NCBI RefSeq assembly: GCF_900104615.1
Contig: NZ_LT629939.1
Span: 1,821,071-1,885,070, forward strand
From: Merdimmobilis hominis
GTDB taxonomy: Bacteria > Bacillota > Clostridia > Oscillospirales > Ruminococcaceae
Length of the DNA stretch: 64,000 nt
Reading direction: 5' to 3'
The position numbers were made by a program, and so were the translations under genes. Shown in pieces: positions 1 to 64,000 of this stretch (position 1 is its first letter; each line of letters starts with the position of its first letter). The notes under the pieces are model-generated. The model made no database searches and was not told the DNA's origin. It saw only the letters and a program-made list of their open reading frames with translations.

Positions 1-488
1 GAGGTGAACCCGGCGGCCAGCGCCGTCTCCACCAGCAGGCGGGCATCCACGCACCGGTGGCGCAGCTGGACCGGGCGCTCCACCCCTTCCATCACCTGGC
101 GGCAGCCCGAAACCCCATGGGCAGTGACCGGGAACCCCTCCTGGGCGGAATGGCCCAGCCGCCGGGAGTCCTCAACGAGCCGCTGGGCGGCAGATAGATC
201 CCCCTTGTTGGTGGCGCTGTCGGTGATGGCGGTGAGGAGGTCCGCCTGGCCTTCCCGCACCTGGCACTTCATCAGGGCGATCTGTTCCTCGGGGAGGACC
301 ACGCCGCCACGGGGCTGGGTCAGCACACGGCCCTTTTCCACCGCCCGTGCAAGAACGGTGGAAAATTGTTTGCTTGCAGGCAGGGATTTCTGCCAATCGA
401 AGGCGTTTTGCAAATCGATGGCCCCAGCTGGCTGCTGGAAGAATACCTCCTTGCGCTGTGCTAAAAAAGTTTCTTCGGTCAGTTTCAT
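1..488 (-). CDS. glmE: Glutamate mutase (methylaspartate mutase) epsilon subunit, N-terminal part, cut by window edge
   Basis: An open frame of 162 codons runs from an ATG at 488 off the left edge without a stop. The translation has the N-terminal layout of the cobalamin-dependent glutamate mutase E subunit: a QPRGGV segment near residue 58, a GFPVTAHGV segment near 117, and RHRCVDARLL then AGFTS near the edge, matching the family's RHGTPDARLL and GGFTS. The enzyme rearranges L-glutamate to 3-methylaspartate in anaerobic glutamate fermentation. A good ribosome binding site (AAGGAG, 11 bases upstream) fixes the start. The RHG to RHR change in the conserved segment is unusual, so a divergent paralog is possible. 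The partner S subunit is not in the window. Confidence 0.78.
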   Translation of the reverse strand, partial: MKLTEETFLAQRKEVFFQQPAGAIDLQNAFDWQKSLPASKQFSTVLARAVEKGRVLTQPRGGVVLPEEQIALMKCQVREGQADLLTAITDSATNKGDLSAAQRLVEDSRRLGHSAQEGFPVTAHGVSGCRQVMEGVERPVQLRHRCVDARLLVETALAAGFT

Positions 489-537
489 CCCAGTTCAGCT
501 CCTTTTCCCTGCATAATGCAATTTTTTGGTTTGTTTC

Positions 538-566
538 ATGATACCCTGCCCTGTGCCCTTTGTCAA
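538..566 (-). promoter_or_regulatory. Sigma-A promoter of the glutamate mutase gene
   Basis: On the minus strand TTGACA (566-561) and TATCAT (543-538) are separated by exactly 17 bases, about 50 bases upstream of the ATG at 488. No cobalamin riboswitch-like structure is recognisable in the short leader. Confidence 0.6.
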
Positions 567-670
567 CCGGACCGGCCTTCATTGGCAGGTTAACCGCCCC
601 CAGCATAGCCTAGTAGGGTAGGGGACTGTCTCTCCCTACAGCAAATGAAAGAATCGAGGCGTTTGTTGCA

Positions 671-913
671 ATGATACCAGAACCTATGACAATGAACCTG
701 TTGGCCATTGGCCAGCGGGGCCGGGTGGCAGAATTGACCGCCGCCGGCATACAGCGAAGGCGGATGCTGGACCTTGGCCTTGTGGAAGGCACCCAGGTGG
801 AGGCGGTTCACAAGAGCCCGGCTGGGGATCCGGTGGCGTATCTGGTGCGGGGGGCGCTGATCGCCCTGCGGGATGAAGATGCGGGGCGGGTGCTGCTCGT
901 CCCAGAACCATAA
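671..913 (+). CDS. feoA: Ferrous iron transport protein FeoA
   Basis: The protein has 80 residues, the usual FeoA size, and is a single SH3-like FeoA domain. Visible family marks are LLAIGQRGRVAEL near the N-terminus, the RRRMLDLGLVEGTQVE segment in the middle, and an ending that returns to a beta strand before feoB. FeoA is a small cytoplasmic partner of the FeoB transporter. It lies 14 bases upstream of feoB, so the two are almost certainly co-transcribed. The start is uncertain: ATG 671 has a weak GAGG site, and internal ATGs at 686 and 692 are possible. No clear Fur box was seen upstream. Confidence 0.88.
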   Translation: MIPEPMTMNLLAIGQRGRVAELTAAGIQRRRMLDLGLVEGTQVEAVHKSPAGDPVAYLVRGALIALRDEDAGRVLLVPEP

Positions 914-927
914 GGGGGAGGATCGCA

Positions 928-3066
928 ATGGGTTTAACCAATCAATCCACCGGGGCGGCGGTGCTGGGGGATACCCTCTGCATCGAAAAGGGGGAGAACC
1001 AGCGGGTGATCGCCCTGGCCGGAAACCCCAACGTGGGGAAAAGCACAGTCTTTAACGCCTTGACCGGCTTGAACCAGCACACTGGCAACTGGCCGGGCAA
1101 GACGGTTGCCAATGCCCAGGGTGCCTGCCGCCACAAGGGGAAAGATTACATTTTGGTGGATCTGCCGGGGACATATTCCCTCCTGGCCAGCTCGGTGGAG
1201 GAGGAGGTAGCCCGGGATTTCCTCTGCTTCGGCTGTGCGGATGCCGCTGTGGTGGTGGTGGACGCCACCTGTTTGGAACGGAACCTCAACCTGGTGCTCC
1301 AAACCCTGGAGATCACCCAGCGGGTGGTGGTCTGCCTCAACCTGATGGATGAGGCGGAGAAGAAGGGAATCCAGGTGGACTTGGAGGAACTCTCCCTCCA
1401 GTTGGGGGTGCCGGTGGTGGCCACCAGCGCCCGGTCCGGGAAAGGGCTGGAGGAGTTGATGGATCAGGTGGAAGCCATCGCCTTCAGGGAGAAAAAGACA
1501 TATCGGGTCAAGGTGGACTACGGCCCCCAGTTGGAAGAAGCCATCTCCCTGCTGGAGCCAGCGGTCGCTAAGGTCCAGGACGCCATTGACAGCCGGTGGC
1601 TTGCCCTGCGCCTCCTGGATGGAGAGGAGAAGCTGTTGGCCGCCGCCCAAGCCCGCCTGGGATTTGACCTGCGGGGGGACCTCGAAGTGAAAAAAGCCCT
1701 GGAAGAGGCAAAGAAATGCCTTGGCGGGGGAGATATCGACCGGGAAGGGCTTATCGACCGAATCACCCAGAGCTTAATCCAGCGGGCAGAAACCATCAGC
1801 CACTTCTCCATCCGGGAGGAAAAACCAGGCTACGGCCCCCGGGACCGGGCCATCGACCGGTTTTTGACCTCCAAGGCCACCGGCATCCCGGTGATGCTGC
1901 TTCTGCTGGGGGTGGTGTTCTACCTGACTATCGCCGGGGCCAACCTGCCTAGCCAATGGCTCTCCTCTCTGTTTGGCTGGTTGGAGGGGGCAGCTTCCGC
2001 CTGGCTGCTGGAAATCGGCACCCCGGCTTGGCTGCACAGCCTGCTGACTGAGGGAATCCTGCGCACTTTGGGGTGGGTGATCTCGGTGATGCTGCCGCCC
2101 ATGGCCATCTTCTTCCCCATGTTTACCCTGCTGGAGGATTCCGGTTACCTGCCGCGAATCGCCTTTAACCTGGACCGCTGTTTTAAAAAAGCAGGCGCCC
2201 ATGGAAAGCAGGCGCTTACTACTTGTATGGGATTCGGATGCAATGCCTGTGGGGTGATCGGCTGCCGGATCATCGAGTCCCCCCGGGAGCGGCTTATCGC
2301 CATTTTGACCAACAATTTTGTCCCCTGCAACGGCCGGTTCCCGACGCTGATTGCAATTATCACCATGTTTTTTGCCGGATCAGGGGGGCTGCATTCCCTG
2401 TGGAGCGCCCTCCTTCTGGTAGGGCTCATTATACTAAGTGTATTTTTAACTCTAATAATATCAAAATTGCTGTCCAAAACCGTCCTCAAGGGGATGCCAT
2501 CCTCCTTTGTGCTGGAGATGCCCCCCTACCGCCGCCCCCAGATCGGGCAGGTGATTATCCGCTCCGTTTTCGACCGCACCTTGTTTGTACTGGGGCGGGC
2601 AGTGGCAGTGGCCTTGCCGGCCGGCGTGATCATCTGGCTAATGGCCAACCTGACTTGGGGTGGGGAGAGCCTTCTCGCCCTCTGTGCCGGGTTTCTGGAC
2701 CCCTTCGCCCGGTTGATCGGGTTGGATGGGGTGATTCTCATCGCCTTTCTGCTGGGCTTCCCAGCCAATGAGATTGTAATCCCCATCATCATCATGGCCT
2801 ACCTCTCCACTGGTTCCTTGTTGGAACTGGGGGATTTGGCCCAGCTGCACAGCCTGCTGATCGACCACGGCTGGACCTGGGTGACTGCCCTGTGCACCAT
2901 GTTGTTTTCGCTGATGCACTTCCCCTGCGGCACTACCTGCTGGACTATCCGCAAGGAGACAGGGAGTTGGAAGTGGACGGCTGTAGCGTTTCTTCTTCCC
3001 ACCCTGACCGGCATCGCCGTATGCTTTACTGTGGCTACTGGCGCGAGGCTCCTGGGGCTTGCTTAA
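928..3066 (+). CDS. feoB: Ferrous iron transport protein B (FeoB GTPase-permease)
   Basis: The 712-residue protein has the two-part FeoB layout. The N-terminal G domain shows G1 GNPNVGKST (residues 32-40), G3 DLPGTYSL near 78, and G4 NLMD. It is followed by a helical linker and a membrane part with Gate motifs and about ten hydrophobic segments, including the conserved GFGCNACGV segment and the late HFPCGTTC segment. It imports Fe2+ across the cytoplasmic membrane. GGGGGAGG sits 8 bases before the ATG. A strong terminator follows directly, so feoAB is a two-gene unit with no FeoC. Confidence 0.96.
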   Translation: MGLTNQSTGAAVLGDTLCIEKGENQRVIALAGNPNVGKSTVFNALTGLNQHTGNWPGKTVANAQGACRHKGKDYILVDLPGTYSLLASSVEEEVARDFLCFGCADAAVVVVDATCLERNLNLVLQTLEITQRVVVCLNLMDEAEKKGIQVDLEELSLQLGVPVVATSARSGKGLEELMDQVEAIAFREKKTYRVKVDYGPQLEEAISLLEPAVAKVQDAIDSRWLALRLLDGEEKLLAAAQARLGFDLRGDLEVKKALEEAKKCLGGGDIDREGLIDRITQSLIQRAETISHFSIREEKPGYGPRDRAIDRFLTSKATGIPVMLLLLGVVFYLTIAGANLPSQWLSSLFGWLEGAASAWLLEIGTPAWLHSLLTEGILRTLGWVISVMLPPMAIFFPMFTLLEDSGYLPRIAFNLDRCFKKAGAHGKQALTTCMGFGCNACGVIGCRIIESPRERLIAILTNNFVPCNGRFPTLIAIITMFFAGSGGLHSLWSALLLVGLIILSVFLTLIISKLLSKTVLKGMPSSFVLEMPPYRRPQIGQVIIRSVFDRTLFVLGRAVAVALPAGVIIWLMANLTWGGESLLALCAGFLDPFARLIGLDGVILIAFLLGFPANEIVIPIIIMAYLSTGSLLELGDLAQLHSLLIDHGWTWVTALCTMLFSLMHFPCGTTCWTIRKETGSWKWTAVAFLLPTLTGIAVCFTVATGARLLGLA

Positions 3067-3078
3067 ATATGGAAAAAC

Positions 3079-3122
3079 AAGAGGGCGGTCAACCCAGCTG
3101 GGTTGACCGCCCTCTTATTTTT
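3079..3122 (+). terminator. Intrinsic terminator after feoB
   Basis: A perfect stem (3079-3095 with 3100-3116, AGCT loop) is followed by TTATTTTT. The hairpin is symmetrical and also lies at the 3' end of the convergent gene at 3129, so it may serve both strands. Confidence 0.85.
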
Positions 3123-3128
3123 CTGCCC

Positions 3129-3473
3129 TTAGCGGATTGCGTTTTCCAATATCTCCAACAGTTTGTCCCGCTTGAGTATGGAGACCACATATTGGCCGCC
3201 ATCCCGCATGGTCAGCCTTAATCCAGTAGGGATGATTTTGACAATGCCATTGCCGATGTTGCACTTTTCCACCGAAGCCAGGTCCGACAGGTCGAATTCC
3301 AGCCCATTTTCTTTGGCCGTGCCAAGCAGGGTCTTTCCCCGGAAGGCAAACCGTTTGTTGGTCACTTCAAAGATTCCGGGGAGCTGCTGCTTGCCCAGGA
3401 TGCTGTCCGCCCACCAATCCCCTTTGGTTTCATAGACTGTGCACTCATGCTCTTCCAACGCTAAAATTGACAC
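3129..3473 (-). CDS. GRAM/PH-like domain protein of unknown function
   Basis: The 114-residue soluble protein has no signal peptide or membrane segment. Its pattern of short beta strands (GIFEVTNKRFAF, then FDLSDLASVEKC, then GGQYVVSI) ending in a helix (KRDKLLEILENAI) is typical of bacterial GRAM/PH-like domains, where the strand reading 'vTnkRi.f' is characteristic. The start is a GTG supported by AAGGAG 8 bases upstream. It stands alone between convergent feoB and the DEAD-box helicase gene. The domain assignment is by pattern only and no function can be given. Confidence 0.7.
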   Translation of the reverse strand: MSILALEEHECTVYETKGDWWADSILGKQQLPGIFEVTNKRFAFRGKTLLGTAKENGLEFDLSDLASVEKCNIGNGIVKIIPTGLRLTMRDGGQYVVSILKRDKLLEILENAIR

Positions 3474-3493
3474 AAAACCAACTCCTTATCCTT

Positions 3494-3522
3494 AAATAAA
3501 CAATTTGACAATCTTGTGTCAA
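3494..3522 (-). promoter_or_regulatory. Promoter with inverted repeat upstream of the PH-like gene
   Basis: Minus-strand TTGACA (3522-3517) lies 17 bases from TTATTT (3499-3494). The -35 is one arm of a 6-bp inverted repeat, TTGACA-N6-TGTCAA (3505-3522), so a repressor could bind here. The -10 is poor. Confidence 0.4.
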
Positions 3523-3612
3523 GTATACTGCTTGAAAGGCAGAATTTCCAGGAATTTTCCAAAAAGCCTGGAAATTGTAAGAAATGGCCCTGGATCCCCG
3601 CCTTGCAACAAA

Positions 3613-3646
3613 CAAAAATCCCCGAGGCTTCGGCCCTGGGGATTTT
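3613..3646 (-). terminator. Intrinsic terminator of DEAD-box helicase 1
   Basis: On the minus strand a stem AAAATCCCC...GGGGATTTT with a short CGAA-containing loop ends in a T-rich run, starting just after the stop codon of the gene at 3651. Confidence 0.75.
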
Positions 3647-3650
3647 GTAT

Positions 3651-5363
3651 TTAATCTTCGCTGGAATATTTCTTTTTCCAGCCTCCGTCCCGGCTAGATT
3701 TGCGGGGCAGGCGGTCATACCGCTTTTCTCCGGAGAACCCGCCCCGATCGCCGTAGGGACGGCGGGGGCCGCGGTCTTCATACAGCCGGACCGCCACCTT
3801 GCGGCCGTTAATCTTGCATCCATTCAGGCTTTGGATGGCTTCGTCCCGGCTATCCTGGGGGACTTCCACGGTGGTGTAGGTGTCGTGGATCTCAATTTTT
3901 CCGATCTGGTGGCCCTCCAGGTTGGTGCGCTCCACCATGGCTCCAACGATGTAGTTGGGGGCCATGCCCTGCTGGCGGCCTGCGGAAAGGTGCAGCCGGG
4001 CCATAAAGCTGGAATCCCGGCGGGGGCGGTCGGAGACCACAATGTCGTTGACCGCCTCGATGTCGGGGCGCTCCTTTTCCAAAACCATGGAGAGGGCGGC
4101 GGCGGCCACCTGCTCTGGGGTGTAGCCGCTGGCACATAGGGCTTCCGCCTGCTCCAGGTAAGAGGAGAGGTCGGCGGTGTCCATCACCTCTTTGATCCGG
4201 CTGAGGAACTGGGTAGAGCGGCTCTCCAAGATGGATTCCGGGGTGGGGACCTTCATCACCGGGATCTTTGCCCCAGTGACCTTCTGGATGTCAAACAGCT
4301 CGTACATCTGCTTGCGTCCGCTGAAGATGGTGAAAGCCCGGCCGTTTTTACCTGCCCGGCCGGTCCGGCCGATGCGGTGGATGTAATACTCCGCATTTTG
4401 GGGGATGTCAAAGTTGAATACAGCGTCCACATCGTCTACGTCGATGCCTCGGGCGGCCACGTCGGTGGCGATGAGGATGGAGACCCGGCGGGACTTGAAC
4501 CGGTCCATGACCTGAGTTCGGGCCGACTGCTTCATATCCCCGTGGAGGACTTCACAACCGATACCGGCGTTGTTCAGGTACTCGCCCAGCTGTTCCACCA
4601 TGCTTTTGGTGTTGCAGAAGATGATGGAAAGGGCGGGCTGATGAAATTCCAGCAGGAGGCGCAGGGCGTCCATTTTTCGGCCCTGGGGCACGTTGTAGGC
4701 GGTCTGCTCCACCGTATCGATGGTGCGGGTGTCCTTGCGGATCTCCACCATCTCCGGGTCGGTCTGGAATTCCCGGGTGATGGCCAGAATGGCCGGGGGC
4801 ATGGTGGCGGAGAACAGCACCGTCTGCCGCTCCTGGGGGATGTCTTTGAGGATGGTCTCGATATCCTCCCGGAAGCCCATGTTGAGCATTTCATCGGCCT
4901 CATCCAGGATGATCATTTTGAGATGATCCAGCTTGAGGGTGCGCCGGCGCATGTGGTCCATGACCCGGCCGGGGGTGCCGATGACGATGTTGGCGCCTTT
5001 TTTGAGCAGGAACAGCTGTTTCTCAATGGGCTGGCCGCCATAGACTGGCACCGCTTTGATGCCCGGCTTGTATTTGGAGAACTTGCGGATCTCCTGGCAG
5101 GACTGCATGGCCAGTTCCCGGGTGGGGGAGAGAACCAGCACCTGGACATGCTCTTCCTCTGGGTCGATCCGTTCCACAGCAGGGATGCCGAAGGCAGCGG
5201 TCTTGCCGGTACCGGTGTGGGAGCGGCCGATGACATCCCGCCCGGCCAGAACTAAGGGGATGCTCTTTTCTTGGATTTCAGTGGGGGCTTCAAAGCCCAT
5301 TTCGGTGATGGCGCGGACGATCTCGTCCGAGATGCCGAGGGAGGAAAACTGGGATTCTGTCAT
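3651..5363 (-). CDS. DEAD-box ATP-dependent RNA helicase with C-terminal DbpA-type RNA-binding domain
   Basis: The 570-residue protein carries the full DEAD-box set in order: Q motif GFEAPTEIQ (23-31), motif I SHTGTGKT (48-55), PTRELA, TPGR, DEAD within ILDEADEML, SAT, and HRIGRTGR in the second RecA domain. After about residue 450 there is a DbpA/CsdA-like RNA-binding domain (NYIVGAMVERTNL, then a KVAVRLYEDR strand), then a short basic RGG-like tail. CshA/DeaD-type helicases act in rRNA maturation and mRNA turnover, often in the cold. The histidine in SHTGTGKT, where most members have AQTGTGKT, is a small oddity. AGAGG lies 6 bases before the ATG. The leader contains a terminator (see 5392-5421), suggesting attenuation. 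Confidence 0.95.
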   Translation of the reverse strand: MTESQFSSLGISDEIVRAITEMGFEAPTEIQEKSIPLVLAGRDVIGRSHTGTGKTAAFGIPAVERIDPEEEHVQVLVLSPTRELAMQSCQEIRKFSKYKPGIKAVPVYGGQPIEKQLFLLKKGANIVIGTPGRVMDHMRRRTLKLDHLKMIILDEADEMLNMGFREDIETILKDIPQERQTVLFSATMPPAILAITREFQTDPEMVEIRKDTRTIDTVEQTAYNVPQGRKMDALRLLLEFHQPALSIIFCNTKSMVEQLGEYLNNAGIGCEVLHGDMKQSARTQVMDRFKSRRVSILIATDVAARGIDVDDVDAVFNFDIPQNAEYYIHRIGRTGRAGKNGRAFTIFSGRKQMYELFDIQKVTGAKIPVMKVPTPESILESRSTQFLSRIKEVMDTADLSSYLEQAEALCASGYTPEQVAAAALSMVLEKERPDIEAVNDIVVSDRPRRDSSFMARLHLSAGRQQGMAPNYIVGAMVERTNLEGHQIGKIEIHDTYTTVEVPQDSRDEAIQSLNGCKINGRKVAVRLYEDRGPRRPYGDRGGFSGEKRYDRLPRKSSRDGGWKKKYSSED

Positions 5364-5391
5364 GAAAAACCTCTTTCAAAATTCACTCAAC

Positions 5392-5421
5392 AAAAAAACG
5401 AGGAATGAACATCCTCGTTTT
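5392..5421 (-). terminator. Leader terminator (attenuator candidate) before DEAD-box helicase 1
   Basis: Minus-strand stem AAAACGAGGA / TCCTCGTTTT with a 7-base loop is followed by a run of seven T (5398-5392). It lies between a consensus promoter (5451-5479) and the helicase start (5363). It could end transcription from the upstream methyltransferase gene, but it also lies inside the helicase leader. Confidence 0.75.
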
Positions 5422-5450
5422 CAGGGTTGCTATTCATATACTATTTTATA

Positions 5451-5479
5451 ATAATACCACAGAGGTAACGGGATGTCAA
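5451..5479 (-). promoter_or_regulatory. Sigma-A promoter for DEAD-box helicase 1
   Basis: TTGACA (5479-5474) and TATTAT (5456-5451) are separated by 17 bases on the minus strand. The predicted start is near 5444, giving a leader of about 80 bases that contains the hairpin at 5395-5421. Confidence 0.7.
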
Positions 5480-5514
5480 TTGATTCGCCAAATTTTTCCA
5501 AAATATAAACGGCC

Positions 5515-6684
5515 CTACTCTTCCACCTGGATCAGCTTGCGCAGGGTGGGGGAAACGTGAAGCCACCGGCAGACGGCATCGTACTCGGCCAGGCGGCGGG
5601 AACGCTCCTTCTGGGGGAGGGGCTTCTTTCCTTTGACGGCCCGGATCATCAGATTTTTGGGGGTGTTCTCTGGGTCGATGAATTCCACGATCTGCACCTC
5701 ATACCCCAGGGCCTCCAGCAGGCGGCTGCGCAGGGCGTCGGTGGAGAGCTCACACAGACGCTGCCGCAGGATGGGGTAACCGGTGAGGAAGGAGAGGTCG
5801 GGGCACTCCAGCTGCTCTGCCAATTCGTGGTGGCAACAGGGGGAGGAGAGGATGATCTTACAGCCCCACCGCACCGCGCCCGCCAGCACGATGTCGGTGG
5901 CGGTGTTGCAGGCGTGGAGGCTGATAACCATATCCACTGGGAAGTCCGGGTTGTACTGGAGGATATCCCCCTGCAAAAAGGTCAGGCCATGGAGGCCCAG
6001 GTTTTCCGCCACAGCGTTGCAGCGGGCGATGACATCCGCTTTTAAATCCACCCCGGTGACGTGGACCTCCCTGTGCTTGATGACCGAGAAATAATGGTGC
6101 ACTGCAAAGGTGAGGTAGCTTTTGCCGCAGCACAGGTCCACAATTTCCAGAGGCCGGCCAGTGGGAAGGCTGCCGGCCACATCGTCGATCAGCTCCAAAA
6201 ACCGGTTGATCTGCTTGAATTTATCCCGCATCCGGGGGATGACCCTTCCTTCCCGGTCCATGATGCCCAGCTCCTGCAAAAAAGGGATGGGCTTGTTGTC
6301 AGGCAGGAAGCGGGTTTTGTCCCGGTTGTGTTCCTGGAGGGGGGCAGGGCCGGCTTCCCGAATGTTGTTGTGGATGAGAAGGCTCTTTTTCCCCACCTTC
6401 ACCTCGCAATCCCCGCCGGTGGTGAGAATGTTGCACTGGCGGAAATTTTGTTCCAACTCCCCGCAGAGGAGGGCGGGTGCCTCCTCTGGGGGAAGGTTTT
6501 GATGCAGGGCCTTGTTGTCCGCTGGGTAGCGGGTCAGCTGGACCATGGGCTCCCCGTTTTGGGCGAAAAGATGGACCTCCAACCGGAGGATAGCCCGATC
6601 CCGTGGGCGGCTGAATACCATTTTTTTCAAGGTCTGGCCGGAGATAACATGGGTAAATATTTCTTGGACGGGCTGAAAATCCAT
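5515..6684 (-). CDS. Class I SAM-dependent methyltransferase (Methyltransf_32-like)
   Basis: The 389-residue cytoplasmic protein has a poorly recognisable N-terminal third and a Rossmann methyltransferase core. Motif I reads VDLCCGKSYLTF, followed by VTGVDLKADVIARC (the acidic residue that binds SAM) and MVISLHACNTATD (motif IV region). A later SSPCCHHEL segment has clustered Cys and His. These marks fit the Methyltransf_32 family, whose substrates are mostly unknown. AGGAGG precedes the ATG by 4-5 bases. It is transcribed towards the helicase gene but is separated from it by a terminator and a new promoter. The substrate (RNA, protein or small molecule) cannot be told. Confidence 0.82.
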   Translation of the reverse strand: MDFQPVQEIFTHVISGQTLKKMVFSRPRDRAILRLEVHLFAQNGEPMVQLTRYPADNKALHQNLPPEEAPALLCGELEQNFRQCNILTTGGDCEVKVGKKSLLIHNNIREAGPAPLQEHNRDKTRFLPDNKPIPFLQELGIMDREGRVIPRMRDKFKQINRFLELIDDVAGSLPTGRPLEIVDLCCGKSYLTFAVHHYFSVIKHREVHVTGVDLKADVIARCNAVAENLGLHGLTFLQGDILQYNPDFPVDMVISLHACNTATDIVLAGAVRWGCKIILSSPCCHHELAEQLECPDLSFLTGYPILRQRLCELSTDALRSRLLEALGYEVQIVEFIDPENTPKNLMIRAVKGKKPLPQKERSRRLAEYDAVCRWLHVSPTLRKLIQVEE

Positions 6685-7161
6685 GGATGGTTCCTCCTAG
6701 AAAAAGGGCAAAATCCCAGCAGTTGTAGGGCACCCTCGAAATAACTTGACGAGAACGATTTGGAAGTGGGGGCTTCTTATCGAGAGGGATTTCTTCCCCA
6801 ATGGTTGCTTTGCAGCTATTGCAGCAAAAAGTCTGCACGGACTGGAAAAATCCCGATGCCGCTCTGCGGCGGGAGGGGCTTTGCCCCGAGAGGGATTTCT
6901 TCCCTAATGGTTGCTTTGCAACCATTGTAGCACAAATCCACCTCAGAGGGGAGAGGGTTCTGAAGAATCTGAAAAGGGAACAAAAAATTTTCTTTTTTTC
7001 CGTATTTGGGGAAAACCAATCCACAGGGGGCGCAGTTGTGGAGAATCCCTTTTAAATGCAAAGAATCAGTTCCTCTCTCCAAGGAACGTAGGGGTGAAAG
7101 GGGCCGTATGATGGGGATGAAGACCCTGCCAAGAAACCCATCAAAATCAGGAGGTATCGCC
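6685..7161. repeat. Gene-free region with a direct repeat of about 50 bp
   Basis: Two copies of a 50-bp unit lie at 6781-6830 and 6887-6936, 106 bp apart. Both begin CGAGAGGGATTTCTTCCC and continue into AATGGTTGCTTTGCA. In copy 2 the end is a perfect 9-bp inverted repeat (AATGGTTGC/GCAACCATT, 3-base loop); in copy 1 it is imperfect. Both copies are preceded by a GGGGCTT-like segment. This looks like a small interspersed repeat. Nothing else was recognised; a promoter for cotJ should lie in the last 150 bases but no convincing sigma-E boxes were seen. Confidence 0.6.
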
Positions 7162-7374
7162 ATGAGTGATATTACCAACATGCCGCAAGGCTGTGCGCCT
7201 GCCAGCGATCGGATTTTCACCGAATCCCCTCAAGTTTCGCTGGCGATGGCTTATGTCCCCTTCCAGAGATGGTGTCCCACCTATGAGCCGGAAGTTGGAT
7301 TCAACCGCGGGACAATGTTCCCGGAGCTGGATAAGCCCTTTTTGGGAGAGGAGGCCGTAAGCCGTGGAAGATAA
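7162..7374 (+). CDS. cotJA: Spore coat-associated protein CotJA
   Basis: The 70-residue protein has the CotJA signature: AMAYVPFQRW near residues 28-37, then YEPEVGFNRGTMFPELDKPF. The start ATG at 7162 is chosen because AGGAGG lies about 6 bases upstream; the longer frame upstream has no site. CotJA joins the inner spore coat together with CotJC. It overlaps cotJB by 11 bases, so the operon is translationally coupled. In Bacillus subtilis the operon is under sigma-E in the mother cell; this is inferred here from the family. Confidence 0.9.
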   Translation: MSDITNMPQGCAPASDRIFTESPQVSLAMAYVPFQRWCPTYEPEVGFNRGTMFPELDKPFLGEEAVSRGR

Positions 7375-7615
7375 CCGTGAAATGCTGCTGAAGCGGGTCC
7401 AGATTTGCGATTTTATCCTGGTGGAAACCAATGAGTACCTAGATACCCACCCCAACGACCAAGCGGCATTGGACTATTTTAAAAAGTACAATGAAATGCG
7501 CCGCACTGCTGCCAAAGAGTTCACCGAAAAATATGGCCCCTTAAATATGTGGGACTTTGAAGGCGGCAACCGATGGAACTGGGTAGACGATCCCTGGCCA
7601 TGGGAAAAACAGTAA
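7364..7615 (+). CDS. cotJB: Spore coat protein CotJB
   Basis: The 83-residue protein has the family layout of an N-terminal helix (LLKRVQICDFILVETNEYLD), then HPND.AALDYF, and a C-terminal aromatic block ending DDPWPWEKQ. It starts with GTG at 7364, eight bases after a GAGAGGAGG site that lies inside cotJA, and overlaps cotJA by 11 bases. CotJB is the middle gene of the cotJABC coat operon; its biochemical role is not known. Confidence 0.9.
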   Translation: MEDNREMLLKRVQICDFILVETNEYLDTHPNDQAALDYFKKYNEMRRTAAKEFTEKYGPLNMWDFEGGNRWNWVDDPWPWEKQ

Positions 7616-7630
7616 GGGAGGACCGAATGT

Positions 7631-8236
7631 ATGTGGAGTTATAGCAAGAAATTACAGTATCCGGTTAAGATCGAGCGGCCCAACCCCGCTATGGCCAAAG
7701 TGATCATCTCCCAGTTTGGCGGCCCCCACGGTGAATTGGGTGCGGCGACCCGGTATCTTTCCCAGCGGTATTCTATGCCCTATGGAGAGGTCAAAGGGGT
7801 CCTGACCGATATCGGCACCGAAGAACTGGGCCATATGGAGATGGTCAGCGCTATTGTATACCAGCTGACCCGCAATTTGACCCCTGACGAGATCAAGAAG
7901 AGCGGCTTTGATGTCTACTTTGCCGACCACACCACCGGTTTGTATCCCCAGGCAGCTTCCGGCTCCGCTTTCAGCGCCGAGACCCTGGCTTCCACCGGCG
8001 ATGTGATCGCGGATTTGACCGAGGACTTGGCCGCAGAGCAAAAAGCCCGTTTGACCTATGACAACCTGCTGCGCCTGGTGGACGACCCAGATGTCCGGGA
8101 TCCCCTAAAATTCCTGCGGGCGCGGGAACTGGTTCATTTTCAGCGGTTCGGTGAATCGCTCCGCATCGCCCAGGACCACCTGGATGCGAAGAACTTCTAC
8201 GCCTTTAATCCGGCGTTTGACATGCCCAAGAAATAG
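7631..8236 (+). CDS. cotJC: Spore coat protein CotJC, manganese catalase family
   Basis: The 201-residue protein is a ferritin-like four-helix bundle of the Mn-catalase family. Metal ligand segments are visible: GGPHGELGA near residue 35, IGTEELGHMEMVSAIV near 65-80, and the later ARELVHFQRFGESL with a second Glu-His pair. CotJC is a major component of the CotJ coat complex and may break down peroxide in the spore. GGGAGG lies upstream of the ATG at 7631, 15 bases after cotJB. It is followed by a strong terminator. Confidence 0.93.
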   Translation: MWSYSKKLQYPVKIERPNPAMAKVIISQFGGPHGELGAATRYLSQRYSMPYGEVKGVLTDIGTEELGHMEMVSAIVYQLTRNLTPDEIKKSGFDVYFADHTTGLYPQAASGSAFSAETLASTGDVIADLTEDLAAEQKARLTYDNLLRLVDDPDVRDPLKFLRARELVHFQRFGESLRIAQDHLDAKNFYAFNPAFDMPKK

Positions 8237-8272
8237 CGGGTCCGGCTGCCGGAAGAATTGAGTGTTCCCAGC

Positions 8273-8316
8273 AAAAGGCCAGGCCGGATTTTCCGGCCTG
8301 GCCTTTTAGTGTTTTG
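8273..8316 (+). terminator. Terminator after cotJC
   Basis: A perfect 16-bp stem (8273-8288 with 8292-8307) is followed by a T-rich stretch. The symmetrical hairpin also fits as the terminator of the convergent ABC transporter operon ending at 8330. Confidence 0.85.
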
Positions 8317-8329
8317 TGCTTGCAGCTGG

Positions 8330-9976
8330 TTATCCCTCCACCATTGGCTGCTCCAATGCCAGGCGGCGGGCGTGTTCCAACCGGTAGTTCTGCCACAACT
8401 TCATAGCGGTGTTGATTAGCAGGATCACCAGGGAGACAGCCACAGCGCTCTCCCAATGGCCTTGGTCGTTGTAAGTGGTGATCTGCAGCGCCAAAGTCAT
8501 GGACTTGGAGGTGTACAGCAGGGACACCGCCGAGATGGTCACCATGGAGTTGGTGAAAAAGTAGATGAACACATCGGTCAGTACCTGTTTGCTGTTTGGC
8601 AAGATCACATCGAAAATGACGTTGAACCAATTGCCTCCCAGAGTTTTGCAGATGGATTCCAAGTTGGGGTTTAAGAGTTTAAAATGGCTGATAGCCATCA
8701 TATATGGCGAACCAAAGAAGTGAACCACGTTGACTATGACAAGAATCGCCATGGTATTGTACAGCGCAGTCCCCTTGAAAAACAGGGCAAAGGCGAGGCC
8801 GAGGGCCAGGCCGGGGATGGCAAGGGAGGTCATATACAAGCCGTGGGTGACCTTTTTCATGGGTTGGAGGCCGCCTTTGTTCCGCACATACACATAGCTG
8901 GCGGTCAGCACTAGGATGGTGCCCACCAGGCCGGTCAGCAGGGAGATGAGGATGGAATTGGCCACCAGTTTCCCCAGGGCACCCACCGAGATGATCCGCT
9001 GGAAATGGCGCAGGGTGAAAGTCAGGTCATAGGGCCATCCCTCGATAAAGGGGGCAGCGATGATAATGACGATAGGGATGGCGATTATCAAAGAGATTAC
9101 CCCGAAGAACAGCTTCTGGATGGGGTGAAAGGGGCCGGATTTCACCGGGCGCAGGTTGTGGGCCGATTGGGCTTGCTTTTTGCTGAAATAACAGATGTCC
9201 AGCAGGTACACCACAGCAGCCGGCACTAGGATGATGGTGCTGTAAATGGCGCCCTTGGAAAAATCCAGCATGCCGATGACGTTTTTGTAAAAGAGAAGCG
9301 GCAGGATGGAGTATGTACCACCCACTGACAGGGGGATACCGTAATCGGTGAACACCATAGTGAAAACCACGGCGAAGGCAGAGAACACCGAATACTTCAT
9401 CACCGGCAACACCACGTCAAAGAACCGGCGCATCGGCTTGGCGCCCAGGATGACGGCGTTTTCAAAAAGGCGGCCGTCCAGATTGGCAAAGCCCTGGCTT
9501 AGCACCAAGAAGGCGGTGGGGAACGCATAGAAAAAACTGCCCATCACAATGCCCAGAGGGCCGTATATGGGAAGGTTCAGCCCAAACAGCCGGGTGAAGA
9601 TGCCCATCTTGCCAAACAGGTACACGATGACAATACCGTGGGTAATAGAGGGGACAAGCATGGTCATCAGGGCAAAAAAGCGGAAGAACACCCGCATTTT
9701 GTGGGAGAGTTTATACTCCACGATATAGGCGAAGAAAAAGGCCGCACTGATGGAGATCACGCAGGAGATAAGGGTGACCTTCAGGGAGTTGAAGATGGCG
9801 CTCCGAGTGGTGCTGCTGGAGAGGACGGTGGCAAACCCTTTGTAAAACGGGGTGTAGTCCACCGATTTTGCCAACAGTGCCAACAGCGGCAGCACCAAGT
9901 TCATCAACACGATGGCGATGAGTGCGGTTAAGAGGAAATACGGTTTGCGCTGGGTTGTAGTGGGACTGTTCTTCAA
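8330..9976 (-). CDS. ABC transporter permease, two fused membrane domains (iron(III)/2-aminoethylphosphonate type)
   Basis: The 548-residue protein contains about twelve membrane segments in two halves, each with a binding-protein-dependent transport inner-membrane domain. The EAA-like loops are visible as ENAVILGAKPMRRFFDVVLP in the first half and ESICKTLGGNWFNVIFDVIL in the second. This fused layout is typical of FbpB and PhnV-like permeases. Its start overlaps the stop of the ATPase gene by 4 bases (ATGA), so subunit production is coupled. Substrate cannot be fixed from sequence: ferric iron or 2-aminoethylphosphonate are both known for this family. Confidence 0.85.
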   Translation of the reverse strand: MKNSPTTTQRKPYFLLTALIAIVLMNLVLPLLALLAKSVDYTPFYKGFATVLSSSTTRSAIFNSLKVTLISCVISISAAFFFAYIVEYKLSHKMRVFFRFFALMTMLVPSITHGIVIVYLFGKMGIFTRLFGLNLPIYGPLGIVMGSFFYAFPTAFLVLSQGFANLDGRLFENAVILGAKPMRRFFDVVLPVMKYSVFSAFAVVFTMVFTDYGIPLSVGGTYSILPLLFYKNVIGMLDFSKGAIYSTIILVPAAVVYLLDICYFSKKQAQSAHNLRPVKSGPFHPIQKLFFGVISLIIAIPIVIIIAAPFIEGWPYDLTFTLRHFQRIISVGALGKLVANSILISLLTGLVGTILVLTASYVYVRNKGGLQPMKKVTHGLYMTSLAIPGLALGLAFALFFKGTALYNTMAILVIVNVVHFFGSPYMMAISHFKLLNPNLESICKTLGGNWFNVIFDVILPNSKQVLTDVFIYFFTNSMVTISAVSLLYTSKSMTLALQITTYNDQGHWESAVAVSLVILLINTAMKLWQNYRLEHARRLALEQPMVEG

Positions 9977-10740
9977 GAGGCTCCGCCCCCTTTAAGCTCC
10001 CAGATATACCGCGCCCGCTTGTCGATCTGGTCGATGACAAAGGACCGGATAAAGGGATCGTCCTTGCTGGCGTACAGTCCATCCGGGGTGTCGTCCGCTA
10101 CAATGGCCCCCGCCCGCATCAGAATGATCCGGTCGCTGAGGGAGAGGGCTTCCTCCTGATCGTGGGTGACCATGATCATGGTGATGCCGAACTGTTTTTG
10201 AAGCTCTTTGAGCTCTTCGCTCAAATCCACCTTGACCATGGCGTCCAATGCGGAGAAAGGCTCGTCGAGAAGAAGGAGGTCGTTTTCTAGAACCAGTGAC
10301 CGGGCGATGGCAGCCCGCTGCTGCATGCCGCCGGACAGCTGGGAGGGGTACTTCTTGACGGCCCGTTCCAGCTTGAGCATTTTAAGCATGGGCTCAATTT
10401 TCCCCCGAATTGCTTCGGGGGAAGTTTTGCGCAGCTTTAAGCCGTAGGCGATATTGTCATATAGGGTCATGTGGGGGAACAGGGCGTAATCCTGGAACAC
10501 GATGGAGAAACCCCGTTTGTCCGGCGGCAGATTGGTGATGTCCTTGCCGTGGTGGAGGATTTGGCCGGATGATGGGGATTCCAGCCCCATCATCACCCGC
10601 AGCAGAGTGGTCTTGCCACATCCGCTGGGCCCCAGGATGGAGATGAACTGCCCTTTTTCAATGGAACAATTGATGTCCTTCAGGGCATGCTGCTGCCCAA
10701 AATATTTATTTACACCGACGATGTCTAAGACATTACTCAT
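9973..10740 (-). CDS. ABC transporter ATP-binding protein (iron/phosphonate/spermidine-type)
   Basis: The 255-residue ATPase has Walker A GPSGCGKTT, Q-loop FQDYALFPH, signature LSGGMQQR, Walker B LLLLDEPFSALD and the H-loop in MVTHDQEEA. A short C-terminal tail follows instead of a full TOBE domain. The ATG at 10740 is preferred over a GTG at 10749 because GGAGTG lies 6-9 bases upstream of the ATG. It overlaps the substrate-binding protein gene by 8 bases and the permease gene by 4 bases, giving a tightly coupled three-gene importer. Confidence 0.9.
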   Translation of the reverse strand: MSNVLDIVGVNKYFGQQHALKDINCSIEKGQFISILGPSGCGKTTLLRVMMGLESPSSGQILHHGKDITNLPPDKRGFSIVFQDYALFPHMTLYDNIAYGLKLRKTSPEAIRGKIEPMLKMLKLERAVKKYPSQLSGGMQQRAAIARSLVLENDLLLLDEPFSALDAMVKVDLSEELKELQKQFGITMIMVTHDQEEALSLSDRIILMRAGAIVADDTPDGLYASKDDPFIRSFVIDQIDKRARYIWELKGGGAS

Positions 10741-11740
10741 ACCGCTCACTCCATTTTTGTGCTCTTTCCGCCTTCAAGTCCGGGTCAGCGATGTCAGTCA
10801 TATCCAGGAGCTTGAAGTTTTCGGGGTACTCGCCCCGGTTTTCCCCGCCTTCGATGACGGAAAGGTTGTAGTTGTTGAAGACGGCGTTGCCCTCGGCACT
10901 GGTGATGGTGTCCAATACATCCAGTACCAGCTGGGAGGGTTCCTCTTTCTTGTTGACCAGCAGAACGGTGTCGTAGTCATAAGGGGCGCCTTCAGAGGCA
11001 AACAGGACTTTGACCGGCTTGCCTTCGCTTTGCAGCAGAAGGCCCTCGTAATCGATGCCCAGGCCGATGGCGGCTTCGCCCGAGGCGACCATCGAGGACG
11101 GGGTAGAGCCGGATTCACCGAACAGGAAGATGTTTTCACTCAGTTTGTCAAAATACTCCCAGCCTTTTTCCTCACCGTACAAGCCCAGAATGCCGTGGAG
11201 GAAGAAGTAGCCGGTGGAACTGGTGTTGGGGTTACTCATAACAATGTGGCCTTTGTAAATAGGGTTCAACAGGTCTTCATAGGAGGTGGGCTCCGGAAGA
11301 CCCAACTTTTCCAGTTCTTGGGTGTTGACCAGGATGGCACCGGACCAAACGCCGTTGGGGATGATCACATTGTCCGGGTCGGTGTATTCGGCTTTGTAAG
11401 TGCTCTTGGGGGTGAACGACCGCAGGTAGCCGCCGTCCTTCAGCTGATTGGCATAGCCGCTGGAGAGGGAGAGGAGGATGTCAGCCTCAGAATCGGCTCC
11501 CTCCGCCTGGATTTTTGCAGCCAGCTTGCCGGAGGACATATAGGTGATGTTGATTTCCGCATCGGGGTAAATTTCCCGCAGATAGTCCAGCTGCAATGCG
11601 ATCTGGTCTTCATAGTTGGCGGAGAGAATGTTGACGACCTGTTTATCGCCGCTGCCGCTGCTGCTGCATCCGGCAAACAGCCCTGCCGCTACTGCTGCAG
11701 TCAGCATAAGGGCAAGGGTTGAAAAAAAACGTTTTTTCAT
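10733..11740 (-). CDS. ABC transporter substrate-binding lipoprotein (iron/2-aminoethylphosphonate family)
   Basis: The 335-residue protein begins with a basic, hydrophobic signal peptide ending in a lipobox (LFAGC, Cys near residue 25), so it is anchored outside the membrane. The mature part is a periplasmic-binding-protein type II fold: NILSANYEDQ near the start, ADILLSLSSGYANQL, and GIDYEGLLL. The tyrosine pair used by FbpA to bind iron is not obvious, which slightly favours a non-iron ligand. GGAGGT lies before the ATG. The promoter overlaps a perfect palindrome (11785-11808), suggesting repression. Confidence 0.85.
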   Translation of the reverse strand: MKKRFFSTLALMLTAAVAAGLFAGCSSSGSGDKQVVNILSANYEDQIALQLDYLREIYPDAEINITYMSSGKLAAKIQAEGADSEADILLSLSSGYANQLKDGGYLRSFTPKSTYKAEYTDPDNVIIPNGVWSGAILVNTQELEKLGLPEPTSYEDLLNPIYKGHIVMSNPNTSSTGYFFLHGILGLYGEEKGWEYFDKLSENIFLFGESGSTPSSMVASGEAAIGLGIDYEGLLLQSEGKPVKVLFASEGAPYDYDTVLLVNKKEEPSQLVLDVLDTITSAEGNAVFNNYNLSVIEGGENRGEYPENFKLLDMTDIADPDLKAERAQKWSERYE

Positions 11741-11784
11741 GGGGGACCTCCTTGCATTTCAATTTTCAATACATTCAAAACTAA

Positions 11785-11820
11785 CAACTTTATTATAATA
11801 TAAAGTTGGCAATATCGCAA
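11785..11820 (-). promoter_or_regulatory. Promoter and palindromic operator of the ABC importer operon
   Basis: Minus-strand TTGCGA (11820-11815) and TATAAT (11797-11792) are 17 bases apart. The -10 lies inside a perfect palindrome, CAACTTTAT-N6-ATAAAGTTG (11785-11808). A repressor bound there would block RNA polymerase directly. Confidence 0.65.
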
Positions 11821-11967
11821 CAAAAAGAAAAAAATTTTAGAATATTTTAACACTTTGACCATTTATATTGAGTAGATATTTGTCGATTATCTACGCCTTA
11901 ATGGATGGAACCCGGCAAGAAGGCAGTATGAATTGAGGACGGATCTCTTGCAATGCCCCCAATTTGC

Positions 11968-11996
11968 TTGAATTTTTTTCCAGCCCATGCTACAAT
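11968..11996 (+). promoter_or_regulatory. Promoter of DEAD-box helicase 2
   Basis: TTGAAT (11968-11973) and TACAAT (11991-11996) are 17 bases apart. The predicted transcript has a leader of about 75 bases. The 339-base region 11741-12079 holds only this promoter, the divergent ABC promoter and AT-rich spacer. Confidence 0.6.
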
Positions 11997-12079
11997 AATC
12001 CCACGGCGGCGGTCGGTAAGGCTCCGGCGTTGCAACAACAACCACAGAGGGAAATTACCCTTTTTTGAAAGGACTTTAT

Positions 12080-13660
12080 ATGAAATTTGAACAACTGAAC
12101 TTGGCTGCCCCTATCCTGAAGGCGCTGGCGGAAGAGGGCTACACCGCCCCGTCCCCCATTCAGGAGAAGGCCATCCCTCCGGTGCTGGAAGGGCGCGACC
12201 TATTGGGCTGTGCCCAAACCGGCACTGGCAAGACCTGTGCCTTTGCCTGCCCCATGCTCCAAACTCTGTATGGGCGGCCGGTGCGGGAGAAAATCCGGCC
12301 GATCCGGGGCCTGGTGCTCACTCCCACCCGGGAACTGGCCCTCCAGATCAGCGAGAGCTTCCAGAGCTATGGCCGGCATCTGCCCATCCGCACCACCGTC
12401 ATCTTTGGTGGGGTATCCCAGGTACCCCAGGTGGAAGCACTCAAACAGGGGGTGGATATTCTGGTGGCTACCCCGGGCCGGCTCAATGATCTGATTGGCC
12501 AAGGGTACATCGACCTCTCCAAGGTGGAGATTTTTGTGCTGGATGAAGCCGACCGGATGCTGGATATGGGCTTTATCCACGACGTGAAGCGGGTGATTGG
12601 AAAGCTGCCCCAGAAGCGGCAGACCCTTTTGTTTTCCGCAACCATGCCCCAGGAGATCATCAAACTGGTGGAGACGATCTTAAAAAATCCGGTGAAGGTC
12701 ATGGTGACTCCGGTCTCCTCCACGGTGGAGATCATTGACCAGTCGGTCTACTTTGTGGACAAGGCCAACAAGCCCAAGCTGTTGATCCACCTGCTCCAGG
12801 ACCCAGCTATCACGTCGGCTCTGGTGTTCACCCGCACCAAACACGGCGCGGACCGGGTAGCCCGACTGCTGCAAAAGGCGGGGATTGGGGCTGCGGCCAT
12901 CCATGGGGATAAATCCCAAGGGGCGCGGCAAGCCGCCCTCTCCCGGTTTAAGAAAGGGGAGATCCGGGTTCTTGTCGCCACCGACATCGCCGCCCGAGGA
13001 ATCGACATCGACGAGCTCTCCCACGTGTTCAACTACGACCTGCCCGACGTGCCGGAGACCTACGTCCACCGCATCGGCCGGACGGGCCGGGCAGGGGCAG
13101 GAGGCACCGCCATCGCCTTCTGCAACTTTGATGAGAAGGAAAACCTGAAAGATATTGAAAAACTGATTCGCAAACAGATCCCCGTGGTGGAGGGCCACCC
13201 CTACCCCATGGAGATCTTCGAGCCCACGGTAAAGCAGCCGCCCCAGCCCCGCAGGGCCCGGGAGCCGCAACAGGGGAAGGCCGCTCCCAAAAAAGTGAAA
13301 CAGCCGGCCCGGCAGCTAGAGAAAAAAGATCTGTCGCGGGGAGAACACCCCGCCCGGCCCCAGAGGGAGGGGAGCGCGGTGGAGCCGGCTGAAAAAGCGC
13401 CCCAGCGAAAAACCCCTTTGCCCTCCCAGAAAAAAGATTCCCCGGCGAAACCTGCCTCTAGTAGGGAGAGGGCACAGGGGGGAGCCCCCCAGCAGCGCCC
13501 AGCGAAAAAACCGGCTCGCCGGGGAGCGCCCCAACGGGAACAGAAGGCCCCGAAACAGCCGGTAGCTCCGGAGGAAAAACGCCCCCAGATCGCCTTCCAG
13601 AGGGAGGCCCACACCGAAGTGAAAACCGTCCCCCGCAAATGGTTTGAGTTCTGGAAATAA
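12080..13660 (+). CDS. DEAD-box RNA helicase, RhlE/CshA-like, with long basic tail
   Basis: The 526-residue protein has the conserved helicase core in its first 375 residues: Q motif with SPIQEKAIP (25-33), motif I AQTGTGKT (45-52), PTRELA, DEAD in [26 protein letters not shown] and HRIGRTGR. The remaining 150 residues are low-complexity, rich in Lys, Pro, Arg and Gln, as in RhlE tails that bind RNA without fixed sequence. ATG 12080 is chosen over an upstream TTG at 12065 because AAAGGA lies about 7 bases before it. It is a single-gene unit with its own promoter and terminator. Confidence 0.93.
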
Positions 13661-13719
13661 CAGCGGCCGCGGATGGCCTTGGCTTCGCCGGTCCTCTTGC
13701 ACAGGGGACAAAACAGCAG

Positions 13720-13766
13720 AGAAGCCCCCTTCTTCCCACAGGAAGAAGGGGGCTTCTATTTCTTAT
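13720..13766 (+). terminator. Terminator after DEAD-box helicase 2
   Basis: Perfect 17-bp stem (13720-13736 with 13741-13757, loop CACA) followed by a T-rich run. Confidence 0.85.
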
Positions 13767-13855
13767 TGGACTGCACTACAACCTAATGGTTTTGGAGTTT
13801 CTTTTTCAACTTTTATATAACATCCCTCCAAAGACCGGCAGAAACGATGTTCGGC

Positions 13856-14434
13856 TTAGTCCACCGAGATGGGGGTAAAGGTGCCGTCTTCGTGGGGGGT
13901 AAAGACAAAATGCTCCTTGAGAAAGATGATGTCGTCCCGCTTCACCGCACCCAGCTCCGCCAGGATGGCGGCGCGGGCGACCACCTGGGCGCCTGCCTCT
14001 ACCGCCAGGCCCTCAATGGCGGCCAGGGATTCCCCAGTGGCGATGACATCGTCGATGAGGGCGACCCGTTTGCCGCGGATCTTCTCGGCGTCGCAGCCGT
14101 TGAGATACAGGGTCTGCTCCTTCTGGGTGGTGATAGAGCAGGCCTTGTGGGAGAGGGCATCCTGCATATAGGGCTTGAGGGACTTGCGGGCGACGATGAA
14201 TTCCTTCATCCCAAGCAGGCGGCTCATCTCATAGCAAAGGCAGATGCCCTTGGCCTCGGCGGTCATCAGGTAGTCCACCTCGGGAAGCCGTTTGACCAGC
14301 TCCGGCGCCACGGCCTGTACCAGTTCCGTGTCCGAGATGACCACAAAGCTGGCCAGCGCCTTATCGTCTGCAATTTTTACATAGGGCAGCTTGCGTTTTA
14401 CGCCGCAGATTTCAAAGTCAAAATATTTCATCAT
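13856..14434 (-). CDS. Phosphoribosyltransferase, adenine/xanthine PRTase-like
   Basis: The 192-residue protein has a type I phosphoribosyltransferase fold. The PRPP-binding motif reads ALIDDVIATGES around residues 125-136, and the upstream LMTAEAKGICLCYEMSRLLG segment corresponds to the purine PRTase 'E-kGi..a..lA..L' region. Such enzymes join a purine base to PRPP in salvage. Length and the YMQDALSHKACSITT insertion do not let me choose between adenine and xanthine as substrate. AGGAGG lies 10 bases before the ATG. No purine riboswitch was seen upstream. Confidence 0.78.
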   Translation of the reverse strand: MMKYFDFEICGVKRKLPYVKIADDKALASFVVISDTELVQAVAPELVKRLPEVDYLMTAEAKGICLCYEMSRLLGMKEFIVARKSLKPYMQDALSHKACSITTQKEQTLYLNGCDAEKIRGKRVALIDDVIATGESLAAIEGLAVEAGAQVVARAAILAELGAVKRDDIIFLKEHFVFTPHEDGTFTPISVD

Positions 14435-14542
14435 GCTGTTGCTTCCTCCTGCTTCCTTAGTTTACCGTTTTATCTTATTATAGCAAAGCATGGGGAAGAT
14501 TGTAAAGAAAGACCAGTATGTACCGCCCCACTGGGCGGAAAA

Positions 14543-14770
14543 CTATTTGTGGGCACGGTGTTCGGTCTGTAGGCCGTGGTCAGCCGCTTTGGCATTTTTG
14601 CTCATCGGCACGTCGTAGATCGCCTGATAAGAGGAGACCTCAGCAGGGTCGAGGGGCGCGCTGGGGATGAGTCCGGTGCACTCGGTACTGGAGGCCACGC
14701 CATACAGCTCTTCATAGGGCTGGCCGTCCGGGGAATCGTAGGGGAGGATGGGCTTGTGTTTTTTTTGCAT
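14543..14770 (-). CDS. Small conserved-looking protein of unknown function
   Basis: The 75-residue protein is hydrophilic, without signal peptide or membrane segment, and starts at an ATG preceded by AAAGGAGC about 8 bases upstream. It is rich in Pro, Ser and Tyr, and no domain was recognised. It lies in a string of minus-strand genes between the ImmA-like gene and the phosphoribosyltransferase gene, with its own gaps on both sides. Coding status rests on the ribosome binding site and on the absence of a better frame. Confidence 0.55.
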   Translation of the reverse strand: MQKKHKPILPYDSPDGQPYEELYGVASSTECTGLIPSAPLDPAEVSSYQAIYDVPMSKNAKAADHGLQTEHRAHK

Positions 14771-14861
14771 GAAAAAACAGCTCCTTTCCCCTTTATTATT
14801 TCACCCCGCGGTGCAGTTAACAGCGTTTGGACCAGGGAGTTTGCGGCAGGAAGAAACTGGG

Positions 14862-15497
14862 TTAGACCCCATCGTCCCAGACGGTAATGGAAGGACGGGA
14901 AAAATAGTAATCCGGCCCCGGGCCGCGGGGCAAGCCAAGCCGGGTTTGGCGGCTGCGGGAGATCAATTTCAGCTTGTCCACCGGCACGCCGCGGTTGTAC
15001 TGCCACAGCTCATAGGAGAGGGATTCCACCCGGTTTCGGACCATCTGGGTGCTGACTCCAAAGCGCTGGGCCAGTTCGAGCAAACCCGACAACCGGTTAG
15101 AATTAGAACGTATGTTCGACAAAATCGGCAAAAAAATACGATAGGGCAAAAGCAGCTCCGCCGCAGCCTCATTGGCCTGCCATTCCAGCGGAGAGCGTTC
15201 GCAGCCATCGCAGAGAAATTGCGTGTGATTTTGGTGAAGTAGATAGTGAGACAGTTCGTGAGACAAGGTGAAGCGCTGGCTCGGCAAAGAGGCGTTTTGG
15301 TTGAGTGCGATTTGGGAGAGGAATTCCCCCCGGATCAAAACGCCGCAGAGCCGTGTGCTTTGAAAATCCAGAAGCCGCACGGGCACATCCAGCTGCTGAG
15401 CGGCTTCAAAGGGGTCAAAGGGCGCAGTAAATCCATGCTCCCGCCGGATTTCGTCTACCCGGCGGTAGAGCTGGGCTTTGGTGGCATAGCTTTCTAT
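14862..15497 (-). CDS. ImmA/IrrE-type metallopeptidase with apparent AUA start
   Basis: The zinc-binding HELSH motif sits in RFTLSHELSHYLLH, with the third ligand expected in the LEWQANEAAAELLLP segment, as in ImmA/IrrE proteases that cleave or inactivate partner XRE repressors. Canonical starts give only a 174-residue protein from 15386. The same frame stays open upstream to a TGA near 15510 and encodes 37 more residues of family-like N-terminus with the FEAAQQLDVPV helix. No ATG, GTG or TTG occurs in that part; the only sensible start is ATA at 15497, ten bases after AAGGA and overlapping the TAG stop of the XRE gene. The start is therefore provisional. Confidence 0.75.
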   Translation of the reverse strand: MESYATKAQLYRRVDEIRREHGFTAPFDPFEAAQQLDVPVRLLDFQSTRLCGVLIRGEFLSQIALNQNASLPSQRFTLSHELSHYLLHQNHTQFLCDGCERSPLEWQANEAAAELLLPYRIFLPILSNIRSNSNRLSGLLELAQRFGVSTQMVRNRVESLSYELWQYNRGVPVDKLKLISRSRQTRLGLPRGPGPDYYFSRPSITVWDDGV

Positions 15498-15859
15498 GGC
15501 CGCTCATTCCTTTCTTTGAACTTTTTCTCTTTGTCCTTGATCTCCCGGGCGATGCCCAGCAGAAGGTCCACATCGTGTTGGGTCAAATCCAGGGCCTTGG
15601 CGCCCTGGGCCAGACGGAAGTAGATGTCTGGCATGGATTCCCCATCCGGCCCAAAGGAGACAGGGGAATCCTCCCCCAGCAGGTAATCGGTGGAAACACC
15701 GAAAAACGCAGCCACTTTGCGCGCAGTTTCGGTGCGGGGCACGCGGCAGCCGCTCTCCCAGTTGCCGATGGTGCTCTGGGTGACGCCCAATTGTTTGGCA
15801 AGCTGAGCCTGGGTCAAGCCGGCACCGGTGCGCAGTTCTTTCAAACGGGTGTCAAACAT
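15494..15859 (-). CDS. XRE-family transcriptional regulator paired with the ImmA-like protease
   Basis: The 121-residue protein has an N-terminal Cro/C1 helix-turn-helix (residues 5-60: LKELRTGAGLTQAQLAKQLG, then TIGNWESGCRVPR). A helical C-terminal part ends in a very charged tail. AGGAGG lies about 6 bases before the ATG. The gene is directly followed by the ImmA-like gene, whose first codons overlap its stop, the usual arrangement of a repressor and its relieving protease. No phage genes are nearby, so it is probably a chromosomal stress switch. Confidence 0.87.
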   Translation of the reverse strand: MFDTRLKELRTGAGLTQAQLAKQLGVTQSTIGNWESGCRVPRTETARKVAAFFGVSTDYLLGEDSPVSFGPDGESMPDIYFRLAQGAKALDLTQHDVDLLLGIAREIKDKEKKFKERNERP

Positions 15860-16340
15860 GAGAATCCCTCCTTATCAAAAATGTGTGCAACAGCCCGTTT
15901 GCGGGTAAGGCCCGGTCTATCAATGGGGGAAAACCCGGCTTATCTGAAGTTGGCTAAGAGGGAGGTCAAGATAGGCGCCTCCCCAATGGAGCCAGACGGG
16001 ATCGGGATACGATGCATTCCCATTTTGAGCGGCGAGCGTTGCGGTAGGTGGTTTGTTATGGGAATCGGTTAGAAACTTTTCCACTTTTATTATAGCACAA
16101 AGAATGATGAAAGCCATCTATTTTTGACGAATTTTTTCTGTTTAAACAATTTTTTTCGGGGACAAAAGGGCATTGTTTTGCGGGTTTAACAGGGGATGGG
16201 GAAGCATGCCTTTCCCATGAGGGGTGTTTGTACGCCGTCCACTTCTGCGGAGGGTTTCTCTCACCAAAGGCCGGAGGGAAACCCCGCGGAAGAAAGGGAG
16301 GAAAAAGAATCCCCTCCCCCAGCCGGGGGAGGGGATGAGG
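15860..16340. other. Gene-free region upstream of the XRE-ImmA pair
   Basis: It contains a minus-strand extended -10 promoter (TGC-TATAAT, 16094-16089) about 230 bases before the XRE start, and at 16300-16336 the terminator of the neighbouring HMA-like gene. Otherwise there is no open frame with a good ribosome binding site and no recognisable RNA. Confidence 0.4.
16300..16336 (-). terminator. Terminator after the HMA-like gene
   Basis: Minus-strand 12-bp perfect GC-rich stem (16336-16325 with 16320-16309, 4-base loop) followed by TTCTTTTTCC. Confidence 0.75.
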
Positions 16341-16580
16341 TCATCGGCTCTGAATCACGCTGGCATCTGCCGCAATCTGATACCCCAGATTGTTGAGACA
16401 GTGCTCAATCTCATCGTAGGAGGTGCCGGAGCTGTCATAATCCACGGCGATTAGCCGGCGGTCCGGATTGACGGCGGCGGATGTCACGCCGTGGATGGTG
16501 TCCAGCTTGGCTTTAACTTCCTGAAGGTTCCGCTTGCCTGCGGTTCGTTCTACAATAAAATATGCGCTTTCCTGGGGCAT
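16341..16580 (-). CDS. Heavy-metal-associated-domain-like small protein without CXXC
   Basis: The 79-residue protein has the beta-alpha-beta-beta-alpha-beta pattern of a CopZ-type domain: FIVERTAGKRNLQEVKAKLD, then IHGVTSAAVNPDRRLIAVDYD, then YDEIEHCLNNLGYQI. The metal-binding CXXC loop that should follow the first strand is replaced by TAGKRN. It has lost, or never had, copper binding and may have another role. The start ATG follows a GGTGATAAC segment with a weak ribosome binding site. It is a single-gene unit with its own terminator. Confidence 0.7.
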   Translation of the reverse strand: MPQESAYFIVERTAGKRNLQEVKAKLDTIHGVTSAAVNPDRRLIAVDYDSSGTSYDEIEHCLNNLGYQIAADASVIQSR

Positions 16581-16948
16581 GTTATCACCTCAATGGTAGT
16601 TTCCCCTGGGGCGAGCTAGCCATACCAGACAAATTTTTCGTTCGTAAGGCTGATTTACAAGGGAAGCCTCTTCAGCCCCAATTTATGGCGCGGGGGACGC
16701 CCCAGGAACCCGACGGAGGGAAGAGGTTCCTCCGCTGGCATATCTGTACAAGGGAAGTAGTCACAATATGGAGAAAAATTGGCGAGATTTTTTCCCAAAA
16801 GTATGGTAATGTACTGGTGCAGGGCCATGCCAATGATATATAATAAAAATAGGTAAAACGATCATTTTTTCTTGTAAAAAATTGTTTTATGGCAAAAGTC
16901 CGCCTTGTAGCAGGGCGGCGAGTTCTGTGTGAAAAGGGAGATTTTTGA
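16581..16948. other. Gene-free region before the transglutaminase/pilus-like locus
   Basis: A TATAAT at 16839-16844 with a poor -35 (TGGTGC) is the best promoter candidate for the plus-strand locus that follows. I see no open frame with a ribosome binding site, no terminator and no repeat. Confidence 0.35.
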
Positions 16949-17920
16949 ATGAAAACTCATTTTTATAAAACCACGGCAGCGGTGCTGGCTGTCTCTATGC
17001 TGCTGTCGCTGACGGCCTGCCAGTCGGCCCCTCAGGAGGTGGAGAGCCAAGGGGACAGCTCCGCTTTGGTGGAAATCGAGCGGGAGGCGGTGCCCAAGGA
17101 TAAGATCCCCCAGGTTTCCTATGTCAAGGTCCCCACCAATCCGGGCATTACGGTGTACTCCAACAGCAGCGCCTCCATCGATGCTTCCAACGCCAGCGAA
17201 GGCTACGTCTCGGTGAAGTACACTGGATCTTCTTCCAGCCGCATCAAAGTGCAGATTACCAAGAACACCACCTACACCTATGATTTGAACAACAAGGGCA
17301 ATTATGAGGTGTTTCCCCTGAGCGAAGGGGACGGCTCCTATTCCGTAAAGGTGTTTGAGAATGTTTCGGGCAACAAATATGCCCAGGCCTACAGCACCAC
17401 CTTTTCAGTGACCTTAAAAAACAATTTCACCCCATTTTTGTATCCCAACCAGTATGTGGATTTCAACGCCGACAGCAAGGCGGTGAAGAAGGCTGCTGAA
17501 CTGGCCAGCCCCACCGGCGACCAGTTGGAGACCATCGCCAATGTGTACAATTTTGTCATCAACAATGTCACCTATGATGACGCCAAAGCCGCCACGGTCA
17601 GTTCTGGGTACCTGCCAAAGGTGGATTCGGTGCTCTCTTCCGGCAAGGGCATCTGCTTTGACTATGCAGCCTTGATGACCGCTATGCTCCGCAGCCAGGG
17701 GATCCCCACCAAATTGGTAGTGGGCTACACCGGCGACCTGTACCACGCATGGATCAACACCTATATCCCCAATGTGGGCTGGGTGAACAACATGATCTAC
17801 TTTGACGGCACCAGCTGGAAGCTGATGGACCCCACCTTTGCCTCCAATGGCAAATCCAGCCCGGAAATCATGAAGTACATCGGCGACGGCCGCAACTACC
17901 GCAGCAAATACACCTATTAA
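16949..17920 (+). CDS. Transglutaminase-like lipoprotein
   Basis: The 323-residue protein starts with a signal peptide ending in the lipobox LTAC (Cys about residue 25), so it should be lipid-anchored outside the membrane. After a beta-rich middle part, the C-terminal half has a transglutaminase-like core: GKGICFDYAALMTAML with the catalytic Cys, DLYHAWINTY with the His, and KLMDPTF with the Asp. Such proteins act as proteases or amide-handling enzymes at the cell surface. The GAAAAGGGAG site precedes the ATG. The next gene, for a PilC/GspF-like protein, begins 25 bases downstream, so it may be part of the pilus-like operon. Confidence 0.87.
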   Translation: MKTHFYKTTAAVLAVSMLLSLTACQSAPQEVESQGDSSALVEIEREAVPKDKIPQVSYVKVPTNPGITVYSNSSASIDASNASEGYVSVKYTGSSSSRIKVQITKNTTYTYDLNNKGNYEVFPLSEGDGSYSVKVFENVSGNKYAQAYSTTFSVTLKNNFTPFLYPNQYVDFNADSKAVKKAAELASPTGDQLETIANVYNFVINNVTYDDAKAATVSSGYLPKVDSVLSSGKGICFDYAALMTAMLRSQGIPTKLVVGYTGDLYHAWINTYIPNVGWVNNMIYFDGTSWKLMDPTFASNGKSSPEIMKYIGDGRNYRSKYTY

Positions 17921-17945
17921 CCTGCCAAAAAAGGAGCCTGAATGC

Positions 17946-19007
17946 ATGGTGACCCAACGGCCCGCTGCAACCAAAAAAACATTGCCAGCCCAAGAACTTT
18001 CTGCTTTTTGCCTGCAAATGGCCCTCCTTCTGCGCTCCGGCATCCCGGCGGGGGAAGGCGCGTCCATCCTCTGTGAGGATGCGGCGGAATCGGAGCGGGA
18101 ATGGCTCTCCCCCCTAGCGGAACGGCTGGATTTGGGGGAGCCCTTTTTCTCCAGCCTGGAACAGGCGGGGAGGTTCCCACAGTACTTGGTGGACATGTGC
18201 CGCATTGGCGAGACCACCGGCCGGCTGGACGACGTCCTCTTTGAACTGTCCCGCTATTACACCAAAGAAGAAGATCTGAAAAAAACCATCAAAAGCACGG
18301 TGGCCTATCCCGCGGTGATGCTGGTGATGATGGCCGCAGTGGTATTTCTGCTGCTGACCAAGGTCCTGCCCATTTTCCAGCAGGTGTTCCAGCAGCTGGG
18401 GGCAGTGATGTCCCCAGTGGCCCAGGGACTCTTGTCGGCTGGGAGCTGGCTGGGCCGGTTTTCCGCTGCGGGGGTTGGCATCCTGGCCGCCGCGCTTCTA
18501 GGTGTGTGGCTTTACAGCCGCACCCAGGCGGGAAGGGCAGCTTTTGCCCGGTGGTCCGCCGCCAGCTTCGGCTGGAAGAAATTCGCCACGCTTAGCGCTA
18601 TGCGGCGCTTTTCCTCGGCCATGACCATGACCTTGAAAAGCGGCCTTGACTTGGATGAATCCATGGAGATGACCTCCCGGCTGGTGGACTATCCCCCCAT
18701 GCGGCAGAAGGTAGAAGAATGCCGCCGCTGGATGGACGAAGGTCAGGCCTTTGAAGAATCCATCGCCAAGGCGGGGATCTTGCCCGCCATGTATTCCCGG
18801 ATGCTGGGCGTCGGGGTGCGGACCGGCCAGCTGGACACGGTGATGGAGGAGATCTCCCGCCGGTGCGATGAGCAGCTGGACGACCTCCTCTCCCGGGCCA
18901 TCGGGGTGGTGGAACCGGCCATGGTGGCGGTGCTCTCCATTGTCATTGGGCTCATCCTAATGACGGTGATGCTCCCGCTGATGGGGGTTATGTCCTCCAT
19001 CATCTAA
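17946..19007 (+). CDS. Type II secretion/type IV pilus inner-membrane protein (GspF/PilC family)
   Basis: The 353-residue protein contains two T2SSF domains. Each has the family segment around a conserved Gly-Glu: YLVDMCRIGETTGRLDDVL in the first, MYSRMLGVGVRTGQLDTVM in the second. Three membrane segments lie near residues 120-140, 175-195 and at the very C-terminus. It forms the membrane platform of a pilus or secretion pseudopilus. It is the first of six genes in a row with small gaps or overlaps, ending with pilT. Confidence 0.9.
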   Translation: MVTQRPAATKKTLPAQELSAFCLQMALLLRSGIPAGEGASILCEDAAESEREWLSPLAERLDLGEPFFSSLEQAGRFPQYLVDMCRIGETTGRLDDVLFELSRYYTKEEDLKKTIKSTVAYPAVMLVMMAAVVFLLLTKVLPIFQQVFQQLGAVMSPVAQGLLSAGSWLGRFSAAGVGILAAALLGVWLYSRTQAGRAAFARWSAASFGWKKFATLSAMRRFSSAMTMTLKSGLDLDESMEMTSRLVDYPPMRQKVEECRRWMDEGQAFEESIAKAGILPAMYSRMLGVGVRTGQLDTVMEEISRRCDEQLDDLLSRAIGVVEPAMVAVLSIVIGLILMTVMLPLMGVMSSII

Positions 19008-19100
19008 TCCGAATTTGACAGCCGAGGTCCCGGGGCGGTCTGCCTTTGGGGTCCCGGCTGCTGCTGTTGGGGAGGGGTTCCCCAAGTTGGGAGGAATTGT

Positions 19101-19415
19101 ATGAAGGCACAGGGAAAATGGCTGGGCTATCTGGTGCCGGTGGGCATCTTTCTGATCTTGGCGGCGGCACTGTGGTATGGCATGGGGGACTTGCAGGCCC
19201 GCAACGCCGAGGAGGGGGTCCGGGTGACCGAGCAGGCCATCCGCCGGGCGGCAGTCCAGTGCTATGCCATCGAAGGGGAGTACCCTCCCTCCCTGGAATA
19301 TTTGAAAGAAAACTACGGCATTGAGGCAGGGGAGTATGTGGTTCATTACACGGTGATCGCCTCCAACCTGATGCCGGATATCACCGTCTTCGCCCTGGAG
19401 GACGGGGAGGAATAG
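19101..19415 (+). CDS. Pilin-like membrane protein without recognisable prepilin cleavage site
   Basis: The 104-residue protein has one N-terminal membrane segment (residues 9-28) followed by a helix rich in charged residues and a small globular part with YAIEGEYPPSLEYLKENYG. That last pattern is common in pseudopilins, where 'y...G.YP.sl..L' follows the N-terminal helix. The Glu at position +5 expected in processed pilins is missing. GGGAGG lies before the ATG. By position it is a minor pilin or an accessory protein of the pilus-like locus. Confidence 0.7.
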   Translation: MKAQGKWLGYLVPVGIFLILAAALWYGMGDLQARNAEEGVRVTEQAIRRAAVQCYAIEGEYPPSLEYLKENYGIEAGEYVVHYTVIASNLMPDITVFALEDGEE

Positions 19416-19427
19416 GAGGAGAGGCTT

Positions 19428-19922
19428 TTGGAGATGAAAAAACAAACCCATATCGCCGACCTGCTGTTCACCTTGGCGCTGTTTCTGGTGTTTGCCGCGT
19501 CGGCGGTGATGGCACTCCTCTTTGGGGCCAATGTGTACCAAAACACCGTCCGCCAGATGGATGAAAACTACAACCAGCGCACCTGCCTTGCCTATGTGGC
19601 CAACCAGGTGCGGCAGCACGATGCCGCCGGGAGGGTCTATCTTTCAGAGATCACCGGCCAGCCCGCTTTGATTCTGGAGGATGGGGACGGGGATGGCCGG
19701 TACTTCACCGCCATCTACTGGTATGAGGGTTCCCTGCGGGAGCTGTACACTGCCAAGGACAGCGGCCTCACTGCCGCCGACGGGGTAGAGCTCCTGCCCA
19801 TGACCGCCTTTTCGATGCGGGAGGAGGACGGCCTGCTCCGGGTGGAGGCCATTGGCCCCCAAGGGGAGGAATTGGGGCTCACCCTGTCTCTGCGCTCTAT
19901 GAAAGGGGGAGAGGACCGATGA
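19428..19922 (+). CDS. DUF4860-like pilus-locus protein
   Basis: The 164-residue protein has one N-terminal membrane segment (about residues 11-31) followed by an extracytoplasmic beta-rich domain with DGDGDGRYFTAIYWYEGSLRELY. The layout resembles the DUF4860 family found beside clostridial type IV pilus genes; this is from recall. The start is either TTG 19428, with AGGAGG 8 bases upstream, or ATG 19434. Its stop overlaps the next gene by four bases (ATGA). Confidence 0.7.
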   Translation: MEMKKQTHIADLLFTLALFLVFAASAVMALLFGANVYQNTVRQMDENYNQRTCLAYVANQVRQHDAAGRVYLSEITGQPALILEDGDGDGRYFTAIYWYEGSLRELYTAKDSGLTAADGVELLPMTAFSMREEDGLLRVEAIGPQGEELGLTLSLRSMKGGEDR

Positions 19923-20344
19923 AAACCAAGAACAAATCCAGCCTCTTCCTCATGGAATTGATTGTGGCCATCTTTTTCTTCGCCGCATCGGCGGCGGTCT
20001 GTATCAGCATCTTTGTGGGGGCCCACAAAACCAGCAGCCGAAGCGTGGATTTAAGCCAAGCTGTGTTCCTCGCCCAATCGGTGGCGGAAACGGTGAAGGC
20101 CAGCCCGGAGGGCTGGCAGCGGCTGGAATACCTCACCCCAACTGGAGAAGGACAGGCGGCGGTGGAGTATGATAAAGATTGGCGGCCCATCTCCGGCTCC
20201 CCATCTGGCGCCGTCTACCGGATGGAGCTGCTGGACCAAGGGGATGGCTCCACCCGCATCACTGTGAAAAAAGGGGAGGAAACCCTCTTCTCCATCGAAG
20301 CGGTGCCCCTGCATCGGGAAGGAGGGGGCGGATTTGGCCAGTGA
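19919..20344 (+). CDS. Prepilin-like protein with atypical cleavage site
   Basis: The 141-residue protein has a type III signal pattern: a basic start (KTKNKSS) followed by LFLMELIVAIFFFAASAAV, with Glu at the fifth position of the hydrophobic stretch as in pilins. The residue before the predicted cut is Ser instead of Gly, so processing is uncertain. The rest is a small beta domain. It is translationally coupled to the gene before (ATGA overlap) and overlaps the next gene by 11 bases. Confidence 0.75.
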   Translation: MKTKNKSSLFLMELIVAIFFFAASAAVCISIFVGAHKTSSRSVDLSQAVFLAQSVAETVKASPEGWQRLEYLTPTGEGQAAVEYDKDWRPISGSPSGAVYRMELLDQGDGSTRITVKKGEETLFSIEAVPLHREGGGGFGQ

Positions 20345-20723
20345 GAAACGCTATCCCATCGGCAGCGCCTCCATCGTCATGGTGTTTGTGGCCGTCTGCC
20401 TCACCGCCCTCTCCTCTCTGTCCCTGGTGTCTGCCAAAGCGGATTTAAAGCTGTCGGAAAAGACTGCCCAGGCCGTAAACGCCTACTATGAGGCGGACGC
20501 CAAAGCCGCCCGGGAGGTCAACGCAGCGGAGGGGGATGCCGTCAAACTGGAACAGATGGGCTGGCAGCGGCAGGAGGGCACCCTGCAAAAAGAGTTCCCT
20601 TTGGATGACCGGCAGGCCCTGCGGGTGACCCTGGCCGCCCCCACTTTGGAGGTGGAGGAATGGCGGGTGGTCATCACCAAAGAATGGGTGGGGGACGACA
20701 GCCTGGACGTCTGGGTCCCTTAA
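20334..20723 (+). CDS. Minor pilin-like protein (GspK/PilX-like), TTG start
   Basis: The 129-residue protein has a short basic start, then PIG and a hydrophobic segment SASIVMVFVAVCLTAL without Glu at position 5. GspK-type minor pseudopilins, which cap the tip, also lack this Glu. A helix follows (AVNAYYEADAKAAREV) and a small beta domain. It starts at TTG 20334 after GGAGGGGG, inside the previous gene. This is a reasonable but weak assignment. Confidence 0.68.
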   Translation: MASEKRYPIGSASIVMVFVAVCLTALSSLSLVSAKADLKLSEKTAQAVNAYYEADAKAAREVNAAEGDAVKLEQMGWQRQEGTLQKEFPLDDRQALRVTLAAPTLEVEEWRVVITKEWVGDDSLDVWVP

Positions 20724-20751
20724 GCAACAGCAAGCGAAAGCAGGTGTATCT

Positions 20752-21813
20752 ATGGATATTCAACAGATTTTATCCGGCGCGGTGAAAAGCAAGGCGGCCG
20801 ATATCTTCCTGGTGGCCGGCCTTCCCCTCTCCTATAAGATCAACGGGCAGATCCGCCATCAGAACGAGGAGAAACTGACCCCCGCACAGACCAATGAATT
20901 GATTTTAGCCATCTATGGCCTTTCCAAGGGCCATTCCCCCAACCATCTGCTGGAACACGGGGATGACGACTTTTCCTTCTCCCTGCCCGGGCTTTCCCGG
21001 TTCCGGGTCAGCACCTATAAACAGAGGGGTTCCCTGGCTGCGGTGATCCGGGTGGTCAACTTTGAACTGCCGGATTACAAGGACTTGGGCATCCCGGATA
21101 ATGTGATGCGCATAGCGGGGATGACCAAGGGCTTTGTGCTGGTCACCGGCCCGGCGGGCAGCGGCAAATCCACCACTTTGGCTTGTATCATTGACGCCAT
21201 CAACACAACCCGGGATGTCCACATCATCACCTTGGAGGACCCCATCGAATACCTGCACCGCCACAAAAAGAGCGTGGTAAGCCAGCGGGAGGTCTCCACC
21301 GACACCGACAGCTACGAAGTCGCCCTACGGGCGGCGCTGCGCCAGGCGCCGGATGTGATCCTGCTGGGGGAGATGCGGGACTATGAGACCATCAAAACCG
21401 CCATCACCGCAGCGGAGACAGGGCACCTGGTCATCTCCACCCTGCACACCATCGGGGCGGCCAAGACCATCGACCGGGTGATCGACGCCTTCCCGCCCAA
21501 CCAGCAGCAGCAGATCCGGGTGCAGCTCTCTATGACCCTGCAGGCTGTGGTCTCCCAGCAGCTGGTGCCCACAGTGGACGGCCAGGTGGTCCCCGCCTGT
21601 GAGGTGATGTTCCTCAACAACGCCATTCGCACCATGATTCGGGAATCCAAGGTCCACCAGATGGACACGGTGATCCAGACCTCATCGGGCGAAGGGATGA
21701 TCACCATGGACAGCTCCCTCCTGGGCCTCTGCCAGCAGGGGAAGATCACGGCGGAGACAGCCCTTCATTTCTCCACCAACCCCGAGCTGATGCAGAAGCG
21801 GCTGCGGATGTAA
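20752..21813 (+). CDS. pilT: Type IV pilus retraction ATPase PilT
   Basis: The 353-residue cytoplasmic ATPase matches PilT in length. Walker A is GPAGSGKST (residues 133-141). Then come the Asp box with ITLEDPIEYLH, VSQREV, ALRQAPDVILLGEMRD (Walker B region) and the His box TGHLVISTLHT. These fit PilT more than the assembly ATPases PilB/GspE, which are longer with an N-terminal domain. It probably drives pilus disassembly or, in this reduced set, all motor functions. It is the last gene of the locus. No PilB, PilM or prepilin peptidase is present nearby. Confidence 0.92.
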   Translation: MDIQQILSGAVKSKAADIFLVAGLPLSYKINGQIRHQNEEKLTPAQTNELILAIYGLSKGHSPNHLLEHGDDDFSFSLPGLSRFRVSTYKQRGSLAAVIRVVNFELPDYKDLGIPDNVMRIAGMTKGFVLVTGPAGSGKSTTLACIIDAINTTRDVHIITLEDPIEYLHRHKKSVVSQREVSTDTDSYEVALRAALRQAPDVILLGEMRDYETIKTAITAAETGHLVISTLHTIGAAKTIDRVIDAFPPNQQQQIRVQLSMTLQAVVSQQLVPTVDGQVVPACEVMFLNNAIRTMIRESKVHQMDTVIQTSSGEGMITMDSSLLGLCQQGKITAETALHFSTNPELMQKRLRM

Positions 21814-21876
21814 CCCCAAATTGGCCACCTCATTTTTGGAAGATGCCACAATTTCTGGCAGCTGGCAAAAATAGGT

Positions 21877-21905
21877 TTGAATTTTGGGGCGGTATCGCAT
21901 ATAAT
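21877..21905 (+). promoter_or_regulatory. Promoter of the small gene at 21946
   Basis: TTGAAT (21877-21882) and a perfect TATAAT (21900-21905) lie 17 bases apart, 41 bases before the start codon. Confidence 0.65.
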
Positions 21906-21945
21906 AAGGGAGTATGGAACGATTTTGAAACGGGAGGAATAAAAA

Positions 21946-22236
21946 ATGCATGTTGTTGACACCGTACATAAGACCGAGCTGGACACCGATTACAACGGCT
22001 TAATTGATTTTATGGTCAAAGGACGCCAGGTTGACCTGTACCTGCCCAAGGAGAAGACCGACTCCGACGGGTACCTGACCTGGGATGTGGAGCACTGGAC
22101 CAGCGTGGACGGCCGGCGGTTTATCCGCTGCTATTCCCTGAAGGGCCGTGTCCTGCGGGATTCCACCAGCCACAACACCTATGATATGAAAAACGACTTC
22201 CACCCTGAGGAAGCTGAAAAAGTCTGCCTGAGCTAG
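21946..22236 (+). CDS. Small protein of unknown function
   Basis: The 96-residue protein is hydrophilic and probably cytoplasmic, with no recognised domain. Features are a short acidic start, a YLPKEKTDSDGYLTWDVEHW segment and a C-terminal segment rich in Asp and His. GGGAGG lies 8 bases before the ATG, and the gene has its own strong promoter and terminator, which argue for a real, well-expressed single-gene unit. Confidence 0.72.
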   Translation: MHVVDTVHKTELDTDYNGLIDFMVKGRQVDLYLPKEKTDSDGYLTWDVEHWTSVDGRRFIRCYSLKGRVLRDSTSHNTYDMKNDFHPEEAEKVCLS

Positions 22237-22252
22237 TATTGCGACAGAAAAA

Positions 22253-22288
22253 GAGGCCCCCGGCATCTGCCGGGGGCCTTTCGTTTTT
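22253..22288 (+). terminator. Terminator after the gene at 21946
   Basis: GC-rich 11-bp stem AGGCCCCCGGC/GCCGGGGGCCT with a 4-base loop, followed by TTCGTTTTT. Confidence 0.85.
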
Positions 22289-22297
22289 CTTGGCTTT

Positions 22298-22615
22298 TTA
22301 GATGACCACTGCAGTTCCGGAGACGCTGACCATTAGCATCCCGTTGTCAGAGCCGAGGATTTCATAGTCCACATCCACCCCGACAACGGCATTGGCACCC
22401 TTTTGCTGGGCGCGGCCACACATCTCCTGGATGGCTTCTTCCCGGGCGGCCTGGAGTTCTTCTTCATACCCCTGGCTGCGGCCGCCGAAGATGTTGCGGA
22501 TCCCCGCGCCGATGTCCCGGAACATGTTGATTCCAGTGATTACCTCGCCAAAGACAACCCCTTTGTAATCCAAAATCGGGCGGCCGTCCACATTGTTTGT
22601 TGTTGTGACAATCAT
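22298..22615 (-). CDS. YbjQ family protein (UPF0145)
   Basis: The 105-residue protein matches the YbjQ/DUF74 family: start [14 protein letters not shown], then [34 protein letters not shown], and [17 protein letters not shown]. It is a soluble pentameric-type fold; the biochemical role of the family is unknown. ATG 22615 is chosen because GGAGG lies about 8 bases upstream and family members begin there; the open frame extends upstream without support. Confidence 0.9.
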
Positions 22616-22694
22616 TGTTCTGCCTCCTTGCCTATAGCCTCTGCGTTCCCCATCAGTATAGCAGAGATCAGGCTGGAGAAGAAGGAATTTTTTC

Positions 22695-23558
22695 TTACAA
22701 TTGAACGGCTTTCTTTTGTTTTTTCTTCTGATACATGGCCCGGTCCACCCGGTCCAGAAACTGGGATAGGGTATCGGTTTGAGGATCAAAGGCTGCCGTG
22801 CCGATGCTGACGCTCACCGATACCGGCTGATCCCCCCGCCGGAAGGGGAAGAGGACGATGGCCTGCTCCAAAGAATCGCACCGCCGCTTGACGCTGGAAA
22901 GGTCCTCGCCAGGGAAGATGGTCAGAAATTCATCCCCGCCAAATCGGGCGGACCAGTTTTCCCCACCGTCGGTGTGCCTGCGCAGCAGGGCCACAATCTG
23001 TAGGATGACCTCATCTCCAAAGGTATGGCCATACAGATCGTTGATCTGTTTAAAGTTGTCAATATCCACCATAGCGGCACACAGGCTGCGGCCGGTGTCC
23101 CTTGCCTCCTGTAGATTGCGCCGCAGCCGGAGTTCCAAGGTGTTTTTATTATATAAGCCGGTAAAGGAGTCGGTGGAGGCCAGGTTCCCCAGCTCCAGCA
23201 GGATGTCAGGGATATTGCCGCAGTTGGAGCAAACGGCCTGGAAATCGCCTCCAGGGCCGGCGATTTCTTTCTCCAATTCCAGCACCATGGGCTGGCAAAG
23301 GCAGGTGATGGGAACGGCGATGAGCAGCTTCGCCTTTTGGTCCCGCAATTCCACTTTGGCTAGCTGCCGCCGCTGGAGCTGGGATTGCCGGGCAAGGCCT
23401 TCAGTGGGATCCCCATGGCAGGCCAATAAGACCAGCTTCCCTTGGTCCAAGCGGTAGGAGAGGCCGTTTTGAGGGTCGACGAGGCGAAAATTGTCAAAAA
23501 TCCGGCAGAGATCGCTTTGGCCGGAGAATATCCGGCCCAGATCTTCCAATTCAAACAT
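22695..23558 (-). CDS. Diguanylate cyclase (GGDEF domain)
   Basis: The 287-residue protein has a GGDEF domain in its C-terminal 165 residues: [33 protein letters not shown], and the active-site motif in RFGGDEFL. The product would be cyclic di-GMP. No inhibitory RXXD site is present five residues before GGDEF. The N-terminal 120 residues are probably a sensor; they contain a CSNC pair near residue 110 and no membrane segment. Cyclic di-GMP often controls pili, so a link with the pilus-like locus nearby is possible but not shown. AAAGGAG lies before the ATG. Confidence 0.9.
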
Positions 23559-23699
23559 AACGGCAGCACTCCTTTACAACACATCTCGATACAGGAAGAG
23601 GGGACTTTCTGCGGCAGGTCCAGCGGGGAAGGGAATTTTCCCTTGCTTTCTCGAAAATCCGACTTGGGAAGAAAATAAAGGAAAAAAGGACCGGATAAT

Positions 23700-23728
23700 T
23701 TGACATTTACTAAATGTCAATATTGTAT
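23700..23728 (+). promoter_or_regulatory. Promoter with palindromic operator before the small XRE gene
   Basis: The -35 TTGACA (23700-23705) is the left end of a perfect inverted repeat TTGACATTT-ACT-AAATGTCAA (23700-23720). TTGTAT at 23723-23728 is 17 bases downstream; TATAAC near 23733 is an alternative -10. The likely ligand is the XRE protein encoded at 23782. Confidence 0.6.
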
Positions 23729-23781
23729 ATAGTATAACATATACTGTTACTGTTGGCAATTGTAATGTCAAGAGGTGCAGT

Positions 23782-24030
23782 ATGTTCATCAATAAGACCA
23801 GTGATGGCAAGAACAACATCTGCGGAAAACAGGTTGCACGGCTTCGCAAACGTATGACTCCTAAAGTCTCCCAACGGGCGCTGGCAGAAATGCTTCAGGT
23901 GGCAGGGCTGGACATCGATAAAAATGCGATCCAGCGGATTGAAAGCGGTCAGCGCTTCGTCACAGATATTGAACTGATGGCATTGGCTCATGTTTTAAAC
24001 GTGGATGTAAAGGACTTGTTGCAAAACTAA
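23782..24030 (+). CDS. Small XRE-family regulator
   Basis: The 82-residue protein is a single helix-turn-helix domain: QVARLRKRMTPKVSQRALAEMLQ, then KNAIQRIESGQRFVTD, and a C-terminal helix ending DVKDLLQN. It is probably a dimeric DNA-binding protein without a ligand domain. GAGGTG lies before the ATG. The perfect palindrome overlapping its promoter suggests negative autoregulation. Confidence 0.83.
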   Translation: MFINKTSDGKNNICGKQVARLRKRMTPKVSQRALAEMLQVAGLDIDKNAIQRIESGQRFVTDIELMALAHVLNVDVKDLLQN

Positions 24031-24215
24031 AGTGGGGATACCACTGGGTCTGGCCGCTGAATAAACGGCTGGACAGGATTCACCAGTAAAAATTGCTTTT
24101 TTTTCTTCCTGCTGGTATAATGGTCACGTTGTGGCTGTTATGCTTTTTTTATTGCTGCGCCGGTATCTTTGAGTAGCGGGCCTGAGCCGGGCTGACAGTG
24201 GAAAGGGAGATTGTT

Positions 24216-24473
24216 ATGGGAAAGGTTGAGTTTGACTTTCGCGGTGTGGATTTTTTCCAGAGCAAGAACAAATTGAGCGGAAGCCTGGGGAATTTCCGCT
24301 ATATGATGATCCCCGATGGGGACGGTATCCAGGTGTACACCTACGAGACCTACTGTTTTGAGGTTGCACCCAAACTGGCGGAAACCCGGGTGGAGATGAG
24401 CGACCAGGGCTTGCAGGGGGCAGGGGAGTGGCTCAACGCTCAATATGAAGCCTATCTCACTGCCCACCGGTAG
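24216..24473 (+). CDS. Small protein of unknown function
   Basis: The 85-residue soluble protein starts at ATG 24216, with AAGGGAG 6 bases upstream; a GTG 18 bases earlier has no site. It contains GKVEFDFRGVDFFQSKNKLSG and a C-terminal helix GAGEWLNAQYEAYL. No domain was recognised. It lies between the XRE gene and the tRNA with its own upstream gap. Confidence 0.65.
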   Translation: MGKVEFDFRGVDFFQSKNKLSGSLGNFRYMMIPDGDGIQVYTYETYCFEVAPKLAETRVEMSDQGLQGAGEWLNAQYEAYLTAHR

Positions 24474-24514
24474 CGGGCCATGGAAAAAGTAAAAATTCTG
24501 TCGATGAAATTGGG

Positions 24515-24543
24515 TTGACTTTTTCCAAAATTTGATGCATAAT
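24515..24543 (+). promoter_or_regulatory. Promoter of tRNA-Gly
   Basis: TTGACT (24515-24520) and CATAAT (24538-24543) are 17 bases apart, 12 bases before the mature tRNA end. Confidence 0.6.
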
Positions 24544-24554
24544 AATATAGCAAT

Positions 24555-24628
24555 GCGGATGTAGTTTAGTGGTAAAATATTAGCTTCCCAAGCTGAGGTT
24601 GCGGGTTCGATTCCCGTCATCCGCTCCA
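24555..24628 (+). tRNA. tRNA-Gly (anticodon CCC)
   Basis: The cloverleaf is clear: acceptor GCGGATG/CATCCGC, D arm with AGTGGTAAA, anticodon stem TTAGC/GCTGA around loop TTCCCAA (anticodon CCC, glycine), T arm CGGGTTCGATTCCCG, discriminator T and an encoded CCA (24626-24628). A strong terminator follows, so it is a monocistronic tRNA gene. Confidence 0.97.
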
Positions 24629-24635
24629 AAAAGTT

Positions 24636-24669
24636 CTGCGTAAACAAGTCTTTGTTTACGCAGTTTTTT
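24636..24669 (+). terminator. Terminator of tRNA-Gly
   Basis: Perfect 12-bp stem CTGCGTAAACAA/TTGTTTACGCAG with loop GTCT, followed by six T. Confidence 0.9.
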
Positions 24670-24734
24670 CTATACCCGCCAAATCGCAGAGACAAATGGA
24701 CAAAAGGTTGAAGATGTGCCGGAAAGGAAATACC

Positions 24735-26504
24735 ATGAAACAGTTCAAACGATGCAGCGCTCTACTGCTGGGCGCGTTGGCGGCCCTTTCCCTTGTTGCA
24801 TGCAGCAAAAAGGACGCCACAGGGGAACAGGAACGGTTTGACCAATTCATCCAGCAGGAATTTGTGGATACCATGGAGAGCGACTATCCGAGTATGCATA
24901 TATTTCTCATTCATCCGGAGGATTTTGGGGTGGACCCCAGCGCTGTGGAGGTGGGCCTCGGCCTTCGGGTAGATGAACAAACGATCGAGAAGACAGCCCA
25001 GGATGTGGCCGCGGCCCGGGAGGAATTCCAGACCTTCGACCGCAAACTGCTGACAGAGGAACAGCAGGACACCTACGACATCTACCAATTTCAGATTGAT
25101 TTGGACTCCAAACTGTGTGACCCCAAATTTGATTATTACCAGCAGGCGTTTGGATCGACAACGGGGCTGCACACCCAGATCCCGACACTGCTGTCCGATT
25201 GGCAGCTGCGGAGTGAACAGGGTGTCAAGGACCTAATCGCGGTGGTCGGCGACGTCAAGCCGTATGTGGACAGCCTGCTGGACTACACCCGGAAGCAGGA
25301 GGAAAAGGGCCTGCTGATGACCGATTTGGACGGTGTCATCCAATACTGCCAGGGGGTGACCGCCGCGGGGGAAAACAGCGCGGTGCTCCACTCCATGAAT
25401 GCGAATATTGACGCTTTGCAGCTGGACAAAGAGACAGCCGGCCGCTACAAAGCGGAGCTGAAAGAGGCGTTTGAAAATTCCTTCCTGCCCGCATATGAAG
25501 AGATTATCACCACCATGGAAGCCCTTAAATCCGGCGACAACAACCAAGAGGGGCTCGCCCATTTTGAATATGGCAAGGAGTATTACACACTCCTCCTGAA
25601 GCAGAATGTGGGAAGCAACAAGTCGGTGGAGGAGATTCGCCAGATGATGGAGGATGCCTGCAACCGGTATGACAAAGGCATTGAGACAATCATCCTGGAA
25701 AACCCGGATCTCTATGAATCCTTTGTCAACTTCCCCACCACTGGGTTTGGCAGCTATACCGCTATTTTGGACAACATTCAGGGGAAGATGTACCGGGATT
25801 ACCCAGAGGTCAGCAATTTGGACTACAACATCGTCAACATCAACGAGGAGATTGCCAATTCTGGGGTGGCCGCCTACTTTAACATCCCGCCCATCGACGA
25901 CACCGGGGATAAACAGCTGCGGGTCAACCCGGATATCGGGGGCGTGGATGACATCTACACCTACAGCGTGGTAGCCCATGAGGGCTACCCAGGCCATATG
26001 TACCAGAATGCCTATGCCTATGAAAATTTGGATTCCCCCTATCGCAAGGCGCTGGCAAACTCGCCGGCGTACAGCGAAGGCTTTGCCGTCTATGCCCAAT
26101 ACTCCGCGTTTCAGTACTTGGATGGGATCGACCCAAGGGTTTTGGATGCCTACCGGCAACAGGAACTTTACACCTATTGCGCCATCGTCCTGTCGGACAT
26201 CGGCATTCATTACGACGGCTGGTCCCTCCAGGAGTTTCAGGATTTCCTGACCGAAATGGGCCTGGAATTGGGGGATGAGGCATTGTATGAGTCCCAGTAC
26301 AAGCAGCTCCAATCCACCCCCTGTGCTTTCCAGCCCTATTATGTGGGGTATGAGGAGTTTATGGCCCTCCGCCGGAAGGCAGAGAAGGAGCTGGGGGACA
26401 GCTTTAATCAAAAGGCGTTCCATGAAGCCATTCTGAAGAGCGGCGCCGCACCGTTTTGCGTGGTGGAGCGCAATGTGGACAAATACATCAACGCCAGCAA
26501 ATAA
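24735..26504 (+). CDS. DUF885 family zinc peptidase-like lipoprotein
   Basis: The 589-residue protein has a signal peptide with lipobox SLVAC (Cys about residue 23), then a large helical domain. The DUF885 zinc motif HEGYPGH is present in VVAHEGYPGHMYQN near residue 415, with the conserved SPAYSEGFAVYA segment further on supplying the third ligand. The family is thought to hydrolyse peptides; the substrate here is unknown and the enzyme should act outside the membrane. ATG 24735 is preferred, with AAAGGAA 5-6 bases upstream and the signal peptide beginning directly. It has its own terminator. Confidence 0.9.
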   Translation: MKQFKRCSALLLGALAALSLVACSKKDATGEQERFDQFIQQEFVDTMESDYPSMHIFLIHPEDFGVDPSAVEVGLGLRVDEQTIEKTAQDVAAAREEFQTFDRKLLTEEQQDTYDIYQFQIDLDSKLCDPKFDYYQQAFGSTTGLHTQIPTLLSDWQLRSEQGVKDLIAVVGDVKPYVDSLLDYTRKQEEKGLLMTDLDGVIQYCQGVTAAGENSAVLHSMNANIDALQLDKETAGRYKAELKEAFENSFLPAYEEIITTMEALKSGDNNQEGLAHFEYGKEYYTLLLKQNVGSNKSVEEIRQMMEDACNRYDKGIETIILENPDLYESFVNFPTTGFGSYTAILDNIQGKMYRDYPEVSNLDYNIVNINEEIANSGVAAYFNIPPIDDTGDKQLRVNPDIGGVDDIYTYSVVAHEGYPGHMYQNAYAYENLDSPYRKALANSPAYSEGFAVYAQYSAFQYLDGIDPRVLDAYRQQELYTYCAIVLSDIGIHYDGWSLQEFQDFLTEMGLELGDEALYESQYKQLQSTPCAFQPYYVGYEEFMALRRKAEKELGDSFNQKAFHEAILKSGAAPFCVVERNVDKYINASK

Positions 26505-26510
26505 AAGGAA

Positions 26511-26547
26511 AGATCCCGGGGATGCTGTCCCCGGGATCTTGTTTTTT
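26511..26547 (+). terminator. Terminator after the DUF885 gene
   Basis: Perfect 12-bp stem AGATCCCGGGGA/TCCCCGGGATCT, loop of 5, then TGTTTTTT. Confidence 0.9.
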
Positions 26548-26588
26548 GGGAAAAACGATTTTTTGGCCCCAAGCCGCTGGAACAGCTG

Positions 26589-27617
26589 TTAGTCCGCGAT
26601 GCCTTTTTCCTTGCGGAATTGGCGCCAATCCTCCAGGTTCTCGGCGATCAGATGGGAACATTTGAGGCCGTAGGGGCAACGGGATTCGCACAGCCCGCAG
26701 TGGAGGCAGGTCTCCACTTTGGCCAGTTCCGCAGTCCAATACTCGTTCATGTACTGCTGCCAAGGGGAGCGGCGCAGCAGCTGAGGAAGCCGGCAGATGG
26801 TGTTCAGCTGAATCCCCTGGGGGCAGGGCATGCAGTAGCCGCAGCCGCGGCAGAAGTTGCCGGCCAGCTCCTCCCGGTCCTTGGCGATGACCGCCTCCAG
26901 CTCCGGGGTGAGGGTGACTTCCCGCTGGGCGCAGTCCAGGAACTGGGCCAGTTCCTCTTTTTTCTGCATCCCCCAGATGGGGACCGCGTTGTCAAACTGC
27001 TGGAAGAAGGCATATGCCGCCTCCGCCGAGGTGAGCAGCCCGCCGGAGAGGGCCTTCATGGCGATGAAGCCCAAGTTCAGCTCTTTGCACAGGGCGATGA
27101 GGTCGATGTCCTCCTGGGGGGAGATGTGGGACACCGGGAACTGGATGGTATCGTAAAGGCCGCTCTTAGCCGCTTCCTCCGCGATGGCCCGGCGGTGGGA
27201 AGTGATGCCGATGAACCGGCATTTGCCCTGGCGCTGGGCCTCCAGCAGGCCCTGGTACAGGCCGTTTTCATCCTCCGGGTCGGGAACCGACTGGATGTTG
27301 TGCAGCTGCATGATGTCCACATAATCGGTGCGGAGCATGCGAAGGCTCTCGTCCAAATCCTTTAGGAGGCCGGCTTTGTCCTTGGCCATGGATTTGGTGG
27401 AGATGACGATTTTGTCCCGCCGGTCGTGGAAGGCTTCCCCCAGTTTTTCCTCACTGTCCGAGTAGGCGCGGGCGGTGTCATAGAAGTTGATTCCACCGTC
27501 GTAGGCCATGTGGAGGAGCTCCACCGCGCTCTGTTTGTCGATGCGCTGGATGGGCAGGGCGCCAAAGGAGTTCTCGGTGACCATCAGGTCGGTGCGGCCC
27601 AGTTGTTTACGCTTCAT
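26589..27617 (-). CDS. Aldo/keto reductase with C-terminal 4Fe-4S domain
   Basis: The 342-residue protein starts with an aldo/keto reductase barrel: LGRTDLMVT, GGINFYDTARAY with the catalytic Asp and Tyr, STKSMAKDK with the Lys, and QLHNI with the His. The last 90 residues carry two ferredoxin-like cysteine clusters, CRGCGYCMPCP and CLHCGLCESRCP. This fusion is common in strict anaerobes. Substrate and electron partner are unknown. AAAGGAG lies before the ATG. It is a single gene transcribed against its neighbours. Confidence 0.92.
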   Translation of the reverse strand: MKRKQLGRTDLMVTENSFGALPIQRIDKQSAVELLHMAYDGGINFYDTARAYSDSEEKLGEAFHDRRDKIVISTKSMAKDKAGLLKDLDESLRMLRTDYVDIMQLHNIQSVPDPEDENGLYQGLLEAQRQGKCRFIGITSHRRAIAEEAAKSGLYDTIQFPVSHISPQEDIDLIALCKELNLGFIAMKALSGGLLTSAEAAYAFFQQFDNAVPIWGMQKKEELAQFLDCAQREVTLTPELEAVIAKDREELAGNFCRGCGYCMPCPQGIQLNTICRLPQLLRRSPWQQYMNEYWTAELAKVETCLHCGLCESRCPYGLKCSHLIAENLEDWRQFRKEKGIAD

Positions 27618-27779
27618 AAGTGTCTCCTTTCGGAAATGGTGTCGAATTTGTTACCCTCATTATACACCTTGGCCGTGGAATGGGGAAGAAAAATCTTCCT
27701 TCGGGGTCTTGTGGGGTTCTCCTTCCCAAGGAGGCGAGAATTTGATATACTGGGTACAAATATCGTTGGGAGGCAGCTT

Positions 27780-28616
27780 ATGCAGTATGAAAATGAACGT
27801 TATATAAAATGGGTAGAGGATTCCGCGGCTTATATCCGCCGCACTTTGGGCGGTTTTCAACCGGAACTGGCCATTGTTTTGGGCTCTGGGCTGGGTGGTT
27901 TGGCGGACCGGCTCCAAAATCCCATCCCGGTGGAATATGCCGACATCCCCGGGTTCCCCCGTTCCACAGTGGCAGGCCACGCCGGCCGGTTTGTGGCGGG
28001 CTACATCGGCAAGAAGCCGGTGATCTGCATGCAGGGCCGGTTCCATTACTACGAGGGGTATGACCTGCGGACAGTCACCCTGCCGGTGCGGGTGCTCCAC
28101 GCCCTGGGGGTGGATTCCATCATCCTGACCAATGCGGCGGGCGGGGTCAACCTCTCCTTTGTACCCGGGGATTTGATGGTCATTGACGACCACATCAACC
28201 TGACCGGGCAGAGCCCCCTCATCGGGCCCAACCTGGAGGGCTGGGGACAGCGGTTCACCGACCTCTCCACCGCTTATGACAAAGAATACCGGGCTTTGGC
28301 CCACCAGAAGGCGGCGGAACTGGGCTTCTCTCTGCAAAGCGGGGTTTACACCTGGATGACTGGCCCCACCTATGAGACCCCCGCGGAGATCCGCATGGTG
28401 CGCACCTTGGGGGGCGATGCAGTGGGCATGTCCACCGTGCCGGAGGCGATGGTCGCCCGTCACATGGGGATGCGGGTGTTGGGCATTTCCTGCATCACCA
28501 ACATGGCGGCGGGAATTTTGGACCAGCCTTTGAGCCATGAAGAGGTCAGCGAGACCGCTGGCAAGGTGACTGAGAAGTTCACCGCCCTCATCGAAGCGGT
28601 AGCCCAGGCCATCTAG
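27780..28616 (+). CDS. Purine nucleoside phosphorylase
   Basis: The 278-residue protein fits the trimeric purine nucleoside phosphorylase family. Marks are VLGSGLGGLAD near residue 35, GHAGRF, GRFHYYEGYD, TNAAGGV, the YTWMTGPTYETPAEIRM segment with the base-binding Glu, and GMSTVPE. The enzyme splits inosine and guanosine with phosphate in purine salvage. ATG 27780 is fixed by GGGAGG 7 bases upstream; the open frame extends upstream without family similarity. It is not adjacent to other salvage genes. Confidence 0.95.
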   Translation: MQYENERYIKWVEDSAAYIRRTLGGFQPELAIVLGSGLGGLADRLQNPIPVEYADIPGFPRSTVAGHAGRFVAGYIGKKPVICMQGRFHYYEGYDLRTVTLPVRVLHALGVDSIILTNAAGGVNLSFVPGDLMVIDDHINLTGQSPLIGPNLEGWGQRFTDLSTAYDKEYRALAHQKAAELGFSLQSGVYTWMTGPTYETPAEIRMVRTLGGDAVGMSTVPEAMVARHMGMRVLGISCITNMAAGILDQPLSHEEVSETAGKVTEKFTALIEAVAQAI

Positions 28617-28715
28617 GGGCGGCAGGCATAATGGGCACATGGGGGTTTCCCCAGACGGGGAACGCCGCCCGAGGAAATCTCCCCTGGAGCGGAATCGGAA
28701 AGGAAGGTACATTCC

Positions 28716-29993
28716 ATGAAACAAAAACTTGCGGCCCTTCTCGCCGTTTTGGCGGTGTTGCTGGCCGCCTGCGGCCCCGCCGCTGGGAATTCTGGCTCCA
28801 GCGGGAGCACCCAGTCCTCCGGGGTGGAAAAAACCCCCATGGAAGAGGATTTGGATCTCTTCACCTCCACCCTGGAGGAAAACCACAAAAACCTCTATGC
28901 CAACATCTCAAAAGAGGAGTTCCAGGCAGAGGTGGAACAGGTGCGGGCAGAATTGCCGGGCATGAGCGAGGGCCAGTTTTACTATTCCCTGCGGCGCCTT
29001 CTCTCCTTGGTGGGGGACGCTCACACCAGCCTGGGTTTTACCGATTCCAACTACCGTCATCTGACCGCCCTCCCCTTTGCGGTGATGTATTTTGAGGATG
29101 GCTGGCATCTGATGATGCTGGAAGAGCAAAACCAGCAGTACCTGGGTTACCGGCTTCTGGCCATCGACGGGACCCCCATCGACGAGGTATATGCAAAGGC
29201 CAAGACCATTATGAGCTATGAAAATGAATCCTGGGCCCGTCAGCAGTTCTCCAACACCATCAACTTCCTGGATGCCCTAAAGTACCTGGGCATTGTAGGG
29301 GAGGATGCAGACAGCATCACCTTGACCATTCAGAAAGGGGAGGGCAGCCCTGAAGAAACCCTCCCCCTCAAGGGGATGAATGAGGAGGAGATCTTTGCCG
29401 CCGCCATCCTCCAGGTGGAGCGCAGGGAAACCCCCGCCACCGCGGCGAGGGGTTACTACCGCACCCTGGATTTAGGGGATGGGGCCTTTTTCCTCCAATA
29501 CAACACCTGCCAGGAGGCGGAAGACCTGCCCATGGCCGAGTTTGTGGAACTCACCTCCGATGCCCTTTGCGCCGGGCAGTACACCAAGGTGATCCTCGAC
29601 CTGCGGTACAACACCGGCGGCGATTCCCGGATTTTTGAGCCGATGATCGAGAAATTGGGGGAGCTCAAGGAGCAGCAGGGCTTCCAGGTCTATGTCCTCA
29701 TTGGGAGAAATACCTTTTCTTCGGCCATCATCAATTCCATCCAGGCCCAGGAGGCGCTGGACGCCGTGTTGGTGGGCGAACAGACCAGCGGCAGTGTCAA
29801 CGGCTATGGGGAGCTGCAGAGCTTCCAGCTGAAGAACACCCCCATTCAGGTCTACTACTCCACCAAGTACTTCGAATTGATCCCCGGCTATGATAAGGAC
29901 TCCCTCTATCCCGACCAGCCTGTGGCCCAAACTTATGCGGACTATGTGGCCGGGGTGGATCCGGAAGTTCAGGCGGTCCTGGGCCAGCAGTGA
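28716..29993 (+). CDS. S41 family peptidase-like lipoprotein
   Basis: The 425-residue protein has a signal peptide with lipobox LLAAC (Cys about residue 19). The C-terminal half has S41 (tail-specific protease) features: VILDLRYNTGGDS, then RNTFSSAIINSI with the likely nucleophilic Ser, and GEQTSGSVNGYGE. The expected general base Lys of the Ser-Lys dyad was not identified with certainty, and no PDZ domain is evident, so activity is not assured. A good AAGGAAGG site precedes the ATG. The gene lies about 100 bases after the nucleoside phosphorylase gene. Confidence 0.82.
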   Translation: MKQKLAALLAVLAVLLAACGPAAGNSGSSGSTQSSGVEKTPMEEDLDLFTSTLEENHKNLYANISKEEFQAEVEQVRAELPGMSEGQFYYSLRRLLSLVGDAHTSLGFTDSNYRHLTALPFAVMYFEDGWHLMMLEEQNQQYLGYRLLAIDGTPIDEVYAKAKTIMSYENESWARQQFSNTINFLDALKYLGIVGEDADSITLTIQKGEGSPEETLPLKGMNEEEIFAAAILQVERRETPATAARGYYRTLDLGDGAFFLQYNTCQEAEDLPMAEFVELTSDALCAGQYTKVILDLRYNTGGDSRIFEPMIEKLGELKEQQGFQVYVLIGRNTFSSAIINSIQAQEALDAVLVGEQTSGSVNGYGELQSFQLKNTPIQVYYSTKYFELIPGYDKDSLYPDQPVAQTYADYVAGVDPEVQAVLGQQ

Positions 29994-30032
29994 TAGATTG
30001 TTTTTGCGGGAAAACCGCCGTCCAATAGCGGC

Positions 30033-30079
30033 AAAATCCCCCTTTCCATCCGAAACAAAGATGGGAAGGGGGATTTTTT
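30033..30079 (+). terminator. Terminator after the S41 gene
   Basis: A 17-bp stem with one G-T pair (30034-30050 with 30060-30076) ends in six T. It may also serve the convergent gene at 30103. Confidence 0.85.
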
Positions 30080-30102
30080 ATGGGGGCTTTCAGAGCTGTG
30101 TG

Positions 30103-30531
30103 TTACATGGTCTTGCTGTAGCGGTGGAAGAGAATTACTCCGCACAGGTACTGGAATACCAGTACAAAAGCCATGGTGGCGGTCACATAGAGAGGGGCTT
30201 TCAGCAATCCAAAGAAGAGGCACAGCAGGAAGTTGACGAAGAACATAATCTGGTTCATCCGGTAGCCGGACAGCTGGCGCAGCATGATTTTGCGCTCGTC
30301 CCCCAGGCTGATCTCCTGTTCCTTGAGCCGGCGCTGGCGCTCCTCCCGGCGGGAGGGCATAGCCCAGTACAGGGTTCGGATAATCTGTCCAGCCAGGGCA
30401 CCCAATAAGCCGCAGCCTAGGCTGAAAAGATAGTTGTTCTGTTCCAGCCCATTGAGAAGGGCTGCGGCGACCGCACCTCCCCCAGCCAGGCCCAACAGGG
30501 TCCAAGAAACCCAGCGTTTGGAATTGTTCAT
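30103..30531 (-). CDS. Four-helix membrane protein, paralog of the gene at 30545
   Basis: The 142-residue protein has two membrane segments, a central cytoplasmic segment with RREERQRRLKEQ and DERKIMLRQL, and two more membrane segments. The DERK-hydrophobic-LR motif between the two pairs is shared with the protein encoded just upstream, so the two are paralogs. It lies third in a set with a small XRE regulator, an arrangement common in Firmicutes; function unknown. Confidence 0.75.
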   Translation of the reverse strand: MNNSKRWVSWTLLGLAGGGAVAAALLNGLEQNNYLFSLGCGLLGALAGQIIRTLYWAMPSRREERQRRLKEQEISLGDERKIMLRQLSGYRMNQIMFFVNFLLCLFFGLLKAPLYVTATMAFVLVFQYLCGVILFHRYSKTM

Positions 30532-30544
30532 ACAAAAATCCTCC

Positions 30545-30961
30545 TTACAGTTTACGGCTTAGGAAGTAAAAGGCGATGGCGCCGCACAGATAGGCAAACA
30601 AGGCGAGAAGCAGAAAGGTCAAACAGAACCAAGGGTTCACTTTGAACAGGGAGCCCACAGCCCCCAACAGCAGCAGGGTGAGAAAGAGAATTTGGTAGGC
30701 GATCTGCCCGGCCCTGGCCCGCAGGAACACCTTGCGTTCATCCTTCATGTTGATGGAAAATGCCCTCTGTTGGGCCTCATACTCCGGCAGGTGGGCCGGG
30801 GTGCGGTAGTAGTAATACCGGGCCAGCCGCACCACCCCGGGGGCGAGGACCCCAAACCCCGCTCCGACCACCGCGGGGGAAGGATAGAAGTAAGCGCCAA
30901 CGAGGATGCCAAGGCCGATGGCGATGAGAATGATACTATCTTTGCGCAGTTTGTCGATCAT
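30545..30961 (-). CDS. Four-helix membrane protein controlled by adjacent XRE regulator
   Basis: The 138-residue protein has membrane segments near residues 10-27 and 28-46, a central part with NMKDERKVFLRARAGQ, and two C-terminal membrane segments. It shares the DERK(V/I)-LR motif and layout with the gene at 30103. Its start overlaps the stop of the XRE gene by four bases (ATGA), so the two are translated together. No function is known. Confidence 0.78.
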   Translation of the reverse strand: MIDKLRKDSIILIAIGLGILVGAYFYPSPAVVGAGFGVLAPGVVRLARYYYYRTPAHLPEYEAQQRAFSINMKDERKVFLRARAGQIAYQILFLTLLLLGAVGSLFKVNPWFCLTFLLLALFAYLCGAIAFYFLSRKL

Positions 30962-31164
30962 TTGGATTCCTCCTCCTCATAGATAAAGATGTCTTCAATG
31001 GCGGTTCCAAAGAACCGGGCGATTTTAAAAGCCAGCAGGATGGAGGGGTTGTACCGGCCGTTTTCCAACGAGCCGATGGTCTGGCGGGAGACCTGCAGAA
31101 TCTCCGCCAATTCCTCCTGCCGGATACCCCGCTGTTTGCGGAACTCCTCTAAGCGGTTTTTCAA
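30958..31164 (-). CDS. Small XRE-family regulator (YozG-like), TTG start
   Basis: The 68-residue protein is a single helix-turn-helix domain: NRLEEFRKQRGIRQEELAEIL, QTIGSLENGRYNPS, then a helix ending in four acidic residues. Regulators of this size usually repress an operon of small membrane proteins, exactly the setting here. The TTG at 31164 is chosen as start because AAGGTG lies 5 bases upstream and family members begin MKNRL. Paired GGAAAGTT sites around the promoter suggest autoregulation. Confidence 0.85.
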   Translation of the reverse strand: MKNRLEEFRKQRGIRQEELAEILQVSRQTIGSLENGRYNPSILLAFKIARFFGTAIEDIFIYEEEESK

Positions 31165-31190
31165 GTGGTCACCTTCTTTGTATTTGAAGT

Positions 31191-31252
31191 GGAAAGTTAA
31201 CTTTACATCCATAGGATAGCACACGCATTCTGCAATGTCAAGTAAACTTTCC
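31191..31252 (-). promoter_or_regulatory. Promoter and flanking operator sites of the XRE-membrane protein operon
   Basis: Minus-strand TTGACA (31241-31236) and TATCCT (31218-31213) are 17 bases apart. GGAAAGTTTACTT on the minus strand (31252-31240) and GGAAAGTTAACTT on the plus strand (31191-31203) flank the promoter in opposite orientation and probably bind the XRE protein. Confidence 0.65.
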
Positions 31253-31399
31253 ATTTTTCTTTGGGGTGGATATTTTTCCCCTTTCCATGCTATAATGGTC
31301 CCAAAGGGATAGGCCGTGGAAAATCTGTGCCAATGCGGCGAAAAAAAGGATGGCCGGCAGCTGTTCAGCCGCTGCCGCGCGCAGGAAGGAAGTGCAGCG

Positions 31400-32254
31400 A
31401 TGACCCGAGAAGAGATGTATGCCTCCATTTATTCCCATGACACCGTCTACCGCCCGCCCCAGGAGGAGGGCAGCGCCATGTTGGAGGTAGCCTTGGGGTG
31501 CAGCTGGGGAAAATGCACCTTCTGTGATTTTGCCAAGGACGCTTTTTCCATCCACCCCATGGACAAAATTGAGTTCAACGCCCGGATGCTCGGCCTCCTG
31601 GATCGGGACGCTAAGCGGGTGTTCCTGCTGGGGGAGAACGCCTTTGTCCTCTCCACCGACCAGCTGGTGGAGGTTTTTGACCTGATCCACGCCCACATGC
31701 CCAACGTGGAGGAGATCGCCATGTATGCCCGGATCGACGACGTGCTGCGCAAAAGCGATGAGGATATCCTCCTGCTCAAGAGCATGGGTCTGTGCGACCT
31801 GCACATCGGAGTGGAGTCGGGCAGCGATTCCATCCTGGAAATGGTGAACAAGGGGATCACCTCCTTTGATACGTTGACGGCCCTCCAGCGGCTGGACAAA
31901 TTGGGGGTTGGCTATTACCTGACCATCATTTTGGGGCTGGGGGGGAAGACCTTCCGCAACCTCCACGCCATTGAAACCGCCCGGATGCTGAATAAGACCC
32001 ACCCCAAATGCATTTGGGCATTGGCGCTGAAACTCTGGCCAGGCACCCCCTTGTATAAAGCAGAAAAGCGGGGGGAGTTTGACGCCCTCGATTACCGGGG
32101 TATGCTGCTGGAGGAGCGGCTCCTGCTGGAAAACCTGACGGTGAAGGACTGCTTTTACATGGACACCACCGTTTTGGGGAAATACACCATCCAGGGCCAG
32201 CTTCCCGACGGCAGGGAGGCTATGCTGGGTGCGATCAATCAACTGCTAGGCTGA
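31400..32254 (+). CDS. Radical SAM protein with CX4CX2C cluster motif
   Basis: The 284-residue protein has a radical SAM barrel. The cluster cysteines are C34, C39 and C42 in GCSWGKCTFC, with four residues between the first two, not three as in classic members. I recall a family of small radical SAM proteins with this GCS-X2-KCTFC pattern; their substrate is unknown. Other marks are DLHIGVESGSDSIL (SAM ribose motif) and ILGLGG. ATG 31400 follows GGAAGGAAG by 8 bases. The next gene starts 30 bases downstream, so the two may be co-transcribed. Confidence 0.85.
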   Translation: MTREEMYASIYSHDTVYRPPQEEGSAMLEVALGCSWGKCTFCDFAKDAFSIHPMDKIEFNARMLGLLDRDAKRVFLLGENAFVLSTDQLVEVFDLIHAHMPNVEEIAMYARIDDVLRKSDEDILLLKSMGLCDLHIGVESGSDSILEMVNKGITSFDTLTALQRLDKLGVGYYLTIILGLGGKTFRNLHAIETARMLNKTHPKCIWALALKLWPGTPLYKAEKRGEFDALDYRGMLLEERLLLENLTVKDCFYMDTTVLGKYTIQGQLPDGREAMLGAINQLLG

Positions 32255-32284
32255 GACCCGGCTGAAAGAAAGGAGAGAGCGAGG

Positions 32285-33121
32285 ATGAAACGATGGATCG
32301 GATTGTTGTTGACAGTTGTCCTGCTGCTGGCCGGCTGCGGGAGGGCAGACGACTTTGCCGTTGTGATGGCGACTACTGGTAAGGAGGAGCCCTTTGCGGT
32401 CACCGGGGAGGTCACCCGGGAGGCTGCAAAGCGGATGAGAGAAGACCAGCTGGAGGAGTGGCTGGAAACCGATGGGGTGGAAGGCAGCCTGGTATTTGAC
32501 TACAGAAGCGATGGGATGATCGCTTCCTACGGCCTGGATCACCCGCTGTTCCGCTACGACCGGGTGGCGGAATTCTGCCAAAACTGCCTGGATGGCAAGC
32601 CGGACAGCATCGCCTTTGTTGGGATGGGGGAGCCCCTCCCCTGCTATGTGGATTGGTTTTACACCGACGGGGAATCCGTGTGGGAGGAATTTTCCTACCT
32701 GCTGCGGGATGAAGTGAAGGTGGACCGGCGCGAGATCCAACCGGTGGAGCTGAGCGGGGATGGGAACCAGCTGGTGTTTTTCTCCCAGGGGGAGGAGATG
32801 CGGTCCATGCCCCGGCACGGCCTGGAGGCGGTGTCTTTTTCGGGGCAGCCCCGGGAGGAGCAGGAGCAGCTGCTGCTGGATTATCTGCGCCCCTTCTTTG
32901 AGGGAGAGGGCAGGTACCCGGAGGGCTCCATCACCCTAAAACGGGGAGAAATGGTGGAGATCCGGGGGGAGAGCTGCCAAGAGTATGAAATCTACAGCGG
33001 GGAAGGGCAGTCCATCGGCTATGCCGCCGCCAATGGGGATTTTTCCCACATATACCAGCAGGAGATGGTGAACGGCCAATATTTTCTGGAGGTCTGCCCA
33101 AAAGGCAAAAGCCCCCAATAA
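32285..33121 (+). CDS. Lipoprotein of unknown function
   Basis: The 278-residue protein has a signal peptide with lipobox LLAGC (Cys at residue 19) and a soluble, acidic extracytoplasmic part with no recognised domain. It has a Cys pair in FCQNC near residue 98-101. AGGAGAG precedes the ATG. It follows the radical SAM gene closely and is followed by a small membrane protein gene 24 bases later, so the three may form an operon. Confidence 0.78.
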   Translation: MKRWIGLLLTVVLLLAGCGRADDFAVVMATTGKEEPFAVTGEVTREAAKRMREDQLEEWLETDGVEGSLVFDYRSDGMIASYGLDHPLFRYDRVAEFCQNCLDGKPDSIAFVGMGEPLPCYVDWFYTDGESVWEEFSYLLRDEVKVDRREIQPVELSGDGNQLVFFSQGEEMRSMPRHGLEAVSFSGQPREEQEQLLLDYLRPFFEGEGRYPEGSITLKRGEMVEIRGESCQEYEIYSGEGQSIGYAAANGDFSHIYQQEMVNGQYFLEVCPKGKSPQ

Positions 33122-33145
33122 TGCGAAAGAAAGAGGGAAAACAGC

Positions 33146-33361
33146 ATGATTCAATTTAAACGGCACTTTAGAAACGCCATCTGGTTTTCGGTGGGCATCA
33201 CCCTGGGCGGCCTTATCTTGCCCCAGGTTGTCTTTTCCGGGCCATCCACCAGCGATCAGCCTTTTCATATCCAGGCCGCCATCTATTTGGGGGTATCCTT
33301 TGTCTTTGCCTTCCTGTTTTTCTGCGGTATGGACTGGTTCCGTTCCAGAGGGAAAAAATAG
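33146..33361 (+). CDS. Small two-helix membrane protein
   Basis: The 71-residue protein has two hydrophobic segments (about residues 10-31 and 43-61) with basic ends, so both termini should face the cytoplasm. AAAGAGGG lies upstream of the ATG. No family was recognised. It is the last gene before a strong bidirectional terminator. Confidence 0.68.
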   Translation: MIQFKRHFRNAIWFSVGITLGGLILPQVVFSGPSTSDQPFHIQAAIYLGVSFVFAFLFFCGMDWFRSRGKK

Positions 33362-33372
33362 CCGCTTCCCGA

Positions 33373-33412
33373 AAAAGATCCCGCCCCCAAATTTTAGGGG
33401 GCGGGATCTTTT
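33373..33412 (+). terminator. Bidirectional terminator between convergent genes
   Basis: Perfect 16-bp stem (33373-33388 with 33397-33412), 8-base loop. A-tract and T-tract on the two sides let it serve both strands, including the GNAT gene ending at 33415. Confidence 0.85.
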
Positions 33413-33414
33413 GA

Positions 33415-33849
33415 CTAATTCTCTCTTTGCCAGGCCATCAACAGCTCTGGGAGGCCGGAGTCCTCATTGGGCTGCTCTGTGACCACCTGAAACCCCATTT
33501 GCTGGTAAAAGCCGATGGCACCAGTGTTCTGGGCATACACCGCCAAGGTGAGCTGGGGATAGCGGCCTTTGGCATCCTCAACCAGCGCCCGGCCTACTCC
33601 TTTTCCCTGGTGGGCGGGGTCTACAAAAAGCGCCCCAATAAACGTGCCGTCGATGAGGCTTAAAAAACCGAGGATTTTCCCATCTTCCACATACAGGGTT
33701 GTTTCTGCCGAGGGGAGATATTGATCCCTCACCACCGGGAAGTTTTTCTCCCAATAGGCGCGGGGGAGGAAGGGGTGGCCCTGGACAGTGGATTCTAGCC
33801 AGATGGCCATCACCCGATCCTGGCAGTCAGGGGTATAGGGTTTGATCAT
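33415..33849 (-). CDS. GNAT family N-acetyltransferase
   Basis: The 144-residue protein has the GNAT fold: GFLSLIDGTFIGALFVDPAHQGKGVGRALV, where the QGKGVG segment is the acetyl-CoA pyrophosphate loop, then LTLAVYAQNTGAIGFYQQMGF (motif B). Such small enzymes resemble YjaB-type acetyltransferases; the substrate is unknown. It is a single gene between the spoIIA operon and the terminator at 33373. Confidence 0.9.
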   Translation of the reverse strand: MIKPYTPDCQDRVMAIWLESTVQGHPFLPRAYWEKNFPVVRDQYLPSAETTLYVEDGKILGFLSLIDGTFIGALFVDPAHQGKGVGRALVEDAKGRYPQLTLAVYAQNTGAIGFYQQMGFQVVTEQPNEDSGLPELLMAWQREN

Positions 33850-33910
33850 AGAAAGGCTCCTTTGTCGTCGTTTGCACCGATTGTACCAGAAGAAGGGAGC
33901 GGGGTCAATC

Positions 33911-34582
33911 TCATTCCAGGAGTTTTTCCCTTAGGGAGGTGAGGATTTTCTTCTCCCGGCGGGAGACCTGCACCTGGGTGAGACCCAACACCTGAGCGGT
34001 CTGGGTTTGGGTCTTGCCAGAGAAGTAGCGCAGGACGATCAGCTTCCGGTCCTCCGGCGGGAGCTGGCCCACCACCTGTTTGAGGGAGAGAAGGTCGGAG
34101 ATCCGCTCCTCGGGGGAGGATACCGGCAGGTCGATCTGGCCGCCGCCTTCGTCATCGCTTTCGGTGAGGGAAAGGGGAGGGGAGGACACATTGAGGGCTT
34201 CCACCACATCCTCCTCCCGGATGTCCAGGGCCTTGGCCAGTTCCCCGATGGTGGGGTCCCGTCCCAAGCTGGCGGAGAGATGCTCCCGGGTGCGGGTCAC
34301 CTTGAGGGAGAGCTCCTTCAAGGTGCGGCTGACCTTGATGGCCCCACCGTCCCGGAATAGGCGGCGCATCTCTCCCAGGATCACCGGCACCGCATAGGTG
34401 GAAAACCGGACCCCCCGGTCGTAATCAAAGGCATCCGCCGCTTTCACCAGGCCGATGCACCCCGCCTGGAACAGGTCGTCGTACTCGATGCCCCGGCCTT
34501 TGAACCGGTGGGCACAGGAGTGGACCAGGCCCATGTTCTGTTCAATGACTTCCTCCCGGTTCCGCTCAGAAAGGCTAACCAT
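33911..34582 (-). CDS. sigF: RNA polymerase sporulation sigma factor SigF
   Basis: The 223-residue protein has sigma-70 regions 2, 3 and 4. Region 2 includes YDDLFQAGCIGLVKAADAFDYDRGVRFSTYA, region 3 the KVSRTLKEL to LAKALDIREEDV part, and region 4 ends with LGLTQVQVSRREKKIL. Gene order after spoIIAA and spoIIAB identifies it as sigma-F, the first forespore-specific factor. Its start overlaps the spoIIAB stop by 8 bases, so anti-sigma factor and sigma factor are made together. Confidence 0.96.
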   Translation of the reverse strand: MVSLSERNREEVIEQNMGLVHSCAHRFKGRGIEYDDLFQAGCIGLVKAADAFDYDRGVRFSTYAVPVILGEMRRLFRDGGAIKVSRTLKELSLKVTRTREHLSASLGRDPTIGELAKALDIREEDVVEALNVSSPPLSLTESDDEGGGQIDLPVSSPEERISDLLSLKQVVGQLPPEDRKLIVLRYFSGKTQTQTAQVLGLTQVQVSRREKKILTSLREKLLE

Positions 34583-35021
34583 TGGCCTCCCCCCGGGAGG
34601 TGATCTTCCGCTCCATGGTGACGGTGGTGCCCTTCCCCTCCTTGGAGGAGACTTTCACCTTGTCCATCAGGCTCTGCATCACTGCAAAACCCAGGCCGGC
34701 CCGCTCGCCGGTGGTGCAGGTGGTAAACAAAGGCTCCATGGCCGCCTTGATGTCGGGGATGCCGCAGCCCTTGTCCCGGACCCGGATGACCACCCGGTTG
34801 TCCGGGTAGATGTCGGCGGTGATGGTCACCGTGTTGATCTCATCCCGGTAGCCGTGGACAATGCAGTTGGTCACCGCCTCCGAAACGGCGGTTTTGATGT
34901 CGGAGAGCTCGTCCACCGTGGGATCCAGGGGGGCGATAAAGGCGCTGACGGCCATCCGGGCAAAGGATTCGTTGGCCGAGCGGCTGTCAAACTGTAATTT
35001 CATCCGGTTACTGGTTTTCAT
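34575..35021 (-). CDS. spoIIAB: Anti-sigma-F factor and protein kinase SpoIIAB
   Basis: The 148-residue protein is a GHKL-type kinase close to the 146 residues usual for SpoIIAB. ATP-site marks are EAVTNCIVHGY (N box), VRDKGCGIPD (G1) and ERAGLGFAVMQSLMD (G2). It binds and holds sigma-F and phosphorylates SpoIIAA. ATG 35021 is chosen because GGAGG lies 8 bases upstream; the frame is open for seven further codons. It overlaps spoIIAA by 14 bases and sigF by 8. Confidence 0.96.
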   Translation of the reverse strand: MKTSNRMKLQFDSRSANESFARMAVSAFIAPLDPTVDELSDIKTAVSEAVTNCIVHGYRDEINTVTITADIYPDNRVVIRVRDKGCGIPDIKAAMEPLFTTCTTGERAGLGFAVMQSLMDKVKVSSKEGKGTTVTMERKITSRGEANG

Positions 35022-35340
35022 GGCTGTCTCCTCCGTCGTCAAGGTTTGTCAATTTGGAAAGGCCGGCCACCTGCATCACCCGGCGCAGGGGGCGGGGAAT
35101 CCGCGCGATCTGCAGCTCGCCGCCCAGCTCCTGCATCAGGCGGTAACGGCCCATCACCAGGCCAATGCCGCTGCTGTCCATAAAGGTGACACCGGAAAAA
35201 TCGAGGATCAGCAGCTTTGGCTGCACCCGCTGGGCGGTCTCGTCAATTTCCTCCCGCATGGGGGCGGCGGTGTGGTGGTCAATTTCGCCGGAGAGATAAG
35301 CTGTGATTTGGTCGTCGAGAATCTGTAAACGAACCGGCAT
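35008..35340 (-). CDS. spoIIAA: Anti-anti-sigma factor SpoIIAA
   Basis: The 110-residue STAS-domain protein has the phosphorylation site motif in FMDSSGIGLVMGR, where the Ser is phosphorylated by SpoIIAB. Unphosphorylated SpoIIAA frees sigma-F after septation. ATG 35340 is chosen because AAAGGA lies 8 bases upstream; an upstream ATG at 35349 would sit right on that site. It is the first gene of the operon, behind a candidate sigma-H promoter. Confidence 0.95.
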   Translation of the reverse strand: MPVRLQILDDQITAYLSGEIDHHTAAPMREEIDETAQRVQPKLLILDFSGVTFMDSSGIGLVMGRYRLMQELGGELQIARIPRPLRRVMQVAGLSKLTNLDDGGDSHENQ

Positions 35341-35359
35341 GTTGTTCATCCTTTCGCTT

Positions 35360-35388
35360 GAATTCAGTCCAGTGGGAGGTTGTCCTAA
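35360..35388 (-). promoter_or_regulatory. Candidate sigma-H promoter of the spoIIA operon
   Basis: Minus-strand TTAGGACAA (35388-35380) and ACTGAATTC (35368-35360) resemble the sigma-H consensus RNAGGAWWW and RNNGAATWW, 11 bases apart. It sits between the folC terminator and spoIIAA. The leader would be only about 15 bases, which is short, so this is a candidate. Confidence 0.45.
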
Positions 35389-35399
35389 AAAAGGGCAAC

Positions 35400-35434
35400 A
35401 AAAAAATCCCCTATCCATAAGGATAGAGGATTTT
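35400..35434 (-). terminator. Terminator of folC
   Basis: Minus-strand 14-bp stem AAAATCCTCTATCC/GGATAGGGGATTTT (one G-U pair), loop TTAT, ending in a run of T. Confidence 0.85.
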
Positions 35435-35497
35435 GAGTGAGAGGTTTGCCGCACCGAGGGGGAAAAACCGGTCATCCGGTGGGAGATCCCGTCGGGT

Positions 35498-36793
35498 TTA
35501 GCGGGTTTTGGAAGCTTCCGCCAATTCCTTGGCGATGGGGCGCAGGTCGCTGGCCAGGTAAAGGGAACCGCAGACGACCAGGGCCTCCCCCGGTTCCAAC
35601 TGAGCCAGGGCGTCTTTGAGGCCCTCCTGGGCGGATTCCCGGAAATCCACCTGGCCGCAGTGCCGGCGGCAGATGGCCGCCAAGGATTCCCCCGTGTGGG
35701 AGCGGGGGTTGGAGGCGGAGACCGCCATCACCCGGCTGACTTTGGGAAGCAGGAGGGAGAGGGCCTGTTCACAGTCCTTGTCCCGCATCATGGCGATGAC
35801 CCCATAGACCTTTTGCCCGGGAACCAGATCGAGGGCGGCGGCCAGGGCGGCCAGGCCTGACGGGTTGTGGGCGCCGTCCAGGATGACCAAGGGGTCGCGG
35901 CAGAGGATCTCCATCCGGGCGGGGAACCGAACCCCGGCAATGCCGTCCTGGATGGCGGCATCTGGGATAACAAAGCCCAGTTCCCGCAGCTGGAAGAGGG
36001 TTTCCACCGCGGTGATACAGTTGAGAATTTGGTGTTTGCCGATCAGTGGCACCCGGAGGGCCAGGCCTTTGTAGTCCATCTCCTCCCCGAAGAGGTCCAT
36101 TTTGCGGAGGGTTACCGCCTGGGGGTCTGGGAGGGTGAGGGTGCAGGAGAGTTCTTTTGCTTTTTTGCGGATCACCGCCATAGCTTCCGGGTCCTGATCC
36201 GGGTAGGCCACCACCCGTCCTCCTGGGCGGAAGATGCCGCACTTCTGGGCGGCGATCTCCCCCAAGGTGTCCCCCAGCACATCGGTGTGGTCGTAACCGA
36301 TGGAAGTGATCACCGATACGAGGGCCCGGTCGATGACATTGGTGGGATCGATCCGGCCGCCCAGTCCCACCTCCAGCACCACAATATCCGCCTGCTTCCG
36401 GGAGTACCACACCATGGCGATGGCGGTCACCGTCTCAAACTCGGTGCACCGTTCCCCCAGGGCATCCAGGGATTCCACCGCCTCTTTGACCGAAGCGGTT
36501 ACCTGGGCGAGTTCTTCCTTGGGGATTATCTGGCCGTCCAGCTGGATCCTCTCCCGGAACTCGATGACATAGGGGGAGATGAAAAGACCGGTGTGGTAAC
36601 CAGCCTTGGTGAGGGCGGCGGCGGTGTAGGTGGAGGTGGAACCCTTGCCGTTGGTTCCGGCCACGTGGACAAATTTCAGCTGTTTGTGGGGATTGCCCAG
36701 CCGTTCCAGCAGGTGGGTGATGTTGCGCAGTTCCACCTTTTGGCCCACGGCGTGGCGGCTGTGTATGAAGGCGAGGGCCTGTTGATCGTTCAA
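35498..36793 (-). CDS. folC: Folylpolyglutamate synthase / dihydrofolate synthase
   Basis: The 431-residue protein is a Mur ligase-type enzyme: P-loop VAGTNGKGSTS near residue 46, SPYVIEFRERIQLDG, EVGLGGRIDPTNVI, SIGYDHTDVLG and DGAHNP, which together identify FolC. It adds glutamate to folates. Two starts compete: GTG 36802 with AGGA only one base away, and TTG 36793 with the same site 10 bases away. TTG 36793 is preferred because the protein then begins MNDQQALAFIHS, like family members. A promoter candidate (TTGCAA-N17-TACCAT) lies near 36870-36840. Confidence 0.93.
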   Translation of the reverse strand: MNDQQALAFIHSRHAVGQKVELRNITHLLERLGNPHKQLKFVHVAGTNGKGSTSTYTAAALTKAGYHTGLFISPYVIEFRERIQLDGQIIPKEELAQVTASVKEAVESLDALGERCTEFETVTAIAMVWYSRKQADIVVLEVGLGGRIDPTNVIDRALVSVITSIGYDHTDVLGDTLGEIAAQKCGIFRPGGRVVAYPDQDPEAMAVIRKKAKELSCTLTLPDPQAVTLRKMDLFGEEMDYKGLALRVPLIGKHQILNCITAVETLFQLRELGFVIPDAAIQDGIAGVRFPARMEILCRDPLVILDGAHNPSGLAALAAALDLVPGQKVYGVIAMMRDKDCEQALSLLLPKVSRVMAVSASNPRSHTGESLAAICRRHCGQVDFRESAQEGLKDALAQLEPGEALVVCGSLYLASDLRPIAKELAEASKTR

Positions 36794-36883
36794 ATGTATC
36801 ACGTCCTATACATGGTTGGATTGAAGTGGCATAGCTCTCTTTCCCTCCATGGTACTACAGCAGGATGGCTTTTGCAAGGCGGT

Positions 36884-36912
36884 TTGACAGGGTTTATAGC
36901 TTGTGTTAGGCT
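36884..36912 (+). promoter_or_regulatory. Promoter of the lipoprotein gene at 36973
   Basis: TTGACA (36884-36889) and TAGGCT (36907-36912) are 17 bases apart, about 60 bases before the start codon. Confidence 0.55.
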
Positions 36913-36972
36913 AGGGGAAAAGCCTACAGGGCAAAAAGTTGTGCCGGCATGGCAAAGAAGGAGGAACAGCAG

Positions 36973-37557
36973 ATGAAAAAGAAGAGCATTCTCGCTTGCG
37001 GATTGGCGCTGATCCTGTTGGCGGGTTGCGCCCAGAGGGACGAGGGCGCAGGAGAAGCGCCGCGGGAGGAGCCCCTTTCCACGGCATCCCAGATGGAAGG
37101 GGAATCCTCAATCCCAGAAGATTCCTACCAAATCCTGCTGGGGGAATTTTCTTTTTGGTTCCCCAAAGAAGGGTTTTCCTATGGGATGACCGAACCGGTG
37201 GTGGCTAAGGAGGGCATCTTGTACAGCGATGCCGGTGAATCGGCAAGGGTGGTTGCAGAGCTGATCTCTGTCAGCCCCATCGCGGATTCCGATTCCCCGT
37301 TCTTGGCCTGTGACCAGTTGTATTCAGAAGCCGAAAACACCTGGGAATCCACCTTTGGGGAATATGCGGGGAAGGGGTACCTGATCCAGAAGCCGATTAC
37401 AGAAGGAGCTGTGGGCGGTTATGACAACACGGTTTTTTACTGCATCGCCGTGGAAGATCAACTGGTCACCATCGCTTTTTACCCTGCCTTTGGCCTTGGG
37501 ATCGGCACCCAGAGGGAGGAGTTTGAAACGGTTTTAAGCACCATTCAAAAAGCATAA
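36973..37557 (+). CDS. Lipoprotein of unknown function
   Basis: The 194-residue protein has a signal peptide with lipobox LLAGC (Cys about residue 19), an acidic linker rich in Glu, Pro and Ser, and a C-terminal domain of about 140 residues with FSFWFPKEGFSYG and TQREEFETVLSTI. The end resembles the final helix of PsbP-like or LolA-like lipoproteins but this is not a firm match. ATG 36973 has GGAGGA 6-7 bases upstream. It has its own promoter and terminator, isolated between folC and valS on the opposite strand. Confidence 0.75.
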   Translation: MKKKSILACGLALILLAGCAQRDEGAGEAPREEPLSTASQMEGESSIPEDSYQILLGEFSFWFPKEGFSYGMTEPVVAKEGILYSDAGESARVVAELISVSPIADSDSPFLACDQLYSEAENTWESTFGEYAGKGYLIQKPITEGAVGGYDNTVFYCIAVEDQLVTIAFYPAFGLGIGTQREEFETVLSTIQKA

Positions 37558-37663
37558 CCCCCTCCTGAGCGGCTATTCCTTCATCCTTTTGGGGCGGAGT
37601 CCCTAGTGGTGCGGTTGATGCTGCGCCGTCAAAGCTCCCCTGCCTGCTATTGGCCTTTTCATC

Positions 37664-37709
37664 AAAAGAGGGGGAGGCTCCCATGTGGGAGCCTCCCCCT
37701 CTTTTGTTT
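37664..37709 (+). terminator. Long perfect hairpin terminator between the lipoprotein gene and valS
   Basis: A perfect 20-bp inverted repeat (37664-37683 with 37686-37705) with almost no loop; A-tract on one side, T-tract on the other. It may act in both directions. Confidence 0.8.
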
Positions 37710-37820
37710 GATGAAGCCACAGCGCTGGAAACAGGAACAGCGCCCGCCTTGTTTGGGCGAGCGCGCTCCACGCATTCCGGCTGGTCCCCCTCCTGGGATC
37801 AAGCGCTGTCTCTTTTTTCT

Positions 37821-40448
37821 CTATTTGCTGAAAGCCGCAATGCTCTGTTCAATCTTTTGGAGTTTTTCCTGGGCTTTGGCCAGCTTTTCCCGCTCGTTCT
37901 CAATGACCTTGGCGGGTGCTTTGGCCACAAACCCTTCGTTGGAGAGCTTCTTCATGACAAACTCAATGTCCTTTTCGCAGGAGGCTTTCTCCTTGGCCAG
38001 GCGGGCCAGTTCCTTCTCCCGGTCGATCAGCTCATCCATGGGGATAAACACCCGGGCGGAGTCGGTGATCACCTGTACGGCGCCGGGCATATCGTAGTGC
38101 TCCTCTACTTCCACAGTGGAGGCAGAGGCCAGACGCTGGAAGAAGAGGGCGCTGGCCAGGAAGGTTTCAGCGAACTTGGTTTCGATGAAGAGGCTGGCCT
38201 TCTTGCTCGGGGGGACGTTCATCTCGGTGCGGACGTTGCGCACTGCCTTGATGGCGTCCATCACCCGGGTAAATTCTGCCTCCTCAGCGGCGTAGTTGAG
38301 GGATTCCTCCCAAACGGGCCATTGGGCGATCATGATGGATTCCCCTTGGTGGGGCAGAGCCTGCCAAATCTCCTCAGTGATAAAGGGCATAAAGGGATGC
38401 AGCAGCTTGAGGGTGCCGCTCATCACATACACCAGCACCCGCAGGGCGCCCATGGCGGTGCCGCCGCCGGCCTGGAGCCGGGGTTTGGTCAGCTCGATGT
38501 ACCAGTCGCAGAACACATCCCAGATGAAGTCATAGAGTTTGGAGACAGCCACGCCCAGCTCGAATTTTTCCAGGTTGTCGGTGACCTCAGCCACCAGGCG
38601 GTTGTACTGGGAGAGGATCCACTTGTCCTCGGTGGAGAGCTCCGCAGGGAGGGTAAGGTCGAAGTCATCCCCCTCAGGCAGGTTCATCAGGATGTAGCGG
38701 GAGGCGTTCCAGATCTTGTTGGCAAAGTTCCGGCTGGCTTTGACCTTGTCGTCGCTGAACCGCATGTCGTTGCCCGGGCTGTTGTTGGTGGCCAGGGTAA
38801 ACCGCAGGGCGTCGGCGCCGTATTGGTCGATAATCTCCAAGGGATCAATGCCGTTGCCCAGGGATTTGCTCATCTTTCGGCCTTGGGCATCCCGGACGAT
38901 GCCGTGGATCAAAACGGTGTCAAAGGGGGTTTTGCCGGTGTGCTCCAAACCGGAGAAGATCATCCGCGCCACCCAGAAGAAGATGATGTCATACCCGGTG
39001 ACCAGGGTGTTGGTGGGGTAGAAGTACTCCATCTCCGGGGTTTTGTCCGGCCAGCCCAGGGTGGAGAAGGGCCACAGGGCAGAGGAGAACCAGGTGTCCA
39101 GGGTGTCGGGGTCCTGGGTGAGATGGGTGCCGCCGCATTTGGGGCAGCAGGAGGGATCTTCCCGGGAGACGATCAGTTCGCCGCAGTCGTCGCAGTACCA
39201 GGCGGGGATCCGGTGGCCCCACCACAGCTGGCGGGAGATGCACCAATCCTTGATGTTTTCCATCCAGTTGTAGTAGATCTTGTCAAACCGCTGGGGGACA
39301 AATTTGGTGTCGCCATTGCGCACCGCCTCAATGGCAGGTTCGGCCAAGGGGGCCATCCGCACAAACCACTGTTTGGAGATGCGGGGCTCCACCACGCTGC
39401 CGCAGCGGTAACAGGTGCCCACGTTGTGCTTGTAGGGCTCAGTCTTGAGAAGCCAGCCGCCCTCTTCCAGATCCGATACTACCTGTTTGCGGGCTTCCTC
39501 CCGGGAGAGGCCGCAGTATTTGCCGGCGTTCTCGTTGAGGGAGGCGTCGGGGTTCATGGTGTTGATGATGGGCAGGTTGTGGCGCAGGCCCACTTCAAAG
39601 TCGTTGGGGTCGTGGGCGGGGGTGATCTTCACCACACCGGTGCCGAAGTCCATCTCCACATAGGTATCTGCCACAATGGGGATCTCCCGGCCCATGAGGG
39701 GCAGGATGGCGGTTTTGCCCACCAAATCTTTGTACCGCTCATCGTCGGGGTGGACGGCAAGGGCCACGTCGCCCAGCATGGTCTCGGGACGGGTGGTGGC
39801 CACTTCCAGGTAACCGGTTCCATCGGCCAGGGGGTATTTGATATGCCAGAAGAAGCCGTCTTTTTCCTCATACTCTACCTCGGCGTCGGAGATGGAGGTC
39901 AGGCAGTCGGGGCACCAGTTGATGATCCGCTCGCCCCGGTAGATGAGGCCCTTCTCATACAGCTTGACAAACACTTCCCGGACAGCTTTGGAACAGCCTT
40001 CGTCCAGGGTGAACCGCTGCCGGTCCCAGTCGCAGGAGGAACCCATCTTCTTCTGCTGCTCGATAATCCGGTTGCCATAGGTCTCCTTCCAGGCCCAGGC
40101 GCGCTCAAGGAAGCCATCCCGGCCAAGATCCTCTTTGGAGAGGCCCTCCTGTTTCATAGCGGCGACGATCTTGGCCTCGGTGGCAATGGAGGCGTGGTCG
40201 GTGCCGGGGAGCCAGAGGGCGCTGTAGCCCTGCATCCGGCGGAAGCGGATGAGCACATCCTGGAAGGTGGCGTCCAGGGCGTGGCCCATGTGGAGCTGGC
40301 CGGTGATGTTGGGCGGGGGCATCATAATGGTGTAGGGTTTTTTATTGGGGTCGACCTGGGCTTTGAAGTAGCCGCCATCCTGCCAAAATTGGTAGGTGCG
40401 GTCTTCCACCTGTTTGGGGTCGTAGAGCTTTTCCAGTTCTTTTCGCAT
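37821..40448 (-). CDS. valS: Valine--tRNA ligase
   Basis: The 875-residue protein is a class I aminoacyl-tRNA synthetase. [17 protein letters not shown] holds the HIGH-like motif, and [11 protein letters not shown] holds KMSKS. The editing domain has the [11 protein letters not shown] segment, and a C-terminal coiled-coil arm ([18 protein letters not shown]) is typical of ValRS. It charges tRNA-Val. ATG 40448 is chosen with GGAGT about 8-10 bases upstream. Expression is controlled by a T-box leader. A 1002-codon open frame on the opposite strand is a codon-bias shadow. Confidence 0.97.
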
Positions 40449-40512
40449 AAGACAACTCCTTTTCTGCCGCCTTGCGGGGAGGCGGGCGGGGATATTCCTT
40501 TTTGGATACAAC

Positions 40513-40795
40513 AAAAAAGGCCCGCCCCAAGCATTTTCTGCTTAGGGCGAACCGTTTGGTCCGTGGTACCACCTAACTTCGGGCAAGCTGCCCGCACTCT
40601 GCCGATACATTCATATCGCTTTCCCGGTAACGGTGGAAACTCCGGTGGAGCCTACTGAGGCTTGTGCCCGTTGGGTCCACGGCTCGAAAGCTACTTCCAC
40701 ACCGCCCTCACGAAGATTTTCACCAGCCATCTTCTCTCTGTGCTTTGGAAGGGTGTGTACTCCTCTTTGTCAACGCCATTTTACTATATCATCTT
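40513..40795 (-). promoter_or_regulatory. T-box riboswitch of valS (tRNA-Val sensing)
   Basis: The minus-strand leader has all main T-box parts. Stem I begins near AAAGAGGAGTAC and includes a specifier region GGAAGTAGC, whose GTA is a valine codon. The T-box sequence AGGTGGTACCACGG lies at about 40574-40561. The terminator stem GCCCTAAGCA/TGCTTGGGGC (40548-40524) ends in six T (40518-40513). Uncharged tRNA-Val should bind specifier and T-box and favour the antiterminator, which turns valS on. Confidence 0.93.
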
Positions 40796-40796
40796 T

Positions 40797-40825
40797 ATCT
40801 TACCCCGGAAAGGGGGCGATGTCAA
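40797..40825 (-). promoter_or_regulatory. Promoter of the valS T-box leader
   Basis: TTGACA (40825-40820) and TAAGAT (40802-40797) are 17 bases apart on the minus strand, putting the start near 40790. Confidence 0.7.
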
Positions 40826-40999
40826 GCGGGGAGAAAAATTTTTTGCCAGGGCGGAATCAAAACCGCTGCAGCGGATCGGGAAAGGGAGAAGGCCGAAATA
40901 GGAGGGGGGCAGCCCTCCGGCTATTTTCACAATCCCAAAGCCCCTTGGCGATGGGAAATTGGCACAGGGGCGAAAAAAGTGGAAACACAGTAAAATCAG

Positions 41000-41028
41000 T
41001 TGATTTTTTAACCCAATCATGGCAAAAT
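41000..41028 (+). promoter_or_regulatory. Promoter candidate of guaA
   Basis: TTGATT (41000-41005) and CAAAAT (41023-41028) are 17 bases apart, 47 bases before the ATG. The 170 bases between this and the valS promoter hold no recognisable purine riboswitch. Confidence 0.45.
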
Positions 41029-41074
41029 GGAAAAAAGAAACTTTTTGAAATCTGTTAAGAAAGTCGGGGAAGCT

Positions 41075-42607
41075 ATGACACATCAATTTGTATTGGTTCT
41101 GGATTTTGGCGGACAGTACAATCAGCTGATCGCCCGCCGCGTCCGTGAATGCGGTGTATATTGCGAGGTTCATCCCTATTCCACGCCCCTGGAAAAAATC
41201 AAGGAGATGAACCCCATCGGCATCATCTTTACCGGTGGTCCCAACAGCGTGTACGACGAGAACTCTCCGAAAGTCGATCCCGCCATCTTTGAGATGGGCG
41301 TTCCGATTTTGGGCCTGTGCTACGGCTGCCAGTTGACGGCCCAGCTGTTGGGTGGTTCGGTGAAATCCGCTCCCAATAAGGAGTTTGGCAAGACCGAGAC
41401 CAGATTTAACAACCAATCCAAGGTGTTTGGGAACCTGCCGGAGAGCGGCATCACCTGGATGAGCCACAACGACTATGTGGATGCCATGCCTACCGGATTT
41501 ACCTCGGTGGCTCAAACGGATGACTGCCCTGTGGCGGCGATGGAAAATGCAGAGCGAAAAATTTACTGCTTCCAGTACCATCCCGAAGTCAATCACACGG
41601 AAAATGGGATCAAAATGATCCGCAACTTCCTCTTTGAAGTCTGCGGTGCCAAAGGCGATTGGTCTATGGGGGATTACGCCAAAACCGCCGTTGAGAATAT
41701 CCGTAAGCAGGTGGGCAACGGCAAGGTTCTGCTGGCCCTTTCCGGCGGCGTGGATAGCTCTGTGGTGGCTAAGCTGTTGGAGAAAGCAGTGGGCAGCCAG
41801 CTGACCTGCATTTTTGTGGATCACGGCCTGATGCGCAAAAACGAAGGCGATGAAGTGGAAGCAGTCTTTGCCGGCGGCCCGGTCAACTTTGTCCGGGTCA
41901 ATGCAGGGGAGCGGTTTTTAGCCAAATTGGCTGGGGTCACCGAGCCGGAGAAAAAGCGCAAGATCATCGGCGAGGAGTTTATCCGCGTTTTTGAAGAAGA
42001 GGGCAAAAAGATCGGCAAGGTGGACTTCCTGGCACAGGGGACGATCTACCCCGATGTCATCGAATCCGGCGCCGGCGATGCCGCCGTTATCAAAAGCCAT
42101 CACAACGTGGGTGGACTGCCTGACTATGTGGATTTTAAAGAAATTGTGGAGCCTCTGCGCCTCCTGTTTAAGGATGAGGTCCGCGCTTTGGGCAAAGAGT
42201 TGGGCTTGCCAGATTACCTAGTGTGGAGACAGCCTTTCCCAGGGCCTGGCCTTGCCATCCGGGTCATCGGCGAAATTACCGAGGAGAAGCTGTCCATCCT
42301 GCGGGATGCGGATTGGATTTTCCGGGATGAAATCGCCAAGGCTGGCCTTGACCGGGATATCAACCAATATTTTGCTGTACTGACCAACATGCGGTCGGTG
42401 GGAGTCATGGGCGATGGAAGAACCTATGATTACACTTTGGCCCTTCGTGGGGTTACCACCACCGATTTCATGACTGCTAATTGGGCTAGAATTCCTTATG
42501 AGGTGCTGGAGAAGGCTTCTAGCCGGATCATCAATGAAGTCAGCGGCATCAACCGTATTGTGTATGATATCACCTCCAAACCCCCGGCAACTATTGAGTG
42601 GGAGTGA
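41075..42607 (+). CDS. guaA: GMP synthase (glutamine-hydrolysing)
   Basis: The 510-residue protein has the expected order. The glutamine amidotransferase domain shows [15 protein letters not shown] with the nucleophilic Cys and [10 protein letters not shown] with His-Glu. Then comes the ATP pyrophosphatase P-loop [10 protein letters not shown]. The dimerisation domain ends in KPPATIEWE. It converts XMP to GMP. ATG 41075 is chosen by family length; its ribosome binding site (GGGGAAG) is weak. The last 12 bases are an attachment core for the integrated elements that follow, so integration keeps the C-terminus -EWE and the stop codon intact. Confidence 0.97.
42596..42607 (+). repeat. att core 1 (left end of element 1, guaA 3' end)
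   Basis: GAGTGGGAGTGA encodes the last residues of GuaA (EWE, stop). Near-identical 12-mers lie at 50606 and 62579. It marks the junction between chromosome and element 1. Confidence 0.85.
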
Positions 42608-42666
42608 TTTTTTGAAACTCCGAACCCGTTGTGGCACAACGATTTTACGGTTTTATATCTCTCTTT

Positions 42667-42684
42667 TGATAACGATTTGATAAC
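42667..42684 (+). repeat. Left arm repeats of element 1
   Basis: TGATAAC occurs at 42667-42673 and 42678-42684 (11-bp period), 71 bp inside att core 1. The right end of the same element has CGATAAC/TGATAAC at 50487-50504. Likely arm-type integrase sites. Confidence 0.7.
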
Positions 42685-42775
42685 GCTCCCCATATACCGT
42701 ATCATTCTATATTCCCACTGGATTGCGGGTAAAGAATGCTTTTTTACGGCTTATAAGTGAGGACAACCATATTAG

Positions 42776-42815
42776 AAAGCCCTTACCGATGGCAACGTCG
42801 GTAAGGGCTTTTGCT
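42776..42815. terminator. Terminator at the left end of element 1
   Basis: Perfect 14-bp stem AAAGCCCTTACCGA/TCGGTAAGGGCTTT with an 8-base loop, next to the stop of the minus-strand XRE gene; works in either direction. Confidence 0.8.
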
Positions 42816-42817
42816 GT

Positions 42818-43351
42818 CTATTCGTCTATGTCAAGCCTGTCCCGGAACGCTTCTACCAGAAAATCGCTCAACTCTTTGGAGGGGACTTTGGCCCAGCGGT
42901 GAGTGGTGTCGTACTTGGGGTAGTTGTACCGCCAGCGGTCATAGTCTTCCCTGGTGATCTCCCCGGCCTCCAGCTTCTTGGCCTGCTCCGCCCAGGCGGA
43001 CAGCATATCAAGCATATTGGTATAGGTCTTGCCTTTGGATTTGTCCAGACGCAGACAAACCTCGCCGTCAATCTCCCCAATAGTCAGCCCCCGAATATCC
43101 TCCAAAGCAAAGAGGGTGTGCATCAGGCCGATGTCGGTATCTATGTCAGGGACGGTCAGGGCATCAGGGGAAATATCAAAGAAGTCAGCCAGTGTCTTTG
43201 TCAGGTCGGCCTTGGGGGTGCGGCTCCCGGTTTCATACTGTGCCATACGCACATCGGCGGAGCGTTCCGGGAAACCCACCACCATGCCAAGATACTTCTG
43301 TGTGATGCCCTTCATGTTGCGGAAGAAACGAATACGTTCACCAATCGCCAT
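42818..43351 (-). CDS. XRE-family repressor of element 1
   Basis: The 177-residue protein has an N-terminal helix-turn-helix (IGERIRFFRNMKGITQKYLG, then RMAQYETGSRTPK) and a C-terminal part with SPDALTVPDID and EITREDYDRWRYNYP. It is clearly homologous to the element 2 regulator at 51179. ATG 43351 is used, 9 bases after GGAG; the open frame extends upstream without a site. It is transcribed divergently from the excisionase-integrase genes, as expected for a repressor of excision. The C-terminal part keeps a DYDRW-type segment in both elements. Confidence 0.87.
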   Translation of the reverse strand: MAIGERIRFFRNMKGITQKYLGMVVGFPERSADVRMAQYETGSRTPKADLTKTLADFFDISPDALTVPDIDTDIGLMHTLFALEDIRGLTIGEIDGEVCLRLDKSKGKTYTNMLDMLSAWAEQAKKLEAGEITREDYDRWRYNYPKYDTTHRWAKVPSKELSDFLVEAFRDRLDIDE

Positions 43352-43388
43352 AACTGCCAACTCCAATCTATGTAATGGGGACACTTGA

Positions 43389-43489
43389 AGTATAACAGAT
43401 ATGTTTAGACCAGTCAAGAGAAAAATAAATAAATTTGTTTATATTTTCTCGTTGGAAGGTCTTGACATAACGGAATAGAGTTAGTATAA
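43389..43489. promoter_or_regulatory. Divergent promoters of element 1 (repressor and excisionase-integrase)
   Basis: Minus strand: TTGACT (43417-43412) and TATACT (43394-43389), spacer 17. Plus strand: perfect TTGACA (43461-43466) and TATAAT (43484-43489), spacer 17. The segment TAAACATATCTG inside the minus promoter is kept in element 2, and CGTTAA is repeated twice after the plus -10; both are operator candidates. Confidence 0.8.
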
Positions 43490-43540
43490 TAGGACTACGT
43501 TAAGCAAATAGCGTTAAATCAAAAGAAAGGAGGAATCCAT

Positions 43541-43729
43541 ATGGAGAACAGATTCATCCGGGCGGAAGAAGTTGCGGACGAGCTGGGTGTATCGAAGCCC
43601 TACGCCTATAAACTCATCCGGCAGCTCAACGAAGAATTGAAGGACAAGGGCTTCATCACCATCGCAGGGCGGGTCAACCGCCAGTATTTCAACGAACGGC
43701 TCTACGGGGCCAGAAAGGAAGGGAACTAA
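43541..43729 (+). CDS. xis: Excisionase-like helix-turn-helix protein of element 1
   Basis: The 62-residue protein has a MerR/excisionase-type helix-turn-helix: RAEEVADELGVSKPYAYKLIRQLNEEL, followed by a wing GFITIAGRVNRQYF. Such small proteins direct the integrase towards excision. AAAGGAGG lies 7-9 bases before the ATG. The integrase ATG follows its stop codon directly. Elements 2 and 3 have homologs at the same place. Confidence 0.88.
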   Translation: MENRFIRAEEVADELGVSKPYAYKLIRQLNEELKDKGFITIAGRVNRQYFNERLYGARKEGN

Positions 43730-44806
43730 ATGCCAGTCTTTAAGGACGAAGCAAGAGGAACATGGTACGTCATGGTGCGGTATCAGGACTGGACGGGGGA
43801 GCGCAAACAGAAGTGCAAGCGTGGCTTTGCCACCAAACGGGAGGCCCAGGAGTGGGAGCGCAGTTTCCAGATGCAGACCTCCGGCGACCTGGATATGACC
43901 TTTGAAGCCTTTACCGAGCTTTACACCAAGGATGTGAAACCCCGGCTCAAGGAGAACACCTGGCTGACCAAGGAGAACATCATCCAGAAGAAAATTCTGC
44001 CCTACTTTGGCAAGCGGAAGATTAGCGAGATCACCACCAAGGACGTGATCGCATGGCAGAACGAGTTGCTGGCCTACCGGGACGAGAAGCGCAAGCCCTA
44101 TTCGGCTACCTATCTCAAAACCCTGCACAACCAGCTTAGCGCCATCTTCAATCACGCCGTCCGCTTCTATGAGCTGCGCTCCAATCCCGCCGCCAAGGCT
44201 GGAAACATGGGGTCAGAGGAACGGAAGGAAATGCTGTTCTGGACGAAAGCGGAGTACCAGAAGTTTGCGGACGCCATGATGGACAAGCCCGTTTCCTACT
44301 ACGCCTTTGAAATGCTCTACTGGTGTGGTATTCGGGAGGGGGAACTGCTGGCCCTGACCCCGGCAGACTTTGACTTTGAGGCCGGGACGGTGAAAATCAG
44401 CAAGTCCTATCAGCGGCTCCACGGCAAGGACGTCATTACCACGCCAAAGACGAAGAAAAGCAACCGCACCATTAAAATGCCCAACTTCCTCTGTGACGAG
44501 ATGAAGGACTACCTGGGGATGCTCTACGGCATCAAGAAGAAGGAGCGCATTTTCACCATCACGAAAAGCTATCTCCACCATGAGATGGACAGAGGGGCGA
44601 AGTCGGCAGGGGTCAAGCGTATCAGAATCCACGACCTCCGGCATTCGCACATCTCACTTCTGATTGACATGGGCTTCTCCGCTGTGGCGATTGCTGACCG
44701 CGTGGGGCATGAGAGTATCGAGATCACCTACCGCTACGCCCACCTGTTTCCGTCCAAGCAGACGGAGATGGCGGACAAACTGGACTTTGAAAGGATGGGA
44801 GCGTAA
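43730..44806 (+). CDS. int: Tyrosine recombinase (integrase) of element 1
   Basis: The 358-residue protein has an N-terminal arm-binding domain (WYVMVRYQDWTGERKQK, GFATKREAQEWE), a core-binding helical domain (residues 60-160) and a catalytic domain. The catalytic residues are visible as Arg in WCGIREGELLAL, His-X2-Arg in HDLRHSHISLL, and His plus Tyr in GHESIEITYRYAHLF. It is Tn916-type in layout. It overlaps the MobC-like gene by one base (TAATG). The arm domain probably recognises the TGATAAC doublets at both ends. Confidence 0.95.
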   Translation: MPVFKDEARGTWYVMVRYQDWTGERKQKCKRGFATKREAQEWERSFQMQTSGDLDMTFEAFTELYTKDVKPRLKENTWLTKENIIQKKILPYFGKRKISEITTKDVIAWQNELLAYRDEKRKPYSATYLKTLHNQLSAIFNHAVRFYELRSNPAAKAGNMGSEERKEMLFWTKAEYQKFADAMMDKPVSYYAFEMLYWCGIREGELLALTPADFDFEAGTVKISKSYQRLHGKDVITTPKTKKSNRTIKMPNFLCDEMKDYLGMLYGIKKKERIFTITKSYLHHEMDRGAKSAGVKRIRIHDLRHSHISLLIDMGFSAVAIADRVGHESIEITYRYAHLFPSKQTEMADKLDFERMGA

Positions 44807-45126
44807 TGTCAGCTAAGAATTTGGACACTCACAACCGCTGGAGGAACAAGACCGTGGCCTTCCGGGTATCCCCGGAGGAAAACGAGCAGATCGACGCCGC
44901 TGTGCGGCTCTCTGGCCTGACGAAGCAAGACTACATCACCAAGCGGCTCCTGTGCCGGGACGTGGTAGTGCAGGGCAATCCCAGGGTGTATAAGGCCCTG
45001 CGGGACGAACTGGCCACTGTGCTGGCCGAGCTGTGGCGGATCAGGGACGGGGCCAACGTGGACAGCGAGCTGCTGGACACCATTCGGATGATCGCCGCTA
45101 TCATGGGCGGCATGAAGGAGGATTGA
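44806..45126 (+). CDS. MobC-like mobilization accessory protein of element 1
   Basis: The 106-residue protein starts MSAKNLDTHNRWRNKTVAFRV, with a ribbon-helix-helix-like strand followed by helices (SPEENEQIDAAVRLSGLTKQDYITKRLL). This N-terminal pattern is usual in MobC-type relaxosome proteins. The homolog at 53413 in element 2 is nearly identical in the first 60 residues. It overlaps the integrase gene by one base, so it belongs to the same transcript. Confidence 0.8.
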   Translation: MSAKNLDTHNRWRNKTVAFRVSPEENEQIDAAVRLSGLTKQDYITKRLLCRDVVVQGNPRVYKALRDELATVLAELWRIRDGANVDSELLDTIRMIAAIMGGMKED

Positions 45127-45133
45127 TAGATTG

Positions 45134-46288
45134 ATGGATTCCAGAGAAACGAAAAGGACTGTCCCGGTTCCGTCTGCGCCAACAGACGGGGAACAGCCCA
45201 TTTCACAAACAACTGCCAAAAGTATAGCAGAGGAAACGGCTGAAAACAACCCCCAAGAGGAAAGTTTGGAAGAAATGCTCCGAGATATGCGGCGCATGAG
45301 CGACCCGGCCTACCTCCACACGGTTTCTATGAACGACCTTTACCAGAACATCTACCAGAGCAGACCGCCCGTCATTGACGGTCTGCTCTACCCTGGGACA
45401 TACCTCTTTGCGGGAGCGCCCAAGGTGGGCAAGTCGTTCCTGATGGCTCAGCTTGCCTACCATGTCAGCATGGGCCTCCCCCTGTGGGGCTATCCTGTTC
45501 ACAAGGGGACTGTCCTCTACCTGGCGTTGGAGGACGACCACCGCCGCTTGCAGGGGCGGCTATACCGAATGTTCGGCACAGAGGGCACCGACAATCTGCT
45601 CTTTGCGGTCTACGCCAAACAGCTTGGCGTTGGCCTGGAGGAACAGCTAAAGAAGTTCGTCCGGGAACACCCGAACACCAAGCTGATTATCATTGACACT
45701 CTCCAGAAAATCCGGGAGGCTGGCGGGGATAAGTACAGCTATGCCAATGATTACGAAGTGGTGGGGAAACTGAAACGCCTTGCCGATGATTGCGGCGTCT
45801 GCCTCCTGCTGGTACATCACACCCGCAAACAACAGGCCGATGATAAGTTCGATATGATTTCCGGCACCAACGGCCTGCTCGGAGCGGCGGACGGGGCCTT
45901 TCTTCTTCAAAAGGAGAAGCGGACAGACGGCAGCGCCGTTCTGGACGTGGCCGGGCGTGACCAGCAAGACCAGCGATTCTATCTTACCAAGGACAAGGAA
46001 CGGCTGATATGGACGCTGGAGCGTACGGAAACGGAGGCATGGACAGAGCCGCCCGACCCGGTGCTGGAGGCCATAGCCGCCCTTGTGACGGTGGAGAAGC
46101 CGACCTGGGGTGGTACGGCCACCGAGCTGGTAGCGGCGCTCCAGACTGACATGAAGCCCAACGCCCTGGCGATGCGGCTAAACGTCCGGGCCGGGAAGCT
46201 GCTGACAGACTACCACATCCGCTATGAGAACAGCAGGAGCCACGCCGGGAGAAGTATCAGCCTGACGCTGGAACCGTCCCAGGCGTGA
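45134..46288 (+). CDS. RepA-like AAA ATPase of element 1
   Basis: The 384-residue protein is a RecA-type hexameric helicase-like ATPase (AAA_25/RepA family). Walker A is GAPKVGKSF near residue 95, Walker B LIIIDTLQ, and a sensor region LLVHHTRKQ. It may start at ATG 45134 or TTG 45131, both after AGGAGG. In plasmids such proteins unwind DNA at replication origins; here the gene ends at a cluster of 9-bp repeats that could be its target. Element 2 has a homolog at 53738. Confidence 0.87.
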   Translation: MDSRETKRTVPVPSAPTDGEQPISQTTAKSIAEETAENNPQEESLEEMLRDMRRMSDPAYLHTVSMNDLYQNIYQSRPPVIDGLLYPGTYLFAGAPKVGKSFLMAQLAYHVSMGLPLWGYPVHKGTVLYLALEDDHRRLQGRLYRMFGTEGTDNLLFAVYAKQLGVGLEEQLKKFVREHPNTKLIIIDTLQKIREAGGDKYSYANDYEVVGKLKRLADDCGVCLLLVHHTRKQQADDKFDMISGTNGLLGAADGAFLLQKEKRTDGSAVLDVAGRDQQDQRFYLTKDKERLIWTLERTETEAWTEPPDPVLEAIAALVTVEKPTWGGTATELVAALQTDMKPNALAMRLNVRAGKLLTDYHIRYENSRSHAGRSISLTLEPSQA

Positions 46289-46368
46289 CGACCGTGACGG
46301 CTGTGACGGCTTTTTTGAGAGTGGCGGCGGTGTCTGAAACATCGTCACGGTCGTCACGGCTGTCACGG
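46285..46368. repeat. Nine-bp iterons forming an inverted hairpin, element 1
   Basis: Three repeats GTGACGRCY with a 9-bp period (starting 46285, 46294, 46303) face three inverted repeats with GTCAC at 46344, 46353 and 46362. Together they can form a stem of about 27 bp with a 30-base loop. They begin at the stop codon of the RepA-like gene. Candidate replication origin or regulatory structure. Confidence 0.75.
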
Positions 46369-46608
46369 GGAGCAGCAAAGTTTAGGCGGGGTGCAGGGTG
46401 CCCTTTTCAAAGGGCGGCCCTGCTGGGGGAGGCAACCGCAGTTGCCGGGGGCAAAGCCCCCACACCCCCTCGGAGAGCCCACGACACTTTGCAGACCGAA
46501 GGGATGAAAGTGTCATAGTGGGTTATTACACTTCCCGCAGGAAGTGCCTCCCCCGAACCCCCGTCCTCTTTCAACAACCCAACATCTGAAACAGGAGGAT
46601 TTTTGCCT
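46289..46608. other. Gene-free region of element 1 with iterons and oriT
   Basis: It holds the iteron hairpin (to 46368), a GC-rich stretch with small inverted repeats, and the oriT-like site at 46477-46547. No open frame with a ribosome binding site was found. Confidence 0.7.
46477..46547 (+). other. Origin of transfer (MobV type) of element 1
   Basis: Inverted repeat CCCACGACACTTT (46478-46490) / AAAGTGTCATAGTGGG, with ATAGTGGG followed by TTATTACACTT at 46515-46532. This resembles the pMV158-type nick region TAGTGTG/TTA, so the predicted nick is after 46522. A small hairpin CACTTCC/GGAAGTG follows. The relaxase gene begins 60 bases downstream. Confidence 0.75.
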
Positions 46609-47952
46609 ATGGCGAGAGGCGACGGTATTGACCGTACCAACGCAAGAAATATGAGGCTGACCGAAACCAAGATCGGTAACACCCAGCAGCACAACGAGCG
46701 TGAGAAGGATTCCTATGTCAATCAGGACATTGTACTGGAGCGGACGCCGCTCAATGTCCATTTCAAAACCCCGTCTGCCGGGTATCGAGAGATGTTTGCT
46801 CGAATGGAGGCTGATGGCGTGATTTCCACTCGTGGTATCAAGGAGGATGCCTTTCGATATGGTGAGCTGGTCTTTGACGTAAACTCCGCTTACTTCTACA
46901 ACCACGGCGGCTATGACTTTGCAAAACAATTTTACACCGAAGCATACAAAGCCGCAATCAAAATCGTGGGCGGAGAGCAGTATATTTTGTCGGCGGTCAT
47001 GCACGCTGACGAGCGCAACCGGGCCATGTCCGAGGCGCTGGGGGAGGACGTGTACCACTACCACCTCCATGTGGTTTATATCCCGGTAGTGGAGAAGGAG
47101 ATACGCTGGACAAAGCGGTGCAAGGACAAGTCCCTGGTGGGCAAGGTCAAGGAAACGATCATGCAGGTGAGCATGAGCAAGAAGTGGGCGTCCAAGCCCA
47201 TTCTGGACGAAACCACCGGGGAGCCGTTACGCACAGCTAAGGGCAAACCCGTTCTACGAAAGTCGTACAGTGTCCTGCAAGATGATTTCTTTGAGCATAT
47301 GCGCTCCGCTGGCTATGACGATGTAGAGCGTGGGGAACGTGGTAGTTCCGAAGAACATTTGACTGTTACGCAGTTCAAGACGGAGCGTGAGCAGGAACGG
47401 CTTGCACAGCTTCAAGAGGTGTCGGCGCTGGCCCAGGTTGAGGCCGACAAAAAGAATAAGGAGGCAGCATCAGCTGAGAAGAAAGCGGCCCAGGCCAGGG
47501 CTAAGCTGGACGATGTAGCGCCCTTGCTCAAGGGCATGGAGAAACTGGCGGCGGACTTCTCCGACGACCCGGAGCGGACGCTGCCGGAGGCGGGGCCGCT
47601 GGAATCGGCCAAGTCCTACCGGGAGAAAAAGGCCAAGCCCCTTTGGGAGAAGATCGTCAAGGTGCTGCGCTCCGTCTACCGGGCCTACTTCGACCTCAAG
47701 AGCAAGTTTGAGCGGTTGCAGAGCGCCTATGATCGTGAGGTCAGTAAGAACGGCTCCCTGTCAGCCAGGATTTATGAGGTTTGTGCCGAGAGGGACGGCT
47801 TGAAAGGGCAAGTCAGGGACTATGAGCGGGTCAGACGGGCCATTGGCCCGGAACAGGCGGACAGGATACTGGAGGCAGCTTACCAGCAGGAACAGGTCGA
47901 AAAGGAGCGGAAATGGGGTGCAAGGTCAAAAATGAGGGTAGGCGCACGATAA
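46609..47952 (+). CDS. MobV-family relaxase (Pre/Mob) of element 1
   Basis: The 447-residue protein has the MobV relaxase domain in its first 250 residues: NIGNTQQHNEREKDSY near the start, GGEQYILSAVMHADE, then DVYHYHLHVVYIPV with the metal-binding His-X-His. The C-terminal half is a coiled coil (ERLAQLQEVSALAQVEADKK). It nicks the oriT and pilots the strand into a recipient. ATG 46609 is preferred, 10 bases after AGGAGG. The homolog at 55712 in element 2 is very similar over the catalytic domain. Confidence 0.92.
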   Translation: MARGDGIDRTNARNMRLTETKIGNTQQHNEREKDSYVNQDIVLERTPLNVHFKTPSAGYREMFARMEADGVISTRGIKEDAFRYGELVFDVNSAYFYNHGGYDFAKQFYTEAYKAAIKIVGGEQYILSAVMHADERNRAMSEALGEDVYHYHLHVVYIPVVEKEIRWTKRCKDKSLVGKVKETIMQVSMSKKWASKPILDETTGEPLRTAKGKPVLRKSYSVLQDDFFEHMRSAGYDDVERGERGSSEEHLTVTQFKTEREQERLAQLQEVSALAQVEADKKNKEAASAEKKAAQARAKLDDVAPLLKGMEKLAADFSDDPERTLPEAGPLESAKSYREKKAKPLWEKIVKVLRSVYRAYFDLKSKFERLQSAYDREVSKNGSLSARIYEVCAERDGLKGQVRDYERVRRAIGPEQADRILEAAYQQEQVEKERKWGARSKMRVGAR

Positions 47953-47975
47953 TCACAAAAAATGGAGGTAATTTC

Positions 47976-48035
47976 ATGGAAAAGTACATCTTTGACGAGG
48001 GCAACGGTCTGTGGTATGAGTTGCAGAGGGACTAA
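47976..48035 (+). pseudogene. tnpV: Remnant of tnpV (transposon-encoded small protein)
   Basis: ATG after a perfect GGAGGT opens a 19-codon frame reading MEKYIFDEGNGLWYELQRD, then stop. This is the start of TnpV-type proteins of Tn4451-like clostridial transposons, recalled from their MEKYI-DE-NGLWYEL beginning. The rest is gone, so a deletion or cassette insertion joined this point to the tet region. Confidence 0.6.
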
Positions 48036-48158
48036 CAATATTCGGGCGTGTGCGGCGGAAATCGTGGACACAGAAATTATTTGCGCATGAGGCCCCAAAT
48101 CGGAGGGTGTCCCGGTGAATGCCCTCCTGATTTATTTGGGACAGCGGGTAAAAACTTC

Positions 48159-48187
48159 TTGCATTTTAGAGTGTGCTATGCTATACT
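48159..48187 (+). promoter_or_regulatory. Promoter of the tet gene
   Basis: TTGCAT (48159-48164) and TATACT (48182-48187) are 17 bases apart; the leader to the tet start codon is about 265 bases. Confidence 0.7.
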
Positions 48188-48219
48188 GCTGTCATCCTGA
48201 TTTGAGGAGTCTATTCAAC

Positions 48220-48243
48220 ATGCGGCAAGGTATTCTTAAATAA
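48220..48243 (+). CDS. Tet leader peptide (MRQGILK)
   Basis: A seven-residue frame follows GAGGAG by 10 bases. Its last codons form one arm of the leader stem (48230-48241 with 48302-48313), so ribosome stalling or slow passage could change folding and read-through into the tet gene, as proposed for tet(M). It is a regulatory peptide. Confidence 0.6.
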   Translation: MRQGILK

Positions 48244-48390
48244 AATTTGATAATGGGCACAAAAATAATTGCCCCTTGCAGGGGCTTGGTTTTTGTACCC
48301 AATTTAAGAATGCTTTTGCCTTTTTATCAAATATCGTGACGGATAACGGCTCATGTTAGCTGAATGCGTTTCTATGTATCCGAAGTCATG

Positions 48391-48428
48391 ATCCCCAGCG
48401 GTAAAAGTATTTGCCGCTGGGGATTTTT
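48391..48428 (+). terminator. Attenuator hairpin in the tet leader
   Basis: Perfect stem ATCCCCAGCGG/CCGCTGGGGAT (48391-48401 with 48414-48424) followed by T-rich sequence, 33 bases before the tet start codon. Confidence 0.75.
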
Positions 48429-48460
48429 GCGCCCTTTTGGGCCTTGTATGGAGGATAGAC

Positions 48461-50380
48461 ATGAACATTATCAATATCGGGATTCTTGCCCATGTAGATG
48501 CGGGCAAGACGACACTGACAGAAAGCCTGCTGTATGCCAGCGGAACCATTTCAGAGCCGGGGAGCGTCGAAAAAGGGACAACGAGAACGGACACTATGTT
48601 TTTGGAGCGGCAGCGTGGAATTACCATTCAAACGGCAGTCACTTCTTTCCAGTGGCACAGTTGTAAAGTCAATATTGTGGATACTCCCGGCCACATGGAT
48701 TTCTTGGCAGAGGTATACCGCTCTCTGGCTGTTTTGGACGGGGCCATCTTGGTGCTCTCCGCTAAAGATGGCGTGCAGGCCCAGACCCGTGTTCTGTTCC
48801 ATGCCCTACGGAAATTGAACATCCCCACCATTATCTTTATCAACAAGATCGACCAGGTTGGCATTGATTTGGAGAGCGTATATCAGTCTGTTCGGGATAA
48901 GCTCTCCGCTGATATTATCATCAAGCAGACAGTGTCGCTGTCCTCGAAAATAACTCTGACAGAAAACACTAGTGCAGAGGTGTGGGATTCGGTCATCGAA
49001 AATAACGATGAGTTATTGGCAAAGTATATCGCAGGAGAATCAATCAGTCAGAAAGAACTTGCGCAAGAAGAACAGCGGCGAGTTCAAGACGCCTCCCTGC
49101 TCCCGGTCTATCATGGTAGCGCCAAAAACGGCCTTGGCATTCAACAGTTGATGGATGCGGTGATAGGGCTGTTCCAATCGACCAAGGAACAGGGGAGCGC
49201 CGCCCTGTGCGGTAGAGTTTTTAAGGTGGAGTATACAGATTGCGGCCAGAGGCTTGTCTATCTGCGGCTATACAGCGGAACGCTGCGTCTGCGGGATACG
49301 GTGGCCCTGGCCGGGAGAGAAAAGCTGAAAATCACAGAGATGCGTATTCCATCCAAAGGGGAGATTGTTCGGACAGATACCGCCCATAAGGGCGAAATTG
49401 TCATCCTTCCCAGCGACAGCTTGAGATTAAACGATATATTGGGGGACAAAACCCAACTTCCTCGTGAAATGTGGAGTGATGTTCCCTTCCCTATGCTGCG
49501 GACGACGATTACGCCAAAAACGGCAGAGCAAAGAGACCGGTTGCTGGACGCTCTTACGCAAATTGCGGATACTGACCCGCTTTTGCACTACGAGGTGGAT
49601 TCCACCACCCATGAGATCATTCTTTCTTTTTTGGGTCGGATGCAGTTGGAGGTTGTTTCCGCTTTGCTGACGGAAAAATACAAGATTGAAACAGCAGTGA
49701 AGGAACCCACCGTCATTTATTTAGAGCGGCCGCTCAAAGTGGCCAGTCACACCATCCATATCGAGGTGCCGCCTAACCCGTTTTGGGCATCTATCGGACT
49801 GTCTGTTACACCGCTCCCGCTTGGCTCCGGTGTAAAATACGAGAGCCGGGTTTCCCTGGGATACCTGAACCAGAGTTTTCAAAACGCTGTCATGGATGGT
49901 ATCCGTTACGGTTTGGGGCAAGGCTTGTGTGGCTGGAACGTAACGGACTGTAAGATTTGCTTTGAATATGGACTTTACTATAGCCCGGTCAGTACGCCGG
50001 CGGACTTCCGCTCATTGGCCCCGATTGTATTGGAACAGGCATTGAAGAAATCTGGGACGCAGTTGCTGGAACCTTATCTCTCCTTCACCCTCTATGCGCC
50101 CCAGGAATACCTTTCCAGGGCTTATCATGATGCGCCGAAATACTGTGCCACCATCGAAACGGCCCAGATAAAAAAGGATGAAGTTGTCTTTACTGGCGAG
50201 ATTCCCGCCCGTTGCATACAGGCATACCGTACTGATTTGGCCTTTTACACCAACGGGCGGAGCGTGTGCCTGACGGAACTGAAAGGGTATCAGGCCACTG
50301 TCGGCGAGCCAGTCATCCAGCCCCGTCGTCCAAACAGCCGTTTGGATAAGGTGCGCCATATGTTCAGTAAGATTCCTTGA
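48461..50380 (+). CDS. Tetracycline resistance ribosomal protection protein, Tet(W)-like, possibly mosaic
   Basis: The 639-residue protein is an EF-G-like GTPase with G1 AHVDAGKTT (10-18), G3 DTPGHMDF and G4 NKID, and has the exact length of Tet(W). It removes tetracycline from the ribosome. The C-terminal half ([18 protein letters not shown] to the end) reads like Tet(W). Several N-terminal and central stretches ([24 protein letters not shown]) differ from what I recall, so a mosaic with Tet(O)/Tet(32) sequence or a distinct variant is possible. The ATG at 48461 follows GGAGGATAGAC. It is the only cargo gene of element 1. Confidence 0.93.
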
Positions 50381-50486
50381 TACGCCACAGCAAGGATGGT
50401 TATTGCATTTCCCTGCCTTTCGTGGTAAAATGTAGTTGTAAACCACCAGAGAAAACAACAACCCTGCTACCCCCCGTTATCACCAC

Positions 50487-50504
50487 CGATAACAATTTGA
50501 TAAC
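50487..50504 (+). repeat. Right arm repeats of element 1
   Basis: CGATAAC (50487-50493) and TGATAAC (50498-50504), 11-bp period, ending 102 bp before att core 2. An inverted GTTATC lies just upstream (50476-50481). Confidence 0.7.
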
Positions 50505-50605
50505 AGCCCATCGTATAGGCTGGATAATATGGACACATCAAATAATCAAAAAAATGAGGTATCAAATTTATGAAGCAAAATCCGTTAAACACGATGCCCA
50601 ACAAC

Positions 50606-50617
50606 GAGTGGGAATAA
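50606..50617 (+). repeat. att core 2 (element 1 / element 2 junction)
   Basis: GAGTGGGAATAA, a copy of the guaA 3' end (EWE, stop) in a foreign context. It marks the right end of element 1 and the left end of element 2. Confidence 0.85.
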
Positions 50618-50675
50618 TTTCAGAGGCCCGGAAAAGCCCGTGATTACTGGGTTTTTCAAGACTTGATGCCCTCTG

Positions 50676-50693
50676 TGGCAACGATTTGGCAAC
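50676..50693 (+). repeat. Left arm repeats of element 2
   Basis: TGGCAAC at 50676-50682 and 50687-50693 (11-bp period), 70 bp inside att core 2. The same 7-mer doublet is found at the right end (62460-62477). Confidence 0.7.
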
Positions 50694-50718
50694 AGTTTTT
50701 CATTATTCCAAAGATTAA

Positions 50719-50760
50719 GAGCTACCTGATTTGCGAAAGTCAGGTAGCTCTTTTTCTTTT
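50719..50760 (+). terminator. Terminator at the left end of element 2
   Basis: Perfect 11-bp stem GAGCTACCTGA/TCAGGTAGCTC with a 10-base loop, followed by nine T in ten bases. Confidence 0.8.
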
Positions 50761-50783
50761 AGTTACCACTTTGGGGTGCATCT

Positions 50784-51176
50784 TCATGTTTTGAATTTGA
50801 ATATTTCATTTGCTCTTTTTGCAAATTCATCCGCGCTGGATCGCAATTGTCCAGGATAGTGGCCTCCAAGACTTATCAGTTTTCCGGCTTTATCCAGAGT
50901 CATCTGAGGGTGGAAGATCTGGTGTCCTCTATTTGACTTATAGTGAAAAATTAAAAATCCCCACTTATCTATGGAACAGTATAGCCCGTGATGGACTTGC
51001 TTAGCTAGTTCTGTAAGTTTTGAAAGAGGTACTCCATGAAAATATTGTTCAGGTTCTGAAACAATCCCTTGTACAACTTTGGTGGTGTTTGATGCCCCGC
51101 CCTTTTTCAGTAGTATCCCAGTCAGAATTGTGCCCCCGATGCCAACAAGGGTAATGGCTACCTTCTTTAATTTCAT
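50784..51176 (-). CDS. Element 2 membrane-anchored protein of unknown function
   Basis: The 130-residue protein has one N-terminal hydrophobic segment (about residues 7-24) and a soluble remainder containing SKLTELAKQVHHGLYCSIDKWGFLIFHYK, followed by a helix at the end. No domain was recognised. Its start lies two bases after the repressor stop, so it is co-expressed with the repressor and would be on in the integrated state. Element 1 has no counterpart. Constitutively co-expressed genes at this position can be exclusion, immunity or lysogeny-type functions, but there is no direct evidence. Confidence 0.65.
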   Translation of the reverse strand: MKLKKVAITLVGIGGTILTGILLKKGGASNTTKVVQGIVSEPEQYFHGVPLSKLTELAKQVHHGLYCSIDKWGFLIFHYKSNRGHQIFHPQMTLDKAGKLISLGGHYPGQLRSSADEFAKRANEIFKFKT

Positions 51177-51178
51177 GA

Positions 51179-51715
51179 TTATTTCTCCTTTGAACCTTTG
51201 GCGTTAAAGGTGTCTGCTAACAGATCGCTCAGTCCCTGAGAAGGGACAACCTTATGCCAGTGGCCTGTGGTATCAAACTCCGGATAGCGGTAACGCCAGC
51301 GGTCGTAGTCCTCCTTGCTGATCTCCCCCGACTTCAGCTTGGCTGCCTGTTCTCCCCAGGCGCAGAGCATCTCATGGAGCCTGGCAGCGTCCTTACCCTG
51401 GAACACATCCACCCGGAGATGTACTTCTCCATCACACTCGCAGATTTTTAGGCCGTAGCGGTCCTCCAGGGTAAAGAGTGTGTGCATAAGACCCACATAG
51501 GAGTCGATGTCCGGCACGGCCAGGGCATGGGGAGAGACCTCCAATATCTGTGCCAGTGCAGCAGTTAGGTCTGCCTTGGGTGTCCGCGACCCGTTCTCAT
51601 ATTGGGCAAGGCGGACATCGGCGGACTTCTCCGGGAAGCCCAGCGCCATACCGAGATATTTCTGCGTCATGCCCCGCAGGGTGCGGAAAAAGTGAATGCG
51701 CTCTCCGATCGCCAT
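51179..51715 (-). CDS. XRE-family repressor of element 2
   Basis: The 178-residue protein is homologous to the element 1 repressor (IGERIHFFRTLRGMTQKYLG, RLAQYENGSRTPKADLT, EISKEDYDRWRYRYP). The ATG at 51715 is used; a TTG nine bases upstream is possible. It is divergent from the excisionase-integrase genes and followed at once by the gene at 50784. The DNA-binding helices of the two repressors differ little, so cross-regulation between elements 1 and 2 is possible. Confidence 0.87.
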   Translation of the reverse strand: MAIGERIHFFRTLRGMTQKYLGMALGFPEKSADVRLAQYENGSRTPKADLTAALAQILEVSPHALAVPDIDSYVGLMHTLFTLEDRYGLKICECDGEVHLRVDVFQGKDAARLHEMLCAWGEQAAKLKSGEISKEDYDRWRYRYPEFDTTGHWHKVVPSQGLSDLLADTFNAKGSKEK

Positions 51716-52137
51716 AACGGCCAACTCCCATCCGAATTCTTGATAAATTTAGCATAGCAGAAATGTTTAGGATAGTCAAGAGAACTCTAAACAAATTTAT
51801 TTAATATTTTCCTTTAATCCGCTTGACTTTAACCGATATGCTTAGTATAATGAAGATGATATAAACAAATAAGTTTAAGTAACGGAAATTTTACAAATAC
51901 AAATGGGGGACAAACAGCGAAAAAATGTCCGTTGTAAGGTGAGAGGGGGAATTTCAGACGAAGCAAAACTGAATGACCGTCCGACAGATACTTTCTCCGG
52001 GGAAGCAGGCGGCGATATGAGCGTGCCAAGGAGAAGAACAAACGGCACAGCGCCGGGAAGGGTTGCCTGCCAGAGTCTGAAGGGTGAAACGGCAAACAAG
52101 AAGCGATTACGGCAAGGAAAGGAAGGTATTTTTGCGT
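51716..52137. promoter_or_regulatory. Divergent promoters and long excisionase leader of element 2
   Basis: Minus: TTGACT (51779-51774), TATGCT (51756-51751), spacer 17. Plus: TTGACT (51823-51828), TATAAT (51846-51851), spacer 17. A leader of about 280 bases precedes the excisionase; element 1's is about 45 bases. An 89-codon frame (51903-52172) fills it but lacks a ribosome binding site and overlaps the excisionase gene. Confidence 0.7.
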
Positions 52138-52338
52138 ATGGCAGAAAAGCAGTCATTTATGCGAGTCGATGAAGTAGCGCAGGAATTGGGCGTTTCCAAG
52201 TCCTATGCTTACAAGATCGTACAGAAACTCAATGCAGAGCTGAAAAGCCTTGGTTACTTGACCATATCCGGCAGAGTCAACCGAAATTTCTTCTACGAGA
52301 AGTTGTGCTACGGCGAAAAGGAAGGGAGGGGTATCTGA
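52138..52338 (+). CDS. xis: Excisionase-like protein of element 2
   Basis: The 66-residue protein has the same helix-turn-helix and wing as the element 1 protein (MRVDEVAQELGVSKSYAYKIVQKLNAEL, GYLTISGRVNRNFF). ATG 52138 follows AAGGAAGG by 11 bases; an upstream GTG at 52084 has no site. Its stop overlaps the integrase start (TGATG). Confidence 0.86.
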   Translation: MAEKQSFMRVDEVAQELGVSKSYAYKIVQKLNAELKSLGYLTISGRVNRNFFYEKLCYGEKEGRGI

Positions 52339-53411
52339 TGGCGGTCTATAAGGAAGAAAAGACCAATACCTGGCGGGCCGTCTACCGCTATACTGACTGG
52401 AACGGTGAGCGAAAGCAGACCCAGAAGCGGGGCTTCAAGACCAAGCGGGAGGCTCAGGCATGGGAGCGGGAACAGCTCAATAAAGCCACCGCTGATTTGG
52501 ACATGACCTTCAAGAGCTTTGTGGACCTCTATACGGCAGACATGAAAACCCGGCTCAAAGAAAACACTTGGGCCACCAAGGAGCATATCATCCGCACCAA
52601 GCTGCTGCCCTATTTCGGTAAACTGAAAATGTGTAAAATCACGGCTCAGCAGATCATCACCTGGCAGAATGAGATGATGAACCACAAGGACGAGCAGGGC
52701 AAGCCCTATTCGCCGGTCTATCTCAAGACCGTCCACAACCAGCTCAGCGCCATCTTCAATCACGCGGTGCGGTATTACAATTTGCGGGAGAATCCCTGTA
52801 AAAAGGCCGGGAGCATGGGCAAAAAGAAAAACCGGGAGATGTTGTTCTGGACCAAGGAGGAGTATCTGAAATTTGCGGAGGCTATGATGGACAAGCCTCT
52901 ATCGTTCTATGCGTTCGAGATGCTCTACTGGTGCGGCATCCGGGAGGGGGAGCTGCTGGCCCTCACTCCCGCTGATTTCGATTTTGAGAAAGGCACCGTG
53001 TCCATCAATAAATCCTATCAGCGGCTGAACGGCCAGGACCTGATTACCACGCCAAAGACGGAGAAAAGCAACCGCGTCATCACCATGCCGCAGTTTCTGG
53101 CAAATGAAATCCAAGACTATCTCAAAATGCTCTACGGCATCGGGCCGCATGATCGGATGTTCACTGTCACTAAGAGCTATCTCCACCGAGAGATGGAGCG
53201 GGGCGCGAAAGAGGCTGGGGTCAAGCGCATCCGAATCCACGACATCCGGCATAGCGCGGTATCGCTTTTGATTGATATGGGCTTCTCGGCCACAGCCATT
53301 GCCGACCGGGTGGGCCACGAGAGCATCGACATCACTTACAACTATGCGCACCTGTTTCCGTCCAAGCAGGCGGAAATGGCGGATAAATTAAACATGGAAA
53401 GGGGTAATTAA
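52338..53411 (+). CDS. int: Tyrosine recombinase (integrase) of element 2
   Basis: The 357-residue protein is a close homolog of the element 1 integrase with all catalytic residues: Arg in WCGIREGELLAL, HDIRHSAVSLL, and GHESIDITYNYAHLF with the Tyr nucleophile. Differences concentrate in the N-terminal arm-binding domain (WRAVYRYTDWNGERKQT) and in the core-binding domain, which fits the different arm repeats (TGGCAAC). ATG 52338 is preferred over 52305 because it overlaps the excisionase stop and gives the family N-terminus. Confidence 0.95.
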   Translation: MAVYKEEKTNTWRAVYRYTDWNGERKQTQKRGFKTKREAQAWEREQLNKATADLDMTFKSFVDLYTADMKTRLKENTWATKEHIIRTKLLPYFGKLKMCKITAQQIITWQNEMMNHKDEQGKPYSPVYLKTVHNQLSAIFNHAVRYYNLRENPCKKAGSMGKKKNREMLFWTKEEYLKFAEAMMDKPLSFYAFEMLYWCGIREGELLALTPADFDFEKGTVSINKSYQRLNGQDLITTPKTEKSNRVITMPQFLANEIQDYLKMLYGIGPHDRMFTVTKSYLHREMERGAKEAGVKRIRIHDIRHSAVSLLIDMGFSATAIADRVGHESIDITYNYAHLFPSKQAEMADKLNMERGN

Positions 53412-53412
53412 A

Positions 53413-53748
53413 ATGTCAGCAAAGAATTTGGACAAGCACAACCGCTGGCGGAACAAAACGGTAGCTTTCCGGGTGTCCCCGCAGGAGGACGAGCAGCTGG
53501 AAATCTTCGTCAAGCTGTCCGGCCTGACGAAACAGGACTACATCACCCGGCGGCTGCTGGAAAAGGAAGTGGTGGTCCAGGGCAATCCCAGAGTCTACAA
53601 GGCCTTGCGAGATCAGTTTGCCGCTGTGTTGGACGAGCTGCGCCGGATTGAGGCTGGGCAGGGCGTGAACGATGAGCTGCTGGACACCATCCAGATGATT
53701 GCAACCATTATGAACGGAATGCAGGAGGAAGCTGCCTATGGGAATTGA
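53413..53748 (+). CDS. MobC-like mobilization accessory protein of element 2
   Basis: The 111-residue protein shares its start (MSAKNLDKHNRWRNKTVAFRV) and the middle VVVQGNPRVYKALRDQ segment with the element 1 protein. It follows the integrase by one base and overlaps the RepA-like gene by 11 bases. Confidence 0.8.
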   Translation: MSAKNLDKHNRWRNKTVAFRVSPQEDEQLEIFVKLSGLTKQDYITRRLLEKEVVVQGNPRVYKALRDQFAAVLDELRRIEAGQGVNDELLDTIQMIATIMNGMQEEAAYGN

Positions 53749-55012
53749 CGCAAAAGAAAAGGCTGCCCGAAGCACATCTGTTGGCGCAGATGCTGGGCAG
53801 TCCATTCAAAAAGATTCTGACAACAGTATACCCGCTTCGGAGGCAAAAGGCAACGGGGAAATGGAAAATTTGGAGGAAATGTACCGTAAGATGCAGCGTA
53901 TGGCTGACCCGCGCTACCTGCACACGCTCACCATGACCGAGCTGTTTCAGACCTCCTATAAAAGCCGCCCGCCCATTATTGAAAATTTGCTCCATTCAGG
54001 GGCGTACCTTCTCGCTGGCGCTCCCAAGATCGGCAAGTCGTTCCTGGTTGCGCAGATTGCCTACCATGTCAGCACCGGGCAGGCGCTGTGGGGCTGCAAA
54101 GTCCACCAGGGAACCGTCCTCTATCTTGCATTGGAGGATGACTTCCAGCGCATCCAAAACCGGATGTTTATGATGTACGGCGTGAACGACACGCCCAATT
54201 TGCACTTCGCCACCACTGCCAGAAAAATCGGGAACGGTTTGGACGAGCAGTTGGAGAATTTCATGCGAGAGCACCCGGACACCAAACTCATTATCATTGA
54301 CACCATGCAGAAAATCCGGGAGGTGGGAGGCGAGGCATACAGCTATGCCAGCGACTATGAAATCATTGGCAAGCTCAAGCAGTTTGCGGACAAACATTGT
54401 ATCTGCGTATTGACCGTTCATCATACCCGGAAGCAACCCGCCGGGGAAGCCTTCGAGATGATCTCCGGCACCACGGGCCTGTTGGGCTGCGCGGACGGCT
54501 CCCTGCTGATGCAGAAGAAAAAGCGAACCGCGTTGGAGGCCACCATTGATGTAGTGGGGCGTGACCAGCAGGATCAGATCCTCTACTTGAAAAAGGACCC
54601 GGAAACGCAGATTTGGAACTTGGAGCGCATGGAAACGGAGCCGCACAAGGAGCCGCCGGATCCTGTGTTGAAAGCGGTGGCCCGGATGGTCAATGCCAGT
54701 CAACCGGAGTGGACGGGCTCTCCATCGGAGCTGGCCGCAGCAGTACAGGTGGGCATGGCGGCAAATGCGCTGACCAAGTATCTGAATGTCAAATCCGGTA
54801 GGCTGCTGGAGGAATATCATGTGGGCTACGAGAACAAGGCGCGCCACGCCGGACGGCAGGTGAAACTCACCTATATGCTGGTGGAGGCTCCGGCTTTTGA
54901 AGTGGTTGAGGATGGGCGCGACGGTAGCGACGGTTGCAACGGTGAAAACGCTGCCGCCCAAACAACCGTCGCTATCGTCGCAGCCGTCGCGGAAAGGAAC
55001 GGAAGCGAATGA
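53738..55012 (+). CDS. RepA-like AAA ATPase of element 2
   Basis: The 424-residue ATPase is homologous to the element 1 protein: Walker A GAPKIGKSF, Walker B LIIIDTMQ, and VHHTRKQ. It is about 40 residues longer at the C-terminus. The extra tail (GRDGSDGCNGENAAAQ, then a short hydrophobic stretch) is encoded by the 9-bp iterons themselves (54918-54990), so the tail sequence is probably a by-product of the DNA structure. It overlaps the next gene by four bases (ATGA). Confidence 0.87.
   Translation: MGIDAKEKAARSTSVGADAGQSIQKDSDNSIPASEAKGNGEMENLEEMYRKMQRMADPRYLHTLTMTELFQTSYKSRPPIIENLLHSGAYLLAGAPKIGKSFLVAQIAYHVSTGQALWGCKVHQGTVLYLALEDDFQRIQNRMFMMYGVNDTPNLHFATTARKIGNGLDEQLENFMREHPDTKLIIIDTMQKIREVGGEAYSYASDYEIIGKLKQFADKHCICVLTVHHTRKQPAGEAFEMISGTTGLLGCADGSLLMQKKKRTALEATIDVVGRDQQDQILYLKKDPETQIWNLERMETEPHKEPPDPVLKAVARMVNASQPEWTGSPSELAAAVQVGMAANALTKYLNVKSGRLLEEYHVGYENKARHAGRQVKLTYMLVEAPAFEVVEDGRDGSDGCNGENAAAQTTVAIVAAVAERNGSE
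54918..54990. repeat. Nine-bp iterons forming an inverted hairpin, element 2
   Basis: Three repeats (GCGACGGTA, GCGACGGTT, GCAACGGTG at 54918, 54927, 54936) face three inverted repeats with CGTCGC at 54967, 54976, 54985. Position and period match element 1, while the sequence differs (GCGACGG against GTGACGG). Confidence 0.75.
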
Positions 55013-55242
55013 AGAATGTGCAGATTCCCTATGACTTGTTCGTGGCGCTGCTGGAGTATCACCTCAGCTATGATGACGAATACGCGGATGAAATCCGGCA
55101 GGGATTGGAGCGGAAGCTGGACGCCCTGGTGCGGCACGAGCTGTACGCCAAATATAAAACTGCACCCAGCCCGGAAGAACGGGAACAAGCCCGGCAGGCG
55201 TATCTGGACCGGCGCGGCGTATTCCCGGATTTTCGCTGGTAA
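55009..55242 (+). CDS. Small element 2 protein of unknown function
   Basis: The 77-residue protein is helical and highly charged, containing YDLFVALLEYHLSYDDEYADEI, a middle RKLDALVRHELY helix and an end DRRGVFPDFRW. It overlaps the RepA-like gene by four bases and so is translated with it. I have an impression of similar small proteins in clostridial mobile elements, but no function. Element 1 lacks it. Confidence 0.72.
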   Translation: MKNVQIPYDLFVALLEYHLSYDDEYADEIRQGLERKLDALVRHELYAKYKTAPSPEEREQARQAYLDRRGVFPDFRW

Positions 55243-55711
55243 CAGGAATTTACTTTCATACTAATCTCGCAGATGAAATTAGCGCCGAAGTCAATCTTCT
55301 CCCTGATGGCATGGACAGGAGCGTGACACGCTCCTGTGGCTGGCGGACAAGGTGAATTGGCCAGCAGTGCATCTTCCGCATCCCCCGTCCCCATCGAAAA
55401 ATCCGCAGATTTGGCGATGGCTAAGGTCGGGAAAATCCAGTAGATTTTCCCGGCCTGTGGGCGGTGGAATTGGAGCAAACATGGGTGCGAAAAATCCGCC
55501 GGTCACACCGCATTTTGAGGCTGTGGGTATCACCTGCAAGCCGAAAAAGGCGGCGAGGCTCCCGCAGGAGCCGCATTCCCCCTCGGAGAGCCCACGATAC
55601 TTTGCAGCCGCAGGATGAAAGTATGATAGTGGGTTATTACACTTCCGCAGAAGTGCATCCCCAAAAGCTACCCGCATCTCAACCGCCCTTGTGGGGCGAG
55701 AAAGGAGTTCT
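55243..55711. other. Gene-free region of element 2 with oriT
   Basis: The first 330 bases contain no gene and only scattered short repeats; the oriT-like site lies at 55591-55656. From CCCCCTCGGAGAGCCCACGA onward it is nearly identical to element 1, which marks the left edge of the conserved transfer region. Confidence 0.65.
55591..55656 (+). other. Origin of transfer (MobV type) of element 2
   Basis: Inverted repeat CCCACGATACTTT (55591-55603) / AAAGTATGATAGTGGG (55618-55633), then TTATTACACTT. The predicted nick lies after 55633. The two strand changes relative to element 1 (ATACTTT/AAAGTAT against ACACTTT/AAAGTGT) are compensatory, so the stem is under selection. Confidence 0.75.
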
Positions 55712-57037
55712 ATGGCAAGAGGCGACGGTATCCATCGTACCAGCGCAAGAAACATGAGACTGACCACACCCAAACTGAAAAACGCGCAGCAACACAACGA
55801 GCGTGAAAAAGAATCGTATGTCAACCAGGATATAGTCCCGGAACGCTCCCATCTGAATGTTCACTTCAAGCAACCGGACAGCGGCTATCTGGAACAGTTT
55901 GAACAGATGGTGGCCGATGGAATCATCTCCACGCGCGGTATCAAGGAGGACGCTTTCCGCTACGGCGAGTTGATCTTCGATGTGAACTCCGCCTACTTTT
56001 TCAACCACGGCGGATATGACTTCGCAAAACAATTTTACCACGACGCCTACCAAGCTGCAATCAAAATCGTGGGCGGCGAACAGTACATTCTGTCGGCAGT
56101 TATGCACGCCGATGAGCGCAACCGGGCTATGTCCGAGGCGCTGGGGCAGGATGTGTACCACTACCACCTCCATGTGGTCTATGTACCGGTGGTGGAGAAG
56201 CAGATCCGCTGGTCCAAACGCTGCAAGGACAAGTCGCTAGTGGGCAAGGTAAAAGAAACGGTCATGCAGGTCAGCATGAGCAAGAAGTGGGCATCCATGC
56301 CGGTGCTGGATGAAGTCACTGGCGAACCGCTGAAAACAGCAAAGGGTAAGCCTGTTCTCAAAAAATCGTACAGCGTGTTGCAGGACGATTTCTTTCAATA
56401 TATGCGTGAGGCCGGATACGCCGATGTGGAGCGCGGCAGCTCTGAGGAACATCTGACAGTGACGCAGTTCAAGGTTGAGCGGGAGCAGGCGCGGCTGGCG
56501 AAGCTGCAAACAGAAAAATCGGAGGTTCAGGCGGAGATCGGCCAGCTTCGGACAGATAAGGCCGAAGCCGAGAAGGCGGCCAAAGAAGCGCAGACGGAAC
56601 TCCGTCTATTAGCGCCTAAACTAAAACACATGGAGAAATTGGCGGCCGAGTATTCCTCCGACCCGGAGAACCTGCTGCCGCTCCCCGATCGTATGGAGTC
56701 CGCAAAATCCTACCGGGAGAAAAAATCCAAACCGCTGCTGGAGAAGATCGTCAAGGTGGTGCGCTCTGTTTACCGGGCTTACCTGGATGTCTGCCAGAAA
56801 TTCGAACTGTTGCAGCGCAAATATGATACGGAGATTTCGTATTTGAAAAAGCAGTTGGACGAGGTCAAGGGTGAAAATGCAGAATTGCAAGAAACTGCAA
56901 GAGACTATCACCGGCTGTGCCGGGCCTATGGGCCGGAGCGGGTAGTTGAAACGGTGGCCGCTGTCAAGCAGCAGGAACAGGCGGAAAAAGAGCAGAAACG
57001 CAGTCAAACGCGGCGGTATAACCGGGATGCGCGGTAA
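55712..57037 (+). CDS. MobV-family relaxase (Pre/Mob) of element 2
   Basis: The 441-residue protein is a close homolog of the element 1 relaxase over the first 240 residues (NAQQHNEREKESY, GGEQYILSAVMHADE, DVYHYHLHVVYVPV). The coiled-coil second half is more diverged. ATG 55712 follows AAGGAG by 6 bases; an upstream start at 55691 has no site. Confidence 0.92.
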   Translation: MARGDGIHRTSARNMRLTTPKLKNAQQHNEREKESYVNQDIVPERSHLNVHFKQPDSGYLEQFEQMVADGIISTRGIKEDAFRYGELIFDVNSAYFFNHGGYDFAKQFYHDAYQAAIKIVGGEQYILSAVMHADERNRAMSEALGQDVYHYHLHVVYVPVVEKQIRWSKRCKDKSLVGKVKETVMQVSMSKKWASMPVLDEVTGEPLKTAKGKPVLKKSYSVLQDDFFQYMREAGYADVERGSSEEHLTVTQFKVEREQARLAKLQTEKSEVQAEIGQLRTDKAEAEKAAKEAQTELRLLAPKLKHMEKLAAEYSSDPENLLPLPDRMESAKSYREKKSKPLLEKIVKVVRSVYRAYLDVCQKFELLQRKYDTEISYLKKQLDEVKGENAELQETARDYHRLCRAYGPERVVETVAAVKQQEQAEKEQKRSQTRRYNRDAR

Positions 57038-57182
57038 TCCCGTTTAGACCTGAGAAAATAGGATTTTTACGGATAGAGGCATCCGAACTGAATCATGTAT
57101 CGTTTGGGTGCTTTCTATCTGAAAATCCGCTTACTTTTGCCGGTTTAGACCCAGAGAAAATTTATGAAAATATGGAGGTTTT

Positions 57183-57482
57183 ATGAGAACAGGTCTTTCC
57201 AAGAAGCAAAAGACAACCAGCGTCTTTTTTGACGAGGCAAGCCCTATCATTGAGGTGTGTACCTACAACACGTCCCTTAAAAACCGTTTGAACGAGTATG
57301 CGGCAAAGTACCCAGCCGAGTGCCGGTTGGTGGACGATGACGAGAATGGTTGTCTCACATTTGAGATCAGGAAAGGGCGGTTCAGTTTCAAGCTGAACGC
57401 ACCATACAGCGCAGAGCGCCGGAAGGCGGCCAGCGAGCTGGCAAAGAAGAATATCCAGAACTTGCAGCAAGACAAAAAGTGA
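57183..57482 (+). CDS. Conserved mobile-element protein of unknown function
   Basis: The 99-residue soluble protein starts MRTGLSKKQKTTSVFFDEASP and contains TYNTSLKNRLNEYAAKYP, followed by ENGCLTFEIRKGRFSFKLNAPYS. I recall near-identical small proteins in many clostridial conjugative elements; no function is known. GGAGG lies 4 bases before the ATG. It is the first gene of the cargo zone behind the relaxase gene. Confidence 0.78.
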   Translation: MRTGLSKKQKTTSVFFDEASPIIEVCTYNTSLKNRLNEYAAKYPAECRLVDDDENGCLTFEIRKGRFSFKLNAPYSAERRKAASELAKKNIQNLQQDKK

Positions 57483-57624
57483 TGATACACCGCCCGTGGG
57501 GAGAATGATTCCCTGCAGGCGGTTTTTCTCGTTTTAATACTCATGTTTTTGTGAGATTATCTTGAATATTCGTGTCTGTCGTGCTATAATAAAAATGAAT
57601 TCGACAACGAATGGAGATTTCGTT

Positions 57625-57840
57625 ATGCCGGTTAGCTATGATAAGTTATGGAAAATGCTGATAGATAGGAAGATGAATCGTACCGACCTAAAAGATGCGG
57701 CTGGTATCAGCTTTAATGTTTTGGCTAAGATGGGACGAAACGAGTTTGTTTCAATGGAGAGCCTGCATAAAATCTGCCACACCTTATCTTGTGATATAGG
57801 CGAAATCATGGAGTTTACTGACAACGATGAACACAAATAA
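57625..57840 (+). CDS. HTH controller-type regulator of the restriction-modification set
   Basis: The 71-residue protein is a Cro/C1-type helix-turn-helix (YDKLWKMLIDRKMNRTDLKDA, FNVLAKMGRNEFVSMESL). The layout is that of small regulators such as YozG. ATG 57625 follows GGAG by 8 bases; the frame extends upstream without support. Its place directly before a methyltransferase gene suggests a role like a C protein, timing endonuclease after methyltransferase. Confidence 0.75.
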   Translation: MPVSYDKLWKMLIDRKMNRTDLKDAAGISFNVLAKMGRNEFVSMESLHKICHTLSCDIGEIMEFTDNDEHK

Positions 57841-57886
57841 CACCAAAGTTTCCCCGTTTTACGGAACTACCAGGAGAGATCGATTT

Positions 57887-58873
57887 ATGCAGCAACCATT
57901 GACTTGCGTTGAAATTTGTGCCGGAGCGGGTGGACAGGCTCTGGGCCTTGCTATGGCGGGCTTTGTCCACGTCGCTCTTGTAGAATATGAAGCTGATTAT
58001 TGCAAAGTTTTGAAAGAAAACCGCCCGGAATGGAATATCATTTGTGCCGATGTCCACGATTTTGATGGACGTCCATATAGAGGCGTAGATTTACTTGCCG
58101 GCGGCGTTCCTTGCCCGCCTTTTTCTGTTGCGGGAAAACAACTTGGAAAAGATGATGAACGTGATTTATTCCCAGAGGCAATCCGGCTTATCGGCGAAAT
58201 TAAACCAAGAGCTGTCATGTTGGAAAATGTGCGTGGGTTCTTGGACCCTGGATTTGATGAATACAGGGAGCATATCTTCTCTGAAATCAAAAAACTTGGC
58301 TATGTCACCCACATTAAATTGCTTAATGCGTCCAATTTTGGAGTTCCGCAGCTGCGGCCAAGAGTTGTGATTGTTGGGATACGGAAAGATCAGCTTGGCG
58401 CGTTTGCTTATCCCGAAGAAAAGCCGGATAGTGCGCCCCCAGTTGGAAAAGTGCTGTATGACTTGATGGCTGAGAACGGATGGGAAAAAGCAAAGGGATG
58501 GGCGGCTCGTGCTGACCGGATTGCTCCCACCTTAGTCGGTGGCTCAAAAAAGCATGGCGGGCCAGATCTCGGCCCCACACGAGCCAGGAATGCATGGGCC
58601 GAACTCGGAGTTGATGGACGGGGAATTGCCAACGAAGCACCGTCTGCCGGATTCGAGGGAATGCCCCGATTGACGAGCCGAATGATGGCCAGGATTCAAG
58701 GATTTCCAGACACATGGACCTTTGGCAAACGAAAGACCGTGGCTTGCCGCATGATTGGCAACGCTTTTCCACCCCCGGTTGCCCAGGCAGTAGGAGAAAA
58801 AATTAAGGAGTGTCTTGAGTATGGATGCGCTGATTGCAAACGCGAGGTTCCACTTTCACAAGCAGTTATTTGA
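57887..58873 (+). CDS. DNA cytosine-5 methyltransferase of a type II system
   Basis: The 328-residue protein has the C5 methyltransferase motifs in order: I (CVEICAGAGGQALGL, residues 7-21), IV with the catalytic Cys in GGVPCPPFS, VI ENVRGF, VIII RPRVVIVGI, and X GNAFPPPVA. The variable region lies between VIII and X (APTLVGGSKKHGG). With a NgoMIV-type endonuclease next door it should modify GCCGGC. ATG 57887 is preferred because GGAGAG precedes it and motif I begins seven residues later; ATG 57827 is an alternative that overlaps the controller gene. Confidence 0.93.
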   Translation: MQQPLTCVEICAGAGGQALGLAMAGFVHVALVEYEADYCKVLKENRPEWNIICADVHDFDGRPYRGVDLLAGGVPCPPFSVAGKQLGKDDERDLFPEAIRLIGEIKPRAVMLENVRGFLDPGFDEYREHIFSEIKKLGYVTHIKLLNASNFGVPQLRPRVVIVGIRKDQLGAFAYPEEKPDSAPPVGKVLYDLMAENGWEKAKGWAARADRIAPTLVGGSKKHGGPDLGPTRARNAWAELGVDGRGIANEAPSAGFEGMPRLTSRMMARIQGFPDTWTFGKRKTVACRMIGNAFPPPVAQAVGEKIKECLEYGCADCKREVPLSQAVI

Positions 58874-59696
58874 AACGAATACGTTGACTTTGACTTCGGC
58901 CGGTGTGGCGTCCAACGCCGATACCAGTAGCCGCGGCTCCAAGGCAATAGCCCGCAGGATTGTTGATATTCTGGTAGATGAGCAGCATCATGCGGTTTCA
59001 ACGGTTGATAAGATTTCCGGTCAGACTCTTGGCAAGCAATTTGAGACTTTGACTATGGATTTCTTGCGGGAAACCTTTCCGAACCTCCAAAACCTTCGTC
59101 CTGGACGCTGGACAATACTGCAGCTTGGTAATAATAACAAGTTAAAAACCAGCGATTTTGCCCAGTATGAGCATCTGGCATACTTGAATGAGCTTACCGC
59201 ACAGAACGCTCAGTTGGCCGCTGCATTGGGAAACGATTACTTAGTTGCGCCGGATGTGGTCATTTACCGTGATCTGTATGAGGATAGCGAAATTAACGCT
59301 GCCCAGTGCATCGTTGATGGCGATGTCAGCAGAATGGCGGATATTCGCAAGGCAAACGGTGGAAAACCGTTACTCCACGCCAGCGTATCTGCTAAGTACA
59401 CCATGCGGAGCGACCGGGCACAAAACAGCCGGACTGAGGCATTGAATTTAATTCGCAATAGGAAGGGACATCTGCCCCATATTGTTGTAGTGACAGCGGA
59501 GCCGATGCCAAACCGGCTTGCCTCTCTTGCTTTAGGAACGGGTGATATTGACTGCGTTTATCACTTTGCCCTTTATGAGCTGATTCGTGCTGTAAAAGAA
59601 GTAGGGTCCGAGGATGCAGCTGAAACTTTGGAAACACTGGTCCAAGGAAAACGTCTGAAAGATATTTCCGACCTCCCGTTAGATTTGGCTGTATAA
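58821..59696 (+). CDS. Type II restriction endonuclease, NgoMIV family
   Basis: The 291-residue protein is close to the NgoMIV length. The C-terminal half carries the family region: VAPDVVIYRD with the metal-binding Asp, HASVSAKYTMRSDRAQNSR with the catalytic Lys and recognition Arg residues, then RNRKGHLPHIVVVTAEP and LGTGDIDCVYHFALYEL. NgoMIV cleaves GCCGGC; the specificity here is inferred. ATG 58821 follows AAGGAG by 10 bases. It overlaps the methyltransferase gene by 53 bases, which links their translation. Confidence 0.88.
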   Translation: MDALIANARFHFHKQLFETNTLTLTSAGVASNADTSSRGSKAIARRIVDILVDEQHHAVSTVDKISGQTLGKQFETLTMDFLRETFPNLQNLRPGRWTILQLGNNNKLKTSDFAQYEHLAYLNELTAQNAQLAAALGNDYLVAPDVVIYRDLYEDSEINAAQCIVDGDVSRMADIRKANGGKPLLHASVSAKYTMRSDRAQNSRTEALNLIRNRKGHLPHIVVVTAEPMPNRLASLALGTGDIDCVYHFALYELIRAVKEVGSEDAAETLETLVQGKRLKDISDLPLDLAV

Positions 59697-60112
59697 TGGC
59701 TGATACGATTTCTTCTGACCGGAGAAGTAAAATCATGTCCCACATCAAGAGCAAGGATACCAGCATTGAGATGATGGTACGCCGCCGCCTCTTTGCGATG
59801 GGATACCGGTATCGTGTCAATTATAAGGCTCTTCCAGGCAAGCCTGATATTGTCTTTACCAAGAAGAAAATAGCCATTTTTATTCACGGGTGCTACTGGC
59901 ACGGGCATGACTGCGGAAGCCGGTATGCCCATACGAGCCAGTCAAACAGAGCATATTGGGGACCCAAAATAGAGCGGACAAAGCAGCGTGATCAGGAGCA
60001 TATTCAAAAACTGGAAGCCAATGGCTGGAAAGTGATTGTACTTTGGGAATGTGAGATTAAAAACCATTTAGAGTTAACAATAGCTGATTTAATCGAAAAG
60101 ATTGAAAATTAA
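59696..60112 (+). CDS. vsr: Very short patch repair endonuclease Vsr
   Basis: The 138-residue protein has the Vsr marks: RSKIMSHIKSKDTSIEMMVRRRL at the start, PGKPDIVF with the catalytic Asp, and IFIHGCYWHGHDC with the zinc-binding residues. It cuts beside T:G mismatches that arise when 5-methylcytosine is deaminated. It overlaps the endonuclease stop by one base (TAATG). Its presence supports that the linked methyltransferase makes 5-methylcytosine. Confidence 0.95.
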   Translation: MADTISSDRRSKIMSHIKSKDTSIEMMVRRRLFAMGYRYRVNYKALPGKPDIVFTKKKIAIFIHGCYWHGHDCGSRYAHTSQSNRAYWGPKIERTKQRDQEHIQKLEANGWKVIVLWECEIKNHLELTIADLIEKIEN

Positions 60113-60220
60113 TAATAAATCTGTATAGAAATCTGCCTTTAGCAATAAGCTCTATATTCGTGTCCATAAGAATACCCCTTGTAGATAATGTGAGATTGGT
60201 TCCGAGGTGAAACTACGATA

Positions 60221-62434
60221 ATGATTACATCAATACTAATGAAAAATTGTGCTACATATCCGTCAACGGGGGTATCTATTGACAATTGTCAAAAAGTTAA
60301 TTTCTTCTATGGACCAAACGGAAGTGGTAAATCGACTATTAGTAATTTTTTGAACAACCAAAATGATCCTCAATATTCTTCTTGTACAGTGCAATGGGAA
60401 AACGGCTCTGTACTTGATATTGCGGTATATAATCGGGAGTTTCGCACGCGGCATTTTCAAGAAGATATTGATGGCGTTTTTACTTTGGGCGAGGCTACCA
60501 TTGAAGAAGTGAAAGCCCTTGAAGATTTAAAGCGAGATAGAGAGATAAAGAGTCAAGATTTGGCTGCTCGAAAAGCAGCGCTTGCTAAAAAAGTAGCGGA
60601 AGAGCAGGCGCACAAAGAAAATTTCCGCGATACTGTGTGGAATGTGATCCTTAAGCAGAATGAAACTGACTTTCAAGAAGTGTTTCGCGGCTTTAGAGGG
60701 AACAAAGAAAAGTTTATGAATGAGGTAATTAGGCGCTATAATATTTCTCATTCATCATCTGAAACAAAAGATGATTTGCGAAAACGAGCAGCGACCCTTT
60801 TTGCAAAACGCCCAGAACGATGTGAATCTTTGTCCCCTCTGTCCGAGAAACTCTTGTCTATGATTGATGCTGTCGAAAATGATCCGATTTGGGAAAAAGT
60901 AATCGTTGGAAACAAGGATATTCCTATTGCTAACCTTATAGAATTTCTTGGAAATGCAGACTGGGTGAATAAAGGCCGTTCATACATTCGAGAAAATGGT
61001 GTATGCCCTTTTTGTCAGCAGAAAACAATTTCAGAAGATTTTAGGAAACAGATCGAATCTTTCTTCAGCGGTGAATATGATGCTAATATCGAATATATAA
61101 GAAAACTAAAGGCAGTATATGAAGAAGCTTCTAAGCAATTGCTAGATTATCTTCAATGTGTAGTTTCAAATGCACTTGCTGTATCAGTCGGAAATATTGA
61201 TGTTAAAAGATTTAGTTCTTTGAACGATATTTTACAATCAAAATTTGCAAGCACTCTGGCTTCAATGTCTTTCAAAGAGAAAGAAGCCGGCACGAAAATA
61301 ACTATAGCTCGAAGTTCTAGCGAAATAACTGAGATATTATCCATTATTTCAACAGCAAACACGGAAATAGCAAAACATAATCAAATGGTTGACCACATAA
61401 ATGAAGAAAGGTTGGCATTGGTTGATGCTGTTTGGACATTTTTAATGGATGAACAAGAGGCGTTGATTGCTGGCTACTTAGGCGATATATCCAATTTCAA
61501 TAAAGCCAAACAGGGAATGCAGAAAGGTATAGATATTTGCAAGCAACAGTTAGATGATCTAGACAACAAGATAATCGAGGCAGGAAAGAATATCACGAGT
61601 GTTCAACCAACTGTCGATGAAATTAATCGTTCCCTTAAGGCTTACGGTTTTACAAATTTTCGGATTGCACCCTCACCAAATAAAGAGAATTGCTATCAAA
61701 TTCAAAGACTAGACGGAACACTTGCAACAACCACGCTCAGTGAAGGAGAAGAAACATTTATAACATTTTTATATTTTCTTCAACTCGCCAATGGTTCAGT
61801 TGAGGAATCCAAAGTATCAGCAAAGAAAGTTTTGGTTTTAGATGATCCAATTTGTAGTCTTGATAGTACAGTTCTTTACATTGTAAGCTCAATGGTAAAA
61901 TCTCTAATCAAGGAAATCCGAAATGGCATATCGGATGTAGAGCAAATATTTATTCTTACTCATAATGTGTTCTTTCACAAGGAAGCATCATTTGTAGATG
62001 GACGAACAGCGGAACTCAATGATGTGAATTATTGGATAATAAGTAAAGATAATAACATATCATCTATACGAGCATTCGGAAAAACCAATCCGATTAAAAC
62101 ATCATACGAGCTTTTATGGCAAGAACTCAAAAACAATGAAAATGCTTCACTTGTAACTACGCAGAATATTATGAGGCGAATCATTGAAAACTATTTTAGC
62201 ATTCTAGGGAAAAATGTTGACGATGCCATTGTTGATTCATTCGATACACCAGAAGATAAAATGATTTGCCGCTCGCTTATAAGTTGGATAAACGATGGTT
62301 CACATTCAATACCGGATGACCTATATATTGACAGCTATACTGATTCTGTTGACCGGTATAAATGTATTTTTCGAGAAATTTTTATAAGGATGCACCACGA
62401 AGCTCATTATAAAATGATGATGGGAGAGCCTTAA
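60221..62434 (+). CDS. AAA_13 family ATPase, PrrC/RloC-like anticodon nuclease candidate
   Basis: The 737-residue protein is an ABC-type ATPase split by coiled coil. Walker A GPNGSGKST is at 31-39, a zinc-hook-like CPFC at 262-265, signature LSEGE at 506-510 and Walker B LVLDD at 538-542. The C-terminal domain contains R652-X3-E656 (RRIIENYF) and H695 (NDGSHS), the order and spacing of the Arg-Glu-His triad of PrrC/RloC tRNA anticodon nucleases. If active it would cut tRNA after phage attack or DNA damage. The gene is clearly AT-richer than its neighbours, which points to separate acquisition. It has its own start region 108 bases after vsr. Confidence 0.82.
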   Translation: MITSILMKNCATYPSTGVSIDNCQKVNFFYGPNGSGKSTISNFLNNQNDPQYSSCTVQWENGSVLDIAVYNREFRTRHFQEDIDGVFTLGEATIEEVKALEDLKRDREIKSQDLAARKAALAKKVAEEQAHKENFRDTVWNVILKQNETDFQEVFRGFRGNKEKFMNEVIRRYNISHSSSETKDDLRKRAATLFAKRPERCESLSPLSEKLLSMIDAVENDPIWEKVIVGNKDIPIANLIEFLGNADWVNKGRSYIRENGVCPFCQQKTISEDFRKQIESFFSGEYDANIEYIRKLKAVYEEASKQLLDYLQCVVSNALAVSVGNIDVKRFSSLNDILQSKFASTLASMSFKEKEAGTKITIARSSSEITEILSIISTANTEIAKHNQMVDHINEERLALVDAVWTFLMDEQEALIAGYLGDISNFNKAKQGMQKGIDICKQQLDDLDNKIIEAGKNITSVQPTVDEINRSLKAYGFTNFRIAPSPNKENCYQIQRLDGTLATTTLSEGEETFITFLYFLQLANGSVEESKVSAKKVLVLDDPICSLDSTVLYIVSSMVKSLIKEIRNGISDVEQIFILTHNVFFHKEASFVDGRTAELNDVNYWIISKDNNISSIRAFGKTNPIKTSYELLWQELKNNENASLVTTQNIMRRIIENYFSILGKNVDDAIVDSFDTPEDKMICRSLISWINDGSHSIPDDLYIDSYTDSVDRYKCIFREIFIRMHHEAHYKMMMGEP

Positions 62435-62459
62435 AATCTTTCGTAGTTCTTGTGATTTA

Positions 62460-62477
62460 TGGCAACACCATGGCAAC
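62460..62477 (+). repeat. Right arm repeats of element 2
   Basis: TGGCAAC at 62460-62466 and 62471-62477 (11-bp period), ending 102 bp before att core 3, exactly the distance seen at the right end of element 1. Confidence 0.7.
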
Positions 62478-62578
62478 AAAAAATCAGATAGCCCAAACTA
62501 TCTGGATAATGGAAACAATGCAAATACTCTGAGCTAAATCTCATAAGCAAATCCGTTTAGAATATGGCTGACGGGAGC

Positions 62579-62590
62579 GAGTGGGAATAA
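62579..62590 (+). repeat. att core 3 (element 2 / element 3 junction)
   Basis: GAGTGGGAATAA, identical to att core 2 (13 bases including the preceding C). Confidence 0.85.
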
Positions 62591-62595
62591 AAATC

Positions 62596-62639
62596 AAAAC
62601 CCCGGAAAGCCCGTATTTATGCGGGTTTCCGGGGTTTTT
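62596..62639 (+). terminator. Terminator at the left end of element 3
   Basis: Perfect 17-bp stem (62597-62613 with 62622-62638), 8-base loop, T-run. It lies 6 bases after att core 3. The element 2 start has a weaker GCCC/GGG hairpin at the same place. Confidence 0.85.
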
Positions 62640-62649
62640 CCATGTCTAT

Positions 62650-62667
62650 TGAGTACAGATTGAGTAC
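62650..62667 (+). repeat. Left arm repeats of element 3
   Basis: TGAGTAC at 62650-62656 and 62661-62667 (11-bp period), 71 bp inside att core 3. Confidence 0.7.
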
Positions 62668-62709
62668 ATTTAGGTTTTTATGCTAGGAATAAATGCTATC
62701 ATCTTGCTA

Positions 62710-63318
62710 TCAAATCAGCTTTTCTGTATTTCCTTGCAGTTCCATTTCAATCAGCTCCAGATTTTCTCCCAGCTCATTGAGAGCAGCAAGTGTCGGTTCG
62801 CTGTCACTGTCTCCATATTTCTTGGACATGAGGACATAGCCATTGTAGAGACTCTCCCAACGAAGCAGATTCTGTAAAATGGATTTATCCTGTAATACCA
62901 CACTGAGGTTATCCAACTGGATGATCTCTTCTTTTTTTGCCTGGTCGCAGGAAAGTGCCAGATAAGTCCCGAAAACTGTATTGGGTTGAAGCCGAACGGT
63001 GGCAGCGTCCAGAAGGTTATCTTCCCCACGCTCACCCTCAATGGACAGGATGCCGGACTTGTGCCACAGCATCAGCAAGCCCATCAGATCGCCTTTGGTT
63101 TCCATGTGAATGATATCAGAATGGGAATCGCTGAGAGCGCCGCTGTTGACCCGTAATGCTTCTGCAATTCGCTCAATCTGCTGGGACTGGGGCTGCATTT
63201 TATTTATTTCATATTTTCGGATGGACACAGGATGGATACCGGTCAATTCAGCTAACTGTGCCTGCGTCATACCTCGCTGTTTGCGAAAATATTTAATTTT
63301 ATCACCAACTGTAAGCAT
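62710..63318 (-). CDS. XRE-family repressor of element 3
   Basis: The 202-residue protein has an N-terminal helix-turn-helix (GDKIKYFRKQRGMTQAQLAEL, SIRKYEINKMQPQ). A helical C-terminal part of about 130 residues contains GDLMGLLMLWHKSGIL and ends in a Glu-rich helix. It is not closely related to the repressors of elements 1 and 2 outside the DNA-binding domain. It is divergent from the excisionase-integrase genes and faces three GTAGC/GCTAC operator-like palindromes. Confidence 0.86.
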   Translation of the reverse strand: MLTVGDKIKYFRKQRGMTQAQLAELTGIHPVSIRKYEINKMQPQSQQIERIAEALRVNSGALSDSHSDIIHMETKGDLMGLLMLWHKSGILSIEGERGEDNLLDAATVRLQPNTVFGTYLALSCDQAKKEEIIQLDNLSVVLQDKSILQNLLRWESLYNGYVLMSKKYGDSDSEPTLAALNELGENLELIEMELQGNTEKLI

Positions 63319-63364
63319 TAAAAATCCCCTTTCGATCCTCTTTTCATTTAGTATAGCACGGATA

Positions 63365-63456
63365 GAGCGAATAAGCTACAAAATTACTGAAAATTATCAA
63401 AAATGGGTTGACGTAGCGAATTCGCTACGTTATAATGAATGTAGCGATCAAGCTAC
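63365..63456. promoter_or_regulatory. Promoters and palindromic operators of element 3
   Basis: Plus: TTGACG (63408-63413), TATAAT (63431-63436), spacer 17. A perfect 20-bp palindrome with GTAGCGAATTCGCTAC at its centre (63411-63430) fills the spacer. A second imperfect copy is at 63441-63456 and a third near 63365-63379. The minus promoter has TATACT near 63350. Confidence 0.8.
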
Positions 63457-63481
63457 AATGAATAAAAAGGAGGATACCATA

Positions 63482-63676
63482 ATGAAAGAACAAAGCTTTA
63501 TCACAGCCAAGGAACTGGCAGAGATGCTGAACATCTCCACAGGACACGCTTACAAGGTGATTCACAGGCTGAATGATGAACTGGCACAGAAGGGGTATCT
63601 GACCTTCTCAGGCAGAATCCCCCGAAAGTACTTGGAAGAGCGCTGCTATGGTCTGGGAGAGGGGGCGAGTGCCTGA
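63482..63676 (+). CDS. xis: Excisionase-like protein of element 3
   Basis: The 64-residue protein matches the other two excisionases: TAKELAEMLNISTGHAYKVIHRLNDEL and GYLTFSGRIPRKYLEERCYG. GGAGG lies 8 bases before the ATG. The stop overlaps the integrase start (TGATG). Confidence 0.88.
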   Translation: MKEQSFITAKELAEMLNISTGHAYKVIHRLNDELAQKGYLTFSGRIPRKYLEERCYGLGEGASA

Positions 63677-64000
63677 TGACCACAGAGAAAGACCCCAAAA
63701 CTGGGAAATGTCTGATCCAATACCGTTATAAGGATTGGACAGGCAAGAATCGCAAGTCCACCAAACGAGGATTCAAAACCAAGCGAGAGGCAGAGGAATG
63801 GTACCGGGATTTCTTGATGAAGCAGAGCCAGAGCTGTGACATGAAATTCAAGGATTTTACCGAGCTCTACGCAGAAGATATGAAACATCGACTCTGTGAG
63901 CACACCATGATCAACAAGATGTATGTGATACGGGATAAGCTGATTCCATACTTTGGAGAAAAGCGTATCAACGAGATTACAGCGGCTGATATCCGGGTCT
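63676..64000 (+). CDS. int: Tyrosine recombinase (integrase) of element 3, cut by window edge
   Basis: The visible 108 residues cover the arm-binding domain (CLIQYRYKDWTGKNRKS, GFKTKREAEEWYRDF) and the start of the core-binding domain (YFGEKRINEITAADI). They are homologous to the integrases of elements 1 and 2. The catalytic domain lies outside the window. The expected arm target is TGAGTAC. Confidence 0.9.
   Translation, partial: MTTEKDPKTGKCLIQYRYKDWTGKNRKSTKRGFKTKREAEEWYRDFLMKQSQSCDMKFKDFTELYAEDMKHRLCEHTMINKMYVIRDKLIPYFGEKRINEITAADIRV

Follow-up and report, generated by a model that had tools for sequence, protein, structure and literature searches.

In a window of 64,000 nucleotides of the Merdimmobilis hominis genome, the gene of a DEAD-box RNA helicase follows a near-consensus promoter and an intrinsic terminator, which ends 28 nt before the start codon of the gene. 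We consider it probable, from the comparison of leaders described below, that the helicase gene, of DeaD/CshA type, is controlled here by a promoter-proximal transcription attenuator of the hairpin-only kind. The amount of helicase is probably set by the frequency with which RNA polymerase reads through the leader terminator. The promoter–terminator layout is more than a chance feature. It recurs in many Clostridia as a compact element of about 90 bp, promoter included, and poses the question of whether an intrinsic terminator without a competing fold can serve as a regulated switch. To our knowledge, the way in which RNA-helicase levels are matched to the load of structured RNA, especially in the cold, is little understood beyond a small number of model species.

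The helicase locus

The features of the locus are listed in Table 1. The original prediction had described a consensus promoter (TTGACA-N17-TATTAT), a complete intrinsic terminator at the end of the first 50 bases of the leader and a spacing of about 30 bases to the start codon, and each of these elements was recovered. The promoter matches the consensus at 11 of 12 positions, both by inspection and in the promoter scan, and in the first 12 kb of the window the same score is reached elsewhere only by the site 566-538. The distance from the predicted transcription start to the end of the T run is 53 nt (57 under the script convention, which adds four), and the helicase ATG lies 28 nt further on; on the minus strand, the promoter scan detected no additional promoter-like site between hairpin and ATG. 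The order of promoter, intrinsic terminator and gene by which an attenuator is recognized is thus present at the locus, as far as it can be read from the sequence.

Table 1. Coordinates of features at the helicase locus (numbering of the window)
Feature	Position	Strand	Basis or remark
Upstream co-directional gene, 389 aa	6684-5515	minus	PrmC methyltransferase model match far below cut-off
Sigma-A type promoter, TTGACA-17-TATTAT, TG before the -10 element	5479-5451	minus	sequence and promoter scan
Transcription start, predicted	5444	minus	inferred from promoter position, about 7 nt past the -10 element
Terminator hairpin	5421-5395	minus	arms 5421-5412 and 5404-5395, 7-nt loop 5411-5405, -12.2 kcal/mol
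U tract, seven T	5398-5392	minus	its first four T pair with the A run too
Likely ribosome binding site, AAAGAGG	5376-5370	minus	read from the sequence
DEAD-box RNA helicase, 570 aa	3651-5363	minus	DEAD, Helicase_C, DeaD dimerization domain, DbpA RNA-binding domain

RNAfold gives the leader hairpin 11 pairs and the leader a z-score of -2.63, with equally good folding in 5 of 200 shuffles. Unlike RNAfold and a separate terminator scan, which both detect the terminator, a consensus scanner listed none in 5300-5600. Because of these two detections we tentatively ascribe the miss to the stem-lengthening rule of the scanner, which may have extended the stem through A/T and G-T pairs and so consumed the T run.

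All four helicase domains exceed their Pfam cut-offs, and on this sequence evidence the protein is classified as a DeaD/CshA-type DEAD-box helicase; its 519.5 bits do not reach the cut-off of 646 of the CshA equivalog model NF053631. The window encodes a second DEAD-box helicase (ATG 12080, plus strand), whose start is preceded, at 11968-12080, by a promoter-like site and, at a distance of 20 nt, by a weak hairpin resembling a terminator. With its weaker promoter and a leader fold close to that of shuffled sequences (z -0.18), it was rejected as a further attenuator case and left uncounted. Two 62-nt direct repeats, 84% identical (6769-6830 and 6875-6936), lie just upstream of the 389-aa gene.

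Recurrence of the layout

Leaders were counted by a rule that was written after the first of them had been inspected. It demands a promoter score of at least 11 (hexamer matches, plus one for TG), a hairpin with a T-rich tail and a folding energy of -7 kcal/mol or better at a gap of at most 120, no promoter of score 10 or more after the terminator, and a start codon no further than 230 nt away. The family set comprised 50 genomes with a helicase match, from which 45 leaders were obtained after removal of four with an unusable 5' end (G023, G193, G068, G182) and one with 27 nt upstream (G041); the start codon assigned to G021 is uncertain, being 165 nt off. Fifteen of the 45 helicase leaders conform to the rule, so that the attenuator-like layout proposed for the window is shared within the family. 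The misses include leaders with an upstream terminator-like hairpin (G186, G009, G025, G145, G019, G115), and weak cases among the conforming leaders are L018 and G123, which has a long leader, a hairpin of -8.5 kcal/mol and a competing fold of -21.2.

The layout is rare before other genes. In 464 kb of the same genome (20 stretches and the window), a single upstream region out of 261 conforms, that of this gene, and none of the 259 upstream regions of other genes does. At 20 loci of relatives 12 of 221 regions conform, ten of them before this helicase. These loci were partly picked for promising leaders, and 15/45 for the whole family is therefore the fair helicase figure. For other genes at the relatives' loci the count is 2/203, obtained from 205 rows with four matches by subtracting two helicases missed by the motif rule, and the helicases of L179 and L184 are possibly still among the 203. 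This control scan used script-chosen starts, under which G061, G037 and G192 fail though they conform in the family count. The difference between helicase and other genes gives a Fisher p of about 1e-10 (computed with 2 of 202).

Among family helicases with a strong promoter, a terminator follows it in 15/27, against 1.66 +/- 1.14 in dinucleotide shuffles of the promoter-to-ATG stretch, an excess that concerns hairpin and T-rich tail jointly. The corresponding values are 12/21 against 0.61 for the helicases of named genomes, and 2/48 for other genes with a strong promoter (helicases removed as for 2/203).

Named genomes provided 78 loci with a start codon out of 80, of which 12 conform; L005, one of these, duplicates the record G095, hence 11/77. 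In a class-wide set, the best 69 of 103 other matched genomes, 68 had a start codon and three conform. As 30 of the 45 leaders in the family set and 65 of the 68 in the class set fail the rule, the attenuator layout is not needed for the helicase gene. On a tree of 61 proteins, 22 of them with the layout, at least 12 gains or losses are required, and the clustering is slightly above that of shuffled labels (10/500 as low). Several branches of the window's own family have the layout, and so do, among Lachnospiraceae, Lacrimispora, Hungatella, Lachnobacterium, Herbinix and, as a weak case, Mobilisporobacter; the Ruminococcus-like branch has it in 0/9 rows. The leader layout is a labile habit rather than an invariant one, and is rare in the wider class.

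Sequence of the hairpin

Position is conserved more than sequence among the helicase leaders. Of the 26 rule-meeting leaders (15 of the family and 11 of named genomes), 16 are 47-63 nt long, counted from the predicted start to just behind the T run; the distance from hairpin to ATG ranges from 9 to 145 nt, and the stems from AACGAGGA/TCCTCGTT through AACGGGG/CCCCGTT and GGCGGGGA/TCCCCGCC to GGGCGG/CGCCC. The pattern AACGAGGAN(3-14)TCCTCGTTTT is found in 14 of 197 family genomes, at a single place in each; six of these places are the leader of this helicase and the remaining eight do not precede it. A stem base of the form ACGRR...YYCGT is shared by 10 of 29 leaders (11 with G130, which was admitted by a looser rule for G130 alone), including the distant leaders L029, L031, L060, L206 and L273, and occurs in 1 of 186 other gene-end terminators (five rows that are these same leaders having been removed).

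In an alignment of 12 hairpins, whose rows were selected for having a hairpin and of which G037 is out of register, 96.9% of the cells are paired and two-sided changes occur at 3 of 8 pairs. The paired cells and the covariation score lie above all 500 shuffles; the count of two-sided pairs was reached by 25/500 and that of further pair types by 208/500. An RNA model, R1, was built from nine leader hairpins, without those of L206, L029, L031 and L273, and searched against 197 genomes of the family and 291 of the class; by construction, its 11 best family matches include all nine training leaders. Of the R1 matches examined, 7 of the 8 that are helicase leaders have a promoter scoring at least 10 in front of them, compared with 1 of the other 46. 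These figures come from 54 of 59 loci, five at contig ends being left out and L296 having been read on the wrong strand, and helicase loci were assigned by coordinates, as the helicase frames run off the loci. With a promoter before only one of the 46 other matches examined, a regulon of further genes with R1 hairpins was rejected. A loose promoter-and-hairpin pattern was likewise discarded as a detector, as it matches 159 of 197 genomes and does not discriminate.

Leader folds, terminator strength and temperature

In the 26 rule-meeting leaders, the hairpin begins at most 12 nt from the predicted start in 11 cases and at most 20 nt in 18. Six of the leaders contain a competing fold that reaches -5 kcal/mol, and in G123 and L018 this fold beats the terminator; the other 20 have none. 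In the window, the best fold available before the 3' arm reaches -4.4 kcal/mol, against -12.2 for the terminator. A two-state attenuator of the riboswitch, T-box or trp-like kind was rejected, as no mutually exclusive fold reaching -5 kcal/mol was found in the window or in 20 of the 26 leaders. Start codons led by a Shine-Dalgarno (SD) sequence are present in three of the leaders and absent from 23; a leader peptide in the window was rejected as well, since its 16-codon frame from ATG 5437 crosses the hairpin and has no SD sequence. With so few competing folds and SD-led starts, a riboswitch-like or leader-peptide switch is unlikely for most leaders.

At the window leader no Rfam match attains the gathering score; only weak, scattered matches at E up to 10 were obtained there. 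The only Rfam cis-regulatory match of the window at gathering score is a T-box leader (RF00230, 117.7 bits) at 40540-40782 on the minus strand.

About 80% of 97 gene-end terminators sampled from the same genome are stronger than the window hairpin (-12.2 kcal/mol against a median of -20.2 for the 97), whose predicted weakness would suit partial read-through. Across the family, the difference in strength between leader hairpins and the relatives' gene-end terminators is not significant (p 0.09). The predicted stability of the window hairpin rises from -12.2 kcal/mol at 37 C to -17.7 at 15 C. Consequently, melting by temperature alone would not turn the gene on in the cold, and cold induction would need the polymerase or RNA-binding proteins. 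Long leaders of about 155-220 nt, without a convincing terminator, follow a strong promoter at L091, L089 and L095 (G091, G123 and G020), and possibly represent another kind of leader control.

Relation to known systems

A close parallel is provided by the greA/rnk leaders (Naville and Gautheret 2010, PMC2965389), where the gene of a general RNA or transcription factor likewise carries a leader terminator that recurs across species with unlike sequences. According to the main text of that article, however, each greA/rnk cluster has a clear antiterminator, whereas most helicase leaders are without one; the words 'helicase' and 'DEAD' are absent from this main text by text search. Leader control of cold-stress RNA chaperone and helicase genes is reported for Caulobacter, where cspA is induced in the cold by means of transcription attenuation and RhlE is controlled through its 5' UTR (PMC5472812). 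This rhlE gene belongs to another phylum and has a long structured 5' UTR of 186 nt, for which the text of the article consulted describes no promoter-proximal intrinsic terminator. T-box, riboswitch and ribosomal-protein leaders also place a terminator before a regulated gene, but the helicase leader is far shorter and matches no Rfam family at gathering score.

Cold-shock proteins alter terminator read-through both in Escherichia coli (antitermination by the CspA family; Bae 2000, as cited in PMC8307031) and in Bacillus subtilis (CspB and CspD; PMC8307031). In the latter, the authors conclude that CspB and CspD favour termination, and their text, in the part consulted, does not discuss a helicase leader. 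In the acetogen A. bakii, DEAD-box genes are reported to be raised in the cold, and attenuation of acetogenesis genes was sought and not clearly seen (PMC6239172, as far as consulted). Plausible actors suggested by the literature are CshA at RNA polymerase and Csp proteins at terminators. Among open-access papers, judged largely from titles and abstracts, we found none dealing with a terminator in the leader of a DEAD-box helicase gene in bacteria, which is weak evidence of absence. The principle of leader attenuation is well known; the helicase gene and the hairpin-only form would extend it by a further case, possibly of a different type.

Proposed mechanism and alternative explanations

In the mechanism that we favour, RNA polymerase would start at the strong promoter, make a leader of about 50-57 nt and frequently stop at the intrinsic terminator, so that the helicase mRNA would be the product of those polymerases that read through. 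As most leaders carry neither a competing fold nor a leader peptide, read-through would be set at the hairpin itself or at the young elongation complex. Candidates for setting it are Csp-type RNA chaperones, Nus factors, a polymerase-bound helicase, and temperature acting via the polymerase. We infer both termination in the cell and regulated read-through; general RNA-structure stress or cold stress seems the likeliest of the possible signals. A more specific version, in which the hairpin is itself the sensor, is rather doubtful: a DeaD/CshA-type helicase travelling with the polymerase, or else a cold-shock RNA chaperone, would recognize its ACGRR...YYCGT stem, and free unwinding capacity would set helicase output without antiterminator, ligand or leader peptide.

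The terminator could instead cut the output of the strong promoter by a constant factor and respond to no signal. Such a fixed ratio is possible, if unlikely; it agrees with the lack of competing folds and leader peptides in most of the 26 leaders and with the many relatives that manage without a hairpin, but a weaker promoter would, as an argument, suffice with less sequence, and the layout is found again in separate branches, where the hairpins differ. Autogenous control, in which a polymerase-bound helicase alters read-through of its own leader, with positive sign if it melts the terminator and negative sign if it aids folding, is unlikely as well. The natural RNA target of DbpA is hairpin 92 of 23S rRNA, with the loop UGUUC, and this loop is present in only 3 of 29 leader hairpins, a count on which mimicry of hairpin 92 was also rejected. 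Self-melting, which the original prediction had put forward beside temperature as a possible control, would moreover mean positive feedback, and in Caulobacter the sign is the opposite, expression from the rhlE promoter region being reported as increased in an rhlE mutant (PMC5472812, as far as consulted). In favour of autogenous control, the combination of promoter and hairpin looks helicase-specific among the R1 matches (7/8 against 1/46), and in B. subtilis CshA is reported to be bound to half of the RNA polymerase pool (PMC5126115, citing Delumeau 2011).

It is highly unlikely that the hairpin is a mere 3' terminator of the upstream gene with a promoter in front of it by accident. The upstream stop in the window lies 93 nt before the hairpin with no other terminator detected between them by the scan, and 13 of 16 relatives have a co-directional upstream gene. 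Yet by BLASTP four of these 16 upstream genes group together and two form a pair, the other ten being singletons, and the nearest upstream frame is on the opposite strand in three, being a long one in G037 and G186. As the upstream genes are mostly unrelated and three are on the other strand, the hairpin goes with the helicase and not with the neighbour, though in the window it may also terminate transcripts of the upstream gene.

Very small probabilities are also given to two other roles. The promoter–hairpin unit could be an independent trans-acting small RNA, as proposed for the greA leader RNA (GraL, Potrykus 2010, as cited in PMC2965389, main text). A short RNA is expected here too and the greA leaders offer a precedent, but outside the stem the leaders are unlike between genera by eye. 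Equally improbable is action of the hairpin in the finished mRNA, through protection of the 5' end or ribosome access, with the T run incidental. Its place 28 nt before the start codon in the window would suit such a role, which the variable hairpin-to-ATG distance speaks against; the T-rich tail, being part of the search rule, is no evidence against an incidental T run.

Other observations

Two near-perfect palindromes with T-rich tails (3079-3116, 17 pairs, and 8273-8307, 16 pairs) are probably ordinary gene-end terminators. A tRNA lies at 24555-24625 on the plus strand of the window. In another stretch of the same genome (L138), two copies of an upstream hairpin together with the predicted N-terminus MAILVQKFGGSSLANGEK lie 3.3 kb from each other (at about 13987 and 17295); by eye, this N-terminus is aspartokinase-like.
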